A stretch of DNA of 64,000 nucleotides from Andreprevotia chitinilytica DSM 18519 (GTDB lineage Bacteria > Pseudomonadota > Gammaproteobacteria > Burkholderiales > Chitinibacteraceae). Location: positions 1 through 64,000 of the forward strand of contig NZ_JONM01000014.1 of the NCBI RefSeq assembly GCF_000711875.1, in the 5' to 3' direction. Positions 1-64,000 of this stretch are shown here, in pieces. Numbering within the stretch: position 1 is the stretch's first letter; every line of letters starts with the position of its first letter. The notes under the pieces were generated by a model that saw only the letters and a program-made list of their open reading frames with translations, was not told the origin of the DNA and did not search any database. Made by a program: the position numbers and the translations under genes.

Positions 1-849
1 TGTGTAGAAACTCACCAGCGTCGCCACCAACAGCGCCACCACCGAATTGCCGATAAAGCGATAGAAGTTATTCAGATGCGAGCCCTTGTCCGCCAGCACA
101 TCCGCCCAACCGCCCAGCAACATCAGGAACACCGGCAACAGGATGGTGAACAGCGTAATGCCAAAGCCCGGCAACTCGCGCTGGTGCTGATGGATGAACT
201 GTGACTCCAGCGGATTGACTGCCGGCAACTGCACTCGTGGCGCGATGAACTTGGCAAAGATCGGCCCGGCAATGATCGCGGTCGGAATCCCCACCAGCAG
301 CGCATAGAAAATCGTCCGGCCCACATCGGCGTGATACTCGCCCACCGCAATCATCGCCGCCGGATGCGGCGGCACCAGCCCATGCACCACTGATAAACCC
401 GCCACCATCGGCAAGCCCACCATCAACATCGACGTGCCAGTGCGACGCGCCACGTTGAAGGCAATCGGAATCAGCAGCACGAAACCGACCTCGAAGAAGA
501 TCGGCAAGCCAACTAGAAAGGCGATACAGACCATCGCCCAATGCACATTCTTCTCGCCGAACTTGCCGATCAGCGTGGCGGCAATGCGCTCCGCCCCACC
601 CGATTCGGCCATCATCTTGCCGAGCATGGTGCCCAGCGCCACGATCAGCGCAATGTGGCCGAGCGTCTTGCCGACCCCGGCCTCGTAAGACGATACGATG
701 TCCTTGGCCGGCATGCCGGCCACCAGTGCCAGACCGAAGGAGACGATGGTGAGGGTAATGAAAGGATTGAGTTTGTAGCGGGCGATCAGCAACACCAGCG
801 CGATGATCGCGACGACGGCGTAGCTGAGCAGCAGGGCTCCGGGAGTCAT
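1..849 (-). CDS. GntP-family gluconate:H+ symporter, C-terminus cut by window edge
   Basis: Inner-membrane permease of the gluconate/GntP family, importing gluconate or a related hydroxy acid with protons. The minus-strand frame opens at ATG 847-849 (MTPGALLLSYAVVAIIALVL) and runs open to base 1, about 283 residues. It shows alternating hydrophobic segments and typical family stretches such as GLPIFFEVGFVLLIPI, GLPMVAGLSVVHGLVPPHP and NSVVALLVATLVSFYT. The family is about 440-450 residues, so the last third lies outside. The gene follows the PLP enzyme at 1114-2385 on the same strand, separated by a repeat. GntP-type permeases commonly sit beside D-amino-acid or sugar-acid enzymes, so the real substrate may not be gluconate. 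Confidence 0.9.
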   Translation of the reverse strand, partial: MTPGALLLSYAVVAIIALVLLIARYKLNPFITLTIVSFGLALVAGMPAKDIVSSYEAGVGKTLGHIALIVALGTMLGKMMAESGGAERIAATLIGKFGEKNVHWAMVCIAFLVGLPIFFEVGFVLLIPIAFNVARRTGTSMLMVGLPMVAGLSVVHGLVPPHPAAMIAVGEYHADVGRTIFYALLVGIPTAIIAGPIFAKFIAPRVQLPAVNPLESQFIHQHQRELPGFGITLFTILLPVFLMLLGGWADVLADKGSHLNNFYRFIGNSVVALLVATLVSFYT

Positions 850-963
850 GGGTTAGTCCTCAAGGCAAGTCGTTATCAACTGGGGTGCAGCCAACTTGGG
901 CAGCTGCGTGTGGCCGGTGGGCCGGCTCGGGTTTTACCCTTTCCGTAAAAAGGGGCGATGCCC

Positions 964-1102
964 TGTAGGAGCGAGCTTGCTCGCGATGGCACCGTGTCAA
1001 TCTGGCGCAGCCGTCAAAGCAATCGCGAGCACCCCAAGAGTATTTCCACGCTGAGCGATGGCAAGCCATCGCACGCTTGCGGGGCACAAGCTCGCTCCTA
1101 CA
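964..1102. repeat. Family A palindromic pair (REP-like)
   Basis: A copy of the core TGTAGGAGCGAGCTTGCTCG begins at 964 and an inverted copy (AAGCTCGCTCCTACA) ends at 1102. This gives a pair of inverted REP-like units between the PLP enzyme and the permease. Related copies lie at 10425-10496, 34531-34553 (single), 59731-59802 and 61564-61633. The same core is familiar from Pseudomonas REP sequences (recollection). Confidence 0.85.
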
Positions 1103-1113
1103 AGGGGATTGCA

Positions 1114-2385
1114 TTAGAAAAACGTCTCAACAATCTCCGTCACATTGAACGCCTCATCCAGAATCGCCAGCTGCCGCCACTTGTCGAACGTCAGGCAGGG
1201 GTGGGAGATATCGAAGGCGATCATGTCGCCGATCTGGATATCCGCACCGGCATCGATCTGCATGAAAGCGTGCTGATCCATCATCGCGGTGACTTTCCAC
1301 GCGTCTGGTGCGGCTTTGGGGGCGGCATCACCGGGGCGGAAATGCAGGGCCGGGATCGGCAGGCCGGCATCGAATGCGGCGTCGCGCTTACCGAGCGCAA
1401 TGATGGCAAGGCCCGGTTCCGGCAACGACTGCACATAGGCCCATACCTGCAGCGCCGGCAGCAGGCTGGCGTGCATTGAACGCGCTACCGGATTGTTGGC
1501 CTGGATGCGCGTTTCGGCGGATTTGTAGATGCCCACGTCGTGGGTGAGATAACAGCCGGGGCGCAGTACCACGTCGAGCGGGCGGCCGATATCCAGCTGC
1601 GTCCATTCTTCCGCTACCACGTCGAACCACGCGGAGCCCGCGCCGGTGAGGATGATGGTGCCGGGGGCGAAGCGGCCTTCGGCGTGCAGGCGCTTCATTT
1701 GCGCTGCACCGCGTTGCAAAAAGGCGCGGATGTCGGCTTCTTCCTTCAGCACGCCTTCGTAGAGTTCGATGCCGACCAGCGCCAGCGATTGCGGCCAGCG
1801 GGCGATGGCGGCGAGCACGGCGTCTTCTTCCGCCTCGTTGCGCACGCCGGTACGGCCACCCGGTACACCGAGCTCGATCAGTACCTTGAGTTTCTGGCCG
1901 GCGTCGGCAAAGAACTGGCCAAGCTGATCGACGTTGGCGGGGGAATCGACGATACAGGCGAAATCGAACGATGGGTCTTGCTGCAGCCGGGCAATGATCG
2001 CCATATTGCCGCGCCCGACCAGCTGGTTTGCCAGCAGCACGCGGCGCACGCCGTGGTGGTAGGCGGCCTGGGTTTGCGGTGCGGTAGCGAGAGTGATGCC
2101 CCAGGCGCCGTGGGCGAGTTGTTTCTGGAACAGCGCCGGGCTCATGGTGGTTTTGCCGTGCGGTGCGAGCTTGACCTTGTAAGTCTCGATGAACTGCTTC
2201 ATCCAGTTCAGATTGTGTTCGATCCGTTGGCCGCTTAACACCGCCAACGGCAGGCTGAGGTCTTCCTTGAGTACGTTCCAGCCCAGCGTGTTCGCCGTGC
2301 TGACGGCTTGGCCGGCTGGGAAGTCACCCAAACCCTTGCCATAGCGGCTAAGGGTGGCTTTCTGGAAGTTATTTTCAATACTCAC
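1114..2385 (-). CDS. D-serine dehydratase-like / D-amino-acid deaminase, PLP fold type III
   Basis: 423-residue PLP enzyme with an alanine-racemase-type N-terminal barrel and a D-serine-dehydratase-like C-terminal domain. The PLP lysine is expected in the motif LAPHGKTTMSP near residue 75. Later stretches ELGVPGGRTGVR and LTGAGSAWFDVV fit the family (D-threonine aldolase / D-serine dehydratase / amino acid deaminase). The C-terminal domain carries the metal/substrate-type histidines and ends in ISHPCLTFDKW. The start at 2385 has AGGAG nearby (upstream strand reads CCAAGGAGTATTCGCC). It probably deaminates or cleaves a D-beta-hydroxy-amino acid. The downstream gluconate-type permease may serve the same pathway. 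Exact substrate cannot be read from the sequence. Confidence 0.85.
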   Translation of the reverse strand: MSIENNFQKATLSRYGKGLGDFPAGQAVSTANTLGWNVLKEDLSLPLAVLSGQRIEHNLNWMKQFIETYKVKLAPHGKTTMSPALFQKQLAHGAWGITLATAPQTQAAYHHGVRRVLLANQLVGRGNMAIIARLQQDPSFDFACIVDSPANVDQLGQFFADAGQKLKVLIELGVPGGRTGVRNEAEEDAVLAAIARWPQSLALVGIELYEGVLKEEADIRAFLQRGAAQMKRLHAEGRFAPGTIILTGAGSAWFDVVAEEWTQLDIGRPLDVVLRPGCYLTHDVGIYKSAETRIQANNPVARSMHASLLPALQVWAYVQSLPEPGLAIIALGKRDAAFDAGLPIPALHFRPGDAAPKAAPDAWKVTAMMDQHAFMQIDAGADIQIGDMIAFDISHPCLTFDKWRQLAILDEAFNVTEIVETFF

Positions 2386-2804
2386 GGCGAATACTCCTTG
2401 GATTGCTGGATTTTTCAGCTGTAGTTGGCAAGGTTACGACTACGGTTTTCAAATTTCAAGAAAATAATTTTCACGTTTCGACGTACGGTAGCTGCCTGCT
2501 GAAAGTACGCCTCGGTCGTGTTTATTTACCTGACACGCTGATAGGGTCATCGCATACGCTATGCGCCCCTTCGCGTGATTCCTTGCCGTGCACATCTGAA
2601 GGATGGCGGGATCTACATGGCATGAGTCTGGCGATCAAATTGGTAGTGTGCTGAATTCATCCTGACCAATAAGTGATAACAACAATGCGGGTTTGGTTAC
2701 TGCCATGATAAGCATGTGAGGTGTGCGGCTATGCGTATTTCCCGCTTGCTGTATGTGCCGTGGTTGAACCAGCCTGTTTCCACAACCTTGCAAGGAGAAC
2801 GATC
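2386..2804. promoter_or_regulatory. Divergent intergenic region with palindrome at 2460-2472
   Basis: This 419-bp gap lies between the PLP-enzyme gene (minus) and the cytochrome gene (plus). It holds a perfect palindrome GAAAATAATTTTC at 2460-2472, about 75-87 bp upstream of the PLP-enzyme start. It is AT-rich compared with its surroundings and resembles sites of RpiR/HexR-type regulators. A small inverted repeat GCATA-CGC-TATGC lies near 2550. No convincing coding sequence is present. The operator assignment is inference only. Confidence 0.35.
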
Positions 2805-3209
2805 TTGATCAAACTCACAACGACAACACTCGCCAGCGCATGCCTGGCGCTGTCCGCTGGCCTGTTCACGGTGGGCGCAGCCTGTGCCGCTGGCGACACG
2901 GTGAAGATTGGCGACATCGCCGTGGAGCGCGCACTGTTCAAGTCACCCGGCAATATCGAGAAGAAAATCGAAATTTGCGCGCAATGTCACAGTGCCAAGG
3001 GCGAGGGCAGCCCGGAATACGATACGCCGGCCCTGAATTCATCCAGCGCCAACTACATCGCCAAGGAACTGAAGCTGTATCGCCCAACGAAGGGCAAACC
3101 AGCGGCGCGCAAACATCGGGAAATGAACGCGATGGCCGCGCTGCTGAATGATGCCGACATCAAGGAACTGGCCGACTATTACGCGCCCATCAAGCCGGCG
3201 GCCAAGTAA
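2805..3209 (+). CDS. Small periplasmic cytochrome c
   Basis: 134-residue exported class I cytochrome c. I chose the TTG at 2805 because AAGGAG at 2792-2797 sits 7 bases upstream; the longer ATG-started frame from 2721 lacks a signal-like N-terminus. The TTG start gives a signal peptide (LIKLTTTTLASACLALSAGLFTVG, cut near ACAAG). One haem-binding motif CAQCH is present, followed by GEGSPEYDTPALN and a late methionine (HREMNAMAALL) that could be the axial ligand. It stands alone with a strong terminator just downstream, so it is probably monocistronic. Electron partner is unknown. Confidence 0.85.
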   Translation: MIKLTTTTLASACLALSAGLFTVGAACAAGDTVKIGDIAVERALFKSPGNIEKKIEICAQCHSAKGEGSPEYDTPALNSSSANYIAKELKLYRPTKGKPAARKHREMNAMAALLNDADIKELADYYAPIKPAAK

Positions 3210-3238
3210 CGCGCTGGCCCAAGGGATTGAGCTACCTA

Positions 3239-3259
3239 CCCCCGAGTGCTGCTCGGGGG
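3239..3259 (+). terminator. Rho-independent-type hairpin after the cytochrome gene
   Basis: A perfect hairpin CCCCCGAG-TGCTG-CTCGGGGG lies 30 bases after the cytochrome stop codon and is followed by ATTTCTTGCCCCTT, a weak T tract. Confidence 0.6.
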
Positions 3260-3315
3260 ATTTCTTGCCCCTTCTGCTTTATCTCCCTCGCCATTTTTTC
3301 TTGAGCATCCCATCT

Positions 3316-3470
3316 GTAGCCCGGACGGCTTGCCGGCCGGGATAGCCATCTGAATAGGTGCGATTGGTTTGGATATTTGCACCAACCCCGGACGACATTG
3401 GTTCACACGCGGCTCCTGCCGGAGTCGGTTCAAATGCGGCTCCCGCCGACAATGCCGTCCGGGTTACGGG
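3316..3470. repeat. Family D palindromic pair in a 569-bp gene-free gap
   Basis: The left arm GTAGCCCGGACGGCTTGCCG starts at 3316, and a diverged inverted arm (GCCGTCCGGGTTAC) lies around 3453-3467. Between them are a second short inverted set (CGGCTCCTGCCG / CGGCTCCCGCCG). The whole gap 3210-3778 carries the cytochrome terminator, this element and, closest to 3779, the presumed promoter of the exporter operon. I see no gene in it. Confidence 0.75.
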
Positions 3471-3778
3471 GGCGTTTTGCAGGGCTGATCGTGCATTCTT
3501 CGGCCCTAGGGCAAATCCCGATTGTTTGCACAATCTGCGTGTAGGGTGCTGACGCAGCACAATCCCTTGACCGGTTTCCCCACTGCCGGTAGAAACCGGT
3601 GTTGCTCAAAAAATGTTTGCAGTTTGGCCGTGTTTGTAAATAGGGAATTCAATCTGCTTGCGCCCGGCACCAACGCCTTCACACAAATGAAGACAATTTG
3701 CTGACAAAAAATCGACATCTGCCGTGCAACTACACGGTTAAATCCGGTCTGACGAAGCTCGATTCAACTTAGAAACCG

Positions 3779-4972
3779 ATGATGAAACATAAGAAAAAAA
3801 TAGTCGTCGCGGTGGCGGCGCTGCTTGGCGTTATCGCGCTGGGTTATCTGATACAGCACTTCTTTTTCCCCGCAGTAAAACCGCAATATCTGACTGCACC
3901 GGTCGTCCGTGCCGATATCGAAGAAGCCGTGCTCGCGAGCGGCGCGCTGGAGCCGGTGAAACAGGTCAGCGTGGGCGCGCAGGTGAGTGGTCAGCTCAAA
4001 TCGCTCAAGGTGGCGTTGGGTGATCGCGTCACCAAGGGGCAATTGCTGGCCGAGATCGATCCGGTATTGCAGCAGAACGATCTGCGCAAAGCCGAGGCCG
4101 GTCTGGCTAACGTGCAAGCACAACGCGCCGCCAAGGAGGCGCTGCTCAGGCAATACGAGCTTGCCCTCAAGCGGCAACAGCAGATGATCGCCAGCGATGC
4201 CAGCCCGCGTGCCGATCTGGAAAGCGCGCAGGCGCAAGTCGAGTCCACCAAGGCGGAACTGGCGTCGCTCGATGCGCAGATTCGCCAATCCAATGTTGAA
4301 GTCGATACCGCCAAAGCCAACCTCGGTTACACCCGCATCATTGCGCCGATGGATGGCGAAGTGATCTCGGTTGTTACCAAGGAAGGCCAGACCATCGTTT
4401 CCGCCCAGTCCGCGACCACGATTCTGGTGCTGGCCAACCTCGATACGATGACGATCAAGGCGCAGATTTCCGAGGCTGACGTGGTGCGCGTCAAACCCGG
4501 CCAGCACGTGTACTTCACCATCCTTGGCGCGCCGGACAAACGCTTCAACGGCAAGCTGCGCGGCATCGAGCCGGCCAACAATACCTTCAGCGATTCGACT
4601 ACCTCGACGTCATCCTCGACCACAACGAGCACTGCCATCTATTACAACGGCCTGTTCGATGTGCCCAACCCGGAGCACATCCTGCGCCCGTCGATGACCG
4701 CGCAAGTGTCCATCGTGCAGGGCGAGGCCAAGCAAGCGCTGACGCTGGCAGTATCCGCCTTGGGCACGGCAGACAAAGACGGCCGCTATGACGTTCGCGT
4801 GTTGAAGGATGGCAAGCCGGAGGCCCGCAAGATCAGGATCGGGTTGAACAACAACGTCAACGGCCAAGTGCTTGAAGGTCTGGCTGAGGGTGACAAGGTG
4901 ATCATCGGCGATCCGACGCAAATTGCCGGTGCGGATGGTCACGGCCCGGGTGGCCCGCCGCCAGGACCGTAA
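3779..4972 (+). CDS. macA: MacA-type periplasmic adaptor of an ABC tripartite exporter
   Basis: 397-residue membrane-fusion (HlyD/RND-adaptor) protein that links an inner-membrane ABC pump to an outer-membrane TolC channel. An N-terminal anchor ([17 protein letters not shown]) is followed by a lipoyl-like half motif, [20 protein letters not shown] long alpha-helical hairpin spans about residues 95-180, and the second lipoyl half reads [20 protein letters not shown]. Beta-barrel and membrane-proximal domains follow. An unusual Ser/Thr-rich stretch ([13 protein letters not shown]) sits near residue 270, and the tail is Gly/Pro-rich. The stop codon overlaps the MacB start (TAATG), indicating translational coupling. 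Confidence 0.92.
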
Positions 4973-6936
4973 TGATGAAACGACCTCTGTTGGAACTGAC
5001 CCATCTCGAGCGCCGTTTTCCGGCCGGCGAGACGGAAGTCACCGTCCTGCGCGACATCAATCTGACCATTCACGCCGGCGAAATGGTTGCCATCGTCGGC
5101 CAGTCCGGCTCGGGCAAGTCGACGCTGATGAACATCCTCGGCTGCCTCGACAAACCCTCCAGCGGCAGCTACCGCGTGGCCGGGCGCGAGACGGGCGAGC
5201 TGGCTGGCGATGAACTCGCCACGCTCCGGCGCGAGCATTTCGGCTTTATCTTCCAGCGCTACCACCTATTGCCTCATCTGTCGGCCGAGGCCAATGTCGA
5301 GATTCCGGCCGTCTACGCCAGTACCGACAAGGCACACCGGCGAGCACGCGCACAGCAATTGCTGGGGCGGCTGGGGCTGGCTGATCGCACCGAGCACCGC
5401 CCCAGCCAGCTCTCCGGCGGCCAACAGCAGCGCGTGAGTATCGCCCGCGCCTTGATGAATGGCGGCGACGTCATCCTCGCCGACGAGCCGACCGGCGCAC
5501 TCGACAGCCACAGCGGCGCGGAGGTGATGAATATCCTGCGCGAGCTACATCACGCTGGCCACACCGTCATCATCGTCACCCACGATATGAACGTGGCCAA
5601 CAACGCTGGCCGCATCATCGAGATTCGCGATGGCGAAATCATCGCCGACCGCGCCAATCCGAGCGCGCACGAAGTCGTCCCGGCCGTGCTGGTCAAGCCG
5701 CCAGCGGTTGGCCCGCGCAGTTGGCTGCACGGCAACTGGGCTCGCTTTGGCGAGGCGTTCAAGATGGCGTGGATCGCCATGGCTTCGCACCGCATGCGCA
5801 CCTTGCTGACCATGCTCGGCATCATCATCGGCATTACCTCGGTGGTGTCAGTCGTGGCCTTGGGGCAGGGTGCGAGGCAGAAGGTGATCGACGACATCAG
5901 CGCGATGGGCACCAACACCATCGACATCTATCCCGGCCGGGATTGGGGTGACGACAAGGCGGCCTCGATCCACACGCTGGTGGCGGGTGACGTGACCGCG
6001 CTGCAGGCGCAGTTCTATGTCGATAGCGTTGCGCCCAATGTCTCTGGCACCAAAACGCTGCGCTTCGGCAACATCACCGCTGCGGCGCTGATCTCCGGCG
6101 TGGGCGAGCAGTATTTCCGCGTAAAGGGTCTGATCACGGTGCAAGGCGCCGCGTTTCAGGCGGAAGACGTACGTCGGCAGGCGCAGGTGGTGGTGCTCGA
6201 TGACAACACCGCCAAGAAGCTGTTCCCGCATGGTGAAAACCCGGTGGGCCAGATCATCCTGATTGGTTCGGTGCCGGTGCGCGTGATTGCCGTGACCAAG
6301 AAGCGGGAAGCCGGCTTTGGCGGCGGGGATTCCAACCTCAATGTCTGGGTGCCCTACACCACGGCGATGGGCCGGCTGTTCGGTCAGCAGTATTTCAGCA
6401 ATATCTCGGTGCGCGTGCGCGACGGCCTGCCGAATGCGCTGGCTGAGCAGAGCTTGATCAAGCTGATCGTCCAGCGCCACGGCACCAAGGATTTCTTCAC
6501 CTTCAGCAGCGACAGCATCCTGCAGACCGTCGAGAAAACCACCGGCACGCTCACGCTGCTGATCTCAGCGGTTGCGGTGATTTCGCTGGTGGTTGGCGGG
6601 ATTGGCGTGATGAACATCATGCTGGTGTCGGTCACTGAGCGCACCCGCGAGATCGGCATCCGCATGGCCGTCGGCGCGCGCCAAGGCGACATCCTGCAGC
6701 AGTTCCTGATCGAAGCCGTGCTGGTCTGCTTGCTGGGCGGGCTGATCGGCGTCGGCTTGGCGTTTGGCATTGGCGAGCTGTTCTCGGTGCTGGTGTCGGC
6801 CATGTCGATGAAGTTTTCCACGCTGTCCATCGTGGCCGCCTGCCTGTGTTCGATGCTGATCGGCATCGTCTTCGGCTTCCTGCCGGCGCGTAACGCCGCG
6901 CGGCTTGATCCGATCGAAGCGTTGGCCCGCGAGTGA
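4972..6936 (+). CDS. macB: MacB-type ABC exporter, ATPase fused to permease
   Basis: 654 residues: an N-terminal ABC ATPase with Walker [10 protein letters not shown], signature LSGGQQQRV and Walker [13 protein letters not shown], then an FtsX-type membrane part. One transmembrane helix near residue 280 ([20 protein letters not shown]) is followed by a large periplasmic MacB core domain of about 230 residues. Three C-terminal helices follow, beginning at [20 protein letters not shown]. The length matches E. coli MacB (648). Its partners are the adaptor encoded immediately upstream and the TolC-like protein downstream. Substrates of such pumps include macrolides, lipopeptides, siderophores and toxins; the substrate here is unknown. 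The start is ATG 4972 or the adjacent ATG 4975. Confidence 0.94.
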
Positions 6937-6944
6937 GTTTTCAT

Positions 6945-8423
6945 ATGCGTTTTCTGAAAATCAAATCAAAGCTTTTTCCCGCAACGGACTGCTATTCCGG
7001 TAAGCAGACAATCGCGCCGCACATTCCCCCTTCCGCGAAGGGGGGAATCAAACCCTCGCGTTTTCTTGCGCTTACTCTCGCGCTGGCCCTCGCCGGCTGT
7101 GGCAGCATGCTGAAAACCGATTACCAGCGCCCGGCGGTCACCATTCCGGCACACTGGCAAGGCCAGACCACCACCGGCAACACCGTGGCGATGACCGAGC
7201 ACTGGTGGACACGTTTTGACGACCCCACGCTGACCGCGCTGATCGACAAGGCATTGCGCAGCAACAACGACCTCGCTGCTGCCGCAATCAAAGTGCGCCG
7301 CGCCCGTCTGCAAGCCGGCTTGACCGACACCAACCTCACCCCGAGCGTGACGGTCAGTGGCAACGGCAGTGTCTCGAAAGACCTGAAAAATGGCGGTCCC
7401 AGCACCAAGACCTATAGCGCCACTGCCTCGCTCAGTTACGAGCTGGATTTGTGGGGACGGCTCGCCCGCCTGCGCGATGCTGCAGACTGGGAAGCACAAG
7501 CCACCGAGCTGGATCGCCAGAACACCGCCTTGGCGCTGATCGGCACCACTGCCCAGCTCTATTGGCAGATCGCCTATCTGAATCAACGGGTTGCCGCGAA
7601 CGAAGCGAGCCTCGTCTATGCGCAGCAAGCGCTGACGCTGACCCAAGTGAAGCACCGGGCCGGCGCAGTCGCCGGGTTGGATGAAGTGCAAGCCGAGCAA
7701 AGCGTCGCGACCCAACAAGCCAACCTCGCCACGCTGCAGCAACAGCGCGAAGAAGCCCGCAACGCCTTGGCCATCCTGTTCGACCAAGCCCCGCAAAACC
7801 GCGAAGCCGAGCGCGATCGCCTACCCGATAGCGCCCTGCCTGATGTACCAGCCGGCATCCCCGCTGACGTGCTCGGCCGTCGCCCCGATCTGCAAGCGGC
7901 CGAGTGGCGCTTGAAAGAAAGCCTCGCCAACGTTGATGCAACGCGCCTGGGCTTCTATCCGACCTTCTCGCTGACCGGCAGTGTTGGCAGTACCAGCGCC
8001 AGCCTTGCGAACGTGCTCTCCAACCCGCTGGGCACGCTGGGGGCTGGATTGGTGCTGCCCTTCGTGCAATGGAATACCACCCAGCTCACTATCAAGGTGT
8101 CGCAAAGCCAGTACGACGAAGCTGTCGTCAACTTCCGCCAGACGCTCTACAAGGCGCTGGCCGATGTCGAAAACACCTTGTCGGCGCGGATGTACTACCG
8201 CCAGCAAGGCGATGCGCTGCAACGCGCTTTTGACCTGTCCCGCCGCGCCGAGCAACTGGCCGAAGTGCGTTATCGGGCCGGGCAGACCGGAGTGAAAGAG
8301 TGGCTGGACCAGCAGGAATCCCGCCGCAGCGCCGAGAGTGCGCTGGCCGAGAATCACTACAACCAGCTCAATAATCTGATGAAGGTGTATCAGGCGTTGG
8401 GTGGGGATGTGGTAGGGCAGTAG
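6945..8423 (+). CDS. TolC/NodT-family outer-membrane efflux lipoprotein with repeat-containing leader
   Basis: Outer-membrane channel of the exporter operon, about 492 residues from ATG 6945; GTG 6933 is an alternative overlapping the macB stop. The lipobox LALAGC lies unusually late, near residue 50, after a 33-residue extension that includes the palindromic family B repeat at 7023-7048. The mature part has the two repeated OEP domains of NodT/CusC-like proteins (DYQRPAVTIPAHW, WWTRFDDPTLTALIDKAL, YELDLWGRLARLRDAAD, EWRLKESLANVDATRLGFYP). Normal family members begin only about 15-25 residues before the lipobox cysteine. No alternative ATG, GTG or TTG occurs in frame between the repeat and the lipobox. 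Confidence 0.9.
   Translation: MRFLKIKSKLFPATDCYSGKQTIAPHIPPSAKGGIKPSRFLALTLALALAGCGSMLKTDYQRPAVTIPAHWQGQTTTGNTVAMTEHWWTRFDDPTLTALIDKALRSNNDLAAAAIKVRRARLQAGLTDTNLTPSVTVSGNGSVSKDLKNGGPSTKTYSATASLSYELDLWGRLARLRDAADWEAQATELDRQNTALALIGTTAQLYWQIAYLNQRVAANEASLVYAQQALTLTQVKHRAGAVAGLDEVQAEQSVATQQANLATLQQQREEARNALAILFDQAPQNREAERDRLPDSALPDVPAGIPADVLGRRPDLQAAEWRLKESLANVDATRLGFYPTFSLTGSVGSTSASLANVLSNPLGTLGAGLVLPFVQWNTTQLTIKVSQSQYDEAVVNFRQTLYKALADVENTLSARMYYRQQGDALQRAFDLSRRAEQLAEVRYRAGQTGVKEWLDQQESRRSAESALAENHYNQLNNLMKVYQALGGDVVGQ
7023..7048. repeat. Family B palindrome inside the 5' end of the TolC-like gene
   Basis: A short hairpin unit (TTCCCCCTTCCGCGAAGGGG core) matches the intergenic family B repeats at 18929, 20837, 24162 and 26764. 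It lies within the open reading frame and is translated as PPSAKGG if ATG 6945 is used. Confidence 0.75.
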
Positions 8424-8506
8424 GTGCTGGCGTAACCAGGACTGGGGCTGCTTCTTTGGCCCAAAGGGGCGTTCGTCGCTACCAAGGCGCGCAAGCCTAG
8501 AATCCC

Positions 8507-8545
8507 CCCTCGCCCGCATGCGGGAGAGGGGCCGGGGGAGAGGGC
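8507..8545. repeat. Family C palindrome (single)
   Basis: Hairpin CCTCGCCCGCATGCGGGAGAGG plus a G-rich tail in the 169-bp gap between the convergent TolC-like and moeA genes. Related to 15014-15110, 17268-17297 and 41774-41887. Could act as a transcription stop or mRNA-stabilising hairpin for both genes. Confidence 0.75.
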
Positions 8546-8592
8546 ATCACCGCCGTGGCAATCTTGCCCCTTCTTCGGCGACACCCATCAAA

Positions 8593-9774
8593 TCAAATCG
8601 GAATGAACCGCACCAACTGACCCTTGGCAATCGGCGTATCAGCTGGGATCTCCACCAAACCATCCGCCTGTGCCAAGCCCGCAATCATCGCCGAGCCTTG
8701 CTGGCCGACAACGCCAACGCCATCCGGCCCGAGCGTGGCACGCAGGTATTCCTGACGAGCGTCCGGCTTGGGTTTGTCGAATGCGGCGGGCAAGGTGAAC
8801 GAGCGCGGTTGGACGTGTGCAGCACCCATCCGGGTTAACAGGTAAGGCCGCACCAATACCAGCAAAGTGACGAAGGCCGAGACCGGATTCCCCGGCAGCC
8901 CGACGAAATCCGCCGTGCCGATGCGCCCGAAAGCGAGTGGTTTGCCCGGCTTGATCGCCACCTTCCACAAATCGAGCGAACCAAGAGCCGATAGCGCGGC
9001 TTTCACGTGGTCTTCTTCGCCGACCGATACGCCACCGGTGCTGATGACTACGTCGCTCTTGGCCGCCGCCGCAGATAGCGCGGCTTCGGTGGCGGCGCGG
9101 TTGTCCGGCACCATGCCGCCGTCGGTCACGACGCAGCCGAGTTCGCGCAGCATGGCCAGCAGCATTGGCCGATTGCTGTTGTACACACCGCCTTCCGGCA
9201 GCGGCGTGCCCGGCTCGGTAAGTTCGTCGCCGGTCGAGAGCAAGGTCACGCGTAATGGTTTGAATACGTCGATGGCACCAATGCCGCCAGCGGCCAGCTT
9301 GGCAATCCGCGCCGCGTTGATTTGCTCGCCCGTCTGCACCAGTACCGCGTTGCGGGCGATGTCTTCGCCAGCGCGGCGGATATGTTGGCCGGGCTTCACC
9401 ACCACGCCATGCTTGATCCGTAATGTTTCGCCGTCCGCTTCCGTGTCTTCCTGCATCACCACCGCATTCGCGCCGGGCGGGATCGGTGCGCCGGTAAAGA
9501 TGCGCGCCGCTTCGTTCAGCTGCAGCGGCGTGCCGACGTGACCAGCGGCGATGCGTTGCACGATGGGGAAGGAGGTCGGCAGGAACAGATCGGGCGCGAA
9601 GGCGATCGCGTAGCCATCCATCGCGCTGTTATCCAGCGACGGCACATTGACGATGGCGCGGTATTCCGCTGCGGCGATCCGGCCCACCGCATCGGCCAGC
9701 GCGAGGGTTTCCGTCTCTGTTGGGGCTTTGGCGGCGGCGGAGAGGCGGTCGATGGCGTCTTGTACGCTTAGCAC
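8593..9774 (-). CDS. moeA: Molybdopterin molybdenumtransferase MoeA
   Basis: 393 residues; inserts molybdate into adenylated molybdopterin in the last shared step of molybdenum-cofactor synthesis. Recognised by the N-terminal [16 protein letters not shown], the [18 protein letters not shown] region, the MoCF-like domain with [15 protein letters not shown] and [17 protein letters not shown], and the C-terminal [13 protein letters not shown]. Length is usual for the family. Translation starts at GTG 9772-9774, overlapping the end of mobB by 7 bases, so the two are translationally coupled. It supplies cofactor to the nitrate reductase and FdhF-like enzyme encoded elsewhere in this window. Confidence 0.95.
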
Positions 9775-10295
9775 TGGGGTATCTCCAGGTATTGCAGAAT
9801 CAGTTGGGCGATAGTGGCTGGCTCGTTCAGCGGCCAGACCGGCAGGATGGTTTCGATCGCAGCATCGCAGGAAGTGAGATTGAGAGCGCTATCGCTGGCT
9901 ATGGCGACCACGTACGGGTCAGCAGCATTGCGCAATGGCTTGCCGAGCGCGGGGCGGAAGACTTCCAGTTTCGGGATGGCGGCATCGGTGAAGCTTTCCA
10001 CCAGTGTGAGATCGGCTGGCGCAAGGCGGGCCAGCAGCGTATCGAGCGTCGGTTCCAGTGCGCCGCGCAATTCTTCAAAACGGGCGATGCGGTAGGGCGT
10101 GGCGATGACCACCTCCTGCGCGCCTGCCGCGCGGAAGCGGGCGCTGTCTTTGGTTGGTGGCTCGAACTGGATGTCGTGATGGCTGTGCTTGAGTACGTTC
10201 ACCTTGAGGCCACGTGCGGCGAAGACCGGCAGCATGGCTTCGATCAGCGTGGTTTTGCCGGAACCGGAATGGCCGGTGAAGCCGAAGACTTTCAT
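9768..10295 (-). CDS. mobB: Molybdopterin-guanine dinucleotide biosynthesis adaptor MobB
   Basis: 175-residue P-loop GTPase that assists MobA in making the guanine-dinucleotide form of the molybdenum cofactor. The N-terminus [21 protein letters not shown] contains the Walker [10 protein letters not shown], followed by [20 protein letters not shown], characteristic of MobB. The middle shows [20 protein letters not shown]. Start ATG 10293-10295. It is the first gene of a mobB-moeA pair, preceded by a compound repeat rather than a visible promoter. Confidence 0.95.
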
Positions 10296-10331
10296 GCGGA
10301 TTCCAATTAATTAAATGCAAAGACCTAAATC

Positions 10332-10605
10332 TTGAACCACAGAGGGGGCAGAGAAAACCAACTACAAATCTGTAGATACAGAGAACACGAAGGGCACAGA
10401 GATCAATGAGAAACCCGAGGTTTTTGTAGGAGCGAGCTTGCTCGCGATGGCAATGGTTCATCAAACAGCGCTATCGCGAGCAAGCTCGCTCCTACAGCAT
10501 GGAATGCTTTTCTCTGTGTGCTCACCGATCTCTGCGTCCACAGATTTTCGCCTTTGCCTTTCTCTGTGAACCTCTGTGTTCTCTGTGCCCTCTGTGGTCC
10601 AAGAC
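10332..10605. repeat. Compound nested palindrome: family E arms around a family A pair
   Basis: Outer left arm TTGAACCACAGAG starts at 10332, with further CACAGAG words (10340-10400). The outer right arm CTCTGTGGTCCAAGA ends at 10605, with several CTCTGTG words before it. In the centre, 10425-10496, is an inverted pair of family A units. The same nested architecture recurs at 59689-59855. It fills the 319-bp gap between mobB and the racemase-like gene; I see no gene or clear promoter in it. Confidence 0.85.
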
Positions 10606-10614
10606 TTAAGGTTT

Positions 10615-11310
10615 TTAAGCCGCCAGCGCCAATTCCACCGCCCGCTCCGCATGAATCGCTGTGGTATCAAACAACGGCACATCCGTATGTGCTTGCTGGA
10701 TCAGCATCACGATCTCGGTACAGCCCTCGATCACGCCCTGCGCACCGGCGGCCCGCATGGTGTCGATGATACGCAAATACGCGCGGCGGGATTCCTCACG
10801 CACGATGCCTTGGCATAGCTCGTCGTAAATGATCTGGTGCACGATGTCCTGATCGGCGGGCGAGGGCACGATCACCTGCAGCCCGTGGCGCTCGGCCAGC
10901 CGGCCTTTGTAGAAGTCCTCTGCCATCGTGAACCGCGTGCCGAGCAGGCCGACCGTGGTAATGCCCTGCTGCTTGATCCGCTCCGCCGTGGCATCGGCCA
11001 GATGGATGATCGGAATACTGATCGCCGCCTGAATCTGGTCGGCGACCTTGTGCATGGTGTTGGTGCAAATCAGCAAGAAATCTGCGCCGGCTTTTTCGAC
11101 GTTTTGCGCCGCATCGGCCAGCAGCGCCGCTGCTTCGTCCCATTGCCCGGCGTATTGCAGCGCCTTGATCGCTTCGAAATCCACGCTGTACAGCACGCTG
11201 CGCGCACTGTGATGACCGCCCAGGCGCTGGCGGATGCCTTCGTTGATGGCGCGGTAGTAAAGGGCAGAACTTTCCCAGCTCATACCGCCAAGCAGGCCGA
11301 TGGTTTTCAT
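10615..11310 (-). CDS. Aspartate/glutamate racemase family protein
   Basis: 231-residue cytoplasmic amino-acid racemase-like protein of the YgeA / aspartate racemase type. I chose ATG 11308-11310 (MKTIGLLGGMSWESSALYYR) because the family begins with this glycine-rich strand; the longer frame to 11415 adds an unrelated extension. The two catalytic cysteines of cofactor-independent racemases are visible in LLICTNTMHK (near residue 78) and EGCTEIVML (near residue 190). Also present: VGLLGTRFTM and DTTAIHAE. The actual substrate stereochemistry cannot be read. It is not obviously in an operon with its neighbours. Confidence 0.88.
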   Translation of the reverse strand: MKTIGLLGGMSWESSALYYRAINEGIRQRLGGHHSARSVLYSVDFEAIKALQYAGQWDEAAALLADAAQNVEKAGADFLLICTNTMHKVADQIQAAISIPIIHLADATAERIKQQGITTVGLLGTRFTMAEDFYKGRLAERHGLQVIVPSPADQDIVHQIIYDELCQGIVREESRRAYLRIIDTMRAAGAQGVIEGCTEIVMLIQQAHTDVPLFDTTAIHAERAVELALAA

Positions 11311-11421
11311 GTGAGGTTTCCAAAAAGAATCGAGCTTAGTCTGCTTTGGAAAATGGTTGGCTTGTAGGCACAGCGTGCACAAAGTGCGCGCAGGACAGCA
11401 TGACCCAACTCTCACCCCACC

Positions 11422-12249
11422 TCAATCCAGCAATACCCCCGCCGCATCATGAAACGGATACGGCCCCTCCGCCGCATCGACTTGCGCCACATGCGACACC
11501 AGCCCCTGCCCGGGTCTCCATTGGTGCAACACATAGCCACCGGGTTCGAGCACGAAGGCGGACGGGCCATCCGGGCGCAGGTCGAGGGCCACCTGGTGGG
11601 CGGTGGAGGGGGCTGTGGAGGCCAGCGTGCCGGCGAAGCGCGTCGTGATGGGGCGATGCAGGTGGCCGCAGAGAATCTGCTCCACGTTGGGATGGGCGGC
11701 GACGAGCCCGGCCAGCGCGGCGGTCGAGGCGGGGTCGAGGCCGATGGCGTCCATGTGATCGATGCCGGTCTGGAACGGCGGGTGATGCATCAGGATCAGC
11801 GTGGGGCGGCCGGCGCAGGCGGCGAGTTGGGCTTGCAGCCAGTCAAGCCGGGCGGCGCACAGCTGGCCGTCGCTATGCGGTGGGTGCTGCGTATCGAGCG
11901 CAATGATGCGGAGCGGGCCGAGGTCGACGCGGTATTGGATGAAACCGGGGTGCTGCGCAAGATAGGCGTGCTCGGGGAAAGCCGCGAGCAGGTTCTCGCG
12001 GTGGTCATGATTGCCGACCGCCAGGTAGTAGGGCATCGCCAGCTGATCAAGCAGCGGCTTGAGCGTGGCGTATTCGTCCGCGCCGCCGGCATCGACCAGA
12101 TCGCCGGTGACGAGCACCGCATCGGGGCGAGGTTCGAGCGTATTCAGGCGGTCGATGCAGCGTGCGAGTGCAGCGGCGGTATCGACGCGACCATAGGCTT
12201 TGCGGCCACCAGCCTTGATATGCAGGTCGGTAATCTGGGCCAGAATCAT
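11422..12249 (-). CDS. GpdQ-like class III phosphodiesterase
   Basis: 275-residue metallophosphoesterase. The dinuclear metal ligands of Enterobacter GpdQ are all at matching positions: D8 and H10 (TDLH), D50 (VTGDLVD), N80 (VGNHDH), H155/H156 (LMHHPPF), H196 and H198 (CGHLHRP). Overall similarity runs from MILAQITDLH to the C-terminus, more like GpdQ (glycerophosphodiesterase, broad phosphodiesterase) than like the cAMP enzyme CpdA. Its start overlaps the end of the ABC ATPase gene by 4 bases, so it is the last gene of the LacI-ABC operon. This suggests it hydrolyses the imported substrate. No signal peptide, so cytoplasmic. Confidence 0.85.
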   Translation of the reverse strand: MILAQITDLHIKAGGRKAYGRVDTAAALARCIDRLNTLEPRPDAVLVTGDLVDAGGADEYATLKPLLDQLAMPYYLAVGNHDHRENLLAAFPEHAYLAQHPGFIQYRVDLGPLRIIALDTQHPPHSDGQLCAARLDWLQAQLAACAGRPTLILMHHPPFQTGIDHMDAIGLDPASTAALAGLVAAHPNVEQILCGHLHRPITTRFAGTLASTAPSTAHQVALDLRPDGPSAFVLEPGGYVLHQWRPGQGLVSHVAQVDAAEGPYPFHDAAGVLLD

Positions 12250-13304
12250 GCGGCCTCCGCGTAGGTGAGGTTGGCTTGCCAGGCTTCGGGCCGGATCTGG
12301 ATGCCGATGGCGTCCCCCACGACGGGCGCAAAACGGCCGGTGATATCGACGGTCACGGGCTCATTGCTCAGGCCCGCGATGCTGAGCCGGGTGCGCTCGC
12401 CAAGGAACACGGCTTGCGCGACGGTGCCGCGCAGGTGGGCTAACTCGGGCGGGACGACGATGGCGTCTTCGGGGCGCAGCCAGAATTGGCGCAACGGCGG
12501 CGTGCCGGCGGGGGCGGGCAGCAGGCCGCCCCGGCAGAGCAGGCCTTGTTCGGTCCAGTCACCATCGATCTGGCTGATGGTGCCGATGAAGCGGGCGACG
12601 GCGAGATTGGCCGGGCGGTGATAAATCTCGCGTGGTGCGCCAATCTGTTCGATGCGGCCGGCGCTCATCACCACGATGCGATCACCCAGCGCCATCGCTT
12701 CGGCTTGGTCGTGGGTGACATAGACGGTGGTGACGCCCAGCTGGCGCAGCAGCCGATCCATCTCGCCGCGCACGTGTTCGCGCAATTGCGTATCCAGTGC
12801 GGTCAGTGGTTCATCGAGCAGCAAGACGCGTGGTTGCGGTGCCAGTGCGCGGGCCAGCGCGACACGCTGCCGTTGGCCACCCGAAAGCTGCGCGATGCTG
12901 CGATCAGCGAAGTCAGTCAGACGGGTCAGCGCCAGCAACTCATCCACGCTGCGCTTGATCTCGGCTGCCGGCGCTTTGCGGATGCGCAGGCCATAGGCAA
13001 TGTTCTGCCGCACGCTCATGTTCGGGAACAGCGCGTAGTTCTGGAACACCATGCCGACTTGCCGGTGCTCGATGCTCCGGCGCGTCACGTCGTCGCTGCC
13101 GAACAGGATGCGCCCACCGGCATCCGGGCTTTCCAGCCCGGCGATCAGCCGCAGCATGGTGGTCTTGCCGCAGCCGGACGGCCCGAGCAGCACCAGTGTT
13201 TCGCCCGCGCCGATGGATAAATCGGTGGGCTGCAGCGCGCGGTGGCCATTCGGGTAGTGCTTGGCGCAGCCTTGCAGGGTGATATCGATGGCGTCGAGTT
13301 TCAT
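12246..13304 (-). CDS. ABC transporter ATP-binding protein (PotA/FbpC/PhnT type)
   Basis: 352 residues from ATG 13302-13304 (MKLDAIDITLQGCAKHYPNG); the longer frame to 13511 is an unrelated extension overlapping the permease. Walker A LLGPSGCGKTTML, signature LSGGQRQRVALARAL, Walker B VLLLDEPLTALD and switch YVTHDQAEAM are intact. A C-terminal TOBE-like regulatory domain follows (residues about 245-352, FWLRPEDAIVVP, FLGERTRLSI). It energises the two permeases encoded directly upstream; 4-base overlaps with both neighbours indicate coupling. The family includes polyamine, iron and 2-aminoethylphosphonate importers. Confidence 0.92.
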   Translation of the reverse strand: MKLDAIDITLQGCAKHYPNGHRALQPTDLSIGAGETLVLLGPSGCGKTTMLRLIAGLESPDAGGRILFGSDDVTRRSIEHRQVGMVFQNYALFPNMSVRQNIAYGLRIRKAPAAEIKRSVDELLALTRLTDFADRSIAQLSGGQRQRVALARALAPQPRVLLLDEPLTALDTQLREHVRGEMDRLLRQLGVTTVYVTHDQAEAMALGDRIVVMSAGRIEQIGAPREIYHRPANLAVARFIGTISQIDGDWTEQGLLCRGGLLPAPAGTPPLRQFWLRPEDAIVVPPELAHLRGTVAQAVFLGERTRLSIAGLSNEPVTVDITGRFAPVVGDAIGIQIRPEAWQANLTYAEAA

Positions 13305-14125
13305 GCGGTTTGGTCCTGTTTCATACGATTCGTCCGCTGGCCTCGCTGTTGGCCGGTGGGCTTGCTCACCGACTGCAGCACGGTCAGCAGCGGCACGATC
13401 ATGACAAAGAAAATCAGCGTGTAAGCGCTGCCGATCTCCAGGCGCATCGAGGCATAGGCATCGGCCAGACCCACCGGCAGCGTCTGGGTGGTGGGGGTGT
13501 GCAGCATCCATGTCAGGTTGAATTCACCGATCGAGAGCGTGACGACGGTCAGCGCGCCGGCGAGGATGCCGGGGCGGATATTCGGCAGGACCACGGTGGT
13601 GAAGCGCTGCCAGAACGTCGCGCCCAGGCTGGCCGCGCCTTCTTCCAGTGTTTTCAAATCACAGCCGAGGCAGATGGCGGTGACGGATCGCACCATGAAG
13701 GGCAGGGTGAAGATCACGTGCCCCACCACGATGAACCACGCGCTGGTGCGAAAGGCGGTCAGGCTGCCGTACATCACCAGCAGCGCCAGGGCAGAAGCCA
13801 GGCCGGGGATAGCGACCGGCAGCACCATCAACCCTTCCAGCCAGCGGGCCAGCCGGTTGCGGCTGCGGGAGAGCGCATAGCCGGCAGGCACGCCGACGAC
13901 CAGCGTAATGGCGAGCGTGGCCAGGGCGATCAGGATCGAGAGCCCGATCGCGCCGTGATACAGCTCCCACACCTGCTGTACCCAGCGCAGCGTCAAACCG
14001 CTACGCCAGCCATGCGCGTAGTTGTCGGTCACGCCGGCCAGCATCGACATCAGTACCGGTACGACCAGAAACAGCACCATCAGCAAGGTGATGACGAGCT
14101 GTAGCGCGGTCAGGAATTTTTTCAT
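13301..14125 (-). CDS. ABC transporter permease, subunit 2
   Basis: 274-residue inner-membrane protein with about six transmembrane helices. It has the EAA-type cytoplasmic loop EEGAASLGATFWQRFTTVVLP (about residues 175-195) that contacts the ATPase. The final helix is followed by a short basic tail (GQQRGQRTNRMKQ). It belongs to the PotC/ThiP-like binding-protein-dependent transport family. It lies between permease 1 (12 bp upstream) and the ATPase (4-bp overlap). Confidence 0.9.
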   Translation of the reverse strand: MKKFLTALQLVITLLMVLFLVVPVLMSMLAGVTDNYAHGWRSGLTLRWVQQVWELYHGAIGLSILIALATLAITLVVGVPAGYALSRSRNRLARWLEGLMVLPVAIPGLASALALLVMYGSLTAFRTSAWFIVVGHVIFTLPFMVRSVTAICLGCDLKTLEEGAASLGATFWQRFTTVVLPNIRPGILAGALTVVTLSIGEFNLTWMLHTPTTQTLPVGLADAYASMRLEIGSAYTLIFFVMIVPLLTVLQSVSKPTGQQRGQRTNRMKQDQTA

Positions 14126-14137
14126 TTGTTGCCCTCT

Positions 14138-14962
14138 TCAAGCCGACGGTGCGGCGCTTTGCGCGCCGGCGGTGTGGGCCAGCGACAGCACCGTCCACGT
14201 CACCGCGCCCAGCACCAGGCTCAGCGCGGCGGCGGTCAGCATGTTCGCGTTGAGGGTGAACTCGGTATAGATGACCATCGGCAATACATCGATATCGGTC
14301 GCCAATGTGAACGCCGTGCCGAACGCGCCCATCGAGGTGGCGAAGCACATCGCGCCGGTTGCCAGCAGCGCGGGGGCCAAGGCCGGCAGGGTGACGTCGC
14401 GCAGCACTTCCCAATCGCGTGCGCCGAGCGAACGGGCGGCTTCTTCCAGACTGGCATCGAGTTTTTCCGCCGCCGCCATCACGGTGAGCACCACGCGCGG
14501 GATGGAGAAATACAGATAGCCCAGAAATAGCCCGGTCATCGAATAGGCAAACACGCTGCGCGTGCCGGTGATGGCTTGGGTGAGATCGCTGAATACGCCT
14601 TGGCGGCCGGCCAGCATGATCACCATGAACCCCACCACCACACCGGGGAAGGCCAGCGGCAGCGTCAGCGCGGCGATCAGCAACTGGCGGCCGGGGAAGG
14701 CGCGCCGCGACAAGAACAAGCCGGCTACCAGCGACAATACGATGGTCACAGCGGTGACTGCCAACGACAGCAGCACGGTGGAGATCAGGCTCTGCAGATA
14801 GCGCGGGCTGTGCAGCAAAGCCAGATAAGCGCCGCCGTGCTCACCGGTACTGATCCGCAGCAGCGCGCCCATCGGCAGCAGCCAGAAGGCAGCGAATACC
14901 ACCAGCAGCGGCAGCAGGAACAGCAGGCGCATAGGGCGGCTGAAGGTTAGGTCGGTTTGCAT
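14138..14962 (-). CDS. ABC transporter permease, subunit 1
   Basis: 274-residue inner-membrane permease with about six helices. It has the EAA loop EEAARSLGARDWEVLRDVTLP (near residues 180-200) and the stretch LPLAFPGVVVGFMVIMLAGRQG typical of the first permease of PhnU/PotB-type importers. Start ATG 14960-14962. It pairs with the next gene to form the heterodimeric channel. The gap to the binding-protein gene upstream contains a family C repeat pair, which could lower expression of the membrane part relative to the binding protein. Confidence 0.9.
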   Translation of the reverse strand: MQTDLTFSRPMRLLFLLPLLVVFAAFWLLPMGALLRISTGEHGGAYLALLHSPRYLQSLISTVLLSLAVTAVTIVLSLVAGLFLSRRAFPGRQLLIAALTLPLAFPGVVVGFMVIMLAGRQGVFSDLTQAITGTRSVFAYSMTGLFLGYLYFSIPRVVLTVMAAAEKLDASLEEAARSLGARDWEVLRDVTLPALAPALLATGAMCFATSMGAFGTAFTLATDIDVLPMVIYTEFTLNANMLTAAALSLVLGAVTWTVLSLAHTAGAQSAAPSA

Positions 14963-15013
14963 GGGTGGGTCTCTGTTGCTTCAAAACTTGTTCGCGATTT
15001 CATGCAGCGGCTG

Positions 15014-15110
15014 TTCTCCCCTCGCCCGCTTGCGGGAGAGGGGCTGGGGGAGAGGGTCGTGCCAAATGCATCAATTTATGCAAGCACCCTCTCCCTAGCC
15101 CTCGAGGGGA
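15014..15110. repeat. Family C palindromic pair within the ABC operon
   Basis: Two inverted units, one starting TCTCCCCTCGCCCGCTTGCG at about 15014 and the other CACCCTCTCCCTAGCCCTCG ending near 15110, separate the binding-protein gene from permease 1. Placement between a binding-protein gene and its permeases is the classical position for REP elements that stabilise the upstream mRNA (malE-malF in E. coli). Confidence 0.8.
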
Positions 15111-15132
15111 CAAAAAGCGTATGAATCGCCCC

Positions 15133-16143
15133 TTACCGCACTTCCGCCAAATACCGCTGCACAAACCCCGGCTGCACTGCACCCATCCGTTCGTAATCCA
15201 CGCTCTTCACCCGCGCGTATTCGCTGGCCGGCAGGAACTTGGCCGCCACATCGCCGCTGATGCTGCCGCGCACCGGGCGCAGGTAGGCGTTCGACCACAA
15301 GGCCTGCCCCTGATCGGATAGCACGAAGTCGAGCACCTTCTTGCCGTTGTCGGCATGCGGGCCGTTCTTCACCAGTGTCATCACGTAGGGAATCGAGATC
15401 GAACCTTCCTTCGGGATGACGAATTCGACGTTGGCGTGGTCTTTGTACTTGGCGCGATAGGCGTCGAAATCGTAGTCGAGCAGGATCGGGATTTCGCCCG
15501 AGAGCACGCGCGCATAGGCGGTCTGCTTGGCGACGATCGGCTCGTTCTTCTTGAGCTGCTTGAAGTAATTGATGCCCGGCGTGAAGTTATCCAGCGTGCC
15601 GCCCAGCGCCATGTTCACCGCCACCGCGCCGGCATAGCCGACGAAAGCGTTGCTCGGGTCGAGCATGCCGACCATGCCCTTGTATTCGGGCTTCAACAGG
15701 TCTTGCCAGCTTCTGGGCACCGGCTTACCGCCCAGTGCATCCTTGTTCACCATGAAGCCGAGCGAGCCGGAGTGGATGGTGAACCAGTAGCCTTGCGGGT
15801 CTTTCAGGCCGGCGGGGATGTCATCCCAATGCTTGGGCTTGTAGGGCACCAGCAGGCCCTTTTCCTTGGCCTGAATGGCCGAGCCGATGCCGAGGTACAC
15901 CACATCGGCCACCGGGCTTTGTTGCTCGGCGATCAGTTGCGCGATCGATTGCCCGGAATTCTTGTTGTCGAACGGCACGGTAATGCCGGTTGCCTGCTGA
16001 ATGGCCTTGATCTGGCTGGCCCAGTCGGCCCACTCGGGCGGGCAGTTGTAGCAGATCGCCGTTTCACCGGCATGGCTGGCAGCAGCGCTCAGCAACGCGC
16101 CGGTGCACAGCACGGCGGTCAGGATTTGACGCAGACGCAACAT
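15133..16143 (-). CDS. ABC transporter periplasmic substrate-binding protein
   Basis: 336 residues from ATG 16141-16143 with an AGGAGA ribosome site just upstream; the longer frame to 16347 overlaps the regulator gene and is unlikely. The signal peptide MLRLRQILTAVLCTGALLSAAASHA is followed by a mature protein beginning GETAICYNCPPEWADW. The fold is the extracellular solute-binding family 1/6 type (iron, polyamine, aminoethylphosphonate, thiamine). Recognisable stretches are ADVVYLGIGSAIQAKEKGLL, YWFTIHSGSLGFMVNKDALG and GEIPILLDYDFDAYRAKY. The CYNC pair could form a disulphide. The ligand is unknown; the co-transcribed GpdQ-like enzyme hints at a phosphodiester. Confidence 0.88.
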   Translation of the reverse strand: MLRLRQILTAVLCTGALLSAAASHAGETAICYNCPPEWADWASQIKAIQQATGITVPFDNKNSGQSIAQLIAEQQSPVADVVYLGIGSAIQAKEKGLLVPYKPKHWDDIPAGLKDPQGYWFTIHSGSLGFMVNKDALGGKPVPRSWQDLLKPEYKGMVGMLDPSNAFVGYAGAVAVNMALGGTLDNFTPGINYFKQLKKNEPIVAKQTAYARVLSGEIPILLDYDFDAYRAKYKDHANVEFVIPKEGSISIPYVMTLVKNGPHADNGKKVLDFVLSDQGQALWSNAYLRPVRGSISGDVAAKFLPASEYARVKSVDYERMGAVQPGFVQRYLAEVR

Positions 16144-16171
16144 GGTTGATTCTCCTGGGAGGCGTACAGGG

Positions 16172-17161
16172 TTAGGCATGAATGGAACCGCCACGGCGAA
16201 TGCCGTGCGGCAGTACCAAGGACGCGAGCCGCTGGCCGGAATCCAGCCAGCCATGCAGTCGCTCCATGGCGCGGGCGCCGATGTCGGCGTTGGGTTGGGA
16301 TACGGTGGCAAGGGCCGGGGCGAGCAGCTCGCCGATTTCCAGGCCATCGAAGCCGAGAATGGCGACGTCCTGCGGAATGCGCAGCCCGCGCGCGAGCAGG
16401 CGGCGCATCACCAGAATGGCCAGCCGGTCATTGCCGCAGAAGACGGCGGTTGGCCGATCCGGGCCGGTGAGTCGGCCCACCAGTTCAGGCGGCAGGTCGG
16501 CGGATTCGAAATCGATTTCCAGCGGCTCGCCGGGGACGAGGCCGGCAGCGCGCATCGCATCGCAATAGCCTTGGTAGCGTTGCTGGGCACGGTCGGAAGC
16601 TTGCAGCTGGCCGCTGATCATGGCGATGTGGCGGTGCCCCCGCAGCAGCAATTCGGTCACGCCTTGCGCTGCCGCCGCGCGATTGTCCACCGATACGCAA
16701 GGCCGGGCATCGCACTGGTTGTACACCAGCATGTACGGCACGCTGAGGTCTTCCAGCCGATCGAGCCACGCGTGTTGCGCGGCATGCGCCACGGTCAGGA
16801 TCATGCCGTCCACGCGCTGGTTGAGCAGCGTCTCCAGCGCGTGTTGTTCGCGGTCCGCCCGGTAATGCGTGGTCATCAACAACACGCGGTAGTTGGCGGC
16901 CAGCGCCGCTTGCTCGATGCCCTGCAGGCATTCGGCGAAGACCGGGTTGGAGAGGGTTGGCAACATCACGCCGATCAGGCCGGTCTTGTCGGCGCGCAGT
17001 TGGCGGCCGATCAGGTTGGGCCGAAACCCCAGTGCCGCGATCGCCGCCTGCACCGCGCTCTGAGCGGCGAGGCTGACGCGGTCGGGGGTGTTGAGCGCAC
17101 GCGATACCGTCGCGATGGATACGCCCGCCTGCTGGGCAACGTCTTTGATGGTGGCAACCAC
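16172..17161 (-). CDS. LacI-family transcriptional repressor of the ABC operon
   Basis: 329 residues. The N-terminal HTH and hinge MVATIKDVAQQAGVSIATVSRALNTPDRVS is typical of LacI/GalR regulators. It is followed by a periplasmic-binding-protein-like effector domain (IGVMLPTLSNPVFAECLQGI, AVFCGNDRLAILVMRRLLARG, DVAILGFDGLEIGELLAPAL). First gene of the operon, 28 bp before the binding-protein gene on the same strand. It is probably autoregulated through the operator at 17166-17209. The effector is likely the imported compound or its hydrolysis product. Confidence 0.93.
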   Translation of the reverse strand: MVATIKDVAQQAGVSIATVSRALNTPDRVSLAAQSAVQAAIAALGFRPNLIGRQLRADKTGLIGVMLPTLSNPVFAECLQGIEQAALAANYRVLLMTTHYRADREQHALETLLNQRVDGMILTVAHAAQHAWLDRLEDLSVPYMLVYNQCDARPCVSVDNRAAAAQGVTELLLRGHRHIAMISGQLQASDRAQQRYQGYCDAMRAAGLVPGEPLEIDFESADLPPELVGRLTGPDRPTAVFCGNDRLAILVMRRLLARGLRIPQDVAILGFDGLEIGELLAPALATVSQPNADIGARAMERLHGWLDSGQRLASLVLPHGIRRGGSIHA

Positions 17162-17165
17162 GGTC

Positions 17166-17209
17166 GGCCTGAAAATGCGTTGATGAAAACGTTTACATTT
17201 TCAGAGGCC
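17166..17209. promoter_or_regulatory. LacI-type operator nested in a larger inverted repeat
   Basis: TGAAAACGTTTACA at 17184-17197 is a near-perfect palindrome centred on CG, the classical LacI-family half-site pattern. It lies 23-36 bp upstream of the lacI-type start codon. Around it, GGCCTGAAAATG (17166-17177) is mirrored by CATTTTCAGAGGCC (17196-17209). Confidence 0.7.
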
Positions 17210-17267
17210 GGTATGACGTGTGAATGACCGTTATGTTGCGGGGGGATTGCAGGGGGGCGGAGTGGGG

Positions 17268-17297
17268 TATTCCCTCTCCCACTTGTGGGAGGGGAGA
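17268..17297. repeat. Family C palindrome (single)
   Basis: CCCTCTCCCACTTGTGGGAG hairpin between the regulator promoter and the end of moaA. It could terminate moaA transcription on the minus strand, but there is no T tract. Confidence 0.65.
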
Positions 17298-17313
17298 GAC
17301 GTGCGGGGACTGG

Positions 17314-18315
17314 CTACCCCCCAGTCATCGACATGAACCGCACGATCTTCTTCGGCTGTTCCAGAAACTCATGCCGCTCCGGCTTCAGTTCGATGGCATC
17401 GCGTAAAGCAGCGATCAGTTCTTCATCGCTTGCACCGCCCCGCAACATCGGCCGTAGTTCCAGCTTTTCTTCCTGCCCCAGACACAGGTAAAGCGTGCCA
17501 TCCACCGACAGCCGCACGCGGTTGCAGGTGGCGCAGAAGTGTTGGCTGATCGGGGTGATAAAGCCGATCTGGCCGCGGCCGTCCGGGGTTGACCAGTAGC
17601 GGGCGGGGCCGCCGCCGAGTTCGATGGCTTGCGGTTGCAGGTTGAAGCGCTTGGCCAGCCGTTCGCGGATCGGGTCGAGCGAGAGGTAATGCGCGTTGCG
17701 ACCGGTGTCGCCCATCGGCATGGCTTCGATCAGCCGCAGCAGGAAGCCGCGTTCGAAGCAAAAGGCGGCCATCGGTTCGATGTCTTGTTCGTTCTCGCCC
17801 TTCATCACCACCATATTGAGCTTGATCGGCGAAAAGCCGGCCGCCTGAGCAGCATCCAGCCCGGCCATGACGCTGGCGAGGCTATCGCGCCCGCTCAGGT
17901 GGGTGACGCATTCGCGGCGCAGGCTGTCGAGGCTGATGTTGAGGCGACCAACGCCGGCCTTGCGCAACGCTTTGGCGTGGCGATCCAGCTGGGTGGCGTT
18001 GGTGGAGAGTGACAGGTCTTCAATCCCCGGCAGCGCAGCGAGGCGGGCGGCGAGATCGGGCAGGTTCTTGCGCAGCAGCGGCTCGCCGCCGGTGAGCCGG
18101 ATGCGGGCGACACCGAGCTGGCCAAACAAGCCAACCACGCGCTCGATCTCGTCGAAGGTAAGCCAGTGCTCCGGCTCCTCGAAATCCTTGAAGCCCTGCG
18201 GAATGCAGTAGGTGCAGCGCAGATCGCACCGATCCGTGACCGACAGACGCAGATAGCTGATACGTCGGTTGAATCTATCGATCAATGGGGCGGGGGAGGA
18301 GGGCAAAGCAGCCAT
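17314..18315 (-). CDS. moaA: GTP 3',8-cyclase MoaA
   Basis: 333-residue radical-SAM enzyme that starts molybdopterin synthesis by converting GTP to 3',8-cyclo-GTP. The SAM cluster motif is C30-x3-C34-x2-C37 (DRCDLRCTYCIPQG). The C-terminal second cluster ligands are in FCATCNRVRLSVDGTLYLCLG. The protein ends in MSMTGG, matching the conserved C-terminal GG of MoaA. Start ATG 18313-18315. It lies 8 bp after mobA and is the last gene of the nas-cob-moa series. Confidence 0.96.
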   Translation of the reverse strand: MAALPSSPAPLIDRFNRRISYLRLSVTDRCDLRCTYCIPQGFKDFEEPEHWLTFDEIERVVGLFGQLGVARIRLTGGEPLLRKNLPDLAARLAALPGIEDLSLSTNATQLDRHAKALRKAGVGRLNISLDSLRRECVTHLSGRDSLASVMAGLDAAQAAGFSPIKLNMVVMKGENEQDIEPMAAFCFERGFLLRLIEAMPMGDTGRNAHYLSLDPIRERLAKRFNLQPQAIELGGGPARYWSTPDGRGQIGFITPISQHFCATCNRVRLSVDGTLYLCLGQEEKLELRPMLRGGASDEELIAALRDAIELKPERHEFLEQPKKIVRFMSMTGG

Positions 18316-18323
18316 GATGTGGG

Positions 18324-19004
18324 TTACTTCGTTGCAGCGAGCGCATTCAACGCTGCTGCATCGTTCAAATTCGAATTCAGATTAACAAAGGGATGATCGA
18401 AATGGACTTCGACCGCGCCGACGCTATCTTGCCAGCGCATTAATGCATGCTGCCCCTGATCCAGTGCGGTTTGCAATGCAGACAGCACCGTAGCGCGAAT
18501 CAGGCAGATCGCCGGCTGGCTGCGTTCGGCATTGGCGGCGCGGATGACTGGCGCTTGGCTACGTACTTCCCAAAGACGCGCTAGCAAATCGGTAGGCAGA
18601 TTGGGGACGTCGCAGGGCAGTACCAGCAGCCAATCGGCGCTGCTGGCGTACAAAGCGGCCTCGATGCCGGCTAACGGGCCGGGAAAGCCGAAACGCAGAT
18701 CGGGCAGCACTGGCAGCTGGCTGGCGGCGTAGAGCGCACCATTGCGATTGGCCGAGAGCCAGATCCGGCCGAAGTCCGCCTGGTTGATTTGCGCGAGCAC
18801 GTGCTGATACAGCGGCTGGCCGTTGAGCTGAACCAAGCCCTTGTCGATCCCGCCCATGCGCTGACCACGGCCGCCGCAGAGGATGACGGCGTCGCGGGTT
18901 TCGGGGGTGTCACCTGCTTGAGCACGCGTTCCCCCCTTCTCCGAAGGGGGGGGAGGGGGGATTTCGACGCCGCTGGAATTTGCAGCTGATTGTTGAAAAT
19001 CCAC
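18324..19004 (-). CDS. mobA: Molybdenum cofactor guanylyltransferase MobA, start obscured by repeats
   Basis: Transfers GMP to molybdopterin. The nucleotidyltransferase signature AVILCGGRGQRMGGIDKGLV and the later LPCDVPNLPTDLLARLW are clear. MobA proteins normally begin only a few residues before the ILCGG motif, but here no ATG, GTG or TTG occurs in frame there. The nearest in-frame candidate is GTG 19002-19004, which would translate the family B repeat as EIPPPPPSEKGGT and give 226 residues. ATG 19103 would include both repeats; anything longer runs into moaE. Either the repeat is translated as an N-terminal tail or an unusual start is used. Confidence 0.85.
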   Translation of the reverse strand: MDFQQSAANSSGVEIPPPPPSEKGGTRAQAGDTPETRDAVILCGGRGQRMGGIDKGLVQLNGQPLYQHVLAQINQADFGRIWLSANRNGALYAASQLPVLPDLRFGFPGPLAGIEAALYASSADWLLVLPCDVPNLPTDLLARLWEVRSQAPVIRAANAERSQPAICLIRATVLSALQTALDQGQHALMRWQDSVGAVEVHFDHPFVNLNSNLNDAAALNALAATK

Positions 19005-19096
19005 CGAGTGCGCTCTTTGGTTTTGCGCGACCAGCCGTGGCGATTGAACGCGTGCAGAAATCCCCCCTAGCCCCCCTTCGAGGAAGGGGGGAATAA
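18929..19096. repeat. Family B palindromic pair between moaE and mobA
   Basis: Unit 1 (TTCCCCCCTTCTCCGAAGGG, 18929 onward) and the inverted unit 2 (AATCCCCCCTAGCCCCCCTT, about 19058-19096) flank an 87-bp core. The pair overlaps the only reading frame that can serve as the mobA N-terminus. Confidence 0.85.
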
Positions 19097-19128
19097 AAGG
19101 CATGTCGGTGGAGGTTTGCAACGGATTC

Positions 19129-19614
19129 CTAACCATGCTCCCCCCAACGCGCCCGCACATTGGCATCACTCGTCTTCGCTTCCACCCAATGTTTGCCATG
19201 CGCCCGTTCTTCGCATTTCCAGAACGGCGCATCGGTTTTCAGCGCATCGATCAGGAATTCGCACGCGGTCAGGGCGGCTTGGCGGTGGGCGCTGGCGGTG
19301 AGCACCAGCACGATGCGCTCGCCGGGGATCAGCCGGCCAACGCGGTGGATCACCGTCACGCCGCTCAGTGGCCAGCGATCGGCGGCTTGCTCGGCCAGGG
19401 CGGTGAGTGTGTTCTCGGTCATGCCGGGGTAGTGTTCGAGTTCGAGTGCGAGCAGCGGATCGGTCACGTTGTCGCCATCGCCACGCACGCGGCCGACGAA
19501 ACTCGCTGTCGCGCCGACGCCGTGATCGCCAATGCAAAGCTCGGCTTCTTCAGCGGCGAGATCGAAATCGTCGTGCTGGACGGCAATCTTGATGCGGCAG
19601 GTCATCTCAGCCAC
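19129..19614 (-). CDS. moaE: Molybdopterin synthase catalytic subunit MoaE
   Basis: 161-residue large subunit of molybdopterin synthase; with MoaD it adds two sulphurs to precursor Z. Family stretches are ATASFVGRVRGDGDNV, LELEHYPGMTENTL, VIHRVGRLIPGERIVLVLTASAHRQAAL and the catalytic lysine region DAPFWKCEERAHGKHWVEAK. Start is MAEM at 19614 or the second methionine at 19605. The 8-base overlap with moaD indicates coupled expression. Confidence 0.95.
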   Translation of the reverse strand: MAEMTCRIKIAVQHDDFDLAAEEAELCIGDHGVGATASFVGRVRGDGDNVTDPLLALELEHYPGMTENTLTALAEQAADRWPLSGVTVIHRVGRLIPGERIVLVLTASAHRQAALTACEFLIDALKTDAPFWKCEERAHGKHWVEAKTSDANVRARWGEHG

Positions 19615-19867
19615 CCGTCACCGGCGGGAAGATCGCCACTTCCGCGCCATCGTGTACCAGGGTTTCCGGCGAGGCCATTTCCTGATCGACCGCGACGCGA
19701 AACACGCGTGGGCCGCCGAGTTCCTCGGCCCAGACACCGCCGCGGGCGATCAACAGTTCGATGACATCCGCCACCGTGTATGGCACGGCGGGGATGCCCA
19801 GCGGTTCGGCATCAAGACCGAATTGCTCGCGCAGGCGGGCAAAGTAGCGCAGATGCAGGGTACTCAT
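19607..19867 (-). CDS. moaD: Molybdopterin synthase sulphur-carrier subunit MoaD
   Basis: 86-residue ubiquitin-like protein from ATG 19865-19867 (MSTLHLRYFARLREQFGLD), ending in the obligatory PPVTGG whose terminal Gly-Gly is thiocarboxylated. The longer frame to 19948 contains a non-family extension and runs into the hairpin region upstream. The gene overlaps moaE by 8 bases. First gene of the moaD-moaE-mobA-moaA group, which follows cobA after a structured spacer. Confidence 0.95.
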   Translation of the reverse strand: MSTLHLRYFARLREQFGLDAEPLGIPAVPYTVADVIELLIARGGVWAEELGGPRVFRVAVDQEMASPETLVHDGAEVAIFPPVTGG

Positions 19868-19889
19868 CGTTGCTTCCCTCATGATCGGA

Positions 19890-19998
19890 GCCGCTGAAAA
19901 AAGCCAGCGTAGCGGTGCTGGCAAGGCGCGCGAACGCAGACAGTACAAACTGGTACGGCAAGTGAGCGCAACGCAGCCAGCAGGGTTTTGTCAGCGGC
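19890..19998. repeat. Long imperfect hairpin between cobA and moaD
   Basis: GCCGCTGAAAAAA at the left is mirrored by TTTTGTCAGCGGC at the right. Inside, GCTGG and CCAGC also pair, around a core with related words (GCGCGCGAACGCAG / GAGCGCAACGCAG and AGTACAAACTGGTACGG). It fills the cobA-moaD spacer and could be a stable mRNA structure or a mobile intergenic element. I recall similar sequences as dispersed elements in beta-proteobacteria, but cannot confirm this. Confidence 0.6.
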
Positions 19999-20028
19999 GA
20001 TTGTTTCGGTCATGACATTGTCCGCAAG

Positions 20029-20787
20029 TTAGGCGGCAAATGCCATCTGGATCGGGTCGACGTTCGTCGCCTCACCCATTGCTTCACCAATCGCATCGCC
20101 CACCAGAATGATGGCGGGGCTACCCAGACCCGCCGCTTGTGCCTTGGTCGCGAGTGCCCCCAGATTTGTGACAAGCCGGCGCTCTTTTTTTGTGCTGGCC
20201 CACTGTACGACTGCCGCGGGCGTCGATGCCGGGAGTGTTTGCATGAGCCCGTCAGTGAGCGATTCGATGCGGCTCATGCCCATGTAGATGACGAGCGTGG
20301 TGCCGGTGGCTGCCAATGCGTGCCAGTCCGGCTCGCTGTCGTCTTGCGCGTGGGCAGTCACAAACGTGACGCCACGGCAGTGCTCGCGATGGGTGAGCGA
20401 GATGCCGAGCGATGCCGCAGCGGCCAAACCCGAGGTGATGCCATTGACGATCTCGACCGTCACGCCGGCCGCTTCCAGATAAGCGATTTCTTCACCGGCA
20501 CGGCCGAATAGCAGCACTTCGCCGCCTTTTACGCGGACGACCACCTTGCCTTGCAGCGCATAGCGGCGCATCAGTTTCTGGATGAACGCTTGCGGCGTGG
20601 ATTTGCAACCGCCGCGCTTGCCGACCCGGATCACCGTGGCTTGTGGCGCAAGGGTGACGATCTCCGGATTGGCGAGTTCGTCCAGCAGCAGCACGTCGGC
20701 AGCGGCGAGTGCCTTGGCGGCCTTGAGGGTCAGCAGGTCCAGATCGCCGGGGCCGGCGCCGAGGAGGATGACTTTGCCTGGGTTCAT
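20029..20787 (-). CDS. cobA: Uroporphyrinogen-III C-methyltransferase (SUMT)
   Basis: 252-residue SAM-dependent enzyme that dimethylates uroporphyrinogen III to precorrin-2, the first step to siroheme, the prosthetic group of NirB. Signature regions are VILLGAGPGDLDLLTLKAAKAL (N-terminus), VRVGKRGGCKSTPQ (as IRVGKRGGCKSTPQ here), VVRVKGGEVLLFGRAGEE and GITSGLAAAASLGISLTHRE. It is a single-domain SUMT without the CysG oxidase/ferrochelatase part, so those steps must be encoded elsewhere. Co-oriented 170 bp after nasA, with a family B repeat in the spacer. Confidence 0.94.
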   Translation of the reverse strand: MNPGKVILLGAGPGDLDLLTLKAAKALAAADVLLLDELANPEIVTLAPQATVIRVGKRGGCKSTPQAFIQKLMRRYALQGKVVVRVKGGEVLLFGRAGEEIAYLEAAGVTVEIVNGITSGLAAAASLGISLTHREHCRGVTFVTAHAQDDSEPDWHALAATGTTLVIYMGMSRIESLTDGLMQTLPASTPAAVVQWASTKKERRLVTNLGALATKAQAAGLGSPAIILVGDAIGEAMGEATNVDPIQMAFAA

Positions 20788-20836
20788 GGTGTGCTCCGGT
20801 GCTTCAAAAATGATTGCTAAGGTTTGTTTTGATTCG

Positions 20837-20935
20837 TTCCCCCCTTTTTGAAGGGGGGCTAGGGGGGATTTCTGCGGCGTCTCAACTTGCTACGACGTCG
20901 AAATCCCCCTCGATCCCCCTTCTCAAAGGGGGAGG
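20837..20935. repeat. Family B palindromic pair between nasA and cobA
   Basis: Inverted units at about 20837-20872 and 20900-20935, with a conserved inner spacer (CTGCGGCGTCTCAACTTGC). The same arrangement occurs at 24162-24270 and 26764-26893. Confidence 0.88.
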
Positions 20936-20957
20936 AAAAACCGGAAGCATCGCGCTG

Positions 20958-23657
20958 CTACGTCGACGCAATCTGCGGCGTCGTCGCGCACAGCCGTTTC
21001 AGTTCCGGCACGCAGGATCCGCAAACACTGCCGCAACCAAGCGTGGCCTTGAGTTCGACCAGCGATGCGCCACGGGCAATGGCGTTGCGGATGCGGGACT
21101 CGGGCACTTGCACGCAGTTGCAGACGATCTTGTCGCGCGGGGCGCTGTTGGTGGACTTGGGGGCGAACACCGCGAGGCGCGAGCCTTGCCACGGTTGGGC
21201 GTCGAGCAGCGTACCGAGCAGCGCATCGCTGCCAGCAGCATCGCCCGCCAGCACGAAGCCATTGAGCACATCGCCTTGCCAGCCCACGCGCTTGAGCACG
21301 CCGCGCCGGGCATCGTGGAACTCCAGCACGTTCTCGCCGGGGTGTAGATCAAGGGCCGTGAACAGCCGCTCCAGCCAGCCAGCCGGGGCGGATTCGTGCG
21401 CGGCCTTGACCACCAGCAGGTCGTCCGCTGCCAGCGTGATCGCGGCGTAACTGCAGTCCTGCAGCAAGGGCTGGACGGCTGCTTGCAGCGCCTGCACATC
21501 GCCGCGCCGGGCCGCGGTCAGCCGCCACGGCAATTCGGCACGTTCCACGCGCACGGCAGCGTGCTTGAGTTCCGGCTGGAACGATTTGGGATCGGCTGCG
21601 CCAGTGGTGGCGGCGTTGATGCCGGTGCTGTTGAGAAACTGGCCGCTCCAGTGCATGGCGGCGAACACGCTGCCGGATTGCACGTCATCCGAGACGGCCA
21701 GCGGCAGCACCATGCCACCGCGCTTGCTCGCCACGCGCACCAGCTCGCCGGCCTTGAAGCCGCGCCGCTCGGCATCGCCCGGATGCATGGTCAAGGACGG
21801 TTCCGGCGTGTGCTGGAACAGGGAAGCGACACGGCCAGTGCGGGTCATGCCGTGCCATTGATCGCGCAGGCGGCCGGTGAGCAGGTGGAACGGATAGCGG
21901 GCGTTGGTTGCCTCGGCCAGTGGCTTGTACGGCGTGACGTGAAAACGGGCGCGGCCGTCGGCGGTGGCGAACACGCCATCTTCATAGCGGCGGGCTTGGC
22001 CAGTGGTTGCGCCAGCGGGCAGCGGCCATTGTTGCGGGCCGGCGGCATCCAGCATGGCGTAGTCGAGGCCGGTGATGTCCAGATCGCGGCCAGCGGTGAG
22101 GGCGCGGTGTTCGTTGAAGGCCGCTTCCGGCGTGGCGAAATCGAACAGGCTCGGGAAATCCGGTGCGAGATGCGCTTCGATGCGGCGAGCGATTTCGCCG
22201 ACGATCTCCCAATCCGGCAGCGCCTCGCCGGGGGCGGGGATGGCAGCGCGCACGCGGGAGATGCGGCGTTCGGAGTTGGTCACCGTGCCGGCTTTTTCGC
22301 CCCAGCTGGCGGCGGGCAGCAGCACATCGGCGTAGGCGGTGGTGTCGGTTTCGGCGAAGGCTTCTTGCACCACCACGAATTCGGCCTTGGCGAGCGCATC
22401 GGCCACGTTGCCGAGGTCCGGCATCGAGTGGGCCGGGTTGGTACAGGCGATCCAGACCGCCTTGATCTTGCCGTCGCGAATGGCGTCGAACATAGCGACG
22501 GCAGGCAGGCCGGGGCGGTCGGAGATGCGGTCGGCGTCGATGCCCCACAGTGCGGCGACTTCGGCGCGATGTTCGGCGTTACCGATGTCGCGGTGCGCGG
22601 CGAGCATGGTCGCCATGCCGCCGACTTCGCGGCCGCCCATGGCATTCGGCTGGCCGGTGAGCGAGAACGGGCCCGCGCCCGGTTTGCCGATCTGGCGGGT
22701 GGCCAGATGCAGGTTGATCAGCGCCAGATTCTTGTCGGTGCCGTGGGCGGATTGATTGAGGCCCATGCAGTACAGCGACAGGCTGGCCGGGCTGCGGCCG
22801 AACCATTCGGCGGCGGTGATCAGGTCGGCTTCGAGGATGCCGCACAGCTCGGCGGCCATCTTCGGTGTGAAATCGCGCACCAGCTTTTTCAGTTCGGCAA
22901 AGCCTTCGGTATGTGCGGCCACATAGTCGGTATCGACCAGGCCTTCCCAGATCAGGTGATGCAGCATGCCGTTGAACAGCGCGACATCGGTGCCGGGCTG
23001 GATTTGCAGGTGCAAGTCGGCCGTGGCGGCGGTATCGGTGCGGCGCGGGTCGATCACGATCCATTTCACGTCCGGGCGCTCGGCCTTGGCGGCTTCCAAG
23101 CGGCGGAACAGCACCGGGTGGGCGTAGGCGGCATTGCTGCCGGCGAACAGGACGCAGTCGGTCAGTTCCAGGTCTTCGTAACAGGTGGGCGGGCCATCCG
23201 CGCCGAGCGCGAGCTTGTAGCCGACCACCGCGCTCGACATGCACAGGCGCGAGTTGGTATCGATGTTGTTGGTGCCGATCAAGCCCTTGGCGAGCTTGTT
23301 GAACACGTAGTAGTCCTCGGTCAGCAACTGGCCGGAGACATAGAAAGCGACCGCATCAGGGCCGTAGCGCTCGATGATGTCGGCAAAGCGTTCGGCCACG
23401 GTATCGAAGGCAGTCGGCCAATCGACTTGCTGGCGCGGCTCGTCACGGGTGAGGCGCATGGTGGGATAGAGCGCACGGCCGGCGTCGCTGGCGACCGTCT
23501 TCGCCAAGCTCATGCCTTTGGTGCACAGCCGGCCGAAATTGGCCGGGTGATCCGGATCGCCCTGTACGCCGGTGATGCGGCCGGCTTCGGATTCGATGAG
23601 CACGCCGCAACCGACGCCGCAGTAGCAGCAAGTGGATTTGGTGATGGTTTTGGTCAT
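20958..23657 (-). CDS. nasA: Assimilatory nitrate reductase catalytic subunit with C-terminal [2Fe-2S] domain
   Basis: 899 residues from ATG 23655-23657 (MTKTITKSTCCYCGVGCGV). Cytoplasmic bis-MGD molybdenum enzyme reducing nitrate to nitrite. The N-terminal [4Fe-4S] ligands are C-x2-C-x3-C plus a later Cys (GRLCTKG). The Mo-cysteine region is TNSRLCMSSAVVGYKLALG. The core molybdopterin and dinucleotide-binding domains run to about residue 700. The C-terminus carries a BFD-like [2Fe-2S] domain with IVCNCVQVPESRIRNAIARG and GCGSVCGSCVPEL, as in Klebsiella NasA-type enzymes. Fourth gene of the operon; needs the Moco genes downstream. Confidence 0.95.
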   Translation of the reverse strand: MTKTITKSTCCYCGVGCGVLIESEAGRITGVQGDPDHPANFGRLCTKGMSLAKTVASDAGRALYPTMRLTRDEPRQQVDWPTAFDTVAERFADIIERYGPDAVAFYVSGQLLTEDYYVFNKLAKGLIGTNNIDTNSRLCMSSAVVGYKLALGADGPPTCYEDLELTDCVLFAGSNAAYAHPVLFRRLEAAKAERPDVKWIVIDPRRTDTAATADLHLQIQPGTDVALFNGMLHHLIWEGLVDTDYVAAHTEGFAELKKLVRDFTPKMAAELCGILEADLITAAEWFGRSPASLSLYCMGLNQSAHGTDKNLALINLHLATRQIGKPGAGPFSLTGQPNAMGGREVGGMATMLAAHRDIGNAEHRAEVAALWGIDADRISDRPGLPAVAMFDAIRDGKIKAVWIACTNPAHSMPDLGNVADALAKAEFVVVQEAFAETDTTAYADVLLPAASWGEKAGTVTNSERRISRVRAAIPAPGEALPDWEIVGEIARRIEAHLAPDFPSLFDFATPEAAFNEHRALTAGRDLDITGLDYAMLDAAGPQQWPLPAGATTGQARRYEDGVFATADGRARFHVTPYKPLAEATNARYPFHLLTGRLRDQWHGMTRTGRVASLFQHTPEPSLTMHPGDAERRGFKAGELVRVASKRGGMVLPLAVSDDVQSGSVFAAMHWSGQFLNSTGINAATTGAADPKSFQPELKHAAVRVERAELPWRLTAARRGDVQALQAAVQPLLQDCSYAAITLAADDLLVVKAAHESAPAGWLERLFTALDLHPGENVLEFHDARRGVLKRVGWQGDVLNGFVLAGDAAGSDALLGTLLDAQPWQGSRLAVFAPKSTNSAPRDKIVCNCVQVPESRIRNAIARGASLVELKATLGCGSVCGSCVPELKRLCATTPQIAST

Positions 23658-23704
23658 GGCGAATCCTGTTGAAGAGAGCAAAACCGTTGGCTTGCGTGGG
23701 TTGC

Positions 23705-23805
23705 GTAGGGCGGGTTAGCAGCTTGCTGCGTAACCCGCCGGACAACGTGGTGACCCAAACGTCGTATTCGGCGGGTTACGCCGCTACGCGTCTAACCCGC
23801 CCTAC
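23705..23805. repeat. Family F palindromic pair between nirD and nasA
   Basis: GTAGGGCGGGTTAGCAGCTT at 23705 and its inverted counterpart (TCTAACCCGCCCTAC) ending at 23805, each with its own TAACCCGCC/GGCGGGTTA hairpin. A shorter copy lies at 42539-42568 and a diverged one at 53668-53781. Confidence 0.85.
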
Positions 23806-23815
23806 TGTGTTCGGA

Positions 23816-24142
23816 TCAACTCAGCGACAAAAACACCTCGCCATCCACCACCTTCACCGGAAACCGCCGCGCACAGCCGACGTCCGGCGCTTTGGCTTCG
23901 CCGCTGGCGAGGTCGATGTTCCAGCTGTGCAGCGGGCAGGTGACCGTTTCGCCGTGGACGATGCCTTGCGAAAGCGGGCCGGCTTTGTGCGGGCAGCGGT
24001 CGAGCAGGGCGAACACAGTGTCGCTGGCGGTGCGGAACACGGCCACGTTGCCGCTGGCGCGTTCGACCAGGCGGCTGCCCAGTTGCGGGATGTCTTCAAC
24101 GGTGCAGATACGCACCCAGGGTTGTTCGGCTTGCATGTTCAT
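23816..24142 (-). CDS. nirD: Nitrite reductase [NAD(P)H] small subunit NirD
   Basis: 108-residue Rieske-fold protein, the small subunit of assimilatory nitrite reductase. Stretches VRICTVEDIPQLGSRLVE, RCPHKAGPLSQGIVHGETVTCPLHSWNIDLASGEA and CARRFPVKVVDGEVFLSL fit NirD. Here CPHK and CPLHSW are retained, so an actual [2Fe-2S] centre is possible, whereas many NirD proteins have lost these ligands. Start ATG 24140-24142. It follows nirB with a repeat-filled 154-bp spacer. Confidence 0.94.
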   Translation of the reverse strand: MNMQAEQPWVRICTVEDIPQLGSRLVERASGNVAVFRTASDTVFALLDRCPHKAGPLSQGIVHGETVTCPLHSWNIDLASGEAKAPDVGCARRFPVKVVDGEVFLSLS

Positions 24143-24161
24143 TTGTCTCTTCCTCGCTGCT

Positions 24162-24270
24162 GTTCCCCCCTTTTTGAAGGGGGGCTAGGGGGGATTTCAG
24201 CGGCATCTCACGTTGACGCGGCGTCGAAATCCCCCGGCCTTTGGCCCGCCCCCTTCAAAAAGGGGGCTAG
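24162..24270. repeat. Family B palindromic pair between nirB and nirD
   Basis: Left unit TTCCCCCCTTTTTGAAGGGG from about 24163, right unit (CGCCCCCTTCAAAAAGGGGG) to about 24270, with a GACGTCGAAATCCCCC-like inner part (here GGCGTCGAAATCCCCC). Confidence 0.88.
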
Positions 24271-24296
24271 TCAGGTGGGGCCGTCGTGGAAACTGG

Positions 24297-26729
24297 TTAC
24301 GCGACCACCTTGATCGGGATGTACTCATTCTTCTGCGCCCCGGCGATGCGGGCAGCCCATGGGTCGGGCAAGCCTTCCAGCGAGTACAGCAAGCGTTCGA
24401 ACAAGGTACGGCGGTTGGCGGCGTCCTCAACCACCTTGGCCTTGATGTAATCCAGACCCACGCGCTCGATGTAATGCACGGTGCGGTCGAGGTAATAGGC
24501 TTCTTCGCGATACAGCTGCAGGAAGGCGCCGCTGTATTCCTTCACTTCCTCGGCGGTCTTCACCTTGCACAGGAACTGCGCGACTTCGGTCTTGATGCCG
24601 CCGTTGCCGCCCACGTAAAGCTCCCAACCGCTATCGACCGCGATCACGCCCACGTCCTTGATGCCGGCTTCGGCGCAGTTGCGCGGGCAGCCGGAGACGG
24701 CGAGCTTCACCTTGTGCGGCGACCACATATTGGCCAGCATCGTTTCCAGATCGATGCCCATCTGCGTGCTGTTCTGGGTGCCGAAGCGGCAGAACTCGCT
24801 GCCCACGCAGGTTTTCACCGTGCGGATGGATTTGCCGTAGGCGTGGCCGGATTGCATGCCGAGGTCTTGCCACACGTTGACCAGGTCTTCCTTCTTCACG
24901 CCCAGCAAGTCGATGCGCTGGCCGCCGGTCACTTTCACCATCGGCACTTGATACTTGTCGGCCACATCGGCGATGCGGCGCAGTTCGGACGAATTGGTCA
25001 CGCCGCCCTTCATCTGTGGAATGACCGAGAACGTGCCGTCCTTCTGGATATTGGCGTGCACGCGCTCGTTGACGAAACGGCTTTGCGGATCGTCCTTGGC
25101 TTCATGCGGCCAGGTGGAGAGCAAGTAGTAGTTCACCGCCGGCCGGCAGGTGGCGCAGCCGTTCGGCGTGCGCCATTCCAGGAAGTCGTAGACCTCCTTG
25201 TGCGTCAGCAGATGGTTCTCGCGGATCGCCTTGCGCACGTTGGCGTGCGTGTGGTCGGTACAGCCGCAGACCGCCTTGGTCTTGGGCGTTTCCTGAAAGC
25301 TGGAGCCCAGGCAATTCATCAGGATTTGCTCGACCAGACCGGTGCATGAGCCACAGGAGCTGGCGGCCTTGGTTTGCTTCTTCACGTCATCGACGGTGAA
25401 CAGGCCCTTGTCCTTGATCGCCTTGACGATGGTGCCCTTGCACACGCCGTTGCAGCCGCACACTTCGTCGCTGTCCTGCATGGCGGCAGCGCGGCTTTGG
25501 CCGCCCACGCCGGAGTCACCGATGGCCGATTCGCCGAACATGATGTGTTCGCGCAGATCGTTGATCTTGCGGCCCTCGCGCAGCAGCTTGAAGTACCACG
25601 CGCCGTCGGTGGTGTCGCCGTAGAGGCAGGCGCCGACCAGTTGGTCGTCCTTGATCACCAGCTTCTTGTACACGCCGCCGGCCGGGTCGGAGAGCACGAT
25701 GTCTTCGGTGCCGTCGCTACCCATGAAATCGCCGGCGCTAAACAGATCGATGCCGGTGACCTTGAGCTTGGTGGACAGCACCGAGCCCTTGTATTGGCCG
25801 ATGCCGTGCTGCGCCAGATGGTTGGCGCAGACCTTGGCTTGTTCGAACAGCGGGGCGACGAGGCCATAAGCCACGCCGCGATGGTTCACGCACTCGCCCA
25901 CGGCGTAGATGCGCGGGTCGAATGTTTGCAGCGTATCGCTCACCTTGATGCCGCGATCGCAATGCAGGCCGGCCGATTCGGCCAGCGAGGAATTCGGGCG
26001 GATGCCGACGGCCATCACGACCAGATCGGCCGGGACTTCGTCGCCATCCTTGAAACGCACCGAGGTCACTTCGCCCAGATCGTTGCCGACGATTTCAGCG
26101 GTTTGCTTGGGCATCAGGAAGGTCAGGCCGCGATCTTCCAGCGACTTGCGCAGCAGCGCGCCGGCGGTGTCGTCCAGCTGGCGATCCAGCAGCCAGTCGC
26201 CCAGATGCACCACGCTGACTGCCATGCCGCGCAGCTTCAGGCCGTTGGCCGCTTCCAGACCCAACAGGCCGCCGCCGATGACGACCGCGTGCTTCTTGAC
26301 CTTGGCGGTTTCGATCATCGTTTCGGTGTCGTAGATGTCGCGATAGGTGATCACACCCTTCAGATCCTTGCCCGGCACCGGCAGGATGAACGGGGTGGAG
26401 CCAGTGGCGAGCAGCAGGCGGTCGTACTGCACCTCGGTGCCGTCGTCCGCCACGACCAGCCGGCGCATGCGGTCGATGCGGGTGATGGTCTTGCTGGTGT
26501 GCAGGGTGATGTTGTTCTCGGCATACCAATCGAGCGAGTTGAGGATGATGTCCTCGAACGCTTGCTCGCCCGCCAGCACCGGCGAGAGCAGGATGCGGTT
26601 GTAGTTGGGATGCGGCTCGCTGCCGAAGACCGTGATGTCGTAGCGATCCGGCGCGATGGTCAGCAGCTCTTCGATGGTGCGGATGCCGGCCATGCCGTTG
26701 CCGACGACGACGAGTTTCGGTTTGTTCAT
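24297..26729 (-). CDS. nirB: Assimilatory nitrite reductase [NAD(P)H] large subunit NirB
   Basis: 810 residues from ATG 26727-26729 (MNKPKLVVVGNGMAGIRTIE). Reduces nitrite to ammonium using siroheme, [4Fe-4S], FAD and NAD(P)H. Domains in order: FAD/NAD oxidoreductase (residues about 1-400), BFD-like [2Fe-2S] region (CGCNGVCKG ... SCGSCTGLVE, about 420-480), and a second Cys-rich helical region (CGCTDHTH, GCATCRPAVNYY). Nitrite/sulphite reductase ferredoxin-like halves follow, with siroheme/cluster ligands TCVGSEFCRFG and SGCPRNCAEAG. All ligands are intact. It sits between the transporter and nirD. Confidence 0.96.
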   Translation of the reverse strand: MNKPKLVVVGNGMAGIRTIEELLTIAPDRYDITVFGSEPHPNYNRILLSPVLAGEQAFEDIILNSLDWYAENNITLHTSKTITRIDRMRRLVVADDGTEVQYDRLLLATGSTPFILPVPGKDLKGVITYRDIYDTETMIETAKVKKHAVVIGGGLLGLEAANGLKLRGMAVSVVHLGDWLLDRQLDDTAGALLRKSLEDRGLTFLMPKQTAEIVGNDLGEVTSVRFKDGDEVPADLVVMAVGIRPNSSLAESAGLHCDRGIKVSDTLQTFDPRIYAVGECVNHRGVAYGLVAPLFEQAKVCANHLAQHGIGQYKGSVLSTKLKVTGIDLFSAGDFMGSDGTEDIVLSDPAGGVYKKLVIKDDQLVGACLYGDTTDGAWYFKLLREGRKINDLREHIMFGESAIGDSGVGGQSRAAAMQDSDEVCGCNGVCKGTIVKAIKDKGLFTVDDVKKQTKAASSCGSCTGLVEQILMNCLGSSFQETPKTKAVCGCTDHTHANVRKAIRENHLLTHKEVYDFLEWRTPNGCATCRPAVNYYLLSTWPHEAKDDPQSRFVNERVHANIQKDGTFSVIPQMKGGVTNSSELRRIADVADKYQVPMVKVTGGQRIDLLGVKKEDLVNVWQDLGMQSGHAYGKSIRTVKTCVGSEFCRFGTQNSTQMGIDLETMLANMWSPHKVKLAVSGCPRNCAEAGIKDVGVIAVDSGWELYVGGNGGIKTEVAQFLCKVKTAEEVKEYSGAFLQLYREEAYYLDRTVHYIERVGLDYIKAKVVEDAANRRTLFERLLYSLEGLPDPWAARIAGAQKNEYIPIKVVA

Positions 26730-26763
26730 GGTGAGTCGTTCCTTCAAAAACGTACTTAACTTG

Positions 26764-26893
26764 TTCCCCCCTTCCATGAAGGGGGGCTAGGGGGGATTTC
26801 TGCGGCATCTCAACTTGCAATGACGTCGAAATCCCCCTCAATCCCCCTTTGCCGTGCGAATTTATTAATTCGTTCAGGCATGAAAGGGGGAGG
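26764..26893. repeat. Family B palindromic pair between narK and nirB
   Basis: Left unit from 26764 and right unit to 26893. The right unit carries a 27-base insertion (TGCCGTGCGAATTTATTAAT region) within its hairpin loop, compared with the other copies. Confidence 0.82.
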
Positions 26894-26902
26894 TTAAAAC
26901 CC

Positions 26903-28105
26903 TTAAACCCGCGCTGCCGCTACGGTCCAGCTGCTGCGCCAGCGTTGCTTCACGGTGGTCAGGCTGACCCAACCCAGTGCTGCCAGGCAGGCGAACAACC
27001 ACAGGCCGGTGGCGTAATCGCCGGTGGCTTGCTTGATCGAGGCCAGGCTGGCTGCCAGTGCGAAACCACCCACGCCGCCGGCCATGCCGATCAGGCCGGT
27101 CATCACGCCGATTTCGCTGCGGAAGCGTTGCGGCACCAGTTGGAACACCGCGCCGTTACCCGCGCCGAGGCAGAGCATGGCGGCGATGAACAGGCACAGT
27201 TGCACGGCAGCGCCGCCCGGGTTGAAGCCGGCCAGACCGATCAACACCGCCACGGATGCATACACTGCCAGCAGCGACTTGGTGCCACCGATCTTGTCGG
27301 CCAGCACGCCGCCGACCGGGCGCATCACCGAACCGGCCATCACGCAAGCCGCAGTGGCCCAGCCAGCCATCTTCGGCTCGAAGGCGAACTGGTCATGGAA
27401 GTAACCGGGCAGGGCGCTGGCGAAGCCGGAGAAACCGCCGAAAGTCAGCGCATAGAAGAACATGAACCACCAAGCATCACGATTCGCCAGCACTTGGGCG
27501 TAGTCGGTCCAGGTCTTTTGCTTGAAGTCGCCCGGTGCATCTTTGGCGAGCTTCCAGTACACCGCCAGCACGATCACCAGCGGGATGGTGGCCAGGGCGA
27601 ACACGTTCTGCCAGCCAAAGGCAATTGCCAGCACCGGGGCGAACAGGGCGGCCAACACGGTGCCGGAGTTACCCGCACCAGCAATGCCCATCGCCGTACC
27701 TTGGTGCTCCGGCGGATACCAGCGCGATGCCAGCGGCAGGGCCACGGCGAACGATGCGCCCGCCACGCCGAGGAACACGCCCAGCAGCAGCGCTTCGTGC
27801 AGGTTGTGCACGCCCAGCTTCCAGGCGGCCAGCAGCGCACAGATCACGATGACCTGACCCAACAGGCCAGCGCGCTTGGCGCCGATGCGGTCAGCCAGCA
27901 TGCCCATGAACAAGCGCAGGATCGCGCCGGCCAGAATCGGTGTAGCGACCATCAGGCCACGTTGTTGCGTGGAGAGCTCCAGCGCTTTGGCGATCTGCAC
28001 CTGCAAGGGGCCGAGCAGATACCAGACCATGAAGCTCAGGTCGAAATACAGAAACGCGGAAAACAGCGTGGGCGTATGGCCGGCTCGCCAGAAGGAACGG
28101 TTCAT
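26903..28105 (-). CDS. MFS nitrate/nitrite transporter (NarK/NasA type)
   Basis: 400-residue inner-membrane transporter with about 12 helices. The nitrate-porter signature regions are present: FMVWYLLGPLQVQIAKALEL, GAGNSGTVLAALFAPVLA and GMAGGVGGFALAASLASIKQ, with PHP-free short loops. The conserved arginines typically binding nitrate are in LAGAILRLFMGMLADRIG and GSVMRPVGGVLADKIGG. Length matches the NarK1-like/NasA proton-coupled importers. Start ATG 28103-28105 with GAGGAGAG upstream. It is the first gene of the assimilation operon, directly after the attenuator leader. Confidence 0.93.
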   Translation of the reverse strand: MNRSFWRAGHTPTLFSAFLYFDLSFMVWYLLGPLQVQIAKALELSTQQRGLMVATPILAGAILRLFMGMLADRIGAKRAGLLGQVIVICALLAAWKLGVHNLHEALLLGVFLGVAGASFAVALPLASRWYPPEHQGTAMGIAGAGNSGTVLAALFAPVLAIAFGWQNVFALATIPLVIVLAVYWKLAKDAPGDFKQKTWTDYAQVLANRDAWWFMFFYALTFGGFSGFASALPGYFHDQFAFEPKMAGWATAACVMAGSVMRPVGGVLADKIGGTKSLLAVYASVAVLIGLAGFNPGGAAVQLCLFIAAMLCLGAGNGAVFQLVPQRFRSEIGVMTGLIGMAGGVGGFALAASLASIKQATGDYATGLWLFACLAALGWVSLTTVKQRWRSSWTVAAARV

Positions 28106-28152
28106 GGGTGGCTCTCCTCGTTAACACAGCCCCGGCGACATGCCGACAGGCG

Positions 28153-28197
28153 AAAAAAAAGGCGTCCGCTCGCAACCCGAAGGTTGGAGGGGACGCC
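28153..28197 (-). terminator. Leader terminator (attenuator) before the nitrate operon
   Basis: On the minus strand GGCGTCC ... GGACGCC forms a 7-bp outer stem with an inner CAACC-TTCG-GGTTG hairpin, followed at once by eight Ts. It ends about 48 bases upstream of the narK start, inside the transcribed leader. It therefore must be read through for expression: the layout of an antitermination switch. Confidence 0.88.
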
Positions 28198-28272
28198 GTT
28201 GTCCTTGTGTTTGGGAATCCAATCCCGCCGACGCGGGAGTCGGAGCGCGCCGGGGGAAGGATTACCCGCGTC

Positions 28273-28294
28273 ACCCTGCCTGCGTTGGCAGGGT
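28273..28294 (-). promoter_or_regulatory. Hexaloop hairpin, candidate ANTAR (NasR/NasT) binding element
   Basis: In the leader RNA the 8-bp stem ACCCTGCC/GGCAGGGT closes a six-base loop AACGCA, with A at loop position 1 and G at position 4. This is the defining pattern of RNA hairpins bound by ANTAR antiterminators. A second hexaloop candidate at 28228-28243 (stem CCGAC/GTCGG, loop TCCCGC) lacks the A1/G4 pattern, so only the first hairpin fits well. Confidence 0.65.
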
Positions 28295-28341
28295 TAACGG
28301 TTCGGTGACCAGCACGCCTTTGTGCCAGTCAGGGGATATGT

Positions 28342-28357
28342 AGCAATGGTCGTGCCA
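28342..28357 (-). promoter_or_regulatory. Sigma-54 promoter of the nitrate-assimilation operon
   Basis: Minus strand TGGCACGACCATTGCT matches the consensus TGGCACR-N4-TTGCW at every fixed position. Transcription would start near 28332, about 225 bases upstream of narK and about 40 bases before the hexaloop hairpin. Confidence 0.9.
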
Positions 28358-28434
28358 GCGGCTCAGCGGGCGGTAAAAAGACCGGGAAGTGGCGGATTTG
28401 CTGGATTTATGGGGTTTGCCCCATTTTCTTTTGC

Positions 28435-28451
28435 TGCACTGCAACGGTGCA
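28435..28451. promoter_or_regulatory. NtrC (NRI) binding site upstream of the sigma-54 promoter
   Basis: TGCACTGCAACGGTGCA fits the NtrC dyad TGCACY-N5-GGTGCA. It is centred about 111 bp upstream of the predicted start. A left half-site TGCACT recurs at 28466-28471, 31 bp (three helical turns) away, reminiscent of paired enhancer sites at glnA. Confidence 0.78.
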
Positions 28452-28523
28452 CCAGGCCGAGGCGTTGCACTGTTCCGACGCGTTTGTAGGGGTTTGACCT
28501 TATCGGTTGATCGGCGGGGAAAA

Positions 28524-28706
28524 CGTAGCCCGGACAGCGTTGTCGGCGGTGCCGCTTATGAACAAGTTCCGGCCGGGGTTGGCGCATGTGAAGAGGAGTC
28601 TGGGTCAGAGGAGTGATTCGTATAGTGCCCCCGGCCGGCAAGCCGTCCGGGCTACGTGTGGCGCTGGCTTGAGACGTAGCCCGGACGCATTTTGCGGCCG
28701 GGGTTG
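28524..28706. repeat. Family D elements (three units)
   Basis: GTAGCCCGGAC-type units begin near 28524 and 28675, and an inverted unit (CGGCCGGCAAGCCGTCCGGG) lies near 28630-28655. They occupy the region between the nitrate-operon enhancer and the adhesin gene. The remaining 28707-28908 stretch probably holds the adhesin promoter. Confidence 0.78.
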
Positions 28707-28908
28707 CTTCGGTACGCACGGCCGCATCGGTTTGCGCCAAATCAAATCCATGCACACTTTGAGAATCGTCTCATGTGCCCGGAGGTGTTGTTTCTCTACC
28801 TTATGCAGATGCTTTTTAGAAATGAGGAAAGGTTTATTTCCTTGTTCGAAAAGAGGCAAATCTGCTGTCCGCAATGCGGGCGGCTCGTCTTCTCGATGGG
28901 GTAGTGCA

Positions 28909-31900
28909 ATGACCAAGGCGATTCGTTTGAAATTATGCAAAGCAGCGGGCAAGTCATGTGCCGAGCTGGCGTCGATGAGGTACCGAGGCAAGGCGAACAG
29001 GCTGACCTTGATCGCCGGATTGCTGTTGAGCGGGCTGGGCGTATCAGCCGAATCGCGCGCAGCCTATTACTTTGCCGATGGCAATGACAGCACCTGCGCC
29101 AAGATCGTCGATACCGCCAGCGCGTTTACATCCAATACCCAGGATGACAACTGCACCAAACAAGCCGGCACCAACCCCGGCGGCAATATCGTTTTCTATT
29201 CCAAGACCGGCGTGAAGGGCACGGCGGGCGGGGGCGACTCGATCAACGTCGGTGGCGATCTGACCGTGTGGGGCAATACCAGCCTCAAATCCATCCTCGA
29301 CATGAACGGCCACAAGATCACCGGCGTGAGCGCTGGCACGCTATCGGCTATCAGCACCGATGCCGTCAACGGCGCGCAGTTGTTCACCACCAACACCAAT
29401 GTGCAAAACAACGCCACCGCGCTCACCGCACTCAACAGTGCCGTCGTGGCCGGGCAGAAATATGTGAAGGCCAACGGGTCAACCGGCAAGGATCTGGCGG
29501 ATGCGGCCGCGACCGACCCCGGTGCGATCGCCATCGGCAACGGTGCCTATGCCGGGCAGCCGGACAAGGTACAGGCGTATTCCCAGACGGCCATCGGTGC
29601 GGGCGCGCGGGCCGAGCAACACATGACGGTGGCGCTGGGCGCGTATGCCTGGGCGCGCGCGGATATGTCTGTTGCAATTGGGCAGCAGGCGCATGCAAAT
29701 GCGGATGAATCCGTGGCGCTGGGCAGTGCATCGTGGACTTCACGTGGCGCGGTGACCAAGCTGTTGGACCCGCTCTCTTATTCCAAAGCCACGGTGACGA
29801 CATGGGTGGGGGAGGTATCGGTCGGGGACGATACCAATGCCGACCTGAAACGCCAGATCACTAACGTTGCAGCCGGCACCCAAGCCACCGATGCCGCCAA
29901 TGTCGGCCAGGTGCTGGGCGTGAAAAGCGTGGTCGATACCAACGCCATCCGCACGGCAGCGGCCTTGGGCGGCGGTGCGAAAGTCGGCACGGACGGCGCG
30001 ATGACTGCGCCGGCCTACACCGTTGGCGGGATCAGCCACAACAATGTCGGCAGCGCCTTGAGCGATCTGGATGGCCTCACGGCGAACAACAAGATCGCCA
30101 TTACCAATCTCAATACCGGGCTGGCCGGACTGGTGCAGCAAGATTCCGCCAGCAAGAACATCACGATTGCCCGTGCCACTGGCGGCGACAGCATCAACGT
30201 CGCCGGCACGGATGGTGTGCGGACAATCTCCGGCGTGAAGGATGCCCGGTTGTCGGACGACAGCACCGATGCCGTCACCGGCAAGCAGCTGCATGCTGCC
30301 AACGCGATGCTTGCTGCAACCAGCACGATCGTTGCCGGCAATGCGGCTGTAATCGCTGCAGCGTTGGGTGGTGGCTCGACGGTAGGAGCGGGTGGCGTGA
30401 TCACCGCACCGACCTACCAGTTTGGTGATCAGACCTTCAATAGCGTCGGCGGCGCACTCACCAATCTGGATGGCCGCACCGCCGCCAACACCAGCGCCAT
30501 TACCAATTTCAGCAACGGCAGCATCGGCTTGGTGCAGCAAAACGCCGATACCAAAGCCATCACGATTGCCAGTGCCACCGGGGGTGACCACATCAACGTC
30601 ACCGGCACGGATGGTGTGCGGACAATCTCCGGCGTGAAGGATGCCCGGTTATCGGACGACAGCACCGATGCCGTCACCGGCAAGCAGCTGCATGCCACCA
30701 ACAGTAACGTGGCGGATAACGCAGTCGCGATTACCAATCTATCCACCCAACTCAATAACGGCTCGGTCGGCTTGGTGCAGCAGGATGCCGCCACCGGCAA
30801 TCTCTCCGTCGCCAAAGACACAGCCGGTACGCAGGTGAGCTTTGCCGGCAAAAACCAGGACGGCATAGCCATCGCCCGCAAGCTGACCGATCTGGCCGAT
30901 GCCGATCTGACCGAGACCAGCAGCGACGCGGTAACGGGCAAGCAGCTGCACGCGACCAATGGCCGGGTCGGCGTGTTGGAGGCCAGCACGGTGCAATACG
31001 ACGACGCCAGCAAAGCCAGCATCACCCTCAACAAGGGCGGTCAGGCGGTGCAGATCAGGAACGTGGCGGATGGCACTGACGATGCCGATGCGGTGAATGT
31101 GCGCCAGCTCAAGAGCGCGGGCGTGATCAATGCCGATGGCTCGGCAGGAGCGGTCGTCACCTATACCGACGCATCTCGCGGCTCGGTCGTGTTGGGCGGT
31201 GGTATGGCCGGCACGCTGATCACCAATGTGCGGGATGGCGTCATCGGGGCCGGCAGCCGCGATGCGGTGAACGGCGGCCAGATCGCCGCGCTGCGTGATT
31301 CGCTGCAGTCTTCGATCAGTGGGCTGGACGGTCGCGTCTCGACGCTGGAGCAAAACGGCGGCGGTGGCAGTTCGCAAGGGGGTTCCAAGTTCAACGGCAG
31401 TGGCAGTGGCGCGGCCGATGAACAGCAAGAGCAAGCCACCGCGACCGGGACCAATGCCACCGCCGCCGGGGCCAATGCGACTGCTTCCGGCAACAGCACA
31501 ACGGCGCTTGGTGCCAATTCCATCGCCAGTGCGGATAACTCAGCAGCCATCGGTGCCAATTCGGTGGCGGATCGGGCCAATACCGTCTCGGTCGGCTCAG
31601 CGGGCAACGAACGCGCCATAGCCAACGTCGCAGCCGGTACTGCCGCTACGGACGCGGTCAACGTCGGGCAGCTCAACGCGGTCAGCAGGCGCGTCGATCA
31701 GGTGCAAGCCGACCTGAACAGTCTGCGCGACGACGTGTACCAACGCCTGAGCGATCAGGAACGCAAGCTGGACAAACTTGGCGCGATGAACGCCGCCATG
31801 TCCACCATGACCGCCAGTGCCGCCGGTCTGCGCACCGATAACCGTGTAGCCATCGGCACCGGTTACATGAACGGGCAAAGCGCCATTGCCTTCGGCTACC

Positions 31901-31995
31901 AGCGCCGTGTGACTGATGCCACCACCGTGACCATTGGCGGTTCGACCTCGGGCAGCGAATACAACGTGGGCGTAGGCGTGGGGATTGGTTGGTAG
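28909..31995 (+). CDS. Trimeric autotransporter adhesin (YadA-like)
   Basis: 1028 residues from ATG 28909; the frame is open upstream to 28507 but that part reads through repeats. An extended N-terminus and signal peptide (ANRLTLIAGLLLSGLGVSAE) precede a passenger domain. Head-type repeats follow (AIGNGAYAG, TAIGAGARAE, SVAIGQQAHANADESVALG), with several neck motifs (DAVNGAQL, DAVTGKQLH, DAANVGQV, DAVNVRQL), coiled-coil stalk and a Gly/Ser linker (NGGGGSSQGGSKFNGSGSG). A second set of head repeats precedes the final YadA anchor (SIGTGYMNGQ-like VAIGTGYMNGQSAIAFGYQRR ending GVGIGW). It trimerises in the outer membrane and should mediate adhesion, plausibly to chitin or other surfaces. Stand-alone gene with a strong terminator after it. 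Confidence 0.93.
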   Translation: MTKAIRLKLCKAAGKSCAELASMRYRGKANRLTLIAGLLLSGLGVSAESRAAYYFADGNDSTCAKIVDTASAFTSNTQDDNCTKQAGTNPGGNIVFYSKTGVKGTAGGGDSINVGGDLTVWGNTSLKSILDMNGHKITGVSAGTLSAISTDAVNGAQLFTTNTNVQNNATALTALNSAVVAGQKYVKANGSTGKDLADAAATDPGAIAIGNGAYAGQPDKVQAYSQTAIGAGARAEQHMTVALGAYAWARADMSVAIGQQAHANADESVALGSASWTSRGAVTKLLDPLSYSKATVTTWVGEVSVGDDTNADLKRQITNVAAGTQATDAANVGQVLGVKSVVDTNAIRTAAALGGGAKVGTDGAMTAPAYTVGGISHNNVGSALSDLDGLTANNKIAITNLNTGLAGLVQQDSASKNITIARATGGDSINVAGTDGVRTISGVKDARLSDDSTDAVTGKQLHAANAMLAATSTIVAGNAAVIAAALGGGSTVGAGGVITAPTYQFGDQTFNSVGGALTNLDGRTAANTSAITNFSNGSIGLVQQNADTKAITIASATGGDHINVTGTDGVRTISGVKDARLSDDSTDAVTGKQLHATNSNVADNAVAITNLSTQLNNGSVGLVQQDAATGNLSVAKDTAGTQVSFAGKNQDGIAIARKLTDLADADLTETSSDAVTGKQLHATNGRVGVLEASTVQYDDASKASITLNKGGQAVQIRNVADGTDDADAVNVRQLKSAGVINADGSAGAVVTYTDASRGSVVLGGGMAGTLITNVRDGVIGAGSRDAVNGGQIAALRDSLQSSISGLDGRVSTLEQNGGGGSSQGGSKFNGSGSGAADEQQEQATATGTNATAAGANATASGNSTTALGANSIASADNSAAIGANSVADRANTVSVGSAGNERAIANVAAGTAATDAVNVGQLNAVSRRVDQVQADLNSLRDDVYQRLSDQERKLDKLGAMNAAMSTMTASAAGLRTDNRVAIGTGYMNGQSAIAFGYQRRVTDATTVTIGGSTSGSEYNVGVGVGIGW
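30181..30702 (+). repeat. Internal direct repeat of the adhesin stalk
   Basis: About 123 bases beginning at 30181 recur at 30580 (offset 399 bp, 133 codons) with few differences. They encode GTDGVRTISGVKDARLSDDS plus TDAVTGKQLHA. The near identity at DNA level marks a recent module duplication or conversion, and the tract can recombine. Confidence 0.85.
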
Positions 31996-32091
31996 ATAGA
32001 GGAGGAAGGGGAAGAGCAGAACGACAAAAGCGCGCCAATACCTAAATATCAGGCGCACCCTTTTCGCGTTGCAAGGGAAGAGGGGATTCGG

Positions 32092-32120
32092 GGGAACAGG
32101 CCATTGCCAGTTCCCTTTTT
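32092..32120 (+). terminator. Terminator of the adhesin gene
   Basis: GGGAAC-A-GGC-CATT-GCC-A-GTTCCC hairpin followed by TTTTTG, about 97 bp after the adhesin stop. Confidence 0.88.
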
Positions 32121-32139
32121 GTTTGGCGGCGTTCAATCC

Positions 32140-32551
32140 GCCACGGAAGCTACCGCAACCGGCGGTGGTGCCATTGCACTAAGTGACGGCGCAGTTGCCG
32201 GTGCCTAATCCGTTGTGACCGTCGACCCGGCCCAGGTCGCCATCGGCCGTGGCGCAACCGCAAAGAACGCCAATGCCGTTGCGATCGGCCCGGAAGTCTC
32301 CGCCATTGCCGAGAGCTCAGAAGTTGAACCGCCTGGGCGCGATGAACGCCGCCATGTCCACGATGGTCGCTAGTACCGCTGGCCTGCGCACTGATAACCG
32401 GGTCGCAATTGGTGCCGGTTCCATGCACGGTCAAAGCGCGATTGCCTTTGGCTACCAACGTCGCGTCAACGACGTGACGACCGTGACCGTGGGCGGCTCG
32501 ACATCCGGCAGCGAGTACAACTTCGGGGTGGGCATGGGGATTGGCTGGTAA
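32140..32551 (+). pseudogene. Decayed second trimeric-autotransporter 3' end
   Basis: Remnants of head repeats appear in broken frames (ATGGGAIALSDGAVAGA then a stop, then VAIGRGATAKNANAVAIGPE). After a frame change there is an intact YadA anchor domain (LNRLGAMNAAMSTMVASTAG to FGVGMGIGW, ending 32551) that closely matches the adhesin upstream. There is no signal peptide, start or promoter, and the passenger is almost entirely missing. Best read as a tandem duplication of the upstream gene's 3' end with later deletions. Confidence 0.8.
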
Positions 32552-32620
32552 TGCTTGCACGCTAAAGCACGCAATGCATTGAGATCAGTGGTGCAGTACC
32601 GCCCATCAGAGGGCGGTTTG

Positions 32621-32657
32621 GGGGGAGAGGCCATTCGTGCCTCTTCCCCGTTTTTTT
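32621..32657 (+). terminator. Terminator after the adhesin remnant
   Basis: GGGGAGAGGC ... GCCTCTTCCCC hairpin followed by GTTTTTTT. Its layout, including AGGCCATT in the loop region, resembles the terminator at 32092-32120, consistent with both having been duplicated. The following stretch to 33024 shows no gene. Confidence 0.85.
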
Positions 32658-33024
32658 GGGCTTAAGCACGCCAGCAATACTGTCTGTTACTTTGCCTGAC
32701 ACGGTGCAGTACGCAAATCGGCCCATGCCCGGCTACATCGTTCCTTCACCACACAGCTGCCCTCGATCCAGTAAGCGCCGTCGCGGAGCCGCGCAAGGAC
32801 TACCGTTAAAATTGCCATCCTTGATCAGAATGTGACGGGGATAACAGTGTCTTGCCTTGAATCCAGATTCAATTGCGCCACGGTTCATGTGTCGCTTTGA
32901 ACGCATGTGTCCATGCGGCAAATCTTAAAAATGCCGCTCCAATCTGGGCAGCACTGCAGCACGATTGAAGAGCGAGTGGGTCGCTGTGCCATTTGGGCAA
33001 GAAACCAGGCAAGGAGCCTTGATC

Positions 33025-33468
33025 ATGAAAAAATTTCTGCTTGCGGTTGTTATCGCCTGTGCCGCAACGTCGGCGCTGGCCGCGAATGTCGGTGTCTCCG
33101 TCACCATCGGCGATCCTAATTTCTATGGTCAGATCAACATCGGCGATTACCCTCGGCCACAGGTGGTGTACACGCAACCGGTCGTGATCGTGCATGAGCC
33201 AGTGCACTACGAGCCGATCTACCTGCGGGTGCCGCCCGGCCACATGAAGCACTGGGATAGACATTGTGGCGAGTACAACGCATGCGGACGCCCGGTCTAT
33301 TTCGTGCGGGACAATTGGTACAACAACGAATACGCGCCGCGTTATCGCCAGGAGCATCGCGATGAAGGCCATTGGCGTGAAGAAGACCACGGTCGTGGGC
33401 GGGACCATGATCGCCACGATGATCGTGGGGATGAGCATGACCGGGGCCATCGTCATCACGACGATTGA
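33025..33468 (+). CDS. Exported protein with His/Asp/Arg-rich C-terminal tail
   Basis: 147 residues from ATG 33025, with AAGGAG at 33011-33016. The signal peptide MKKFLLAVVIACAATSALA precedes a small conserved-looking domain (ANVGVSVTIGDPNFYGQINI, GDYPRPQVVYTQPVVI, YLRVPPGHMKHWDRHCGEYN). The last 40 residues are almost only His, Asp, Arg, Glu and Gly (ending DRGHRHHDD), a probable metal-binding or highly soluble tail. I recognise the general type (small periplasmic proteins of Burkholderiales) but no named function. Stand-alone gene with its own terminator. Confidence 0.8.
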   Translation: MKKFLLAVVIACAATSALAANVGVSVTIGDPNFYGQINIGDYPRPQVVYTQPVVIVHEPVHYEPIYLRVPPGHMKHWDRHCGEYNACGRPVYFVRDNWYNNEYAPRYRQEHRDEGHWREEDHGRGRDHDRHDDRGDEHDRGHRHHDD

Positions 33469-33535
33469 TCCACGCGCCCGGGTTTGCCCGACGCTCGCGG
33501 CGTAAATACACATTCCAAATTCGCCGCCTGAAACG

Positions 33536-33568
33536 AACAACGCCAGCTTTGAGCTGGCGTTGTTTTTT
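33536..33568 (+). terminator. Rho-independent terminator
   Basis: AACAACGCCAGC-TTTGA-GCTGGCGTTGTT perfect 12-bp stem, running into a T tract, 68 bp after the exported-protein gene. Confidence 0.92.
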
Positions 33569-33601
33569 GTGCGCTGGGTTTTATTGCCGGCATCGTCCCG
33601 G

Positions 33602-34501
33602 TCAGGCCATCGCCACCTTGCGTCGTAGCAGCGGCTGCTTCCAGCGCTGCGCCAAGATCACGCCAAACAGCGCGATACCGCCGCCGATCACATGGTAGGT
33701 GTGCAGTGTTTCGCCCAGAAACAGCATGGCGATTGCCACCGTGAATACCGGCAACAGGTTCATCAGCACCGTGGTCTGGCTGGGGCCGAGCCGTTTCAGG
33801 CCGTGCATCCACAAGAAGGGCGCAAGGATGGAGGCCGGAATGCCTGCGAACAGCACCAGTGGCAGGCCGGCGGGAGTAATCGGCGGGGCGGATTGGCACA
33901 GGTAGTAGACGAACAGCACCGGGATGGCGCACCAGATCTGCATGAACAGCGATGTCCAGCTATCGAGCGGAATCGCCCAGCGCTTGAGTAATACGCCATA
34001 GGCGGCGTAGGAGAGGCACGCCAGCAGCATCATGCCGTCACCGGTCGTGATGCCATGCGAAATCAGCGTTGCGGCATCACCGCGACTCAGCAGATAACCC
34101 AGCCCGAACAAAGACAACATGCCGCCGACGATGCTGCCCAGCGTGGGCGCTTCGCCCAGCAACAGCATGCTCAGGCCGACGGCCAGCAACGGCATCAGCG
34201 ATGCGAGCAGGCCCATATTGGTAGCGGTGGTGGTTTGTGCGGCGATATACGCCAGACATTGGTACATGACCATGCCGAGAACGCCGAGCACCGCCAGCTT
34301 GGGGAGCCAAGGCAGGATGGCGCGGCGCTGAGCCCAGGCCGGCTTGAACAGTACGGTGGCCATCAACAGGCCCGCGAGCAACCAGCGATAGAAGGAAATG
34401 GCGGCGGGGTCGATCACACCGGCGGCGAGCTTGCTGACCACCGCATTAGCGGACCAGATCACGACGGCGAGTATGGGGAAGACGTAGTGTTTGAGTTGCA
34501 T
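33602..34501 (-). CDS. EamA/DMT-family transporter
   Basis: 299 residues from ATG 34499-34501 (MQLKHYVFPILAVVIWSANAVVSKL). Ten hydrophobic segments in two EamA halves, the layout of drug/metabolite exporters such as RhaT/YdcZ-like and amino-acid exporters. The second half contains WAIPLDSWTSLFMQ and LWMHGLKRLGPSQTTVLMNLLPVF. It is transcribed divergently from an AraC-family gene 139 bp away, which probably controls it. Substrate unknown. Confidence 0.92.
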   Translation of the reverse strand: MQLKHYVFPILAVVIWSANAVVSKLAAGVIDPAAISFYRWLLAGLLMATVLFKPAWAQRRAILPWLPKLAVLGVLGMVMYQCLAYIAAQTTTATNMGLLASLMPLLAVGLSMLLLGEAPTLGSIVGGMLSLFGLGYLLSRGDAATLISHGITTGDGMMLLACLSYAAYGVLLKRWAIPLDSWTSLFMQIWCAIPVLFVYYLCQSAPPITPAGLPLVLFAGIPASILAPFLWMHGLKRLGPSQTTVLMNLLPVFTVAIAMLFLGETLHTYHVIGGGIALFGVILAQRWKQPLLRRKVAMA

Positions 34502-34530
34502 GGCATGCCTTCGGGTAGATGGCTGGTCTC

Positions 34531-34553
34531 TGCAGGAGCAGCTCGCTCCTACA
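34531..34553. repeat. Single diverged family A unit
   Basis: TGCAGGAGCAGCTCGCTCCT followed by ACA forms a short hairpin in the EamA/AraC intergenic region, close to the presumed EamA promoter. Confidence 0.6.
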
Positions 34554-34640
34554 TGAGTCTTTGTTTGGATTGGGCCATTCTTCCATAGTCGGTTTCGGTG
34601 GATATAATCCAAATCAGACAAAACATGCCGTGATCCAGAC

Positions 34641-35423
34641 ATGACCGCCGATACCCAACTTCAGCCGCCCTCGTTCACCGAACTGCCATACCCGGTGTAT
34701 CTGCGCATCGATCATTTCGATGCGCATAGCCGCTTCGCCATGCACGCTCATCCGTGGGGACTGCTCAACTATTCAGCGGTAGGCGTGATCGAAATGGAAA
34801 TCGCCGGCCAGCAGTACATGTCCCCGCCGCAATACGCGATCTGGATTCCGCCGGCGGTGCCGCACAGCGCGTATATCCGCCAGCCGGTGAGTTATCACTC
34901 GGCCTATATCGACGCCGCGCTATGCGGTGACTTGCCGCAGCAACCACGCGCCGTGATGCTCAGCCCGATCCTGAAGGCGATCCTGGCCGACTTCGCCGAG
35001 CGCCAAGTGCACACGCCGGCCACCGATGCGGACAAACGCCTGGCCGAGGTGTTGCTCGACCAGTTGCGGGCGCTGCATTACACCAGTAGCTATTTGCCGG
35101 GGAGCGACGATCCGGCTTTGTCTGCACTGCTGGCTGCCTTGGAAAAAGAACCCGGTTGCAACCGCACGCTGGCCGATTGGGCGGTGGAGCTGCACGTCAC
35201 CGAGCGCACGCTGGCGCGGCGTTGCCTGCGTGATCTGGGAATGAGTTTTGGGGAGTGGCGGCAACGCCAGCGCTATCTGGCGTCGCTGCCGATGCTGGAG
35301 CAGGGCTTGCCGGTGCAGACGGTGGCGTTGGAGCTGGGCTACAGCACGTCGTCGGCGTTCATTGCGATGTTCCAGCGCCAGAGCGGGACGACGCCGGATC
35401 AGTTTCGGCGCAGCCAGCGGTAA
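34641..35423 (+). CDS. AraC-family transcriptional regulator
   Basis: 260 residues: N-terminal cupin-like effector domain (HAHPWGLLNYSAVGVIEMEI, YAIWIPPAVPHSAYI, residues about 35-95) and C-terminal double HTH (TLADWAVELHVTERTLARRC, LPVQTVALELGYSTSSAFIAMFQRQSGTTPDQFRR). This matches the NimR/YdeO-like class that often controls adjacent efflux genes. It is divergent from the EamA transporter and probably activates it. Confidence 0.93.
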   Translation: MTADTQLQPPSFTELPYPVYLRIDHFDAHSRFAMHAHPWGLLNYSAVGVIEMEIAGQQYMSPPQYAIWIPPAVPHSAYIRQPVSYHSAYIDAALCGDLPQQPRAVMLSPILKAILADFAERQVHTPATDADKRLAEVLLDQLRALHYTSSYLPGSDDPALSALLAALEKEPGCNRTLADWAVELHVTERTLARRCLRDLGMSFGEWRQRQRYLASLPMLEQGLPVQTVALELGYSTSSAFIAMFQRQSGTTPDQFRRSQR

Positions 35424-35562
35424 GTGCCTGCGGCGCATGCATCAAGTCGTGCTCGTAGTTGATTTCTTTGAGGAAACGTAAAGCAAGTTCGATCTCCGGG
35501 TGGGGCATCTGGTTTTATGGGGTTCTGTATGAACAGATGAATTGTTTCACCGGAGATTGAAA

Positions 35563-37974
35563 ATGGCCTTGCTGAAAAAATGGCATCGAGCCGGCATAAA
35601 CCTGGGGGTCGCGATGACGCTGGTGCTGCCGCTTGCGTCGTTCGCTGCCGACTCGCTCTTCGTGCCCGAGACAACCCCGCCCCGCAAGCTGCTGCAAAGC
35701 AGCCCCAAGCCGATGCTCAAGACGCTGGCGAACGAGCCCAGCTCGCAGCAGATTCGGCTGGTTCGCATCAATACGCAGCTACTCGGTAACGACAGCGACA
35801 GCCTGAAGATCGAGCTGGAGCCGGGCATGACCGTGATTGCCACCAAATCCGGTTTTGAAAGCGGCGGCGACGGCATCATGTGGTCCGGGCATGTGGTCGT
35901 CGATGGCCAGCCTGAGGGTGCGTCGCCGGCAAGTGCCGGTGATGTCATCCTGACCCAACGTGGTGAAAACCTGTTCGGTTCCGTTCACGTCAATGGCCAG
36001 TTGTATCGCATCCAGCCAGTGGGCGATGGCGAGCATGCGATCGTCAAGGTGGACGCCACACAGCTACCGCAAGGCGGCGATGACGAGGTATATGCACCGC
36101 CAGAAGCCATCGAGCCGGCCCCCAAGCCACTACTGAAAAGCACGAGCAGTGCCATGAGCACGGTGCGCGTGTTGATCCTGGTTACCAGCGAGGCCGCGAG
36201 GAAGATCGGCCCGGATCTGGATGGCTTTGTCACGCAAATGTTCGCCGAAGCCAATCAGGGTTTTGCCAACACCGGAGCCAAGATCAGGCTGGAGAACGCG
36301 GGTGTATTTCTGGCTGACTATACGGAGCCCAAGCCTTATACGACGACCTCGTTCGGCGATACGCTGAGTGCATTGAAAGACAAATCCACGGCGTTGGGCG
36401 CGAGGGCGCAGAGTCTGCGGGCGGAACATCGTGCCGATCTGGTGTCGCTGCTGGCGGACAACAGCGCCTACTGCGGGTTGGCGTATGTGGAGGCCAGCGT
36501 GAATTCCGCAGTGAGCATGGTGAAATCGACGTGCGCCATCGGCAATTACTCCTTCGCGCATGAGCTGGGGCATAACTTTGGCCTCAAGCATTCAGCGGAC
36601 GACATTGCGGATGTCAATCTCAAGTACAAATCGGGCTATCAGCAGAAAGCCGTCGCGCCCTATTGGCGCACGATCATGGCCTATGATTGCAGCGGCGTGA
36701 CCTGCCCGCGGATCAATCAATTCTCGAACCCGAATGTGTTGGTCAACGGCTTGCCCGGCGGCTCGGTCACCACCGGTAATAGCGCCCGGCGCCTGGAAGA
36801 GCGACGCGAGACCGTTGCCAACTTCTTCCCGCCGCCCGATGTGCCGCCGGTTGCCGTACCGCCTTCCGTCCACGTTGCCGGGCCGGTCAGTATTGCAGCT
36901 GGCAAGGCATTCACGCTGGATGCCAGCGGTTCGACCAGTAACAACAAGGGGGCATCCGCGCTGAAATACCGCTGGACGGTGCCGGCCGGTATCACCGCCA
37001 ATATCCTCGACAGCGCCAGACTGACCGTGCTGGCCCCGAGCAACAGCAGCGAAAAGAAGTATCTGTTTGATGTGGAAGTCGATGACGGTCAGGCGAAAGC
37101 GAGCGTATCGCACATCGTTGCGGTGGCAGGCGCAGAGCCGACGCCGATGCCGACACCCACGCCTGTTCCGATGCCCATTGCCAATGCCGGGCCGGATCGC
37201 ACCGTGGTGGCGACTGGCAACTTCAGCTATGCATATGCGCTGCAGGGAGCACAAAGCAGTGATCCTGCCGGCCAGAGCCTGAAGCACCAATGGCGCGTGG
37301 TCAGCGGTCCGTTTTCCTTGCGCAATGCTACGCAAGCCAACGCGGAAGCGATCGTGCCGAAGAACACCACGGGCGAGAGCGTGTATGAACTGATGGTGAG
37401 CAACGATGCCGGCAAGACAGCAACCGCGACGACCAAGGTGATTGCCGTGGCGCCGCAGGTGACCTTGAACGGCAACAATCGCACCATCGAGAAACAGTCG
37501 GTCAGTTACAGCGCCAACGCGAATTTTGGCAGCGCCACCTATACGTGGACATTGCTGAATGGGGCAGCGCAGCCGGTGGCAACCGGTACCGGGCAAACCT
37601 GGAGCACGCCGGCCGATCTGGCTGCTGGCAGCTACAAGGTGAACGTGCGTGCCTACAGCAGCAGTGGCGAGCGCACCGCAACCCTTGAAAAGGAGTTGAC
37701 GATTGAGCGTGCTGTCGTGCCAACACCCACGCCGACTCCGGCCCCTACGCCAGCTCCGACTCCGACTCCGACGGTGGTTCCGACGCCGACACCGAATGCA
37801 TGCGCAGCCGCTTGGACTGGTGCCAAGGCATATACCGGGGGTCAGAGCGTATCCAGAAATGGCAAGAACTACCTGGCCCGCTGGTGGACGCAAAACAATG
37901 AACCGGGTCTGGCTGCCACGACCGGTAATGAAGGCTCTGGCAAGGTGTGGGCGGATAAGGGGGCTTGCCGGTGA
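35563..37974 (+). CDS. Secreted metzincin-type metalloprotease with chitin-binding CBM5/12 module
   Basis: 803 residues from ATG 35563, with GGAG at about 35552. The signal peptide (LGVAMTLVLPLASFAA) is followed by a propeptide-like region. The reprolysin-type catalytic domain contains H333ELGHNFGLKH343, the full zinc motif HExxHxxGxxH, and a Met-turn M372 in TIMAYDC. Two PKD/Ig-like domains come next (about residues 440-560 and 570-715), then a Pro-Thr linker. The C-terminal 57-residue CBM5/12-like domain (CAAAWTGAKAYTGGQSVSRN, ARWWTQNNEPG) is the type found on the two chitinases here. It should digest protein bound to chitin, for example in arthropod or fungal walls. A bidirectional terminator follows. 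Confidence 0.9.
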   Translation: MALLKKWHRAGINLGVAMTLVLPLASFAADSLFVPETTPPRKLLQSSPKPMLKTLANEPSSQQIRLVRINTQLLGNDSDSLKIELEPGMTVIATKSGFESGGDGIMWSGHVVVDGQPEGASPASAGDVILTQRGENLFGSVHVNGQLYRIQPVGDGEHAIVKVDATQLPQGGDDEVYAPPEAIEPAPKPLLKSTSSAMSTVRVLILVTSEAARKIGPDLDGFVTQMFAEANQGFANTGAKIRLENAGVFLADYTEPKPYTTTSFGDTLSALKDKSTALGARAQSLRAEHRADLVSLLADNSAYCGLAYVEASVNSAVSMVKSTCAIGNYSFAHELGHNFGLKHSADDIADVNLKYKSGYQQKAVAPYWRTIMAYDCSGVTCPRINQFSNPNVLVNGLPGGSVTTGNSARRLEERRETVANFFPPPDVPPVAVPPSVHVAGPVSIAAGKAFTLDASGSTSNNKGASALKYRWTVPAGITANILDSARLTVLAPSNSSEKKYLFDVEVDDGQAKASVSHIVAVAGAEPTPMPTPTPVPMPIANAGPDRTVVATGNFSYAYALQGAQSSDPAGQSLKHQWRVVSGPFSLRNATQANAEAIVPKNTTGESVYELMVSNDAGKTATATTKVIAVAPQVTLNGNNRTIEKQSVSYSANANFGSATYTWTLLNGAAQPVATGTGQTWSTPADLAAGSYKVNVRAYSSSGERTATLEKELTIERAVVPTPTPTPAPTPAPTPTPTVVPTPTPNACAAAWTGAKAYTGGQSVSRNGKNYLARWWTQNNEPGLAATTGNEGSGKVWADKGACR

Positions 37975-38004
37975 GATAGTTCGCCAGTGATGCGACCAAA
38001 AAAA

Positions 38005-38030
38005 CGGCCCATTAAGGGCCGATTTTTTTT
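38005..38030. terminator. Bidirectional terminator between protease and gnd
   Basis: CGGCCC-ATTAA-GGGCCG stem with eight Ts to the right and an A tract (37998-38004) to the left, so it can stop both convergent genes. Confidence 0.92.
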
Positions 38031-38079
38031 GGAGCCACAACTTATCCAACCGTCGATCCGATGAAGGACGGCATCCCGC

Positions 38080-39489
38080 TTAGAACCACTCAGCGTGGAA
38101 AATCCCCGGCTTGTCGGTGCGCTCGAAGGTATGCGCGCCGAAGTAATCCCGCTGGGCCTGGATCAGGTTGGCCGGCAGGCGTTCCGCACGGTAGCTGTCG
38201 AAGTAGGCAATCGCGGAGCCGAAGGTCGGCACCGGAATGCCGGCTTGCACAGCCGCCGCCACGACTTCGCGCAACGCTGCTTGATACTCGTTGGCAATAC
38301 CCGCGAAGTACGGATCGAGTAGCAGGTTGGCCAGCTTCGGGTTCTTGGCATAAGCATCGGTGATGTTCTGCAAGAAGCCGGAACGGATGATGCAACCGGC
38401 GCGGAAGATCTTGGCGATTTCGCCGTAGTGCAGGTTCCAGCCGCTTTCATCCGACTGAGCACGCATCTGCGCAAAGCCTTGGGCGTAGGACGCGATCTTG
38501 GACAGATACAGCGCACGGCGCACGGCTTCGATGAAGGCGGCGCGATCGGCGATGGCCGGCTTCTTCGCCGGGCCGTTCAGCACCTTGCTGGCGGCAACGC
38601 GTTCGGTCTTGAGTGCGGAGATGAAGCGGGCAAATACCGATTCGGTGATCAGCGGCAGCGGCACGCCCAGATCGAGCGCGCTCTTGCTGGTCCACTTGCC
38701 GGTGCCTTTCTGGCCGGCCTGGTCGAGGATCACATCGACCAGTTCCTTGCCGGTGTCGGCGTCTTTCTTCTTGAAGATGTTGGCGGTGATCTCGATCAGG
38801 AAGCTATCGAGCTCGCCCTTGTTCCAGTCGGCGAACACGGTAGCGAGTTCGGCGTTGGAGAGGCCCAGCACGTTCTTGAGGATGTCGTAGGCTTCGGCGA
38901 TCAGCTGCATATCGCCGTATTCGATGCCGTTGTGGACCATCTTCACATAATGGCCGGCGCCATCCGGGCCGATGTAGGTCACGCACGGTTCGCCATCCGG
39001 GGCCTTGGCGGCGATTTCGCGCAGGATCGGCGCGACCAGCTCATAGGCTTCTTTCTGGCCGCCCGGCATGATGGACGGGCCTTTCAGCGCGCCTTCCTCG
39101 CCGCCGGAAACGCCGGTGCCGATGAAGTTGAAACCGAGGTCGGACAATTCCTTGTTGCGGCGGATGGTGTCGGTGTAAAGGGTGTTGCCGCCGTCGATGA
39201 TGATGTCGCCCTTGGCGAGCAGCGGCTTGAGCTGGTCGATGGTGGAGTCGGTGGGGCCACCGGCTTTCACCATCAACAGAATGCGGCGCGGGGTTTCGAG
39301 CGAAGCAACGAAATCTTCCAGCGTGTGGTGCGGCACCAGCTTCTTGCCGGGGTTCTCGGCGATGACTTCGTCGGTCTTCTCCGGCGAGCGGTTGTAGATC
39401 GAGACCGTATGACCACGGCTTTCAATGTTCAGCGCCAGGTTGCGGCCCATGACCGCCATACCGATAACGCCGATTTGCTGCTTGGACAT
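38080..39489 (-). CDS. gnd: 6-phosphogluconate dehydrogenase, decarboxylating
   Basis: 469 residues from ATG 39487-39489 ([20 protein letters not shown]); the frame extends to 39546, but GAGCAGAAGAAATG gives the ribosome site for the chosen start. Oxidative pentose-phosphate enzyme producing ribulose-5-phosphate and NADPH. The NADP fold [17 protein letters not shown], signature [15 protein letters not shown] and [23 protein letters not shown] are complete, and the length matches the E. coli-type homodimer (468). No pathway partner is adjacent, unless the gluconate permease at the window start feeds it. Confidence 0.97.
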
Positions 39490-39918
39490 TTCTTCTGCTC
39501 CTGTCGATATGCGCATGTCGTAGCTGCGCCTGTTGCCAAGGTGCAATCATCGGCCTGTTGAGCCGAGCTTGCCAATTCGGGGCTGCCGCAATGCTGTTGG
39601 CCGCCGTTTGATATGGGGATGCTTTCTGCCAGATAAAGACATCCTGCCGCAAAGTTGTCGCCGGGTGTCTGTATAGACACTTGTTCTACCGTTGCGCCGG
39701 GTGAGCGCTATTTTTGCCTGCTATGGCATGCTTGTACAAACTGTTTAACCATTTGGCATGGGAATTTCCGGCCGGATGTCTGGTGCCAGGGCGAAACAAG
39801 TGGCGACGACGTCCCGGAGTCGATCCATACTTTTCAGCAAGCGTGCGCCAAATACCGCCAGTCAATCCCGTTGAAATACGCGTGCTTCCGTCTTGAACGA
39901 CACAATTGAGAGCTTCCC
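39490..39918. other. Gene-free 429-bp divergent region upstream of gnd and DUF2252
   Basis: Between divergent genes, presumably holding both promoters. I see no repeat family, strong hairpin or credible ORF. The segment 39655-39900 is somewhat AT-richer. Confidence 0.5.
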
Positions 39919-41166
39919 ATGATCGACGTCATCACCTGTCTGCAGACCTTCAACCAAGGGCGTGATCCAGAGCGGCTGGCGATGAAGTTCGCCAAGATGC
40001 GCCAAAGCCCGTTCATCTTTCTGCGCGGTAGCTGCCATCTGTTTTATGACCGCTTACCGGCAAGCGATGCGCTGTTCAAGCGCGCACCAGCCACGTGGCA
40101 TTGCGGCGATCTGCACCTGGAGAACTTCGGCAGCTACAAGGGTGACAACCGGCTGGTTTACTTCGATATCAATGATTTCGACGAAGCCGTGCTGGCACCG
40201 GCCACCTGGGATCTGGTGCGGTTTCTGACCAGCGTGATCCTGGGCATGGAGGACCTGAAGCTCAAACGGCCCGATATCCTGCCGCTGTGCCACGTCTTTC
40301 TGGATAGCTACAGCGCGGCGCTCGCCAACGGCAAGGCGCGCTGGGTAGAGCGGGAAACGGCCGATGGTCTGGTCAAGGATTTGCTCGACAGTCTGCAAGG
40401 GTGTTTGCGGCCCCGTTTTCTGGATAGCCGCACCGAGTTGAAGGGGAAGCGGCGGGTGCTGCGGATCGACGGCAAAAAGGCGCTGTCGGTGTCGGATGAG
40501 CAACGCAGCCGCATCGAAAGTTTCATTGCGGCATGGGCCAGCCAACAAACCCATCCCCAGTTCTTCAAATTGCTGGACGTTGCGCGCCGCATCGCCGGCA
40601 CCGGCAGCCTGGGCGTGGATCGCTATTCCATTCTGGTCGAAGGCAAGGGCTCGCCAGACGACAACTACCTGCTCGATCTGAAGCAGGCCTTGCCCTCGGC
40701 ATTGGTGCCGCATGTGCCACTGAAGCAGCCAGCGTGGACCAGCGAGGCCGAGCGCGTGGTGACGATCCAGCGGCGCATGCAGGCGGTGTCGATGGCTTTT
40801 CTGCAATCGGTACGGATCGAGGACGATGCCAGCGCGCCGTCCTACATCCTGCGTGGCTTGCAGCCAAGTGAAGATCGGGTGGCGCTGCCCGCCGATGCCC
40901 CTGCCGACAAAGCCTCGGGCAAGCAGCTCGCCAGCTTGATGTGCAGCATGGGGGCGGTGGTGGCTTGGGCACAGTTGCGCAGCAGTGGGCGGCAAGGGTC
41001 GGCCATTGCGGATGAGCTGATCGACTTTGGCCAGCGAGCCGACTGGCAGCGCCCACTGCTGGATGCCGCCGAGGCTTGCGCCACTGCGGTCAAGCAGGAT
41101 TGGCAGACCTTCGGCACGGCTTGGGATGGCGGTGTTTTTGCATCGGCGAGCCCCGCGCGCCGATAA
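39919..41166 (+). CDS. DUF2252 family protein
   Basis: 415 residues; a kinase-like-fold family of uncertain function (aminoglycoside-phosphotransferase-like). Visible family motifs are FLRGSCHLFYDRL, TWHCGDLHLENFGSYKG, YFDINDFDEAVLAPATWDLVR and GTGSLGVDRYSILVEGKG. The HCGDLHLENFG and DINDFDE stretches mimic catalytic and metal-binding loops of phosphotransferases. Start ATG 39919 follows GAGAGCTTCCC, a weak ribosome site. The next gene begins 48 bp later, so the two could be co-transcribed. Confidence 0.88.
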   Translation: MIDVITCLQTFNQGRDPERLAMKFAKMRQSPFIFLRGSCHLFYDRLPASDALFKRAPATWHCGDLHLENFGSYKGDNRLVYFDINDFDEAVLAPATWDLVRFLTSVILGMEDLKLKRPDILPLCHVFLDSYSAALANGKARWVERETADGLVKDLLDSLQGCLRPRFLDSRTELKGKRRVLRIDGKKALSVSDEQRSRIESFIAAWASQQTHPQFFKLLDVARRIAGTGSLGVDRYSILVEGKGSPDDNYLLDLKQALPSALVPHVPLKQPAWTSEAERVVTIQRRMQAVSMAFLQSVRIEDDASAPSYILRGLQPSEDRVALPADAPADKASGKQLASLMCSMGAVVAWAQLRSSGRQGSAIADELIDFGQRADWQRPLLDAAEACATAVKQDWQTFGTAWDGGVFASASPARR

Positions 41167-41214
41167 TGCCGCAGCCCCTTCGGCCGCTCTCTCCCCTTTT
41201 TACACAAGTGCCCC

Positions 41215-41760
41215 ATGAAACCGATCCGATTCATCAGCCTGATTTTTTTCTCCGCTGCGGTCTGCGCAGCCCAAGGCGGCCCGGAACAAATCGTGAAGCT
41301 TTGCGTGGCACGGCTGCAATTGGCTGAGCCCGTGGCCCGGGCGAAATGGGGCCACGACGGCGCAGGCGATGCGGCCATTCAGGATCGGGCGCGTGAAGCG
41401 ACGGTGATCCAGTCGGTAAAGCAGCTCAGCAAGCCCTTGGCGCTGGACGAGAACTATGTGGCTGCCGTGTTCAACGATCAGATCGAAGCCAATAAACAGC
41501 TGCAAGCCAGCATCATGCAGCACTGGCGGGAGGATGGCGGGCCGGGGGAGGGCACCATCCCTGATCTGGCGCGGGATGTGCGGCCGAAAATCGATCTGCT
41601 CAACCGTCAGATCGTGGCAACGCTGGCGGAAAATGCGCCGCTTTTGCACCAGCCGGATTGTGAAGAAACGCTTGGTCAGCTGATTGCGCTGGAGCCGGCT
41701 GTGGATGATGTGTTTCGCGCTTCGCTCAAGCTGGCGTTGGCGCATGTTTGCCGGCCCTAA
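41215..41760 (+). CDS. Exported chorismate mutase (AroQ gamma class)
   Basis: 181 residues with a signal peptide (MKPIRFISLIFFSAAVCAAQ). The mature all-helical domain matches periplasmic *AroQ proteins: CVARLQLAEPVARAKWGHD, the conserved arginine/glutamate helix QDRAREATVIQSVKQLSKPLAL, and YVAAVFNDQIEANKQLQASI. The family converts chorismate to prephenate outside the cytoplasm, a puzzling location also seen in Pseudomonas and Mycobacterium. Two cysteines (near residues 30 and 158, plus C178) could form a disulphide as in Rv1885c. No aromatic-pathway genes lie nearby. Confidence 0.82.
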   Translation: MKPIRFISLIFFSAAVCAAQGGPEQIVKLCVARLQLAEPVARAKWGHDGAGDAAIQDRAREATVIQSVKQLSKPLALDENYVAAVFNDQIEANKQLQASIMQHWREDGGPGEGTIPDLARDVRPKIDLLNRQIVATLAENAPLLHQPDCEETLGQLIALEPAVDDVFRASLKLALAHVCRP

Positions 41761-41773
41761 GGGCTATCTGGGT

Positions 41774-41887
41774 ATTCTCCCCTCGCCCGCGTGCGGGAGA
41801 GGGGCCGGGGGTGAGGGCCGAGCAACGGCAGCGTACTTATCCTGGCACCCTCACCCTAACCCTCTCCCACTCGTGGGAGAGGGGATA
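41774..41887. repeat. Family C palindromic pair
   Basis: Inverted units (CTCCCCTCGCCCGCGTGCGG from about 41777; CCCTCTCCCACTCGTGGGAG to about 41885) separated by a 40-bp core, between convergent chorismate mutase and phosphatase genes. Confidence 0.85.
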
Positions 41888-41932
41888 ACTTCAACAGTTG
41901 TGCGGCTGTCACCTGATGCGAAACGACTCGCA

Positions 41933-42490
41933 TCAAATCACCGTCGGCAAATCCCCCGCCAACACCTGCTGCGGCACCTGGCTGAATGCGTAGTTGCCGC
42001 TGCTGTCCAGATCAAACACCCAAACGATATCGAAACGATCGCCGGGCCAGCTTTGCGGCACGGTGGTGTCGTTGCCGACGATGGCGTTGGCGATCAGCGG
42101 GATGTTCTGGTGTTCCCAACCAATCAGCACAATGCCGGCCGTCGCCACGGCCTGGGCGGCGACTTGGCTTTCCTGCCCCTTGAGGCAGCCGGTATTGATC
42201 TCGATGCCCAGTTTCTGCGACAGCGGCGTCAGCGTTTCCTGCGGGCGCATGCTCTCGCTGTGCTTGGCGATGCCGGAGGCAAACAGCGCTTGCGGTTGTG
42301 CCAGACCGGTGTTCTGCAACGGGCCGTGGCTCGGTGCGAATAGCACTGCCAGCGCGCCGGCACGCTGCCAGCCACGCACGATCAGCGATTCGGCATCCTG
42401 CGTGCCATCGATGGCGACACCGTAGGGCGCGCCAGTATCTGCCGGTTTTTCAGCGTGACGAACGATCATGATTTTTGTGGCTTGGGGCAT
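41933..42490 (-). CDS. Histidine phosphatase superfamily protein
   Basis: 185 residues. The catalytic RHAEKP motif sits at residues 11-16 (KIMIVRHAEKPADTG) and a second conserved histidine is in GWEHQNIPLI (near residue 125). The arginine pocket is partly represented by MRPQETLTPL. There is no signal peptide, so it is cytoplasmic, unlike many phytase-type members. It is co-oriented with the nuclease genes upstream but separated from them by a family F repeat. Substrate unknown. Confidence 0.85.
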   Translation of the reverse strand: MPQATKIMIVRHAEKPADTGAPYGVAIDGTQDAESLIVRGWQRAGALAVLFAPSHGPLQNTGLAQPQALFASGIAKHSESMRPQETLTPLSQKLGIEINTGCLKGQESQVAAQAVATAGIVLIGWEHQNIPLIANAIVGNDTTVPQSWPGDRFDIVWVFDLDSSGNYAFSQVPQQVLAGDLPTVI

Positions 42491-42538
42491 GTTTTTCTCG
42501 CAAAGGTGAGGGAGGAGTGACGGTGGAATGACGGGGGC

Positions 42539-42568
42539 GGCGGGTTACGCTTTGCTAACCCGCCCTAC
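42539..42568. repeat. Family F half element
   Basis: GGCGGGTTACGCTTTGCTAA followed by CCCGCCCTAC forms one hairpin of the family F type, located between the DNase II-like and phosphatase genes. Confidence 0.75.
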
Positions 42569-42577
42569 GTTCAGGAA

Positions 42578-43828
42578 TCAGGGGGTGAGGCCGATCAACT
42601 GCGCCACACCGTTGCCCAGCGTCGGGTTGGGCACTACGAAGAACATCCCGCCGCGGCCATTCTGGGCGCTGGTGCACTTGCCGGAAATCGAGCCTTCCTG
42701 ATTCATGTCGCCAAAAATGGCGGTGTGACCATCGCTGCCCACAGTAACGCCGACCTTGGCATGGTTATGGGTATCGCCACCGCCACCGGTCAGCCCCAAA
42801 GCCACGCCTTGCCACGTGCCGGTCTTGGCATTGGTAACCGCGCCGGGGGGCGTGGTCAGGCTGGCATCCCAGCAATCGATCTGGGTGGTTGCGGTGGTGT
42901 CGGGTATGGCGACGCTCTTGGTCTGCTCCCACCAATTGGCCACATACAAGGGCACGCCGCCGAGCAAGGACGACACCATCTGCCACGGCGGCACACTGAG
43001 GTGCGATGGCTTGGCGATCAGCTGCACGCCGCTCGACAAGGTGGCCGAAGTCGCACGCGCCGTTGCCAGCCGCTTGCCCAGTTGTTTCACCAGTAACTGG
43101 ATATCCGCAGGCCCGCCGTTCTGTACCAGCTGCGGTACCGTGGGGTCGGTGACCACGCTGGCGGTCTGCAAGGCCTCCAGCACCGTTACCACGTCGGACT
43201 TGGTCAGCTTGAGCGCGAAGAAATGCTGGCTGTATTCAATGTTGTTGTCCTGCACGCAGCCCAAGGTATTGCCGTCACTACGGGGGAAGGCGCGGCTGCC
43301 GCTGCCGGGCCAGGACGGCGTGGAGACCTGCACCACCACGCCATCACCGGCGTCGTTCCACGCCAATACTCCTTTCGAATGCCCCCACGGCGCGCCGCAA
43401 TTCACGCCACAACCGGCCACGGATGGGTCGGTCTTGAACTGATCGTTCCAGACCACGAAGTGGTAGCTGCCGTTGTAAATCTCGCCAAATGTCGCGCCGA
43501 GCGGGTCCACGCTGGTGGTGCCGATGCAATCCACCCCCTGCTGCAAGGTGGCGTCGTCGCTACTGGCGTAGACGAACTGCTGGCTGGCGCCTTGCTTGTA
43601 GCTCTGCAGGCTGCCGCCAAATACGCAGGTGTTGGCAGGCGCTTGCGCCGAACAGGCGGGGAAAGACTGCCCGTTGAATTTGAAGGCAAACCACCAGTCG
43701 ACCGGGTGCCCTTCGGCCAGCAGTGGCACTGGCGCATCGTCGGCGTGGCCAAAGCTGGCCGTGGCGGCAACGAGCAGCGCTGCGGTCAGCCGTAATACGC
43801 AGAAAAAACGGGTGCGGATGGATCGCAT
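42578..43828 (-). CDS. Secreted DNase II-like acid endonuclease
   Basis: 416 residues with a signal peptide (LRLTAALLVAATASFGHA). It shows the two HxK catalytic motifs of the phospholipase D-like DNase II fold: H150-S-K152 in PWGHSKGVLAWND and H356-A-K358 in THNHAKVGV. It also has the family N-terminus HPVDWWFAFKF (human DNase II has QPVDWFVVYK) and IFGDMNQEGS near the end. Several cysteines fit an exported disulphide-bonded protein. DNase II is common in animals but sporadic in bacteria (e.g. Burkholderia). It lies 13 bp after the RNase T2 gene, in the same operon. Confidence 0.85.
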   Translation of the reverse strand: MRSIRTRFFCVLRLTAALLVAATASFGHADDAPVPLLAEGHPVDWWFAFKFNGQSFPACSAQAPANTCVFGGSLQSYKQGASQQFVYASSDDATLQQGVDCIGTTSVDPLGATFGEIYNGSYHFVVWNDQFKTDPSVAGCGVNCGAPWGHSKGVLAWNDAGDGVVVQVSTPSWPGSGSRAFPRSDGNTLGCVQDNNIEYSQHFFALKLTKSDVVTVLEALQTASVVTDPTVPQLVQNGGPADIQLLVKQLGKRLATARATSATLSSGVQLIAKPSHLSVPPWQMVSSLLGGVPLYVANWWEQTKSVAIPDTTATTQIDCWDASLTTPPGAVTNAKTGTWQGVALGLTGGGGDTHNHAKVGVTVGSDGHTAIFGDMNQEGSISGKCTSAQNGRGGMFFVVPNPTLGNGVAQLIGLTP

Positions 43829-43841
43829 GGCAGTCCCCTGA

Positions 43842-44528
43842 TCAACGTACGTTTTGAACCAGGAAATTGCTCTGGCCGCAGCTCTTGGCCGCCTGATTCA
43901 CATCGTTGCTGCTGCAATCGCGCGATGTGCCGGATTTATCGAAGCACACGTGGATTTCCTGCAAGAACCGGCCGCCACCGGTGCAGATGGCGAGCACGCT
44001 GCCGGGGCTCAGGCTGGGGTTGGCGCTGACAAAGGCGCTGGCCAGATCGGCGCTGGTGGTGCGAAAGGGCTGGGCGGGCAGCTGATAGGCATCCGGGATC
44101 GCCACCCCATCCTTGAGCTTGCCCGACAAGGTGAAATAGTCCGCAGCGGATAGACCGGAGCAGGTGCCGTGCTTGCTCCACTCGTGCTGCATCAGATTGG
44201 TCGATGGATAGAGACTGGCATATTGCGCTTGTTCATCGCTGCTGAGCGGCGTGTTGCCACAGCTTTGCGGATAGCCTTTTTCAAATTGCGGCCAGAGCCC
44301 GTGCAGAACAAAGCCATAGCGTTTACCAGTGCCGCACTCCGATTGATCGGCCGCATGGGTGGCGCAGTAGGAGGGCGCCCAGCTGAGCGAGAGCGCGTAA
44401 TAGTCGAACAGGCCGGGCTGGTTTTGCGTGCTGGCGTCTTGAGACTGCGACTTGGGCTGGTGCCGTGCCTCGGCGGAAAGGCTGAAGGTTGCGGCAACAA
44501 GGGCAAGGAGCAGGCAAAGTCGGTTCAT
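43842..44528 (-). CDS. Secreted RNase T2
   Basis: 228 residues with signal peptide MNRLCLLLALVAATFSLSAEA. Both catalytic segments are intact: CAS I H76GLWPQ and CAS II H115EWSKHGTCS with E116 and H120. The N-terminal YYALSLSWAPSYC is also diagnostic. Degrades RNA to 2',3'-cyclic nucleotides and 3'-nucleotides in the periplasm or medium, similar to E. coli RNase I. First gene of a two-gene unit with the DNase II-like gene, only 13 bp downstream. Confidence 0.95.
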   Translation of the reverse strand: MNRLCLLLALVAATFSLSAEARHQPKSQSQDASTQNQPGLFDYYALSLSWAPSYCATHAADQSECGTGKRYGFVLHGLWPQFEKGYPQSCGNTPLSSDEQAQYASLYPSTNLMQHEWSKHGTCSGLSAADYFTLSGKLKDGVAIPDAYQLPAQPFRTTSADLASAFVSANPSLSPGSVLAICTGGGRFLQEIHVCFDKSGTSRDCSSNDVNQAAKSCGQSNFLVQNVR

Positions 44529-44863
44529 GGGTCGTTTTCCTGGGCAAGGCGTATTCGAAGCCGCGGGGCATCGATGGGGGAATGATCGGGCTGCACGTCA
44601 TGGGGCGAAGTGGAGGACGGCTCGTCAGGCAAGACCTGCGAATCATCCGGCTCCTCTTCCTTGGCACAGTGCATTTGCGCTGTTTTTGCCGCTAGTCGGT
44701 GCTGCGATCAGACAAGCCGGCCAAGTACCCGCGCATCGTGCTTTTTTGTAGTTAGAGCAAAAGAATATCGCAAGACGAATTGACAACCTGCTTGCGGATT
44801 CATGACACCTTTGTGTTGCCAGGCTCTGTTGACGGCATCGCGGCTGGCGCGTGAGGAGGAAAC
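44529..44863. other. Gene-free 335-bp divergent region
   Basis: Lies between the RNase T2 gene (minus) and a phosphoribosyltransferase gene (plus). Frames here are short and lack ribosome sites. It presumably carries both promoters; no clear operator or hairpin was recognised. Confidence 0.5.
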
Positions 44864-45496
44864 ATGGTGTTTCACGACCGGATCGAGGCCGGCCAGCGCT
44901 TGGCCGAGGCGCTGCGCTACCTGAAGGGCCAACGACCGCTGGTGCTTGCCATTCCGCGTGGTGCGGTGCCGATGAGCAAGGTGGTGGCCGATGCGCTGGA
45001 CGGCGAGCTGGATGTGGTGATGGTGCGCAAGATCGGTGCGCCGTATCAGCCTGAATTCGCGCTGGCAGCGGTCGATGAATCGGGCTGGGTCTATCGCAAC
45101 CCCTATGCCGGCGATGATGAGGAGAGTGCGCGTTATATCGAAGCGCAGCGCGTGACCGAACTAGCGGTCATCCACCGCCGCCGTGCGCAATACACGCCGG
45201 GGCGTGCCCCCGTGAGTCCCGCCGGGCGTGTTGTGATCGTCGTGGACGATGGTCTTGCGACCGGCGCCACCATGATCGCCGGGCTGCATGCGGTGCGTCA
45301 GCAACAGCCGGCGCGGCTGATCTGCGCAGTGCCCGTCGCGCCGTTCGACGTATTGGCAAAGATGCAACGCCATGCCGACGAAGTGGTCTGCTTGTTCACG
45401 CCCACGTTCTTCCAGGCGGTCGGGCAGTTCTATACCCATTTCAATCAGGTGGAGGATGGCGAGGTGATTGCGGTGCTGGCGATGGTGGGGAAGTGA
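44864..45496 (+). CDS. Phosphoribosyltransferase-fold protein
   Basis: 210 residues. The PRPP-binding loop VVIVVDDGLATGATM (about residues 124-138) and the N-terminal LAIPRGAVPMSKVVADAL define the type I PRTase fold. The long flexible loop region is VRKIGAPYQPEFALAAVDESG. This family (YhfF/Rv0571c-like) is of unknown substrate and is often found alone or next to dienelactone-hydrolase-like domains, absent here. Start ATG 44864 is preceded by GTGAGGAGGAAAC, a strong ribosome site. Confidence 0.88.
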   Translation: MVFHDRIEAGQRLAEALRYLKGQRPLVLAIPRGAVPMSKVVADALDGELDVVMVRKIGAPYQPEFALAAVDESGWVYRNPYAGDDEESARYIEAQRVTELAVIHRRRAQYTPGRAPVSPAGRVVIVVDDGLATGATMIAGLHAVRQQQPARLICAVPVAPFDVLAKMQRHADEVVCLFTPTFFQAVGQFYTHFNQVEDGEVIAVLAMVGK

Positions 45497-45537
45497 TTTG
45501 TAACTTCCCCCGGCAATATGCTGGAGAGGGGCGCTCC

Positions 45538-45617
45538 GTAGCCCGGACGGCTTGGCCGGCCGGGGGCATCTGATCCCTGACGCGATGTCGCCCCGGCCGG
45601 CAAGCCGTCCGGGCTAC
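45538..45617. repeat. Family D palindromic pair
   Basis: GTAGCCCGGACGGCTTGGCC at 45538 and the inverted copy GGCAAGCCGTCCGGGCTAC ending at 45617. Sits between convergent phosphoribosyltransferase and DUF4197 genes. Confidence 0.88.
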
Positions 45618-45657
45618 AACTGATGCGGCGATGGTTGATGCCGCTTAGCGCGCAACG

Positions 45658-46335
45658 CTATTGCCCGAACACCTTCTGCAACAGCTTGCTGGCCTGCCCG
45701 AGCGGATCTTTGCGGATGGCTTTTTCCTGCTCGGCAATCATCAGGAACAGGCCATCCAGCGCTTTTTGCGTCACGTAGTCATCCAGATTCGCATCCTCCG
45801 CCTTGATCAGGCCCAGCTGCGCAGCCATGCCGGCGTAGGCGTTGTATTTGTCCGCCAGTTGCACGCGGGCGGTGGCTTTGCTGACCACCGGGCGGAATTT
45901 GGCCGTGATGGCCTGGCTGGTAGTGCGGCGGAAGTACTCGGTCGCGGCGGTATCGCCACCCGTGACGATCTCCTTGGCATCCTGCCAACTCATCTTCTTG
46001 ATGCTGTCGACCAGAATCGGTTTGGCTTGCGTCACCGCACTTTCTGCGGCGCGGTTCATGGTCAGCACCAGCTCATCCGCCTGCTTGCCGTAGCCCATCG
46101 TGCGTACCAGCACTTCGCCCTTTTTCAGGCTCTCCGGCAGCGGAATCTTCACGCGACTATCGCCAAAGAAGCCGTCCGTTGTGCCCAATTGATTCACGGC
46201 AATGGTGGCGGCTTTGTTCAGCGCTTCGCGCAGGCCGTTGCCGGCTTCCTTGTCGCTGATCTGATCGACGCCAGCGAGGGCGAAGGGCGCGGCGAGCAGG
46301 CAGAGGAGGGTGAGTAGCAACAGGCGGAGTTTCAT
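45658..46335 (-). CDS. DUF4197 exported protein
   Basis: 225 residues from ATG 46333-46335 with signal peptide MKLRLLLLTLLCLLAAPFALA; the longer frame to 46509 lacks signal character at its start. Family stretches are GLREALNKAATIAVNQLGTTDGFFGDSRVKIPLPESLKK, ATEYFRRTTSQAITAKFRPVV and NLDDYVTQKALDGLFLMIAEQEKAIRKDP. Conserved periplasmic protein of proteobacteria without known function. No operon partner. Confidence 0.9.
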   Translation of the reverse strand: MKLRLLLLTLLCLLAAPFALAGVDQISDKEAGNGLREALNKAATIAVNQLGTTDGFFGDSRVKIPLPESLKKGEVLVRTMGYGKQADELVLTMNRAAESAVTQAKPILVDSIKKMSWQDAKEIVTGGDTAATEYFRRTTSQAITAKFRPVVSKATARVQLADKYNAYAGMAAQLGLIKAEDANLDDYVTQKALDGLFLMIAEQEKAIRKDPLGQASKLLQKVFGQ

Positions 46336-46710
46336 AATCAGGTCCGACGGAGTTGGGAATGGTGGAAGGGTGCGGGCTTTTGCTGGATGGCGCAACGACC
46401 TATGCCGTCGAGCGGTGGCTAACTTGGAGGGTTTCGACGATGCAGATGATTTGTCATTGCCAATCCATATCGGCAAGTAAGCGAAACGGTCGATTAAGCA
46501 ATATGGCAAATGATTGGCATGGCGTGCATGAATTCAAGCGCACGGTGCTTGATAAAGGTAACGCGATGAATGCGGAAGCAGGATGCAAGCTAAGCGAAAT
46601 AAAATACCGCCCCGATTAAATGGCAGAGCGACAACCCCAGTCTTGTACTGGTGCTGTTCATATGAATTGGGGTCTGGCGGGTTTGTTGCGGTAGATCGGA
46701 AGGGTGGAGG
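46336..46710. other. Gene-free 375-bp region
   Basis: Upstream of the DUF4197 gene and downstream of the hypothetical gene at 46711. AT-richer than average. No repeat family or hairpin recognised; small plus-strand frames look spurious. Confidence 0.4.
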
Positions 46711-47103
46711 TCAGGGCTCCGGGTTGGGCATGACTTGGCTGCGTACCCATTCCAGCATTTCATCTGGCGTTTCGCCGTAGCGCTTGGCACAGAGGCGGAT
46801 GCGTTCAAATACCAATCGTTGCAGTGCCAGGCGCTCGATCTGACGTTGGGTCAGCTGGGTGGTTTGCTTCACCAGCGAGTGCCACGATTCATCACCATTT
46901 GCCGTCGTAGCGGGTTCAGGTTCCTTGAATAAGGCTGTTAAGGCTGATGGATGATTCGGCGGGTGGGGATGATGGTGCGTCTGATTGCTTTGGGGTGACT
47001 GCGATTCGCCGGACTTGGCGGACTCAGCTTGATCCGGTGCCTTGAATAAGGCAGATGGGTGATCTGTTTCGGAAACGCCTGCGGGAAGATGCAATTGAAT
47101 CAT
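46711..47103 (-). CDS. Hypothetical protein with repeated acidic/proline segment
   Basis: 130 residues, not recognised. The N-terminal half contains two related segments, HPSALFKAPDQAESAKSGES and HPSALTALFKEPEPATTANG, separated by a His/Pro-rich stretch (QTHHHPHPPNHP). The C-terminal half is a predicted helical, charged region (QTTQLTQRQIERLALQRLVF, RYGETPDEMLEWVRSQV). There is no signal peptide, membrane segment or obvious ribosome site upstream. Possibly a real small cytoplasmic protein, but it could be a chance frame. Confidence 0.45.
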   Translation of the reverse strand: MIQLHLPAGVSETDHPSALFKAPDQAESAKSGESQSPQSNQTHHHPHPPNHPSALTALFKEPEPATTANGDESWHSLVKQTTQLTQRQIERLALQRLVFERIRLCAKRYGETPDEMLEWVRSQVMPNPEP

Positions 47104-47563
47104 GTTTTTTTGAATTGGCTGCGAAAGGTATCAATAGGCCATGCCTGACCAGAAAAGTTTAGTGTGTGGGTATTAATTATCAAATTCAAGCTGCATCAAC
47201 TTGCTATTGAACAATCTTTTTTCAGGCTGTTTTTGCGGAATCGGTGTGGTGACGCGGTCAGCTGCATTGGTCGGCACACTTGCTAACTTACCCGGCATTC
47301 TGCCGTTGTGCACTATGGGTTAGACCCGACAGTCCAAATAATAGCTGTATTTTCCGGCTATCTGCTCGATTGTCTGGTCTTGCCTGGAAAAAAACGACGC
47401 CCTGCGGCACGTCGGCCTATGATCTAAGCACGCTGCTGCCCCGGCGCAAACGGAATTGGTACCAACAGCACTTCACGCACCCAGGCAGCCGCCGCAGGGA
47501 AATACCTGCAACCCAAAGGCCGCACGGTCGCAGCAGCGGGCCGGCGTGGCCAGGAGAACCATC
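47104..47563. other. Gene-free 460-bp region
   Basis: AT-rich near 47170-47230, GC-rich near the small basic-protein gene. Probably contains that gene's promoter. I recognised no repeat family or RNA gene. Confidence 0.4.
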
Positions 47564-47692
47564 ATGGCCAAGAGTCAATTACGTAGTCACCGCGAAGCCA
47601 AGAAGCCCAAGAAAACCAAACCGCCTATTGCTCCGGCAACCTCCTTCGTCACACCGGCCAAGCCGAATACGCCAACCGGCACCAAGCACTAG
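47564..47692 (+). CDS. Small basic conserved protein
   Basis: 42 residues: MAKSQLRSHREAKKPKKTKP and a Thr/Pro/Lys tail ending TGTKH. AGGAG at 47552-47556 gives good start support and a terminator follows 25 bp later. Very similar short lysine-rich proteins (MAKGQ-R-NKEA-KPKK) are annotated as hypothetical in many beta-proteobacteria (recollection). Function unknown; the charge suggests nucleic-acid or ribosome association. Confidence 0.75.
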   Translation: MAKSQLRSHREAKKPKKTKPPIAPATSFVTPAKPNTPTGTKH

Positions 47693-47716
47693 TCCCCTAA
47701 GCTTTAAGCCGCAAAC

Positions 47717-47745
47717 GACACCAGCCCTGCGCTGGTGTTGTTTTA
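47717..47745 (+). terminator. Terminator of the small basic-protein gene
   Basis: GACACCAGC-CCTGC-GCTGGTGTTG hairpin followed by TTTTA. Confidence 0.85.
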
Positions 47746-47783
47746 TCTGCGCTCCCCGTGGCTGAACTCCCCAATGTGCTGCG

Positions 47784-47812
47784 CAAAAAAAGCCGGCCCT
47801 TTACGGGCCGGT
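47784..47812 (-). terminator. Terminator of the 47905-49452 chitinase gene
   Basis: On the minus strand ACCGGCCCG-TAAA-GGGCCGGCT followed by six or more Ts, about 93 bp after the chitinase stop codon. Confidence 0.88.
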
Positions 47813-47904
47813 CAAGAAGGAGAACATTGCATCGGACCTTTCGGCCGATTTCCAACATCAGCTATTCGGGGACGAACAGCTTACTTACTGCCTTTTAGAA
47901 CCCT

Positions 47905-49452
47905 TTAGAATCCGCCAAAGATGCTGCTGAATCCCCACAGGCTTTGGCTGATGCCGCTGCACTGCCAGTTGGCGGTAGTGCTACCGGCGCAATTGCCGTT
48001 GTCGCGACCGGTCGACCAGAACGCGAGCCGGCCCAGGCCATTGGTCTTGGCGAAGTTCAGTACCGTTTGCGCATCGGCCAGTGAGAACACCTCGGTCGGG
48101 TCATCGTTCTGCCCGATCATCGGCGTTGCGCCGATCATGGCCCAGTACTGTGCATCGGTCTTGCCCGGCAACAGGTTCTTGATCTGGTTGAACGACAGCT
48201 GCAACGCCGTGACCGAACGCGAGCCCATCTGGCCCGACGATGCGCCGCCATCGTAGTAATCCATCACCATCAGGTTGACCAGATCGATACGCGCACCGGC
48301 ATTCTTGGCCGACTGCAGCACATAGAAGCTTTCTGCCGGGATACCGTTGACCGGGTTGACCGCCAGCGTGAACGACACGGTGAAGGCCTTGCCCAGGCTG
48401 GCGTAGTGATCCTGCAGGATCTTCACGGCGGCGCTGCGACGGTCCACCACGGTGGTATCGAGGTTGTTTTGCTGATCGCCGTGCTCGGCATCCAGATCGA
48501 GGTGATTTACGCCGAACTTGTCGAGCTCAGCCTGATATACCGCTGCCAGGCTGGCGGCATCGGTACATTGGCGCGCCAGATCAAGTGCGTTCCAGCCGCC
48601 GCTCGAAATGATCACGTTGCCGCCCAAACCCTGCAACCCTTGGGCCTTGGAAAGCACGGTGGCTTCGTCGATCGGCCACTTGGCACCGCAACCGCCGTTC
48701 GAGTTCACGAACGCCAGCGTCAGGTACTTCTGGCCGGTGGCTTGCGACCAGCCGACCGGATCGAACGTACCGCTGACATCGACATACGGCGTGAAGCGAT
48801 AGCCGCCACTCGGAGTGGGGGTCGGCGCTGGGGTCGGTGTGGGTGTTGGAGCGGGTGTTGGAGCGGGTGTCGGGCCCGGAGTTGGTGCAGGTGTCGGCGT
48901 TGGCGTCGGTGCCGGCGTGCTGCCGCCACAGCTGCCGACGACCGTCCACGGCTGGCCGCTGCCGGCTGCGCCGGAACTGGTCGACGGATTGTTGCCCTGC
49001 GTCCAGAACGCCGCCTTATAGTTCACGCCGTTGTAGCTCACCAGCGAGCCACCGCCATAGGCCGTGCTGCTGCTCCACGCTGCATAACAGCCGGAGCTTG
49101 GTGCTGGGGTCGGCGTGGCAGCCGGTGCCGGGGTTGGTGTCGCGGCCGGTGCCGGAGTTGGTGTTGCGGTGGGTTTCGGCGTGGGGGCCGGGGTTGGTGC
49201 AGGAGTGGGGCTGCCGCTGGTATCCACACCCAGGTCTTGCCACAGACTGGTGACAGTGGGGTTCCAGCCGGCGCTGCTGTAGTCGGTCTGGGTGACCAGC
49301 GCCTTATAGTCGTGGCCGTTGTAGAGCACGATGGTGCCGGCGGTATAGGTCACATCCGGCTGCCAGGTCGGGTAAGACGCAAACGCTGCAACCGGCAATA
49401 TGGCCAAGGCAGCACTCATCGCCAGACGGCGTGAAAACGCTTTCTGCTTCAT
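47905..49452 (-). CDS. GH18 chitinase-like protein with two CBM5/12 modules
   Basis: 515 residues. Signal peptide ([19 protein letters not shown]), then CBM5/12 module 1 ([20 protein letters not shown] to DLGVDTSG, about residues 26-80). A long Pro-Thr-Ala linker precedes module 2 ([21 protein letters not shown], about 120-175); a second PT linker leads to a GH18 barrel (about 215-515). The catalytic strand reads N-H-L-D-L-D-A-E in [13 protein letters not shown]. The usual DxxDxDxE has Asn instead of the first Asp, while the final D-x-E is kept. Substrate-side MDYYDGG and the C-terminal [10 protein letters not shown] fit short bacterial GH18 chitinases. Secreted; own terminator. Confidence 0.92.
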
Positions 49453-49601
49453 GATTGGGACTCTCCATCCTTTATTGATCTGTACGAGGACTTTGCCTCA
49501 TTTGTGCCGATCCGCACCGCGCAGCTAAGTTGTTGTTTTGCTGATTGATGGGTGCAGATTGTGTGGCTGCAACCTGCGCCGGGATACGCCAAACGCGGAT
49601 A

Positions 49602-49644
49602 TGCAAACGCTTTCAGATCATTCAATAGCACCATGACATTGTCA
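49602..49644. promoter_or_regulatory. Candidate operators upstream of the chitinase gene
   Basis: TGCAAACGCTTTCA at 49602-49615 resembles a LacI-family operator (palindrome about CG with two mismatches). TGACATTGTCA at 49634-49644 is a perfect palindrome. They lie 150-190 bp upstream of the chitinase start. Role in chitin or GlcNAc control is inference. Confidence 0.3.
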
Positions 49645-49839
49645 ACGTGGGTGGAATCAACATCGGATTTGTCTGAAACACGCATCGATCTTGCTGCGCA
49701 TGGTGTCAACGTGCGGCAAGGCATTGTTACTTCTAGGGATGGCTGCCCTGCTTGCCGGCTGGCGGCTCGCAGCCAAATCAGTCGTTGCTGATGCGCTTAT
49801 GGACGATCGGTTGTAACAGGGGGACAAGCGGTTTGTGTT

Positions 49840-50150
49840 TCTGACAACAATGCTTGCTTGGTATGTATCTGGTTTGTTGTTTCTAGTTATGCGCCTGCGG
49901 CGCAGGTTAAAAGCATTACAGCGCGTTCCGCCGCGCAAACGGGGAAAGGACTTTGTCTCGCCAAAGCCCTCTCCACTCCAAAGGCGACCCCCGCTGGGCG
50001 GCCCTCCGGGCTACCCTCGGTCGGTCGCGAGCCTAAGGTCTCGCGACACTCCCTCGGCGCTGAGCGAAAGGGGAGGAAAAGCGCGCAGTGCAGCCATTGC
50101 GAGGAAAACAATGGCTACAGTGTGCGACTGACCGTTATTTCGTAGGCTGC
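49840..50150. other. Gene-free GC-rich stretch within an 862-bp gap
   Basis: The gap 49453-50314 carries the chitinase promoter region on the left. At 49880-50110 there is a GC-rich stretch (GCGCCTGCGGCGCAGG, GGCGACCCCCGCTGGGCGG, CCCTCGGTCGGTCGCGAGCC) similar in style to non-coding filler dispersed in Burkholderiales genomes (recollection). Frames here are short and overlapping on both strands; none looks real. Confidence 0.4.
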
Positions 50151-50314
50151 AATCCCCGCCGGGCATTGCGCCGCATCTAACTCTGAACCGGCTTCCCAAA
50201 AGATCGTGAACAGATTCTAAGAGCAGGCTAGCGAATGCAATATTGCTGCTGGCATGCTTGGCACCTGACTACGCCGACCCACTTGCGACCCATCCCCCAC
50301 CCAAAGGAACACGC

Positions 50315-50860
50315 GTGGAGATCAACCCACAACTTGCGCTGAACCTGCTGCTGCGCGGCGGGGCGATGCTGTTGCTTGTCCTTATTGCCGCTTCTTTGCT
50401 GCGCGGTTTTCCGCGGGTGCTTGCTGCCCGCCTCGGTGCCGCAGTCGCATCGTGTTCTGGCTGTTCACCCGCGCTTTGCTCAATGACGCCCCGGACGAAA
50501 AATTCGTGCTGCGGCCGTGGTACTTGGCGGTATGGAGCCTGCTCGCCGCCCTTGGAGTGTTGAATTGTCTGGTGTTCGTGCCAAGGCAGCTTTCGATCTC
50601 TGCGCCGGCCGGCTTGGTGCTCACCCTCGCAACGGTGTTGCTGGCCGCGTTATCCGTAGCGCAATCGCTGGCAACGTGGCGGGCCGATCTGGTTGAAGGC
50701 CGTCGACGACTGCGCATGTTGATCGTGGCGGCGACGGCGGGTTACAGCATCGTGATGGCGCTGGCTGCCCTTGCATCCGAAGGCGGCGTACCAGCGGCGC
50801 TTTCAAGCACGACCAACGCCTGCGGGTTGGCGATCCTGTCCCTGTTGATCGCATGGCAGC
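50315..50860 (+). pseudogene. Remnant of a membrane-anchored AraC-type regulator
   Basis: GTG 50315 with AAAGGAA upstream opens LALNLLLRGGAMLLLVLIAASLLRG, the N-terminal membrane part of this regulator family. Near 50450 the frame shifts, and the continuation in another frame is RIVFWLFTRALLNDAPDEKF ... LRPWYLAVWSLLAALGVLNC ... WRADLVEGRRRLRMLIVAAT. A block expected between these two parts appears deleted. The C-terminal AraC HTH is missing, replaced by unrelated sequence. Non-functional as a regulator. Confidence 0.72.
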
Positions 50861-51239
50861 TCCTGCACGTGACTGGGCTCGCTTCGGGCTCCTGTACCTG
50901 AACGACGGCAAGATCGGCACCGAACGCATCCTGCCGGAAGGGTGGGTGAAATACTCCGCCGCCCAAACGCTGGATACCGGCTATGGCGCAGGCTTCTGGA
51001 TCAACAGCGTCAGCGGTGACGGCCCGTGGGGGCTGCCGTGGGGCATGCCCAACGTCCCGCCAGATGCCTTTTTCGCCATGGGCTACATGGGCCAGCACGT
51101 GGTGATCGTGCCGTCCCAACATCTGGTCGTGGTGCGCCTGGGGGTATCACATCATCCGGATGGAATGATTGCGGGGATGGATCGGTTGGTGGCGGGGGTG
51201 ATTGGGGCGGTGCGACGTGAGGAGACGGCTAAGCGGTAG
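50853..51239 (+). pseudogene. C-terminal fragment of a serine hydrolase (class C beta-lactamase-like)
   Basis: The readable part APARDWARFGLLYLNDGKIG ... ILPEGWVKYSAAQTLDTGYGAGFWIN ... FFAMGYMGQHVVIVPSQHLVVVRLG matches the last third of CubicO/beta-lactamase-family hydrolases. The SxxK and YxN catalytic parts are absent. It is joined directly to the regulator remnant, near 50855, by what looks like a deletion between two neighbouring genes. ATG 50853 could still initiate a 128-residue peptide. Confidence 0.75.
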
Positions 51240-51246
51240 GTTGGGT

Positions 51247-51299
51247 TGAATGAAATGAAGCCCAACGCATTCGGTTGCCGTTGGGCTTCATTTCATTCA
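51247..51299. repeat. Perfect 21-bp inverted repeat with 11-base loop
   Basis: The arm at 51247-51267 (ending AAGCCCAACG) is exactly complementary to the arm at 51279-51299 (starting CGTTGGGCTT), separated by 11 bases. The right arm overlaps the last codons of the 51293-51970 gene. A partial copy (GGGCTTCATTCAG) occurs at 52014-52026. It could be a bidirectional terminator or a mobile-element footprint. Confidence 0.85.
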
Positions 51300-51970
51300 G
51301 CCCAGCCTATGGGTTTGGATTTTCTTTTTTTGATTTGTTGAAATGCCAACAACGAAAACATTAAAAGCCACGTCATAGCAAAGAAAGCCTTACCGCCAAG
51401 CATCAACAAATACGTAAAATCATTGCCGCCGTCATTTGTTCTTAACGCCGCCAACCCTGTCCCGAGTTTCATGTCTGCGGCTTTGCCAGCTTCCAAGGAT
51501 TTTTGATAGGAATAGCTGGTAAGAGATTTGACGATGGTATCTTGATTCTTCAAGAAAGCCTGCCCTGGCTGGCTTTGGACAAATACCAACCAAGCATCCA
51601 TGTCTTCCTCGGTCACATTGTCCATGTAGAACTTAACGTACAATGCCTTTAATGCTGGATAGTCCATATAGGTGCACGTGGATTTTACGTACTCCTTGAA
51701 CAATTTTTCTACTTTGGGCCACTCTGCTGATTTTGGTGTGAATCCGTTATAACTTCCGTTTTTCTTTACCATTTCTTCAGGGGCGTAATAGGCAGTAGAT
51801 GCCGTTTCTATGCAAGTCTCAATACCTAGCCTATGCGCCGTTTCAAGATGCATCGCATCCAGCATTTGATCTATTTTTCCAAGCTTGCTTTGCTCATCGG
51901 CTTGCGCCTTTTCGCCAGTTGCAAACATGATCAGGCAAGTAGCCAAAGCGAATTTTTTAATTGCGTTCAT
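51293..51970 (-). CDS. Exported/membrane hypothetical protein (DUF2059-like helical domain)
   Basis: 225 residues with a signal-like N-terminus (KKFALATCLIMFATGEKAQA) and one C-terminal transmembrane helix (GGKAFFAMTWLLMFSLLAFQQIKK). The middle is helical and charged, with LYVKFYMDNVTEEDMDAWLVFVQSQPGQAFL resembling the DUF2059 pattern (FxxxFTxxELxxLxxFYxSPxGQ). Lower GC than the surrounding core genes. First of six minus-strand small genes. Function unknown. Confidence 0.7.
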   Translation of the reverse strand: MNAIKKFALATCLIMFATGEKAQADEQSKLGKIDQMLDAMHLETAHRLGIETCIETASTAYYAPEEMVKKNGSYNGFTPKSAEWPKVEKLFKEYVKSTCTYMDYPALKALYVKFYMDNVTEEDMDAWLVFVQSQPGQAFLKNQDTIVKSLTSYSYQKSLEAGKAADMKLGTGLAALRTNDGGNDFTYLLMLGGKAFFAMTWLLMFSLLAFQQIKKRKSKPIGWAE

Positions 51971-52058
51971 TGTGACTCGTGATGTAATAATTTAATTATT
52001 GGGTGATGAGTGTCGGGCTTCATTCAGCTCAAACTGAGGATTGGCTCGCAGTATACGG

Positions 52059-52514
52059 CTACTCTTCAAGAATCTCGATGATCTGTTCCGGACTCGGGGC
52101 GGCCGGCCGATAAAGAACGCCGCAACATTTCTGGTCGATGATCAGGTCGTCATTTGCGTCTCTGGTGTTGATCAAGCCCCGATTGTGCCCCACCGGCTCA
52201 TCAATCCCTGTTTCGACTTCACCGGTGTTGCTCATTTTATGGCTCCACTTCGTCACACCAAATCGGTAAAAGTGGTAGTCCAGCCTGCCGCCTTCATAGG
52301 TATTGATAAAGACAGCGATTGGGTAAGTGGAGGCATTGGCCAGCGGCAACAGACCATCGCGCTTACACGCATCCATGACGATGCGCTTTGCCTCCTTCAC
52401 GTCGCTGATCCCGTCCAGGTCGATCCCTTCACGCTCATCGCTGATCGATCCCGGCGCGAAGTTGTAATCCACGCCCCACGCATATCCGTAACAGTTGGCT
52501 CTTTCGAAAGGCAT
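52059..52514 (-). CDS. Uncharacterised protein with Cys...DYHFYR...WSHK signature
   Basis: 151 residues, AGGAG ribosome site before ATG 52512-52514. No signal peptide. C8 (ANCYGYAWG), H81 (DYHFYRF) and H92 (WSHKM) are arranged as in small uncharacterised proteins I recall with NCYxYA ... DYHxYR ... WSHKxG motifs, suggestive of a papain-like Cys-His site. A later acidic segment (NTRDANDDLIIDQKCCGVLY) may complete the fold. In such proteins the partner or substrate is unknown. It sits in an accessory island and could be a toxin-like or immunity-like protein, but nothing here proves that. Confidence 0.65.
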   Translation of the reverse strand: MPFERANCYGYAWGVDYNFAPGSISDEREGIDLDGISDVKEAKRIVMDACKRDGLLPLANASTYPIAVFINTYEGGRLDYHFYRFGVTKWSHKMSNTGEVETGIDEPVGHNRGLINTRDANDDLIIDQKCCGVLYRPAAPSPEQIIEILEE

Positions 52515-52559
52515 TCGGTGCTCCTGTTGGATTGCCTTGGTTATGCCTGCATTCTCAGC

Positions 52560-52793
52560 CTAATTGATGCGTTGGGTTTTTAAGGTGCGATTTGCCCAAT
52601 AAAAAATAACCAACCCAAGCCAGATGGCTGCAACGGCTAACGAATTTTCTGCATAGTACTCAAAAGGGAATGAGTCGCCGCATTTAACTCCGTGGCCGCC
52701 AAGCATGTACAACGCAAGATAAGTACAGAACCAGGCGGGGACGAGCCATCCGCATGAAAAGCAACACAGCAGTATTCTACGCAGCCCGCTCAT
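52560..52793 (-). CDS. Small membrane protein, unknown
   Basis: 77 residues with two hydrophobic segments (ILLCCFSCGWLVPAWFCTYLALYML and SLAVAAIWLGLVIFYWA) joined by a short polar loop (GGHGVKCGDSFPFEYYAEN). Cysteines are unusually frequent (five). AT-rich and same strand as its neighbours; the start has only a weak ribosome site. Not recognised. Confidence 0.5.
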   Translation of the reverse strand: MSGLRRILLCCFSCGWLVPAWFCTYLALYMLGGHGVKCGDSFPFEYYAENSLAVAAIWLGLVIFYWANRTLKTQRIN

Positions 52794-52845
52794 TTTTATA
52801 AATTTCCTGTATGTAACGTCTCTTGCCGTTGTGATTTGTTTGCGG

Positions 52846-53181
52846 TTATGAAAAGGCGTATATCAAAAGGCCGATTGCGAAAATAGGGATTGATATGAAG
52901 AAGGCCTTCAAGGCACGCGCGTTGATTTGGTGGAGCTTCTCAAATAGGTTATTTATTTCAGGGTCGTTGAATTTAAGATAACCCTTGTTGGTGTACATCT
53001 TGCGGATCAAGAGAGAATTTGATCTGTATGCAAACAACGAAGTGTCTTCGAAATATTTTCGCGTATAGCATAGGTATTTTATTTTCTTGAAATAAATGTT
53101 CCATGCAATTATGAAGTATGGCAATACCAGGAATATGTATAAAAGATAGAGTCCTAGTAGTGCTTGCAAGAGTTCAATCAT
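52846..53181 (-). CDS. Small membrane protein, unknown
   Basis: 111 residues: N-terminal helix (LLQALLGLYLLYIFLVLPYFIIAWNIYF), a basic Tyr/Lys-rich cytoplasmic loop (KKIKYLCYTRKYFEDTSLFAYR), and a C-terminal helix (AFFISIPIFAIGLLIYAFS). The gene is notably AT-rich (low GC codon use, for example AAA/ATA/TTT), unlike the GC-rich core genes, suggesting horizontal origin. Not recognised. Confidence 0.6.
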   Translation of the reverse strand: MIELLQALLGLYLLYIFLVLPYFIIAWNIYFKKIKYLCYTRKYFEDTSLFAYRSNSLLIRKMYTNKGYLKFNDPEINNLFEKLHQINARALKAFFISIPIFAIGLLIYAFS

Positions 53182-53262
53182 TGGGTGCCATTCATTGTCA
53201 TGGCGCTATGCCGACCACAAATGCCTACACATTGGGCTTTGTTCGATGTGAGTTTGGCGCAG

Positions 53263-53550
53263 TTAGATATAGTGGACATGGCAGGTTGAGCGAATCTGCT
53301 CATAGCAGTGATTGCAAAGGATACTGACGTTGTTCGTGATGTCGGCTGCTTGTTCAGAAACGTCGTTCCATTCGCCTTCCTTGGCGAAATGTTCGTGGCA
53401 TTTTCCGCACCAAGAATCCGGCCACGGTTTTTCTTCGTCGGGTTCGGCGCAATACCAGTCCTGATTTTCCCCGCGAATCAGGTGCTGGCAGACATAAGTG
53501 GTGACCGAGTCGCCATGTGTAGTGCAGTTGATGCTGTCTTGGTCAGCCAT
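53263..53550 (-). CDS. Small Cys/His-rich conserved protein, putative zinc ribbon
   Basis: 95 residues from ATG 53548-53550 (MADQDSINCTTHGDSVTTYVCQHLIRG). Three cysteine clusters, C-T-T-H-G / C-Q-H, W-C-G-K-C-H-E-H and L-C-N-H-C-Y-E, look like zinc ligands. The stretch PWPDSWCGKCHEHFAKEGEWND recurs in small uncharacterised proteins of proteobacteria (recollection). The longer frame to 53649 adds an unlikely extension. Function unknown. Confidence 0.68.
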   Translation of the reverse strand: MADQDSINCTTHGDSVTTYVCQHLIRGENQDWYCAEPDEEKPWPDSWCGKCHEHFAKEGEWNDVSEQAADITNNVSILCNHCYEQIRSTCHVHYI

Positions 53551-53667
53551 CGGTTTTCCGTATGCTTGAGACAATCGGTGCCCTGGAGTGGAGGGGGAAG
53601 GGCAACTATTGGGCATCATTCTATTCAGCCCCACCAACGAATGCAGCAAAACTTAAAAGGCCAGTTC

Positions 53668-53781
53668 GTAGGGCGCACTCCCCGTCGCGTGCGAATCTTG
53701 GATTCGCCCAGCAAAGGGCAGTGCGCCGCATGTTGGATCATTTGAGATACGGCGGAACGCCCTTTGGGTGTTCCGCCCTAC
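53668..53781. repeat. Diverged family F pair
   Basis: GTAGGGCGCACTCC at 53668 and GGTGTTCCGCCCTAC ending at 53781, plus inner small hairpins (GCGAATCTTGGATTCGC and GGCGGAACGCC). Located between two small minus-strand genes. Confidence 0.6.
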
Positions 53782-53784
53782 GTT

Positions 53785-54072
53785 CTACTTCCGGTCTTTC
53801 TCCCTGAATTCCTTCAATTCCTTTTCATTGATCCGCGCCATATCAATCGCGCTGCGTCGCTCCTGAGCCAGTGAGATACCCGTTTGTGTCAGCTGGTACG
53901 CAGCGGAGCCGGGATCGACGATGCGGGCGAGGATCTGGAAGAGCCGGCCGAGTTCGTCTACGCATTCGATGCCGTAGCGGGCAAAATCGTCGGTGGTGCG
54001 GCCGATCGAGCGGGGTGCAGAGGCGTAGCGGGGGAGCGGTGGTGCAGGTGTACCTTGGGGTGCGTTGGGCAT
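53785..54072 (-). CDS. Hypothetical protein, 95 aa
   Basis: Pro/Ala-rich N-terminus (MPNAPQGTPAPPLPRYASAP) followed by a helical region (TDDFARYGIECVDELGRLFQ, AAYQLTQTGISLAQERRSAIDMARI) and a charged tail (EKELKEFREKDRK). No signal peptide or membrane segment. GC content is like the core genome. The upstream bases include GGGAGCCCC rather than a clear Shine-Dalgarno sequence. Not recognised; moderate support from length and composition. Confidence 0.5.
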   Translation of the reverse strand: MPNAPQGTPAPPLPRYASAPRSIGRTTDDFARYGIECVDELGRLFQILARIVDPGSAAYQLTQTGISLAQERRSAIDMARINEKELKEFREKDRK

Positions 54073-54360
54073 GGGAGCCCCCTACATTTGCGGGTTTTTA
54101 CCCGCCGCTTCGCTGCTAAACGAAGGTGGCGGGCGCAAGGACGGGTTAGCAGACCGGAATGTAGGAACCGGCGCACCCGAAGGTGCCCCATCCTTGCTCC
54201 GCCATTGAAGGCGCACCAAGGGTGTTGCGGACGTAATAAAACCGCTTTGCAGCGGTTTGTCCGCCTACATATCCAGGCTGCTAAACCTGATCACGCCGTG
54301 AGGCGTGACAAAGCGAAGTATCCCCAACCCTCACCGGAGCGGTCAAGAACGTCAGCTTCC
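54073..54360. other. Hairpin-rich gene-free stretch
   Basis: Several short palindromes lie close together: CGGGTTTTTACCCG near 54090, AAACCGCTTTGCAGCGGTTT at 54238-54257 and TCACGCCGTGAGGCGTGA near 54293. There is no credible ORF. With the family D pair that follows, the whole gap 54073-54612 is non-coding. Confidence 0.5.
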
Positions 54361-54458
54361 GTAGCCCGGACGGCTTTGCCGGCCGGGGAGCGGCGTGGGC
54401 AAATCAAGCGGGTTGGGCCATGTGAACCAACCCCGGCCGGCAAAGCCGTCCGGGCTAC
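54361..54458. repeat. Family D palindromic pair
   Basis: GTAGCCCGGACGGCTTTGCC at 54361 and its inverted copy (CAAAGCCGTCCGGGCTAC) ending at 54458. Confidence 0.9.
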
Positions 54459-54494
54459 GGGCCTATGCAATCCCGTGACGTCATCGGGCCCAAT

Positions 54495-54520
54495 AAAAAA
54501 CCGGCCCTTGCGGGCCGGTT
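54495..54520 (-). terminator. Terminator of the 54613-56649 chitinase gene
   Basis: On the minus strand AACCGGCCCG-CAA-GGGCCGG followed by TTTTTT. Closely resembles the terminator at 47784-47812 behind the other chitinase. Confidence 0.9.
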
Positions 54521-54612
54521 AATCACTCGTCGAACTGACGTTTACAAACGCGGGTTCACGTCGTTGTGCGGCTTTGCACTCAGGCGATGTTCCGCCCGAG
54601 TGCATACCTCAC

Positions 54613-56649
54613 TTACTGCGCGAACTTCGCTGCAGCGCCCATCAGCGTGGCGCTGCTGTCATCGCCATCCAGCGACCAGGCAAACACGCCGCGGAAGCCC
54701 TTGGACTTGGCGTAGTTCACCTTGGTGGCGAGGGTGGTGACGTCGTCATAGCTCCACCAGTTGCTGCCGTCGTACTTGAACAGACCCATGGTGACGTTGT
54801 TGTAGTACACGGTGCCGGCGGCGTTCTTCAGCACCTTGTAGTCTTCAACGCCGTTTTCATAGGTGCCGTGTGCCGGTGCGGTCGCGCCGGAGTACAGGCC
54901 GTTGTTGCTGCCTGCGGCGACGCTGGTCCAGCCGCGACCGTAGAAGGGCACGCCCATCACGATCTTGTTGGCGGGCAGGCCGGAGCTGATCAGCAGGTTG
55001 ACCGCATCATCCGTGTTGTACGACGCAGCGATGCCGGCCGCCTTCACGTTCGGGCTGTTCGGGTCCTTGTAGAGGTTGGCGTGGAAGTCGGTGACGGCCG
55101 ACGGGGTCGGGTGGTTCTGACCAGTCGCATCCAGGTAGCTGGTGCTCGTGTATTCCCAGCCGCCGTGATAGTCGTAGGCCATCAGGTTGATCCAGTCCAC
55201 CAGCGGGGCGAGGGCGGCCGGTTCGGTTTGCGCGATCTTGTCTGCGCCGGCCGAGCTGGTTGCCGTCAGGTAGTAATGCTTGCCGGTGGTCGAACCGTAG
55301 GCATCGAGCTGGGTGCGCAGCTCTTGCATCAGCAGGGTGAAGTTGTGCTTGTCGGCGGTGGCATTGAGGGTGTTGTAGCCCACGCCTTGCACGCCCGGGT
55401 ATTCCCAGTCGATGTCGATGCCATCGAAGATGCCCGCGCCAGTCCCCGCGCCGCCGAAGCCGCCGGAAGCGGTGATGTTGCCCTTGATGAACTGGTTGAT
55501 ACAGCTCGATGCCAGCGCTTTACGGCCCGCATCGGTCGCTGCGGCGGCGGAGAACCACTTCGACCACGTCCAGCCGCCGACGGAGATGAAGATCTTCAGC
55601 TTCGGATACTTGGCCTTCAGTTCCTTCAATTGGTTGAAGTTGCCGGCCAGTGGCTGGTTCCAGGTATCTGCGGTGCCGCTGACGGTATCGCTGAATGTCT
55701 TCTGGTAATCCGCCCAGGCATCGCCACCCAGACCGGCGGAGGCCGAGTTCGGATCGGTGGAGCCCGGTTCGAGCTGGCTGATGCCGTTCTGGCATTGATA
55801 GGTGCCGTCGGCTTGCTTGTAGAGGTTGGCGAACGCGTAGTTGACGAAGGTCATCTTGGCGGCGGAACCGCTGGTGTCGATGGTCTTCACGAAGTAGTTG
55901 CGCGCGTAGATGCCCCACTGTGCGAAGTAAGCGCCGACTTCAGCGCCGCTGCTTGGTGTGGGTGTCGGGGTCGCGGTCGGCACCGGCGTGGGCGTGCCAC
56001 TTGGTGTCGGGGTCGGCGTACCACTTGGCGTGGGTGTTGGTGTGGCGGTCGGTTTCGGTGTTGGCGTTGCTGTCGGCACCGGGGTTGGGACGGGCGTGCC
56101 GCCGCTGCAGTTACCCAGCACGGTCCAATCCTTGCCGGAGCCGGATGGGCCGCTGTTGGTCGACGGATTGGCATTGGTCCACCAGTTGGCGACGTAATTG
56201 ACGCCATTCAAGGTGACCTTGTCGCCACCGTTGTAGTGATCCTTGGTCGAATCCCATGCGGCGTAGCAGGTGCCGGCCGGGGTAGGTGCCGTGGTCGGGG
56301 CCGGCGTTGCAGTTGGCGTTGTAGTTGGTTTGGGCGTCGGCGCCGGGGTGCCCGTGACCGGCGTCGGTGTGGCAGTTGGCGTGGGCGTCGGTACGGGGGT
56401 CGCAGTCGGCGTGCCACCGGTATCTACACCCAGGTCTTTCCACAGGCTTTGTGCGGCAGCCGGATTCCAGCCTGCGCCGACATAGTCGGTCTGCGTGACG
56501 AGCGCCTGATAATCATGGCCGTTGTAATAAACAATGGTGCCGGCCGTATAGGTGCCACCGTCTTGCCAGACCGGATAGGCCCAGGCGGCGGCAGGCAGCA
56601 TGGCGAGTGCGGCGCTAATGGCCAGCTTTCGCGGCAAATGATGTTTCAT
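54613..56649 (-). CDS. GH18 chitinase with two CBM5/12 modules
   Basis: 678 residues from ATG 56647-56649 (MKHHLPRKLAISAALAMLPA) with GGAGAAG upstream. Signal peptide, then CBM5/12 module 1 ([20 protein letters not shown] ... DLGVDTGG), PT linker, module 2 (CYAAWDSTKDHYNGGDKVTL ... WTVLGNCSGG), PT/GTPTP linker, and a GH18 catalytic domain of about 430 residues starting VGAYFAQWGIYARNY. The catalytic motif DGIDIDWEYPG is complete; SVGGWTWSKWF, MAYDYHGGWE and the C-terminal GVFAWSLDGDD are typical. This is a subfamily A-type chitinase with an insertion domain. Secreted; degrades chitin processively or endo-wise. Confidence 0.96.
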   Translation of the reverse strand: MKHHLPRKLAISAALAMLPAAAWAYPVWQDGGTYTAGTIVYYNGHDYQALVTQTDYVGAGWNPAAAQSLWKDLGVDTGGTPTATPVPTPTPTATPTPVTGTPAPTPKPTTTPTATPAPTTAPTPAGTCYAAWDSTKDHYNGGDKVTLNGVNYVANWWTNANPSTNSGPSGSGKDWTVLGNCSGGTPVPTPVPTATPTPKPTATPTPTPSGTPTPTPSGTPTPVPTATPTPTPSSGAEVGAYFAQWGIYARNYFVKTIDTSGSAAKMTFVNYAFANLYKQADGTYQCQNGISQLEPGSTDPNSASAGLGGDAWADYQKTFSDTVSGTADTWNQPLAGNFNQLKELKAKYPKLKIFISVGGWTWSKWFSAAAATDAGRKALASSCINQFIKGNITASGGFGGAGTGAGIFDGIDIDWEYPGVQGVGYNTLNATADKHNFTLLMQELRTQLDAYGSTTGKHYYLTATSSAGADKIAQTEPAALAPLVDWINLMAYDYHGGWEYTSTSYLDATGQNHPTPSAVTDFHANLYKDPNSPNVKAAGIAASYNTDDAVNLLISSGLPANKIVMGVPFYGRGWTSVAAGSNNGLYSGATAPAHGTYENGVEDYKVLKNAAGTVYYNNVTMGLFKYDGSNWWSYDDVTTLATKVNYAKSKGFRGVFAWSLDGDDSSATLMGAAAKFAQ

Positions 56650-57412
56650 TCGTAACTTCTCCATCTTCTTTCGTTTTTAGATACACGCGTGGTGAAACCG
56701 GTGTAGTACGGCAGACCACGCTCGCTCAGGAACATGAGTCAGTGCTGTAAGCTGATCTTCGTCAGCCATTGTCAGCTGTTGTTGCCAGGGTTTTTTGACG
56801 ACAGCAACCGCTCACGTCAATTCGGCCACCCCTTGCTTGTACCGCATGTCGTGGCCGGAATTGAGCATCGGAAACGATTATGCGGTTGTCAATATTGTTT
56901 TAAATTCAGCAGATTAGATAATTCTTCTGCATCGCTTGCGTTGGCCGCGCCACGGGGTTGGCATGTCGGCGTGCAAGTCTCTCCGTGCCTTGTTTTGGTG
57001 CGGGGTGATGAGGCGGTGGTGAGTGGATGCGAGTGATTAAGTCAAAAATATTGCGCTGGATGAGCGGTAGGTTTTTATATTGAGAAAGCTGTTGTAAATG
57101 TTGTTGACGAAGTGGTTTCTTCATCATTTCTTCGGTGGTTTTATGGGTGAAAAACAGGGGCTGATCACGGGATCGGGGCAAAACCCGCGCCGCCAGATAC
57201 CACTCCGTGGCCGTTGGTGATACCTATTCCTGACATTTTTCTGCAAAATTTGAATGGCTACTGCAAGAATCCGCTCGCCTTTACGTGATGGCGTCATTGC
57301 AGTCCGCCCGGCCGGGTAGTTGACGGCGTCATGCTCACAGGGTATTTCACCCGATTGGGCTGCGATTCCACCGGTAAAGCACAACGGTGGCGTAGCGAGG
57401 GAGAACGGTGGC
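56650..57412. other. Gene-free 763-bp divergent region
   Basis: Separates the chitinase gene (minus) from the FdhF-like gene (plus). It is AT-rich at 56870-57120. A LacI-like word (GCATCGGAAACGATTATGC, 56864-56882) lies about 220 bp upstream of the chitinase. The frames present on both strands are short and lack ribosome sites. No repeat family here. Confidence 0.4.
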
Positions 57413-59692
57413 ATGACCAAACAGGTAATCAAGCGTTACGACAAGCCGGCCGGCGGCTGGGGTGCGTTGCGTAGCGTGTTCAAGCATATCGAGGAGCAGG
57501 GCATCGTCGGGCGGGGCGTGAGCACCTTGTTGCGCGCCAACCAGCCAGATGGTTTCGATTGCCCCGGTTGTGCCTGGCCGGACAAGAATCACCATTCCAC
57601 GTTCGAGTTCTGCGAAAACGGCGCCAAGGCCGTCGCCGCCGAGGCCACCGAACGCCGTGTGACCCGCGCACTCTTTGCCGAGCACACCGTCGCCGATCTG
57701 GCCGCGCATGATGATTACTGGCTGGAAGGGCAGGGGCGGCTGACCGAGCCGATGCGCTACGACAGCGCCACCGATCGCTATCTGCCCATCGCCTGGGACG
57801 ATGCCTTTGCCGCCATTGCTGCCCACCTGAACGCATTGCCGCACCCGGATCAGGCGCTGTTTTATACCTCCGGCCGCACTTCCAACGAAGCGGCCTTCCT
57901 CTACCAGTTGTTCATCCGCGAGTTCGGCACCAATAACCTGCCGGACTGCTCGAACATGTGCCACGAGCCATCCGGCACCGGCATGAAGGAGCAGATCGGC
58001 GTCGGCAAGGGCACGGTCACGCTGGATGACTTCGAGCATGCCGAGGCGATTTTCATCTTCGGCCAGAATCCCGGCACCAATCACCCGCGCATGCTGGGTA
58101 CGCTGCGCGAGGCTGCCAAGCGCGGCTGCCGCATCGTTGCTTTCAATCCGCTGCGCGAACGTGGGCTGGAGCGCTTTGCCGATCCGCAAAGCCCGGCTGA
58201 TATGCTGTCCGCCCACGGCTCGCAGATTGCATCGCGCTATTACCAGCCGCGCATTGGCGGTGATCTGGCGGTCGTCAAAGGCATCGCCAAGGTGGTGTTG
58301 GAAGCAGGTGACATCGATGAAGCGTTCATCGCCGAGCACACTGATGGCTTCGAGACCTTCCGCGCCGATGTGATCGCGGAAAGCTGGGCGACTATCGTGG
58401 AAGAGTCCGGCCTGAGTGAAGCGCAGATCCGCGAAGCTGCCGCGATCTATATCAAGAGCAACGCCACCATCTGCACCTGGGGCATGGGCATCACCCAACA
58501 CAAGCATTCGGTGGCGACGATTCAGTCCATCGTCAATCTGTTGCTGTTGAAGGGAAATATCGGCAAACCCGGTGCCGGTGCTTGCCCGGTGCGTGGCCAT
58601 TCCAACGTGCAGGGCGACCGCACGATGGGGATTTACGAAAAGCCAACGCAAGCCTTCCTCGAAAAACTCGGCCGTGCGTTCGATTTCACGCCGCCGCAGA
58701 AACACGGCCACGACGTGGTTGGCGCGATCGAGGCCATGCTGGCGGGTGAGGCGAAGGTATTCATTGGCATGGGCGGCAACTTTGCCGTCGCCACACCGGA
58801 TGCCGAGCGCACCAAGCAGGCGTTGCGGCAGTGTGATCTCACCGTGCATGTCACCACCAAACTGAATCGATCCCATCTTGTGCATGGCCGTGATGCACTG
58901 ATCCTGCCTTGCCTGGGCCGCACCGAGATCGATATCCAGGTCGCCGGCCCGCAGGGCGTGACGGTGGAGGATTCGATGAGCATGGTGCATATCTCGGCGG
59001 GCATGAATCCGCCGGCATCGGAGCATCTGCTATCCGAGCCGGCCATTGTGGCCCGGCTGGCTGCCGCCACGCTCAAGCACAGCAAAACGCCGTGGCTGTG
59101 GCTGATCGAAGATTACGACCGCATCCGCGACAAGATCGCCCAAGTGATCGACGGTTTTGCCGATTTCAACCTGCGCGTGCATGTGCCGGGCGGGTTTTAC
59201 CTCGGTAACTCGGCACGGGCGCGGCATTGGTCCACCACCACTGGCAAAGCCAGATTCATGACGCATGCGGTGCCGACCGATCTACCCATCAAGGCGATGC
59301 GCCGTCAACACGGTGAGCGGCCGGTATTCAACCTGATGACGGTGCGCAGCCACGATCAATACAACACCACCGTCTATGGGCTGGATGACCGCTATCGCGG
59401 CGTGTTTGGCCATCGGCGGGTGTGCTTCATCAACAAGGCTGATTTGGCGCGGCTTGGGTTTACGGCCGGGCAATGGGTTGATCTGACTTCCGTCTGGCAT
59501 GACGGAGAGCGGGTGGCGCAACGCTTTTTGCTGGTCGAGTACGATATCCCAGAAGGTTGTCTGGCGAGTTATTACCCGGAAACCAATGGGCTGGTGCCGC
59601 TGGATAGTTTTGCGGATCGGGCACGCACGCCGGCTTCGAAATCGGTGCCGGTGGTGTTGGGGTTGAGTGCGGTTGAAAACCTGACGTCTTGA
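57413..59692 (+). CDS. FdhF/YdeP-type molybdopterin oxidoreductase
   Basis: 759 residues from ATG 57413 with GGGAGAACGG upstream. Cytoplasmic bis-MGD molybdenum enzyme of the formate-dehydrogenase-alpha-like (YdeP) family. The N-terminus has only CPGC plus a later Cys (GFDCPGCAWPD ... EFCENGAK) in place of the classical four-Cys cluster. The Mo-ligand region reads DCSNMCHEPSGTGM, with Cys instead of selenocysteine. Further signatures: GTNHPRMLGTL, NLLLLKGNIGKPGAGACPVRGHSN, LPCLGRTEID and TVRSHDQYNTTVYGLDDRYRG. Reaction unproven; YdeP is linked to acid resistance in E. coli. Followed by a winged-helix gene and fdhD. Its stop codon lies inside a compound repeat. Confidence 0.93.
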   Translation: MTKQVIKRYDKPAGGWGALRSVFKHIEEQGIVGRGVSTLLRANQPDGFDCPGCAWPDKNHHSTFEFCENGAKAVAAEATERRVTRALFAEHTVADLAAHDDYWLEGQGRLTEPMRYDSATDRYLPIAWDDAFAAIAAHLNALPHPDQALFYTSGRTSNEAAFLYQLFIREFGTNNLPDCSNMCHEPSGTGMKEQIGVGKGTVTLDDFEHAEAIFIFGQNPGTNHPRMLGTLREAAKRGCRIVAFNPLRERGLERFADPQSPADMLSAHGSQIASRYYQPRIGGDLAVVKGIAKVVLEAGDIDEAFIAEHTDGFETFRADVIAESWATIVEESGLSEAQIREAAAIYIKSNATICTWGMGITQHKHSVATIQSIVNLLLLKGNIGKPGAGACPVRGHSNVQGDRTMGIYEKPTQAFLEKLGRAFDFTPPQKHGHDVVGAIEAMLAGEAKVFIGMGGNFAVATPDAERTKQALRQCDLTVHVTTKLNRSHLVHGRDALILPCLGRTEIDIQVAGPQGVTVEDSMSMVHISAGMNPPASEHLLSEPAIVARLAAATLKHSKTPWLWLIEDYDRIRDKIAQVIDGFADFNLRVHVPGGFYLGNSARARHWSTTTGKARFMTHAVPTDLPIKAMRRQHGERPVFNLMTVRSHDQYNTTVYGLDDRYRGVFGHRRVCFINKADLARLGFTAGQWVDLTSVWHDGERVAQRFLLVEYDIPEGCLASYYPETNGLVPLDSFADRARTPASKSVPVVLGLSAVENLTS

Positions 59693-59855
59693 ACCACAGA
59701 GAGCACAGAGAAAGGCAAAGGCGAGGTATTTGTAGGAGCGAGCTTGCTCGCGATTGCATCGTGTAGCGATACGTTGCCATCGCGAGCAAGCTCGCTCCTA
59801 CAAGTGTCCTTTCTCAGTCCAATTGGGCTTTCTCTGTACCCACGTCGGTTCAAGA
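59689..59855. repeat. Compound nested palindrome: family E arms around a family A pair
   Basis: Left arm TTGAACCACAGAG from 59689, family A inverted pair at 59731-59802, then TTTCTC/TCTCTGT words and GGTTCAAGA ending 59855. Same architecture as 10332-10605, but shorter. The TGA stop of the preceding gene (59690-59692) is inside the left arm. Confidence 0.85.
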
Positions 59856-59879
59856 TTTTGTGTTTTGGATTCCGAAAAC

Positions 59880-60113
59880 ATGGAAGACCTTCTCATCGCC
59901 ATCATGGCCCAGCTCGCTGAGCACGATGGCCTGTCCGATCACCAGATCGGCAAGCGCCTTGGCATCGGCATGAGCCAGCTCAACCGGGCCTTGGCTTTGC
60001 TTGAAACGAGTGCCGAGCAAGGCGGGCTGGGGTGCGTGGTCAGCCGGCAGGATGGCAAGCGGCGCACGCTTTGGCTCACCGAGCGCGGTCGTGCATTGTG
60101 CGTGCCGCAATGA
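59880..60113 (+). CDS. Small winged-helix DNA-binding-like protein
   Basis: 77 residues from ATG 59880 (MEDLLIAIMAQLAEHDGLSD). The HTH is HQIGKRLGIGMSQLNRALAL, followed by a wing-like GLGCVVSRQDGKRRTLWLTERG, similar to a MarR/ArsR-type core. It overlaps fdhD by ATGA (60110-60113), so both are co-translated. Similar small HTH genes beside fdhD occur in Burkholderiales (recollection). It may regulate the FdhF-like gene or fdhD. Confidence 0.8.
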   Translation: MEDLLIAIMAQLAEHDGLSDHQIGKRLGIGMSQLNRALALLETSAEQGGLGCVVSRQDGKRRTLWLTERGRALCVPQ

Positions 60114-60949
60114 ACGCGCCCGAATCGAGGATGGAGTCGAATTTGTTGGCAGGTATCCAGCAAGTACAAGCGCTGCGCATCGAGCGTGGCGAGGCGGTGC
60201 AGCGTAGCGAACTGCTAGCCGAAGAGACGCCCGTGGCGCTGGTTTACAACGGCATCTCTCACGCGGTGATGATGGCGAGCCCGCTCGATCTGGAAGACTT
60301 CGCGCTGGGTTTTTCGCTGACCGAGGGCATCATCGCGCAGCCGCGTGAGCTGACCGATATCGAGGTGCAGACATCCAGCGCGGGCATCAGCATCGAGATG
60401 CGGATCACCGAAGAACGCTTCCGGCAGCTCAAGCACGTGCGGCGCACACTCGCCGGCCGCACCGGCTGTGGCTTGTGCGGGCAGGATTCCCTTGAGGCGG
60501 CCATCCGGCCGATTACGCCTGCGAGTTCCGCCGTGAGTGCGAATCTCACGGTGGATTCGGCAAGTGTTCAGCGTGCCTTGCAGGCGTTGACGGTGCTGCA
60601 ACCGCTCAACGCGGCGACCGGCGCAGTTCACGCTGCCGGCTGGTGGCGGGGTGAAGAGATGTGGGTGCGGGAGGATGTCGGCCGGCATAACGCACTGGAT
60701 AAGTTGATCGGCGCAACGGCTCGCCACGTTCCACCCGAAGGGCGCGACGGCTTGCTGGTGATGACCTCGCGGGCTTCCTACGAGATCGTCCACAAGGCGG
60801 CTGCAGCGGGTTTCGTCATCGTCGCGACGATTTCCGCGCCCACGGCCTTGGCGGTGCGGCTGGCTGACGAAGCAGGCATGACCTTGATCGGCTTTGCGCG
60901 CGATGAGCGGATGACGGTTTATAGCCACGCCGGGCGCATGACTGCATGA
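60110..60949 (+). CDS. fdhD: Formate dehydrogenase accessory sulfurtransferase FdhD
   Basis: 279 residues from ATG 60110. FdhD transfers sulphur from IscS to the molybdenum centre of formate dehydrogenase-like enzymes. The catalytic cysteine loop GRTGCGLCGQDSLEAA is intact. Other family stretches are EETPVALVYNGISHAVMMASP, DLEDFALGFSLTEGII, MWVREDVGRHNALDKLIG and SRASYEIVHKAAAAGFVIVATISAPTALAV. The downstream position and 4-bp overlap with the HTH gene link it to the FdhF-like enzyme. Confidence 0.96.
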   Translation: MNAPESRMESNLLAGIQQVQALRIERGEAVQRSELLAEETPVALVYNGISHAVMMASPLDLEDFALGFSLTEGIIAQPRELTDIEVQTSSAGISIEMRITEERFRQLKHVRRTLAGRTGCGLCGQDSLEAAIRPITPASSAVSANLTVDSASVQRALQALTVLQPLNAATGAVHAAGWWRGEEMWVREDVGRHNALDKLIGATARHVPPEGRDGLLVMTSRASYEIVHKAAAAGFVIVATISAPTALAVRLADEAGMTLIGFARDERMTVYSHAGRMTA

Positions 60950-61012
60950 GCCCTGGTGCCTTGTGCAGTCGAGGTTGGGTGGTTGATGCTGCTGCGAGAC
61001 TCGCGGTAAGGC

Positions 61013-61327
61013 TCAATAGGCCCAGACCTCCACCGCCGCCTGGATCGATGCATCCGCTCGTGCCAGGTCTTCCGGCACCATTACCGGCAAGAATTCGACA
61101 TCGGCCCCGAGCCAAAGAAAGAACGGTTCCGCGATTGCTGGCATCTGCGACGCATCATCAAAGTTGACGACGATATAGCCGCCGCGCTGTCCGCCCACGG
61201 TGGTGAAGTAGGCGGCCTCTGCCTTGATGTCGGCCAGCAGCTTTCCCAGTCGCTCGCCAAAGTGCGGATCGCGCAACGCCTTGTTTCCCATCTCGTTCGA
61301 AAGTCTTAATTTCATCAGGTAACGCAT
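61013..61327 (-). CDS. Conserved hypothetical protein, 104 aa
   Basis: Single small alpha/beta domain: MRYLMKLRLSNEMGNKALRD, LLADIKAEAAYFTTVGGQRGGYIVVNFDDASQMPAIAEPFFLWLGADVEFLPVMVPEDL. This matches a widespread family of about 95-105 residues with the invariant-looking AEAxYF ... R ... PA(I/L)AEPxF ... PVMxPEDL pattern (recollection), likely a dimeric alpha-beta-barrel fold. The start at 61327 (or Met 61315) has GAGG upstream. Convergent with fdhD. Function unknown. Confidence 0.78.
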   Translation of the reverse strand: MRYLMKLRLSNEMGNKALRDPHFGERLGKLLADIKAEAAYFTTVGGQRGGYIVVNFDDASQMPAIAEPFFLWLGADVEFLPVMVPEDLARADASIQAAVEVWAY

Positions 61328-61763
61328 GATGCAGCCTCGTTGATCGGTTCACGGGCTACTCATCGTGGTTTGCTGCAGTGAGCACTCCCCGCCACCGGGC
61401 AGCAAGAAGTGACCGGTGGTGGTCGGTTTGATGACGCTGTGGGCGGCTACGCGGTTGGCGGCGCAAATCTTGACAATGACCAGGCAGGTACCTATTAAAA
61501 GGTTGCTAATTTACTTACGCCATTCTTTTGTGGTGTGGATTGTCCCGGTCGGAATGGAAGTATTATAGGGGCGAGCTGGCTCGCGATTGCTGCGGTGGAT
61601 TTGCCATCGTCATCGCGAGCAAGCTCGCTCCTTCATTTTTTTCCAAGGATTGATGGGCCTTGATCGTCTGTTGAGCGTGGAACGGGTAGATGCCAGTGCG
61701 CCCGTGGGGGTGGTGTTGCTGATCTGGCGAATGGTTTAGTGATCAACTTCGGAGGGTATTGTC
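61328..61763. other. Gene-free 436-bp divergent region with family A pair at 61564-61633
   Basis: Contains the promoters of the two flanking hypothetical genes. The family A inverted pair (TATAGGGGCGAGCTGGCTCG from 61564; CGAGCAAGCTCGCTCC to about 61633) is more diverged than the others. Confidence 0.6.
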
Positions 61764-62300
61764 ATGAAAGGCATTGGTAGACGCATCTTGTTTCAATGGC
61801 TGGGGGTGATGATGGCTGGTTTGCTCTGTGCTGCGCCTGGGTTCGCGCAGACGACGCTGGTTACCTGCCCTGGAACGGCAACGAATCACTACACGCCAGG
61901 ATTAACTGATTCGCCGCAGTTGATCGCGGTCAATGCCAACGCGACGCTTGGGCCCTGCGTTGGTGACGCTACTGTGGTGTCGGCTACTTATCATTTTGGG
62001 GGACAGGGCACATTGTCCTGCGCATTGACACTCAATAGTGTCAGCGGTGGCACGACAACCGTCACATGGCAGGATGGGCAGCAGAGCACCGCGACCTTTG
62101 TCCGGGCCGTGACGGAACGGCTTCCTATCGGGGATGTAGTGACCACCAACGAGCTTTTGGTGACGGCAGGGAGGTATGCCGGTGCCAACATGACGTTTGT
62201 GGCTACGTTGGTGCAGCCCAATCTGTTGGCATGCATGACACCGCCAGGTGTCACCGATGCGGCAGGCCCGGCCGTGATGACCATCACCAGCCTGCAATAG
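61764..62300 (+). CDS. Exported hypothetical protein, 178 aa
   Basis: Signal peptide (LFQWLGVMMAGLLCAAPGFAQ) then a beta-rich mature domain of about 150 residues with four cysteines (TLVTCPGTATN, LGPCVGD, TLSCALTLNS, LLACMTPPG), probably two disulphides. GGAGGG ribosome site before ATG 61764. Composition (Thr, Val, Gly, Ala) fits a secreted or periplasmic beta-sandwich. No homologue recognised. Confidence 0.7.
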   Translation: MKGIGRRILFQWLGVMMAGLLCAAPGFAQTTLVTCPGTATNHYTPGLTDSPQLIAVNANATLGPCVGDATVVSATYHFGGQGTLSCALTLNSVSGGTTTVTWQDGQQSTATFVRAVTERLPIGDVVTTNELLVTAGRYAGANMTFVATLVQPNLLACMTPPGVTDAAGPAVMTITSLQ

Positions 62301-62367
62301 CCTTTATGTAGCCAGTCGCCGCTGATGCCGCTGTGGGCGCTCTTCTGCCGCTAAGGCTGAGTCTGGG

Positions 62368-63438
62368 TTAAATGACTGGCGCTTCTTGCCAAAGCGGCAA
62401 ATTCTCTTCCGGCATCGGCGCGTTTTCGGCAAAGCGTACGCCGACGCCAACGAGCCGCACCGGCTTACTGCCGCGTTGCCAGGCGGTGGTGAGTAGCTGG
62501 CGGTATATGTCCTCGGTCGGCGTGCTGCAGACGCATTCCATGGTGGTCTGCGTGAAGTCATGGAATTTGATCTTGACGTAGGCTTTATGGGGCGGCGTAT
62601 CTGCGCCGCTGCGAGTCAGCCGGTGCGCGAGGTCTTCCCATAAGGGCGGTAGCGTGGCGAGGCAGGCGGCGAGGTCGGGCAGGTCGTTCGGGTAGGTGTT
62701 TTCGACCGAGAGCGATTTGCGCTCGCGGCGGGGGTCGACCGGGCGTTCGTCTTGTCCCCGGCATTGGCGGTAGAGCGAGCGGCCCATCTTGCCGTAGTCG
62801 CGCACCAGTTGTTCCAGCGGCCATTGCTGCAGATCGGCGCAGGTGTGTGCACCGGCGGCGTTGAGGCGGGCGGCGGTGACTTTGCCGACTCCCCATAGTT
62901 TCTTGACCGGCAAGGACTGGATGAAGCTGTCTATTTCGTGCGGCAGGATCACGTACTGGCCGTCCGGTTTGTTCCAGTCGCTGGCGATCTTGGCGAGTAG
63001 CTTGTTCGAGGCGATGCCGGCGCTGGCGGTAATGCCGACTTCGGCCGCGATGCGGGCGCGGATTTCTTCTGCGATCAACGTGGCGCTGCCACGGCAGCGG
63101 GTGGCGGTGGAGACGTCGAGATAGGCCTCGTCGAGCGAGAGCGGTTCGATCAGGTCGGTGTAGTCTAGAAAGATCGCCTGGACGGCTTTGGACGCGGCTC
63201 GATAACGTTCGAAATCCGGTGGCAGTAGCACGAGTTGCGGGCAGCGCTTGAGTGCGGTGGCAGTGGGCATGGCGGAGTGGATGCCGAATTTGCGTGCCGG
63301 GTAGTTGCAGGTGGCGATCACACCGCGTTGCTCCGGCCGGCCGCCAATGGCGAGCGGTAGCGGGCGTAACTCGGGCCGGTCGCGCATTTCGACCGAGGCA
63401 TAAAAACAATCGCAATCGATGTGGATGATCTTGCGCAC
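62368..63438 (-). CDS. dinB: DNA polymerase IV (DinB, Y-family)
   Basis: 356 residues from GTG 63436-63438 (VRKIIHIDCDCFYASVEMRD); no in-frame ATG is closer, and the track upstream of it does not resemble the family. The catalytic acidic residues are in IDCDCFYASVE and LSLDEAYLDVS (YS-E motif). The steric gate Tyr/Phe is in FYAS, the HhH region is LWGVGKVTAARLNAAG, and a C-terminal little-finger domain follows. The C-terminus PEENLPLWQEAPVI carries a plausible beta-clamp motif (NLPLW). I did not see a convincing LexA box (CTGT-N8-ACAG) upstream. Confidence 0.94.
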   Translation of the reverse strand: MRKIIHIDCDCFYASVEMRDRPELRPLPLAIGGRPEQRGVIATCNYPARKFGIHSAMPTATALKRCPQLVLLPPDFERYRAASKAVQAIFLDYTDLIEPLSLDEAYLDVSTATRCRGSATLIAEEIRARIAAEVGITASAGIASNKLLAKIASDWNKPDGQYVILPHEIDSFIQSLPVKKLWGVGKVTAARLNAAGAHTCADLQQWPLEQLVRDYGKMGRSLYRQCRGQDERPVDPRRERKSLSVENTYPNDLPDLAACLATLPPLWEDLAHRLTRSGADTPPHKAYVKIKFHDFTQTTMECVCSTPTEDIYRQLLTTAWQRGSKPVRLVGVGVRFAENAPMPEENLPLWQEAPVI

Positions 63439-63615
63439 GATGGGCGTGGGCTGAGTAGCAACAATCCGTTTATTGTACGATCGTTCTATTGATTTGCAAA
63501 TTATGATGCAGGGTGTGTCGCTGGGTCGCGAGGGTCGTAAATCGGCGGTGCTACACTGCGGCCGGATCAATCAACGTAAAGCGAGCGGCTACGTACCGCA
63601 TCTGGAGAAGAATTC

Positions 63616-63837
63616 ATGAAGGCTTCAATCATCGTCGGCATCCTTTTGATCGCGCTGGGGGCGGGCATTCTGGTCCTGGGCAATATCAATTACAAAACCG
63701 AGGAAAAGGTGTTCGAACTCGGCCCGCTCAAGGCGACGGCGGAGAAAGAAAAGAGCGTCGCCTTGCCGCCCTTGTTGGGTTGGGCGCTGGTGATTGGCGG
63801 CATTGCGGTGTTGGTCGTCGGCTCGCGCAAGAAGTAG
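63616..63837 (+). CDS. DUF3185-like two-helix membrane protein
   Basis: 73 residues: helix 1 IIVGILLIALGAGILVLGNI, loop YKTEEKVFELGPLKATAEKEKSVALP, helix 2 LLGWALVIGGIAVLVVGSRKK. The loop wording EEKVxxxGPLKxTAExxK is characteristic of this small family. GAGAAG before ATG 63616. Function unknown. Confidence 0.85.
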   Translation: MKASIIVGILLIALGAGILVLGNINYKTEEKVFELGPLKATAEKEKSVALPPLLGWALVIGGIAVLVVGSRKK

Positions 63838-64000
63838 TCAGCTCGATCCACGTTGCCGATGCAGGGTGAAGGCGCTGTGCGTGCCGGTGAGCAGAATGGC
63901 GATCCAGATCGGCACATAGGTGCCAAGGCCTGCTGCGCTGAAGGGCTCACTCAGGAAGACGACCGAGATGATGAAAAGCAGCACCGGTTCCACATAGCCA
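63838..64000 (-). CDS. RarD-type EamA transporter, C-terminal fragment
   Basis: The minus-strand frame enters at the window edge and ends at TGA 63838-63840, immediately after the DUF3185-like gene stop. It reads GYVEPVLLFIISVVFLSEPF, then GLGTYVPIWIAILLTGTHSA and a short basic tail. The first stretch is the last EamA helices as in RarD. The N-terminal five sixths are outside the window. Confidence 0.8.
   Translation of the reverse strand, partial: GYVEPVLLFIISVVFLSEPFSAAGLGTYVPIWIAILLTGTHSAFTLHRQRGSS

Follow-up and report, generated by a model that had tools for sequence, protein, structure and literature searches.

A nitrate-assimilation operon of Andreprevotia chitinilytica with a predicted NtrC/sigma-54 promoter and a probable NasS/NasT-type leader carrying three hexaloop hairpins

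The window analysed here, a 64,000-nt stretch of the Andreprevotia chitinilytica DSM 18519 genome (G000), carries a nitrate-assimilation operon on its minus strand.

26903..28105, minus strand: narK, nitrate/nitrite MFS transporter (Pfam MFS_1), ATG at 28105
24297..26777, minus strand: nirB, nitrite reductase large subunit (TIGR02374, 951 bits, above cut-off)
20958..23681, minus strand: assimilatory nitrate reductase of the NasA type with a C-terminal BFD domain (Pfam)
20029..20787, minus strand: uroporphyrinogen-III C-methyltransferase, siroheme (TIGR01469, 262.7 bits, above cut-off)

The best NCBIfam match of narK was the NarK family, at 279 bits slightly below the cut-off of 311.7, and the nitrate reductase scored under the cut-offs of the NCBIfam NasA/NasC models. 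Several gaps of the operon hold a palindromic intergenic repeat rich in G/C runs (AAATCCCCCCTAGCCCCCCTT and a facing copy), with five copies present (18944-18964, 19058-19078, 20851-20871, 24177-24197 and 26779-26799) and none expected. Elsewhere in the window, a C4 antisense RNA of the phage-immunity type (RF01695, 72.7 bits; 54122-54209, minus strand) suggests a prophage or its remnant in that part.

An initial annotation of the window had placed a sigma-54 element, an NtrC dyad and a second half-site ahead of narK, and all three were recovered from the sequence where it had put them.

28471-28466, minus strand: additional NtrC half-site AGTGCA
28451-28435, minus strand: NtrC-type dyad TGCACCGTTGCAGTGCA, centred at about -112
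28357-28342, minus strand: sigma-54 -24/-12 element TGGCACGACCATTGCT, also found in relatives

The sigma-54 element occurs once within the 64,000-nt window, and its position predicts a transcription start (+1) near 28331. The dyad agrees with TGCACC-N5-GGTGCA at 11 of 12 positions, a score equalled in none of 200 shuffles, and most relatives have NtrC sites scoring 9-12 of 12 upstream of the sigma-54 element. Together with rpoN and ntrC (696 bits), both present in the genome, the -24/-12 element and upstream dyad make up a candidate NtrC-activated sigma-54 promoter. Divergent from the nitrate operon lies a trimeric autotransporter adhesin with YadA stalk and anchor (28507-31995, plus strand), whose long open reading frame overlaps sequence that lies upstream of the NtrC site.

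Between the predicted start and narK, the leader RNA would contain four hairpins and a terminator.

28331-28306, minus strand: P0, 10-bp hairpin TGACTGGCAC[AAAGGC]GTGCTGGTCA, hexaloop with A1 and G4, C:G closed
28294-28273, minus strand: P1, 8-bp hairpin ACCCTGCC[AACGCA]GGCAGGGT, hexaloop with A1 and G4
28267-28213, minus strand: inserted hairpin between P1 and P2, loop CTCCGACTCC, tip GCGCGCTCCGACTCCCGCG at 28250-28232
28204-28191, minus strand: P2, antiterminator hairpin GGAC[AACGGC]GTCC, A1 and G4, C:G closing pair
28197-28153, minus strand: intrinsic terminator ending in eight Ts, 48 nt upstream of the narK start codon (folding z -5.7)

P1 with its hexaloop AACGCA (folding z -4.2) and the terminator with its eight Ts stand as initially annotated. 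That annotation had also made its reading depend on covariation of the 28273-28294 hairpin, and P1 does covary across species, with a re-paired stem in the sister species (G001). It had found that the second expected hexaloop does not fit; a fitting one is present in P2, at the 5' arm of the terminator, and in most relatives the same P2 likewise stands before a terminator. The second hairpin originally considered, CCGAC[TCCCGC]GTCGG, is absent from the sister species and was rejected.

The terminator stem GGCGTCC/GGACGCC has positions 28197-28191 in common with P2, so the two structures are mutually exclusive, and when the leader is folded alone the terminator is favoured over the P2 form by 8.9 kcal/mol. 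A1/G4 hexaloops on P1 and P2 (here joined by P0) and a P2 that excludes the terminator are marks of an ANTAR target. As a search pattern P2 alone is unspecific, with many matches that lack a terminator. The 155-nt leader was shuffled 20,000 times with its dinucleotides kept. Four shuffles contained an A1/G4 hexaloop hairpin, C:G closed, with a stem of at least 10 bp, and in no shuffle did three C:G-closed A1/G4 hexaloops occur together on stems of at least 4 bp; both features are present in the real leader. When other leaders were used to build a covariance model, the narK leader ranked second genome-wide (43.1 bits, E 2e-8 for the whole genome) and so is no chance pattern.

The initial reading was also open to the absence of an ANTAR gene from the genome; the search returned a single ANTAR protein scoring above the cut-off, a NasT followed by a NasS on another contig.

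L112 6787-7359, minus strand: nasT, 190-aa REC+ANTAR protein
L112 5588-6784, minus strand: nasS, 398-aa NMT1-like (NrtA/NasS-type) protein, 2 nt after nasT

A REC+ANTAR protein encoded beside an NrtA-like protein is the gene pair of a NasS/NasT system, and the sole ANTAR protein of the genome is not the NIT-ANTAR protein of a Klebsiella-type NasR system. The nasT gene, too, is preceded by a sigma-54-like element (CGGCACGCAATTTGCT) and by an NtrC-like site. In the sister species, nasT and nasS lie directly upstream of the leader and narK, and in G002, of the same genus, narK and nasT are both missing. Residues R140, E158 and Y162 of NasT are the counterparts of EutV R142, E160 and Y164, which read loop base G4 (PMC8934654). 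It had been suggested initially that the RNA-binding partner or the hairpin rule may differ; with P2 present and the G4-reading residues kept, neither is needed, and the departure from the textbook is in the layout (P0 and the inserted hairpin), not in the loop rule. The EutV RNA-contact residues N173, R175 and R177 are not kept in NasT, which counts against the explanation we favour. Another trimeric autotransporter adhesin adjoins nasST (L112 7902-11150).

P0, which the initial annotation had overlooked, begins at about the predicted +1. Of the 34 narK leaders from outside Pseudomonas in which a sigma-54 element could be recognised, 29 carry an A1/G4 hexaloop hairpin locked to the promoter, with a stem of 4 bp or more and a loop lying 35-38 nt from the element's first base; the lineages that have it include Neisseriales relatives, Burkholderiaceae, Herbaspirillum and Xanthomonadaceae. 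Across 26 distinct P0 sequences, standard pairs fill 85.8% of pair cells compared with 61.9% after shuffling, double-change cells number 59 compared with 22, and in nine of the ten pairs both partners vary; the signal is lost when the partner is moved one, two or three columns along. Since A1 and G4 had been required in the search, the independent evidence lies in the position, the stem covariation, and A2 and the C:G closing pair, both invariant in the 26 sequences. Judged from these alignments, P0 is probably a NasT site and perhaps the first loading point.

Two alternatives bear on P0. Messenger RNAs can be stabilised by 5' stem-loops, and P0, which starts at +1 and keeps a constant place, might protect the mRNA or aid promoter escape with an A1/G4 loop that is incidental. 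We regard this as unlikely: a stem serving for protection would put no demand on the loop sequence, whereas neither A2 nor the closing pair ever varies; the P0 loop resembles those of P1 and P2; and in Pseudomonas the hairpin at the P0 position is the P1 of a P1-P2 pair. Alternatively, P0 and P1 may form a dual-hairpin site of their own that occupies one NasT dimer as anchor or sink, a second NasT holding P2 and the insert serving as a spacer. The 11-nt P0-P1 linker would suit such a site, being within the 5-12 nt of natural eut linkers (PMC3369931), as would a P0-P1 loop distance of 35-36 in both Andreprevotia leaders and several relatives, and the oligomeric state of NasT freed from NasS (PMC3795266); that a normal P1-P2 pair stands beside P0 in other genera, and that P0 occurs in some relatives where a good P1 is lacking, makes the arrangement rather improbable. 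In the reading that we prefer, P0 would be the first hairpin to load NasT and P1 the usual recruitment hairpin.

The narK leaders of Paraburkholderia (L003, L005, L007 and L009) have a P0-like hairpin and, far downstream, a 7-8-bp hexaloop hairpin, by eye lack a terminator of the usual form, and possibly use a different read-out.

The loops of P1 and P2 are 86 nt apart here and 83 nt apart in the sister species, compared with 21-28 nt in 40 other distinct leaders (range searched, 21-29). The gap folds as a single hairpin of 55-56 nt in both species (z -4.0 in A. chitinilytica and -2.3 in the sister species), a comparison of two sequences of GC-rich RNA, which folds easily. The tip GCGCGCTCCGACTCCCGCG is identical at 19 of 19 positions, although identity is about 56% in the remaining leader up to P2. 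The P1-P2 linker is 68 nt in sequence, of which about 9-13 nt would be unpaired if the predicted insert hairpin forms; with the predicted insert folded, about seven bases are unpaired in the sister species. By taking up the gap, the inserted hairpin may keep the effective linker at about 7-13 nt; with two sequences compared, this is a lead, not proof, and for the roles of both P0 and the insert we see about an even chance. Actinobacterial P1-P2 linkers span 2-25 nt (PMC8164766). With EutV, antitermination is lost once the linker is 20 nt longer (PMC8934654), so the 86-nt distance counts against the favoured explanation. A spacing so far beyond the range of the 40 other leaders might instead mean that the switch has decayed in the genus, the insert having broken the P1-P2 spacing and left narK under NtrC alone with a leaky terminator, yet this is very unlikely given that P0, P1 and P2 obey the rule in both species despite the low identity outside the tip, that the gap folds in both, and that nasST is retained with narK and missing where narK is missing.

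Other origins of the insert were discarded. As a dispersed repeat it has a single genomic occurrence, with 3-mismatch matches not above the reversed control, and a vestigial P1 inside it, GGG[ATTGGA]TTC, has a G:U closing pair and is not conserved.

The NtrC/sigma-54 promoter with ANTAR antitermination first proposed for this operon is the best reading of the promoter elements, P1, P2, the terminator, NasT-NasS, ntrC and rpoN, and we consider it highly probable, from the sequence features assembled here, that such a promoter and a NasS/NasT antitermination leader together control the operon. An NtrC-activated sigma-54 promoter would start the leader RNA, which by default would stop ahead of narK, at the intrinsic terminator. 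In the presence of nitrate or nitrite, NasS would let go of NasT, and the freed NasT would bind the A1/G4 hexaloops and stabilise P2; P2 would occupy the 5' arm of the terminator, allowing RNA polymerase to read through into the operon. Nitrogen shortage and nitrate would thus both be needed. NasT binding to the loops, nitrate sensing by NasS and the roles of the additional hairpins are inferred. This explanation draws on the P2/terminator overlap, a single NasT with NasS, the G4-reading residues, and the presence of ntrC and rpoN; on nasT-nasS adjoining the leader in the sister species and missing with narK in G002; and on the covariance-model match, a promoter-fixed and covarying P0, covariation of P1 and an insert hairpin in both species.

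Nitrate-responsive antitermination by NasS/NasT also occurs in Azotobacter and Pseudomonas. In Paracoccus denitrificans, NasT binds the nas leader and nitrate induces its release from NasS (PMC3795266). That system (PMC3795266, PMC5424462) likewise has a REC+ANTAR NasT with NasS, a terminator in the leader of nitrate-assimilation genes, and P1 and P2 with A1/G4 loops, whereas here a third hexaloop hairpin sits at +1, a 55-nt hairpin separates P1 from P2, and nasST is on another contig. The Klebsiella nasF leader with NasR (PMC7496416, PMC3369936) is alike in its nitrate-responsive P1-P2 antitermination of a nas operon, and differs in using a one-component NIT-ANTAR protein and two loops where NasS/NasT and three loops are found here. 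Enterococcus eut leaders with EutV (PMC3369931, PMC8934654) share C:G-closed A1/G4 hexaloops, a P2 that excludes the terminator, and the G4-reading residues in common with NasT; they differ in their phosphorylation-driven sensor, two loops, and 5-12-nt linker with no inserted hairpin. The mechanism is already known; the three-hexaloop layout with a folded insert appears to be new. In the open-access literature we found no description of three A1/G4 loops in a nas leader, nor of NasT control of an EAL gene, and on that literature the novelty of both is provisional. ANTAR antitermination has been described as a two-hairpin, one-dimer, fixed-linker mechanism, and leaders with a promoter-locked third hairpin and a folded insert are natural tests of that model: they could show which of the loops does the loading, and whether linker length or distance in space is what counts.

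In Pseudomonas, the Rfam families RF03032 (narK RNA) and RF00625 (P11) span the sigma-54 element and the NasT-type leaders of narK and nirB. The narK leader studied here belongs to neither, scoring 18.2 bits for RF03032 (cut-off 43.2) and 15.7 bits for RF00625 (cut-off 70), and an Rfam search of 18 related loci returned none over threshold. RF00625 coincides with the sigma-54 promoter, ANTAR-type leader and terminator of nirB (L011, L014, L033, L056, L064, L075 and L078, around 7970-8720); judged by sequence, the Pseudomonas sRNA P11 looks like the terminated nirB leader, and P11 RNA has a small hairpin before P2.

The best covariance-model match in the genome (58.9 bits, at C10:107320) is the sole other NasT-type leader.

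L119 1422-2827 (contig C10:107320-108670): second NasT-type leader and EAL-domain gene

This leader has a sigma-54 element, P1, P2 and a terminator directly before a gene for an EAL-type c-di-GMP phosphodiesterase, in which the usual catalytic motifs EALLR, DDFG and EGVE are kept (by eye). A homologous EAL gene is preceded by the same type of leader in three other genomes (G019, G027 and, from another family, G101), each of which also encodes NasT; 28 of 32 scanned EAL-gene loci lack a NasT-type leader. In a Burkholderia species, c-di-GMP falls in response to nitrate, by a route not yet identified in that study (PMC5524735). The EAL phosphodiesterase leader would offer a testable direct path from nitrate sensing to c-di-GMP.

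We tentatively propose a joint reading, possible though short of probable, in which many nitrate leaders of beta- and gammaproteobacteria work as three-loop NasT switches, the insert of this genus may read a second signal, and NasT controls the EAL gene. A hexaloop hairpin locked to the sigma-54 start would load NasT before P1 and P2 emerge, and in this genus a hairpin with a conserved tip would substitute for the linker. If so, the same NasT would tie nitrate to c-di-GMP. In G019, narK, nirB and an nrtA-like gene each have a NasT-type leader of their own in front of them (contig C36, L231), so that, the EAL gene's leader included, its regulon comprises at least four leaders.
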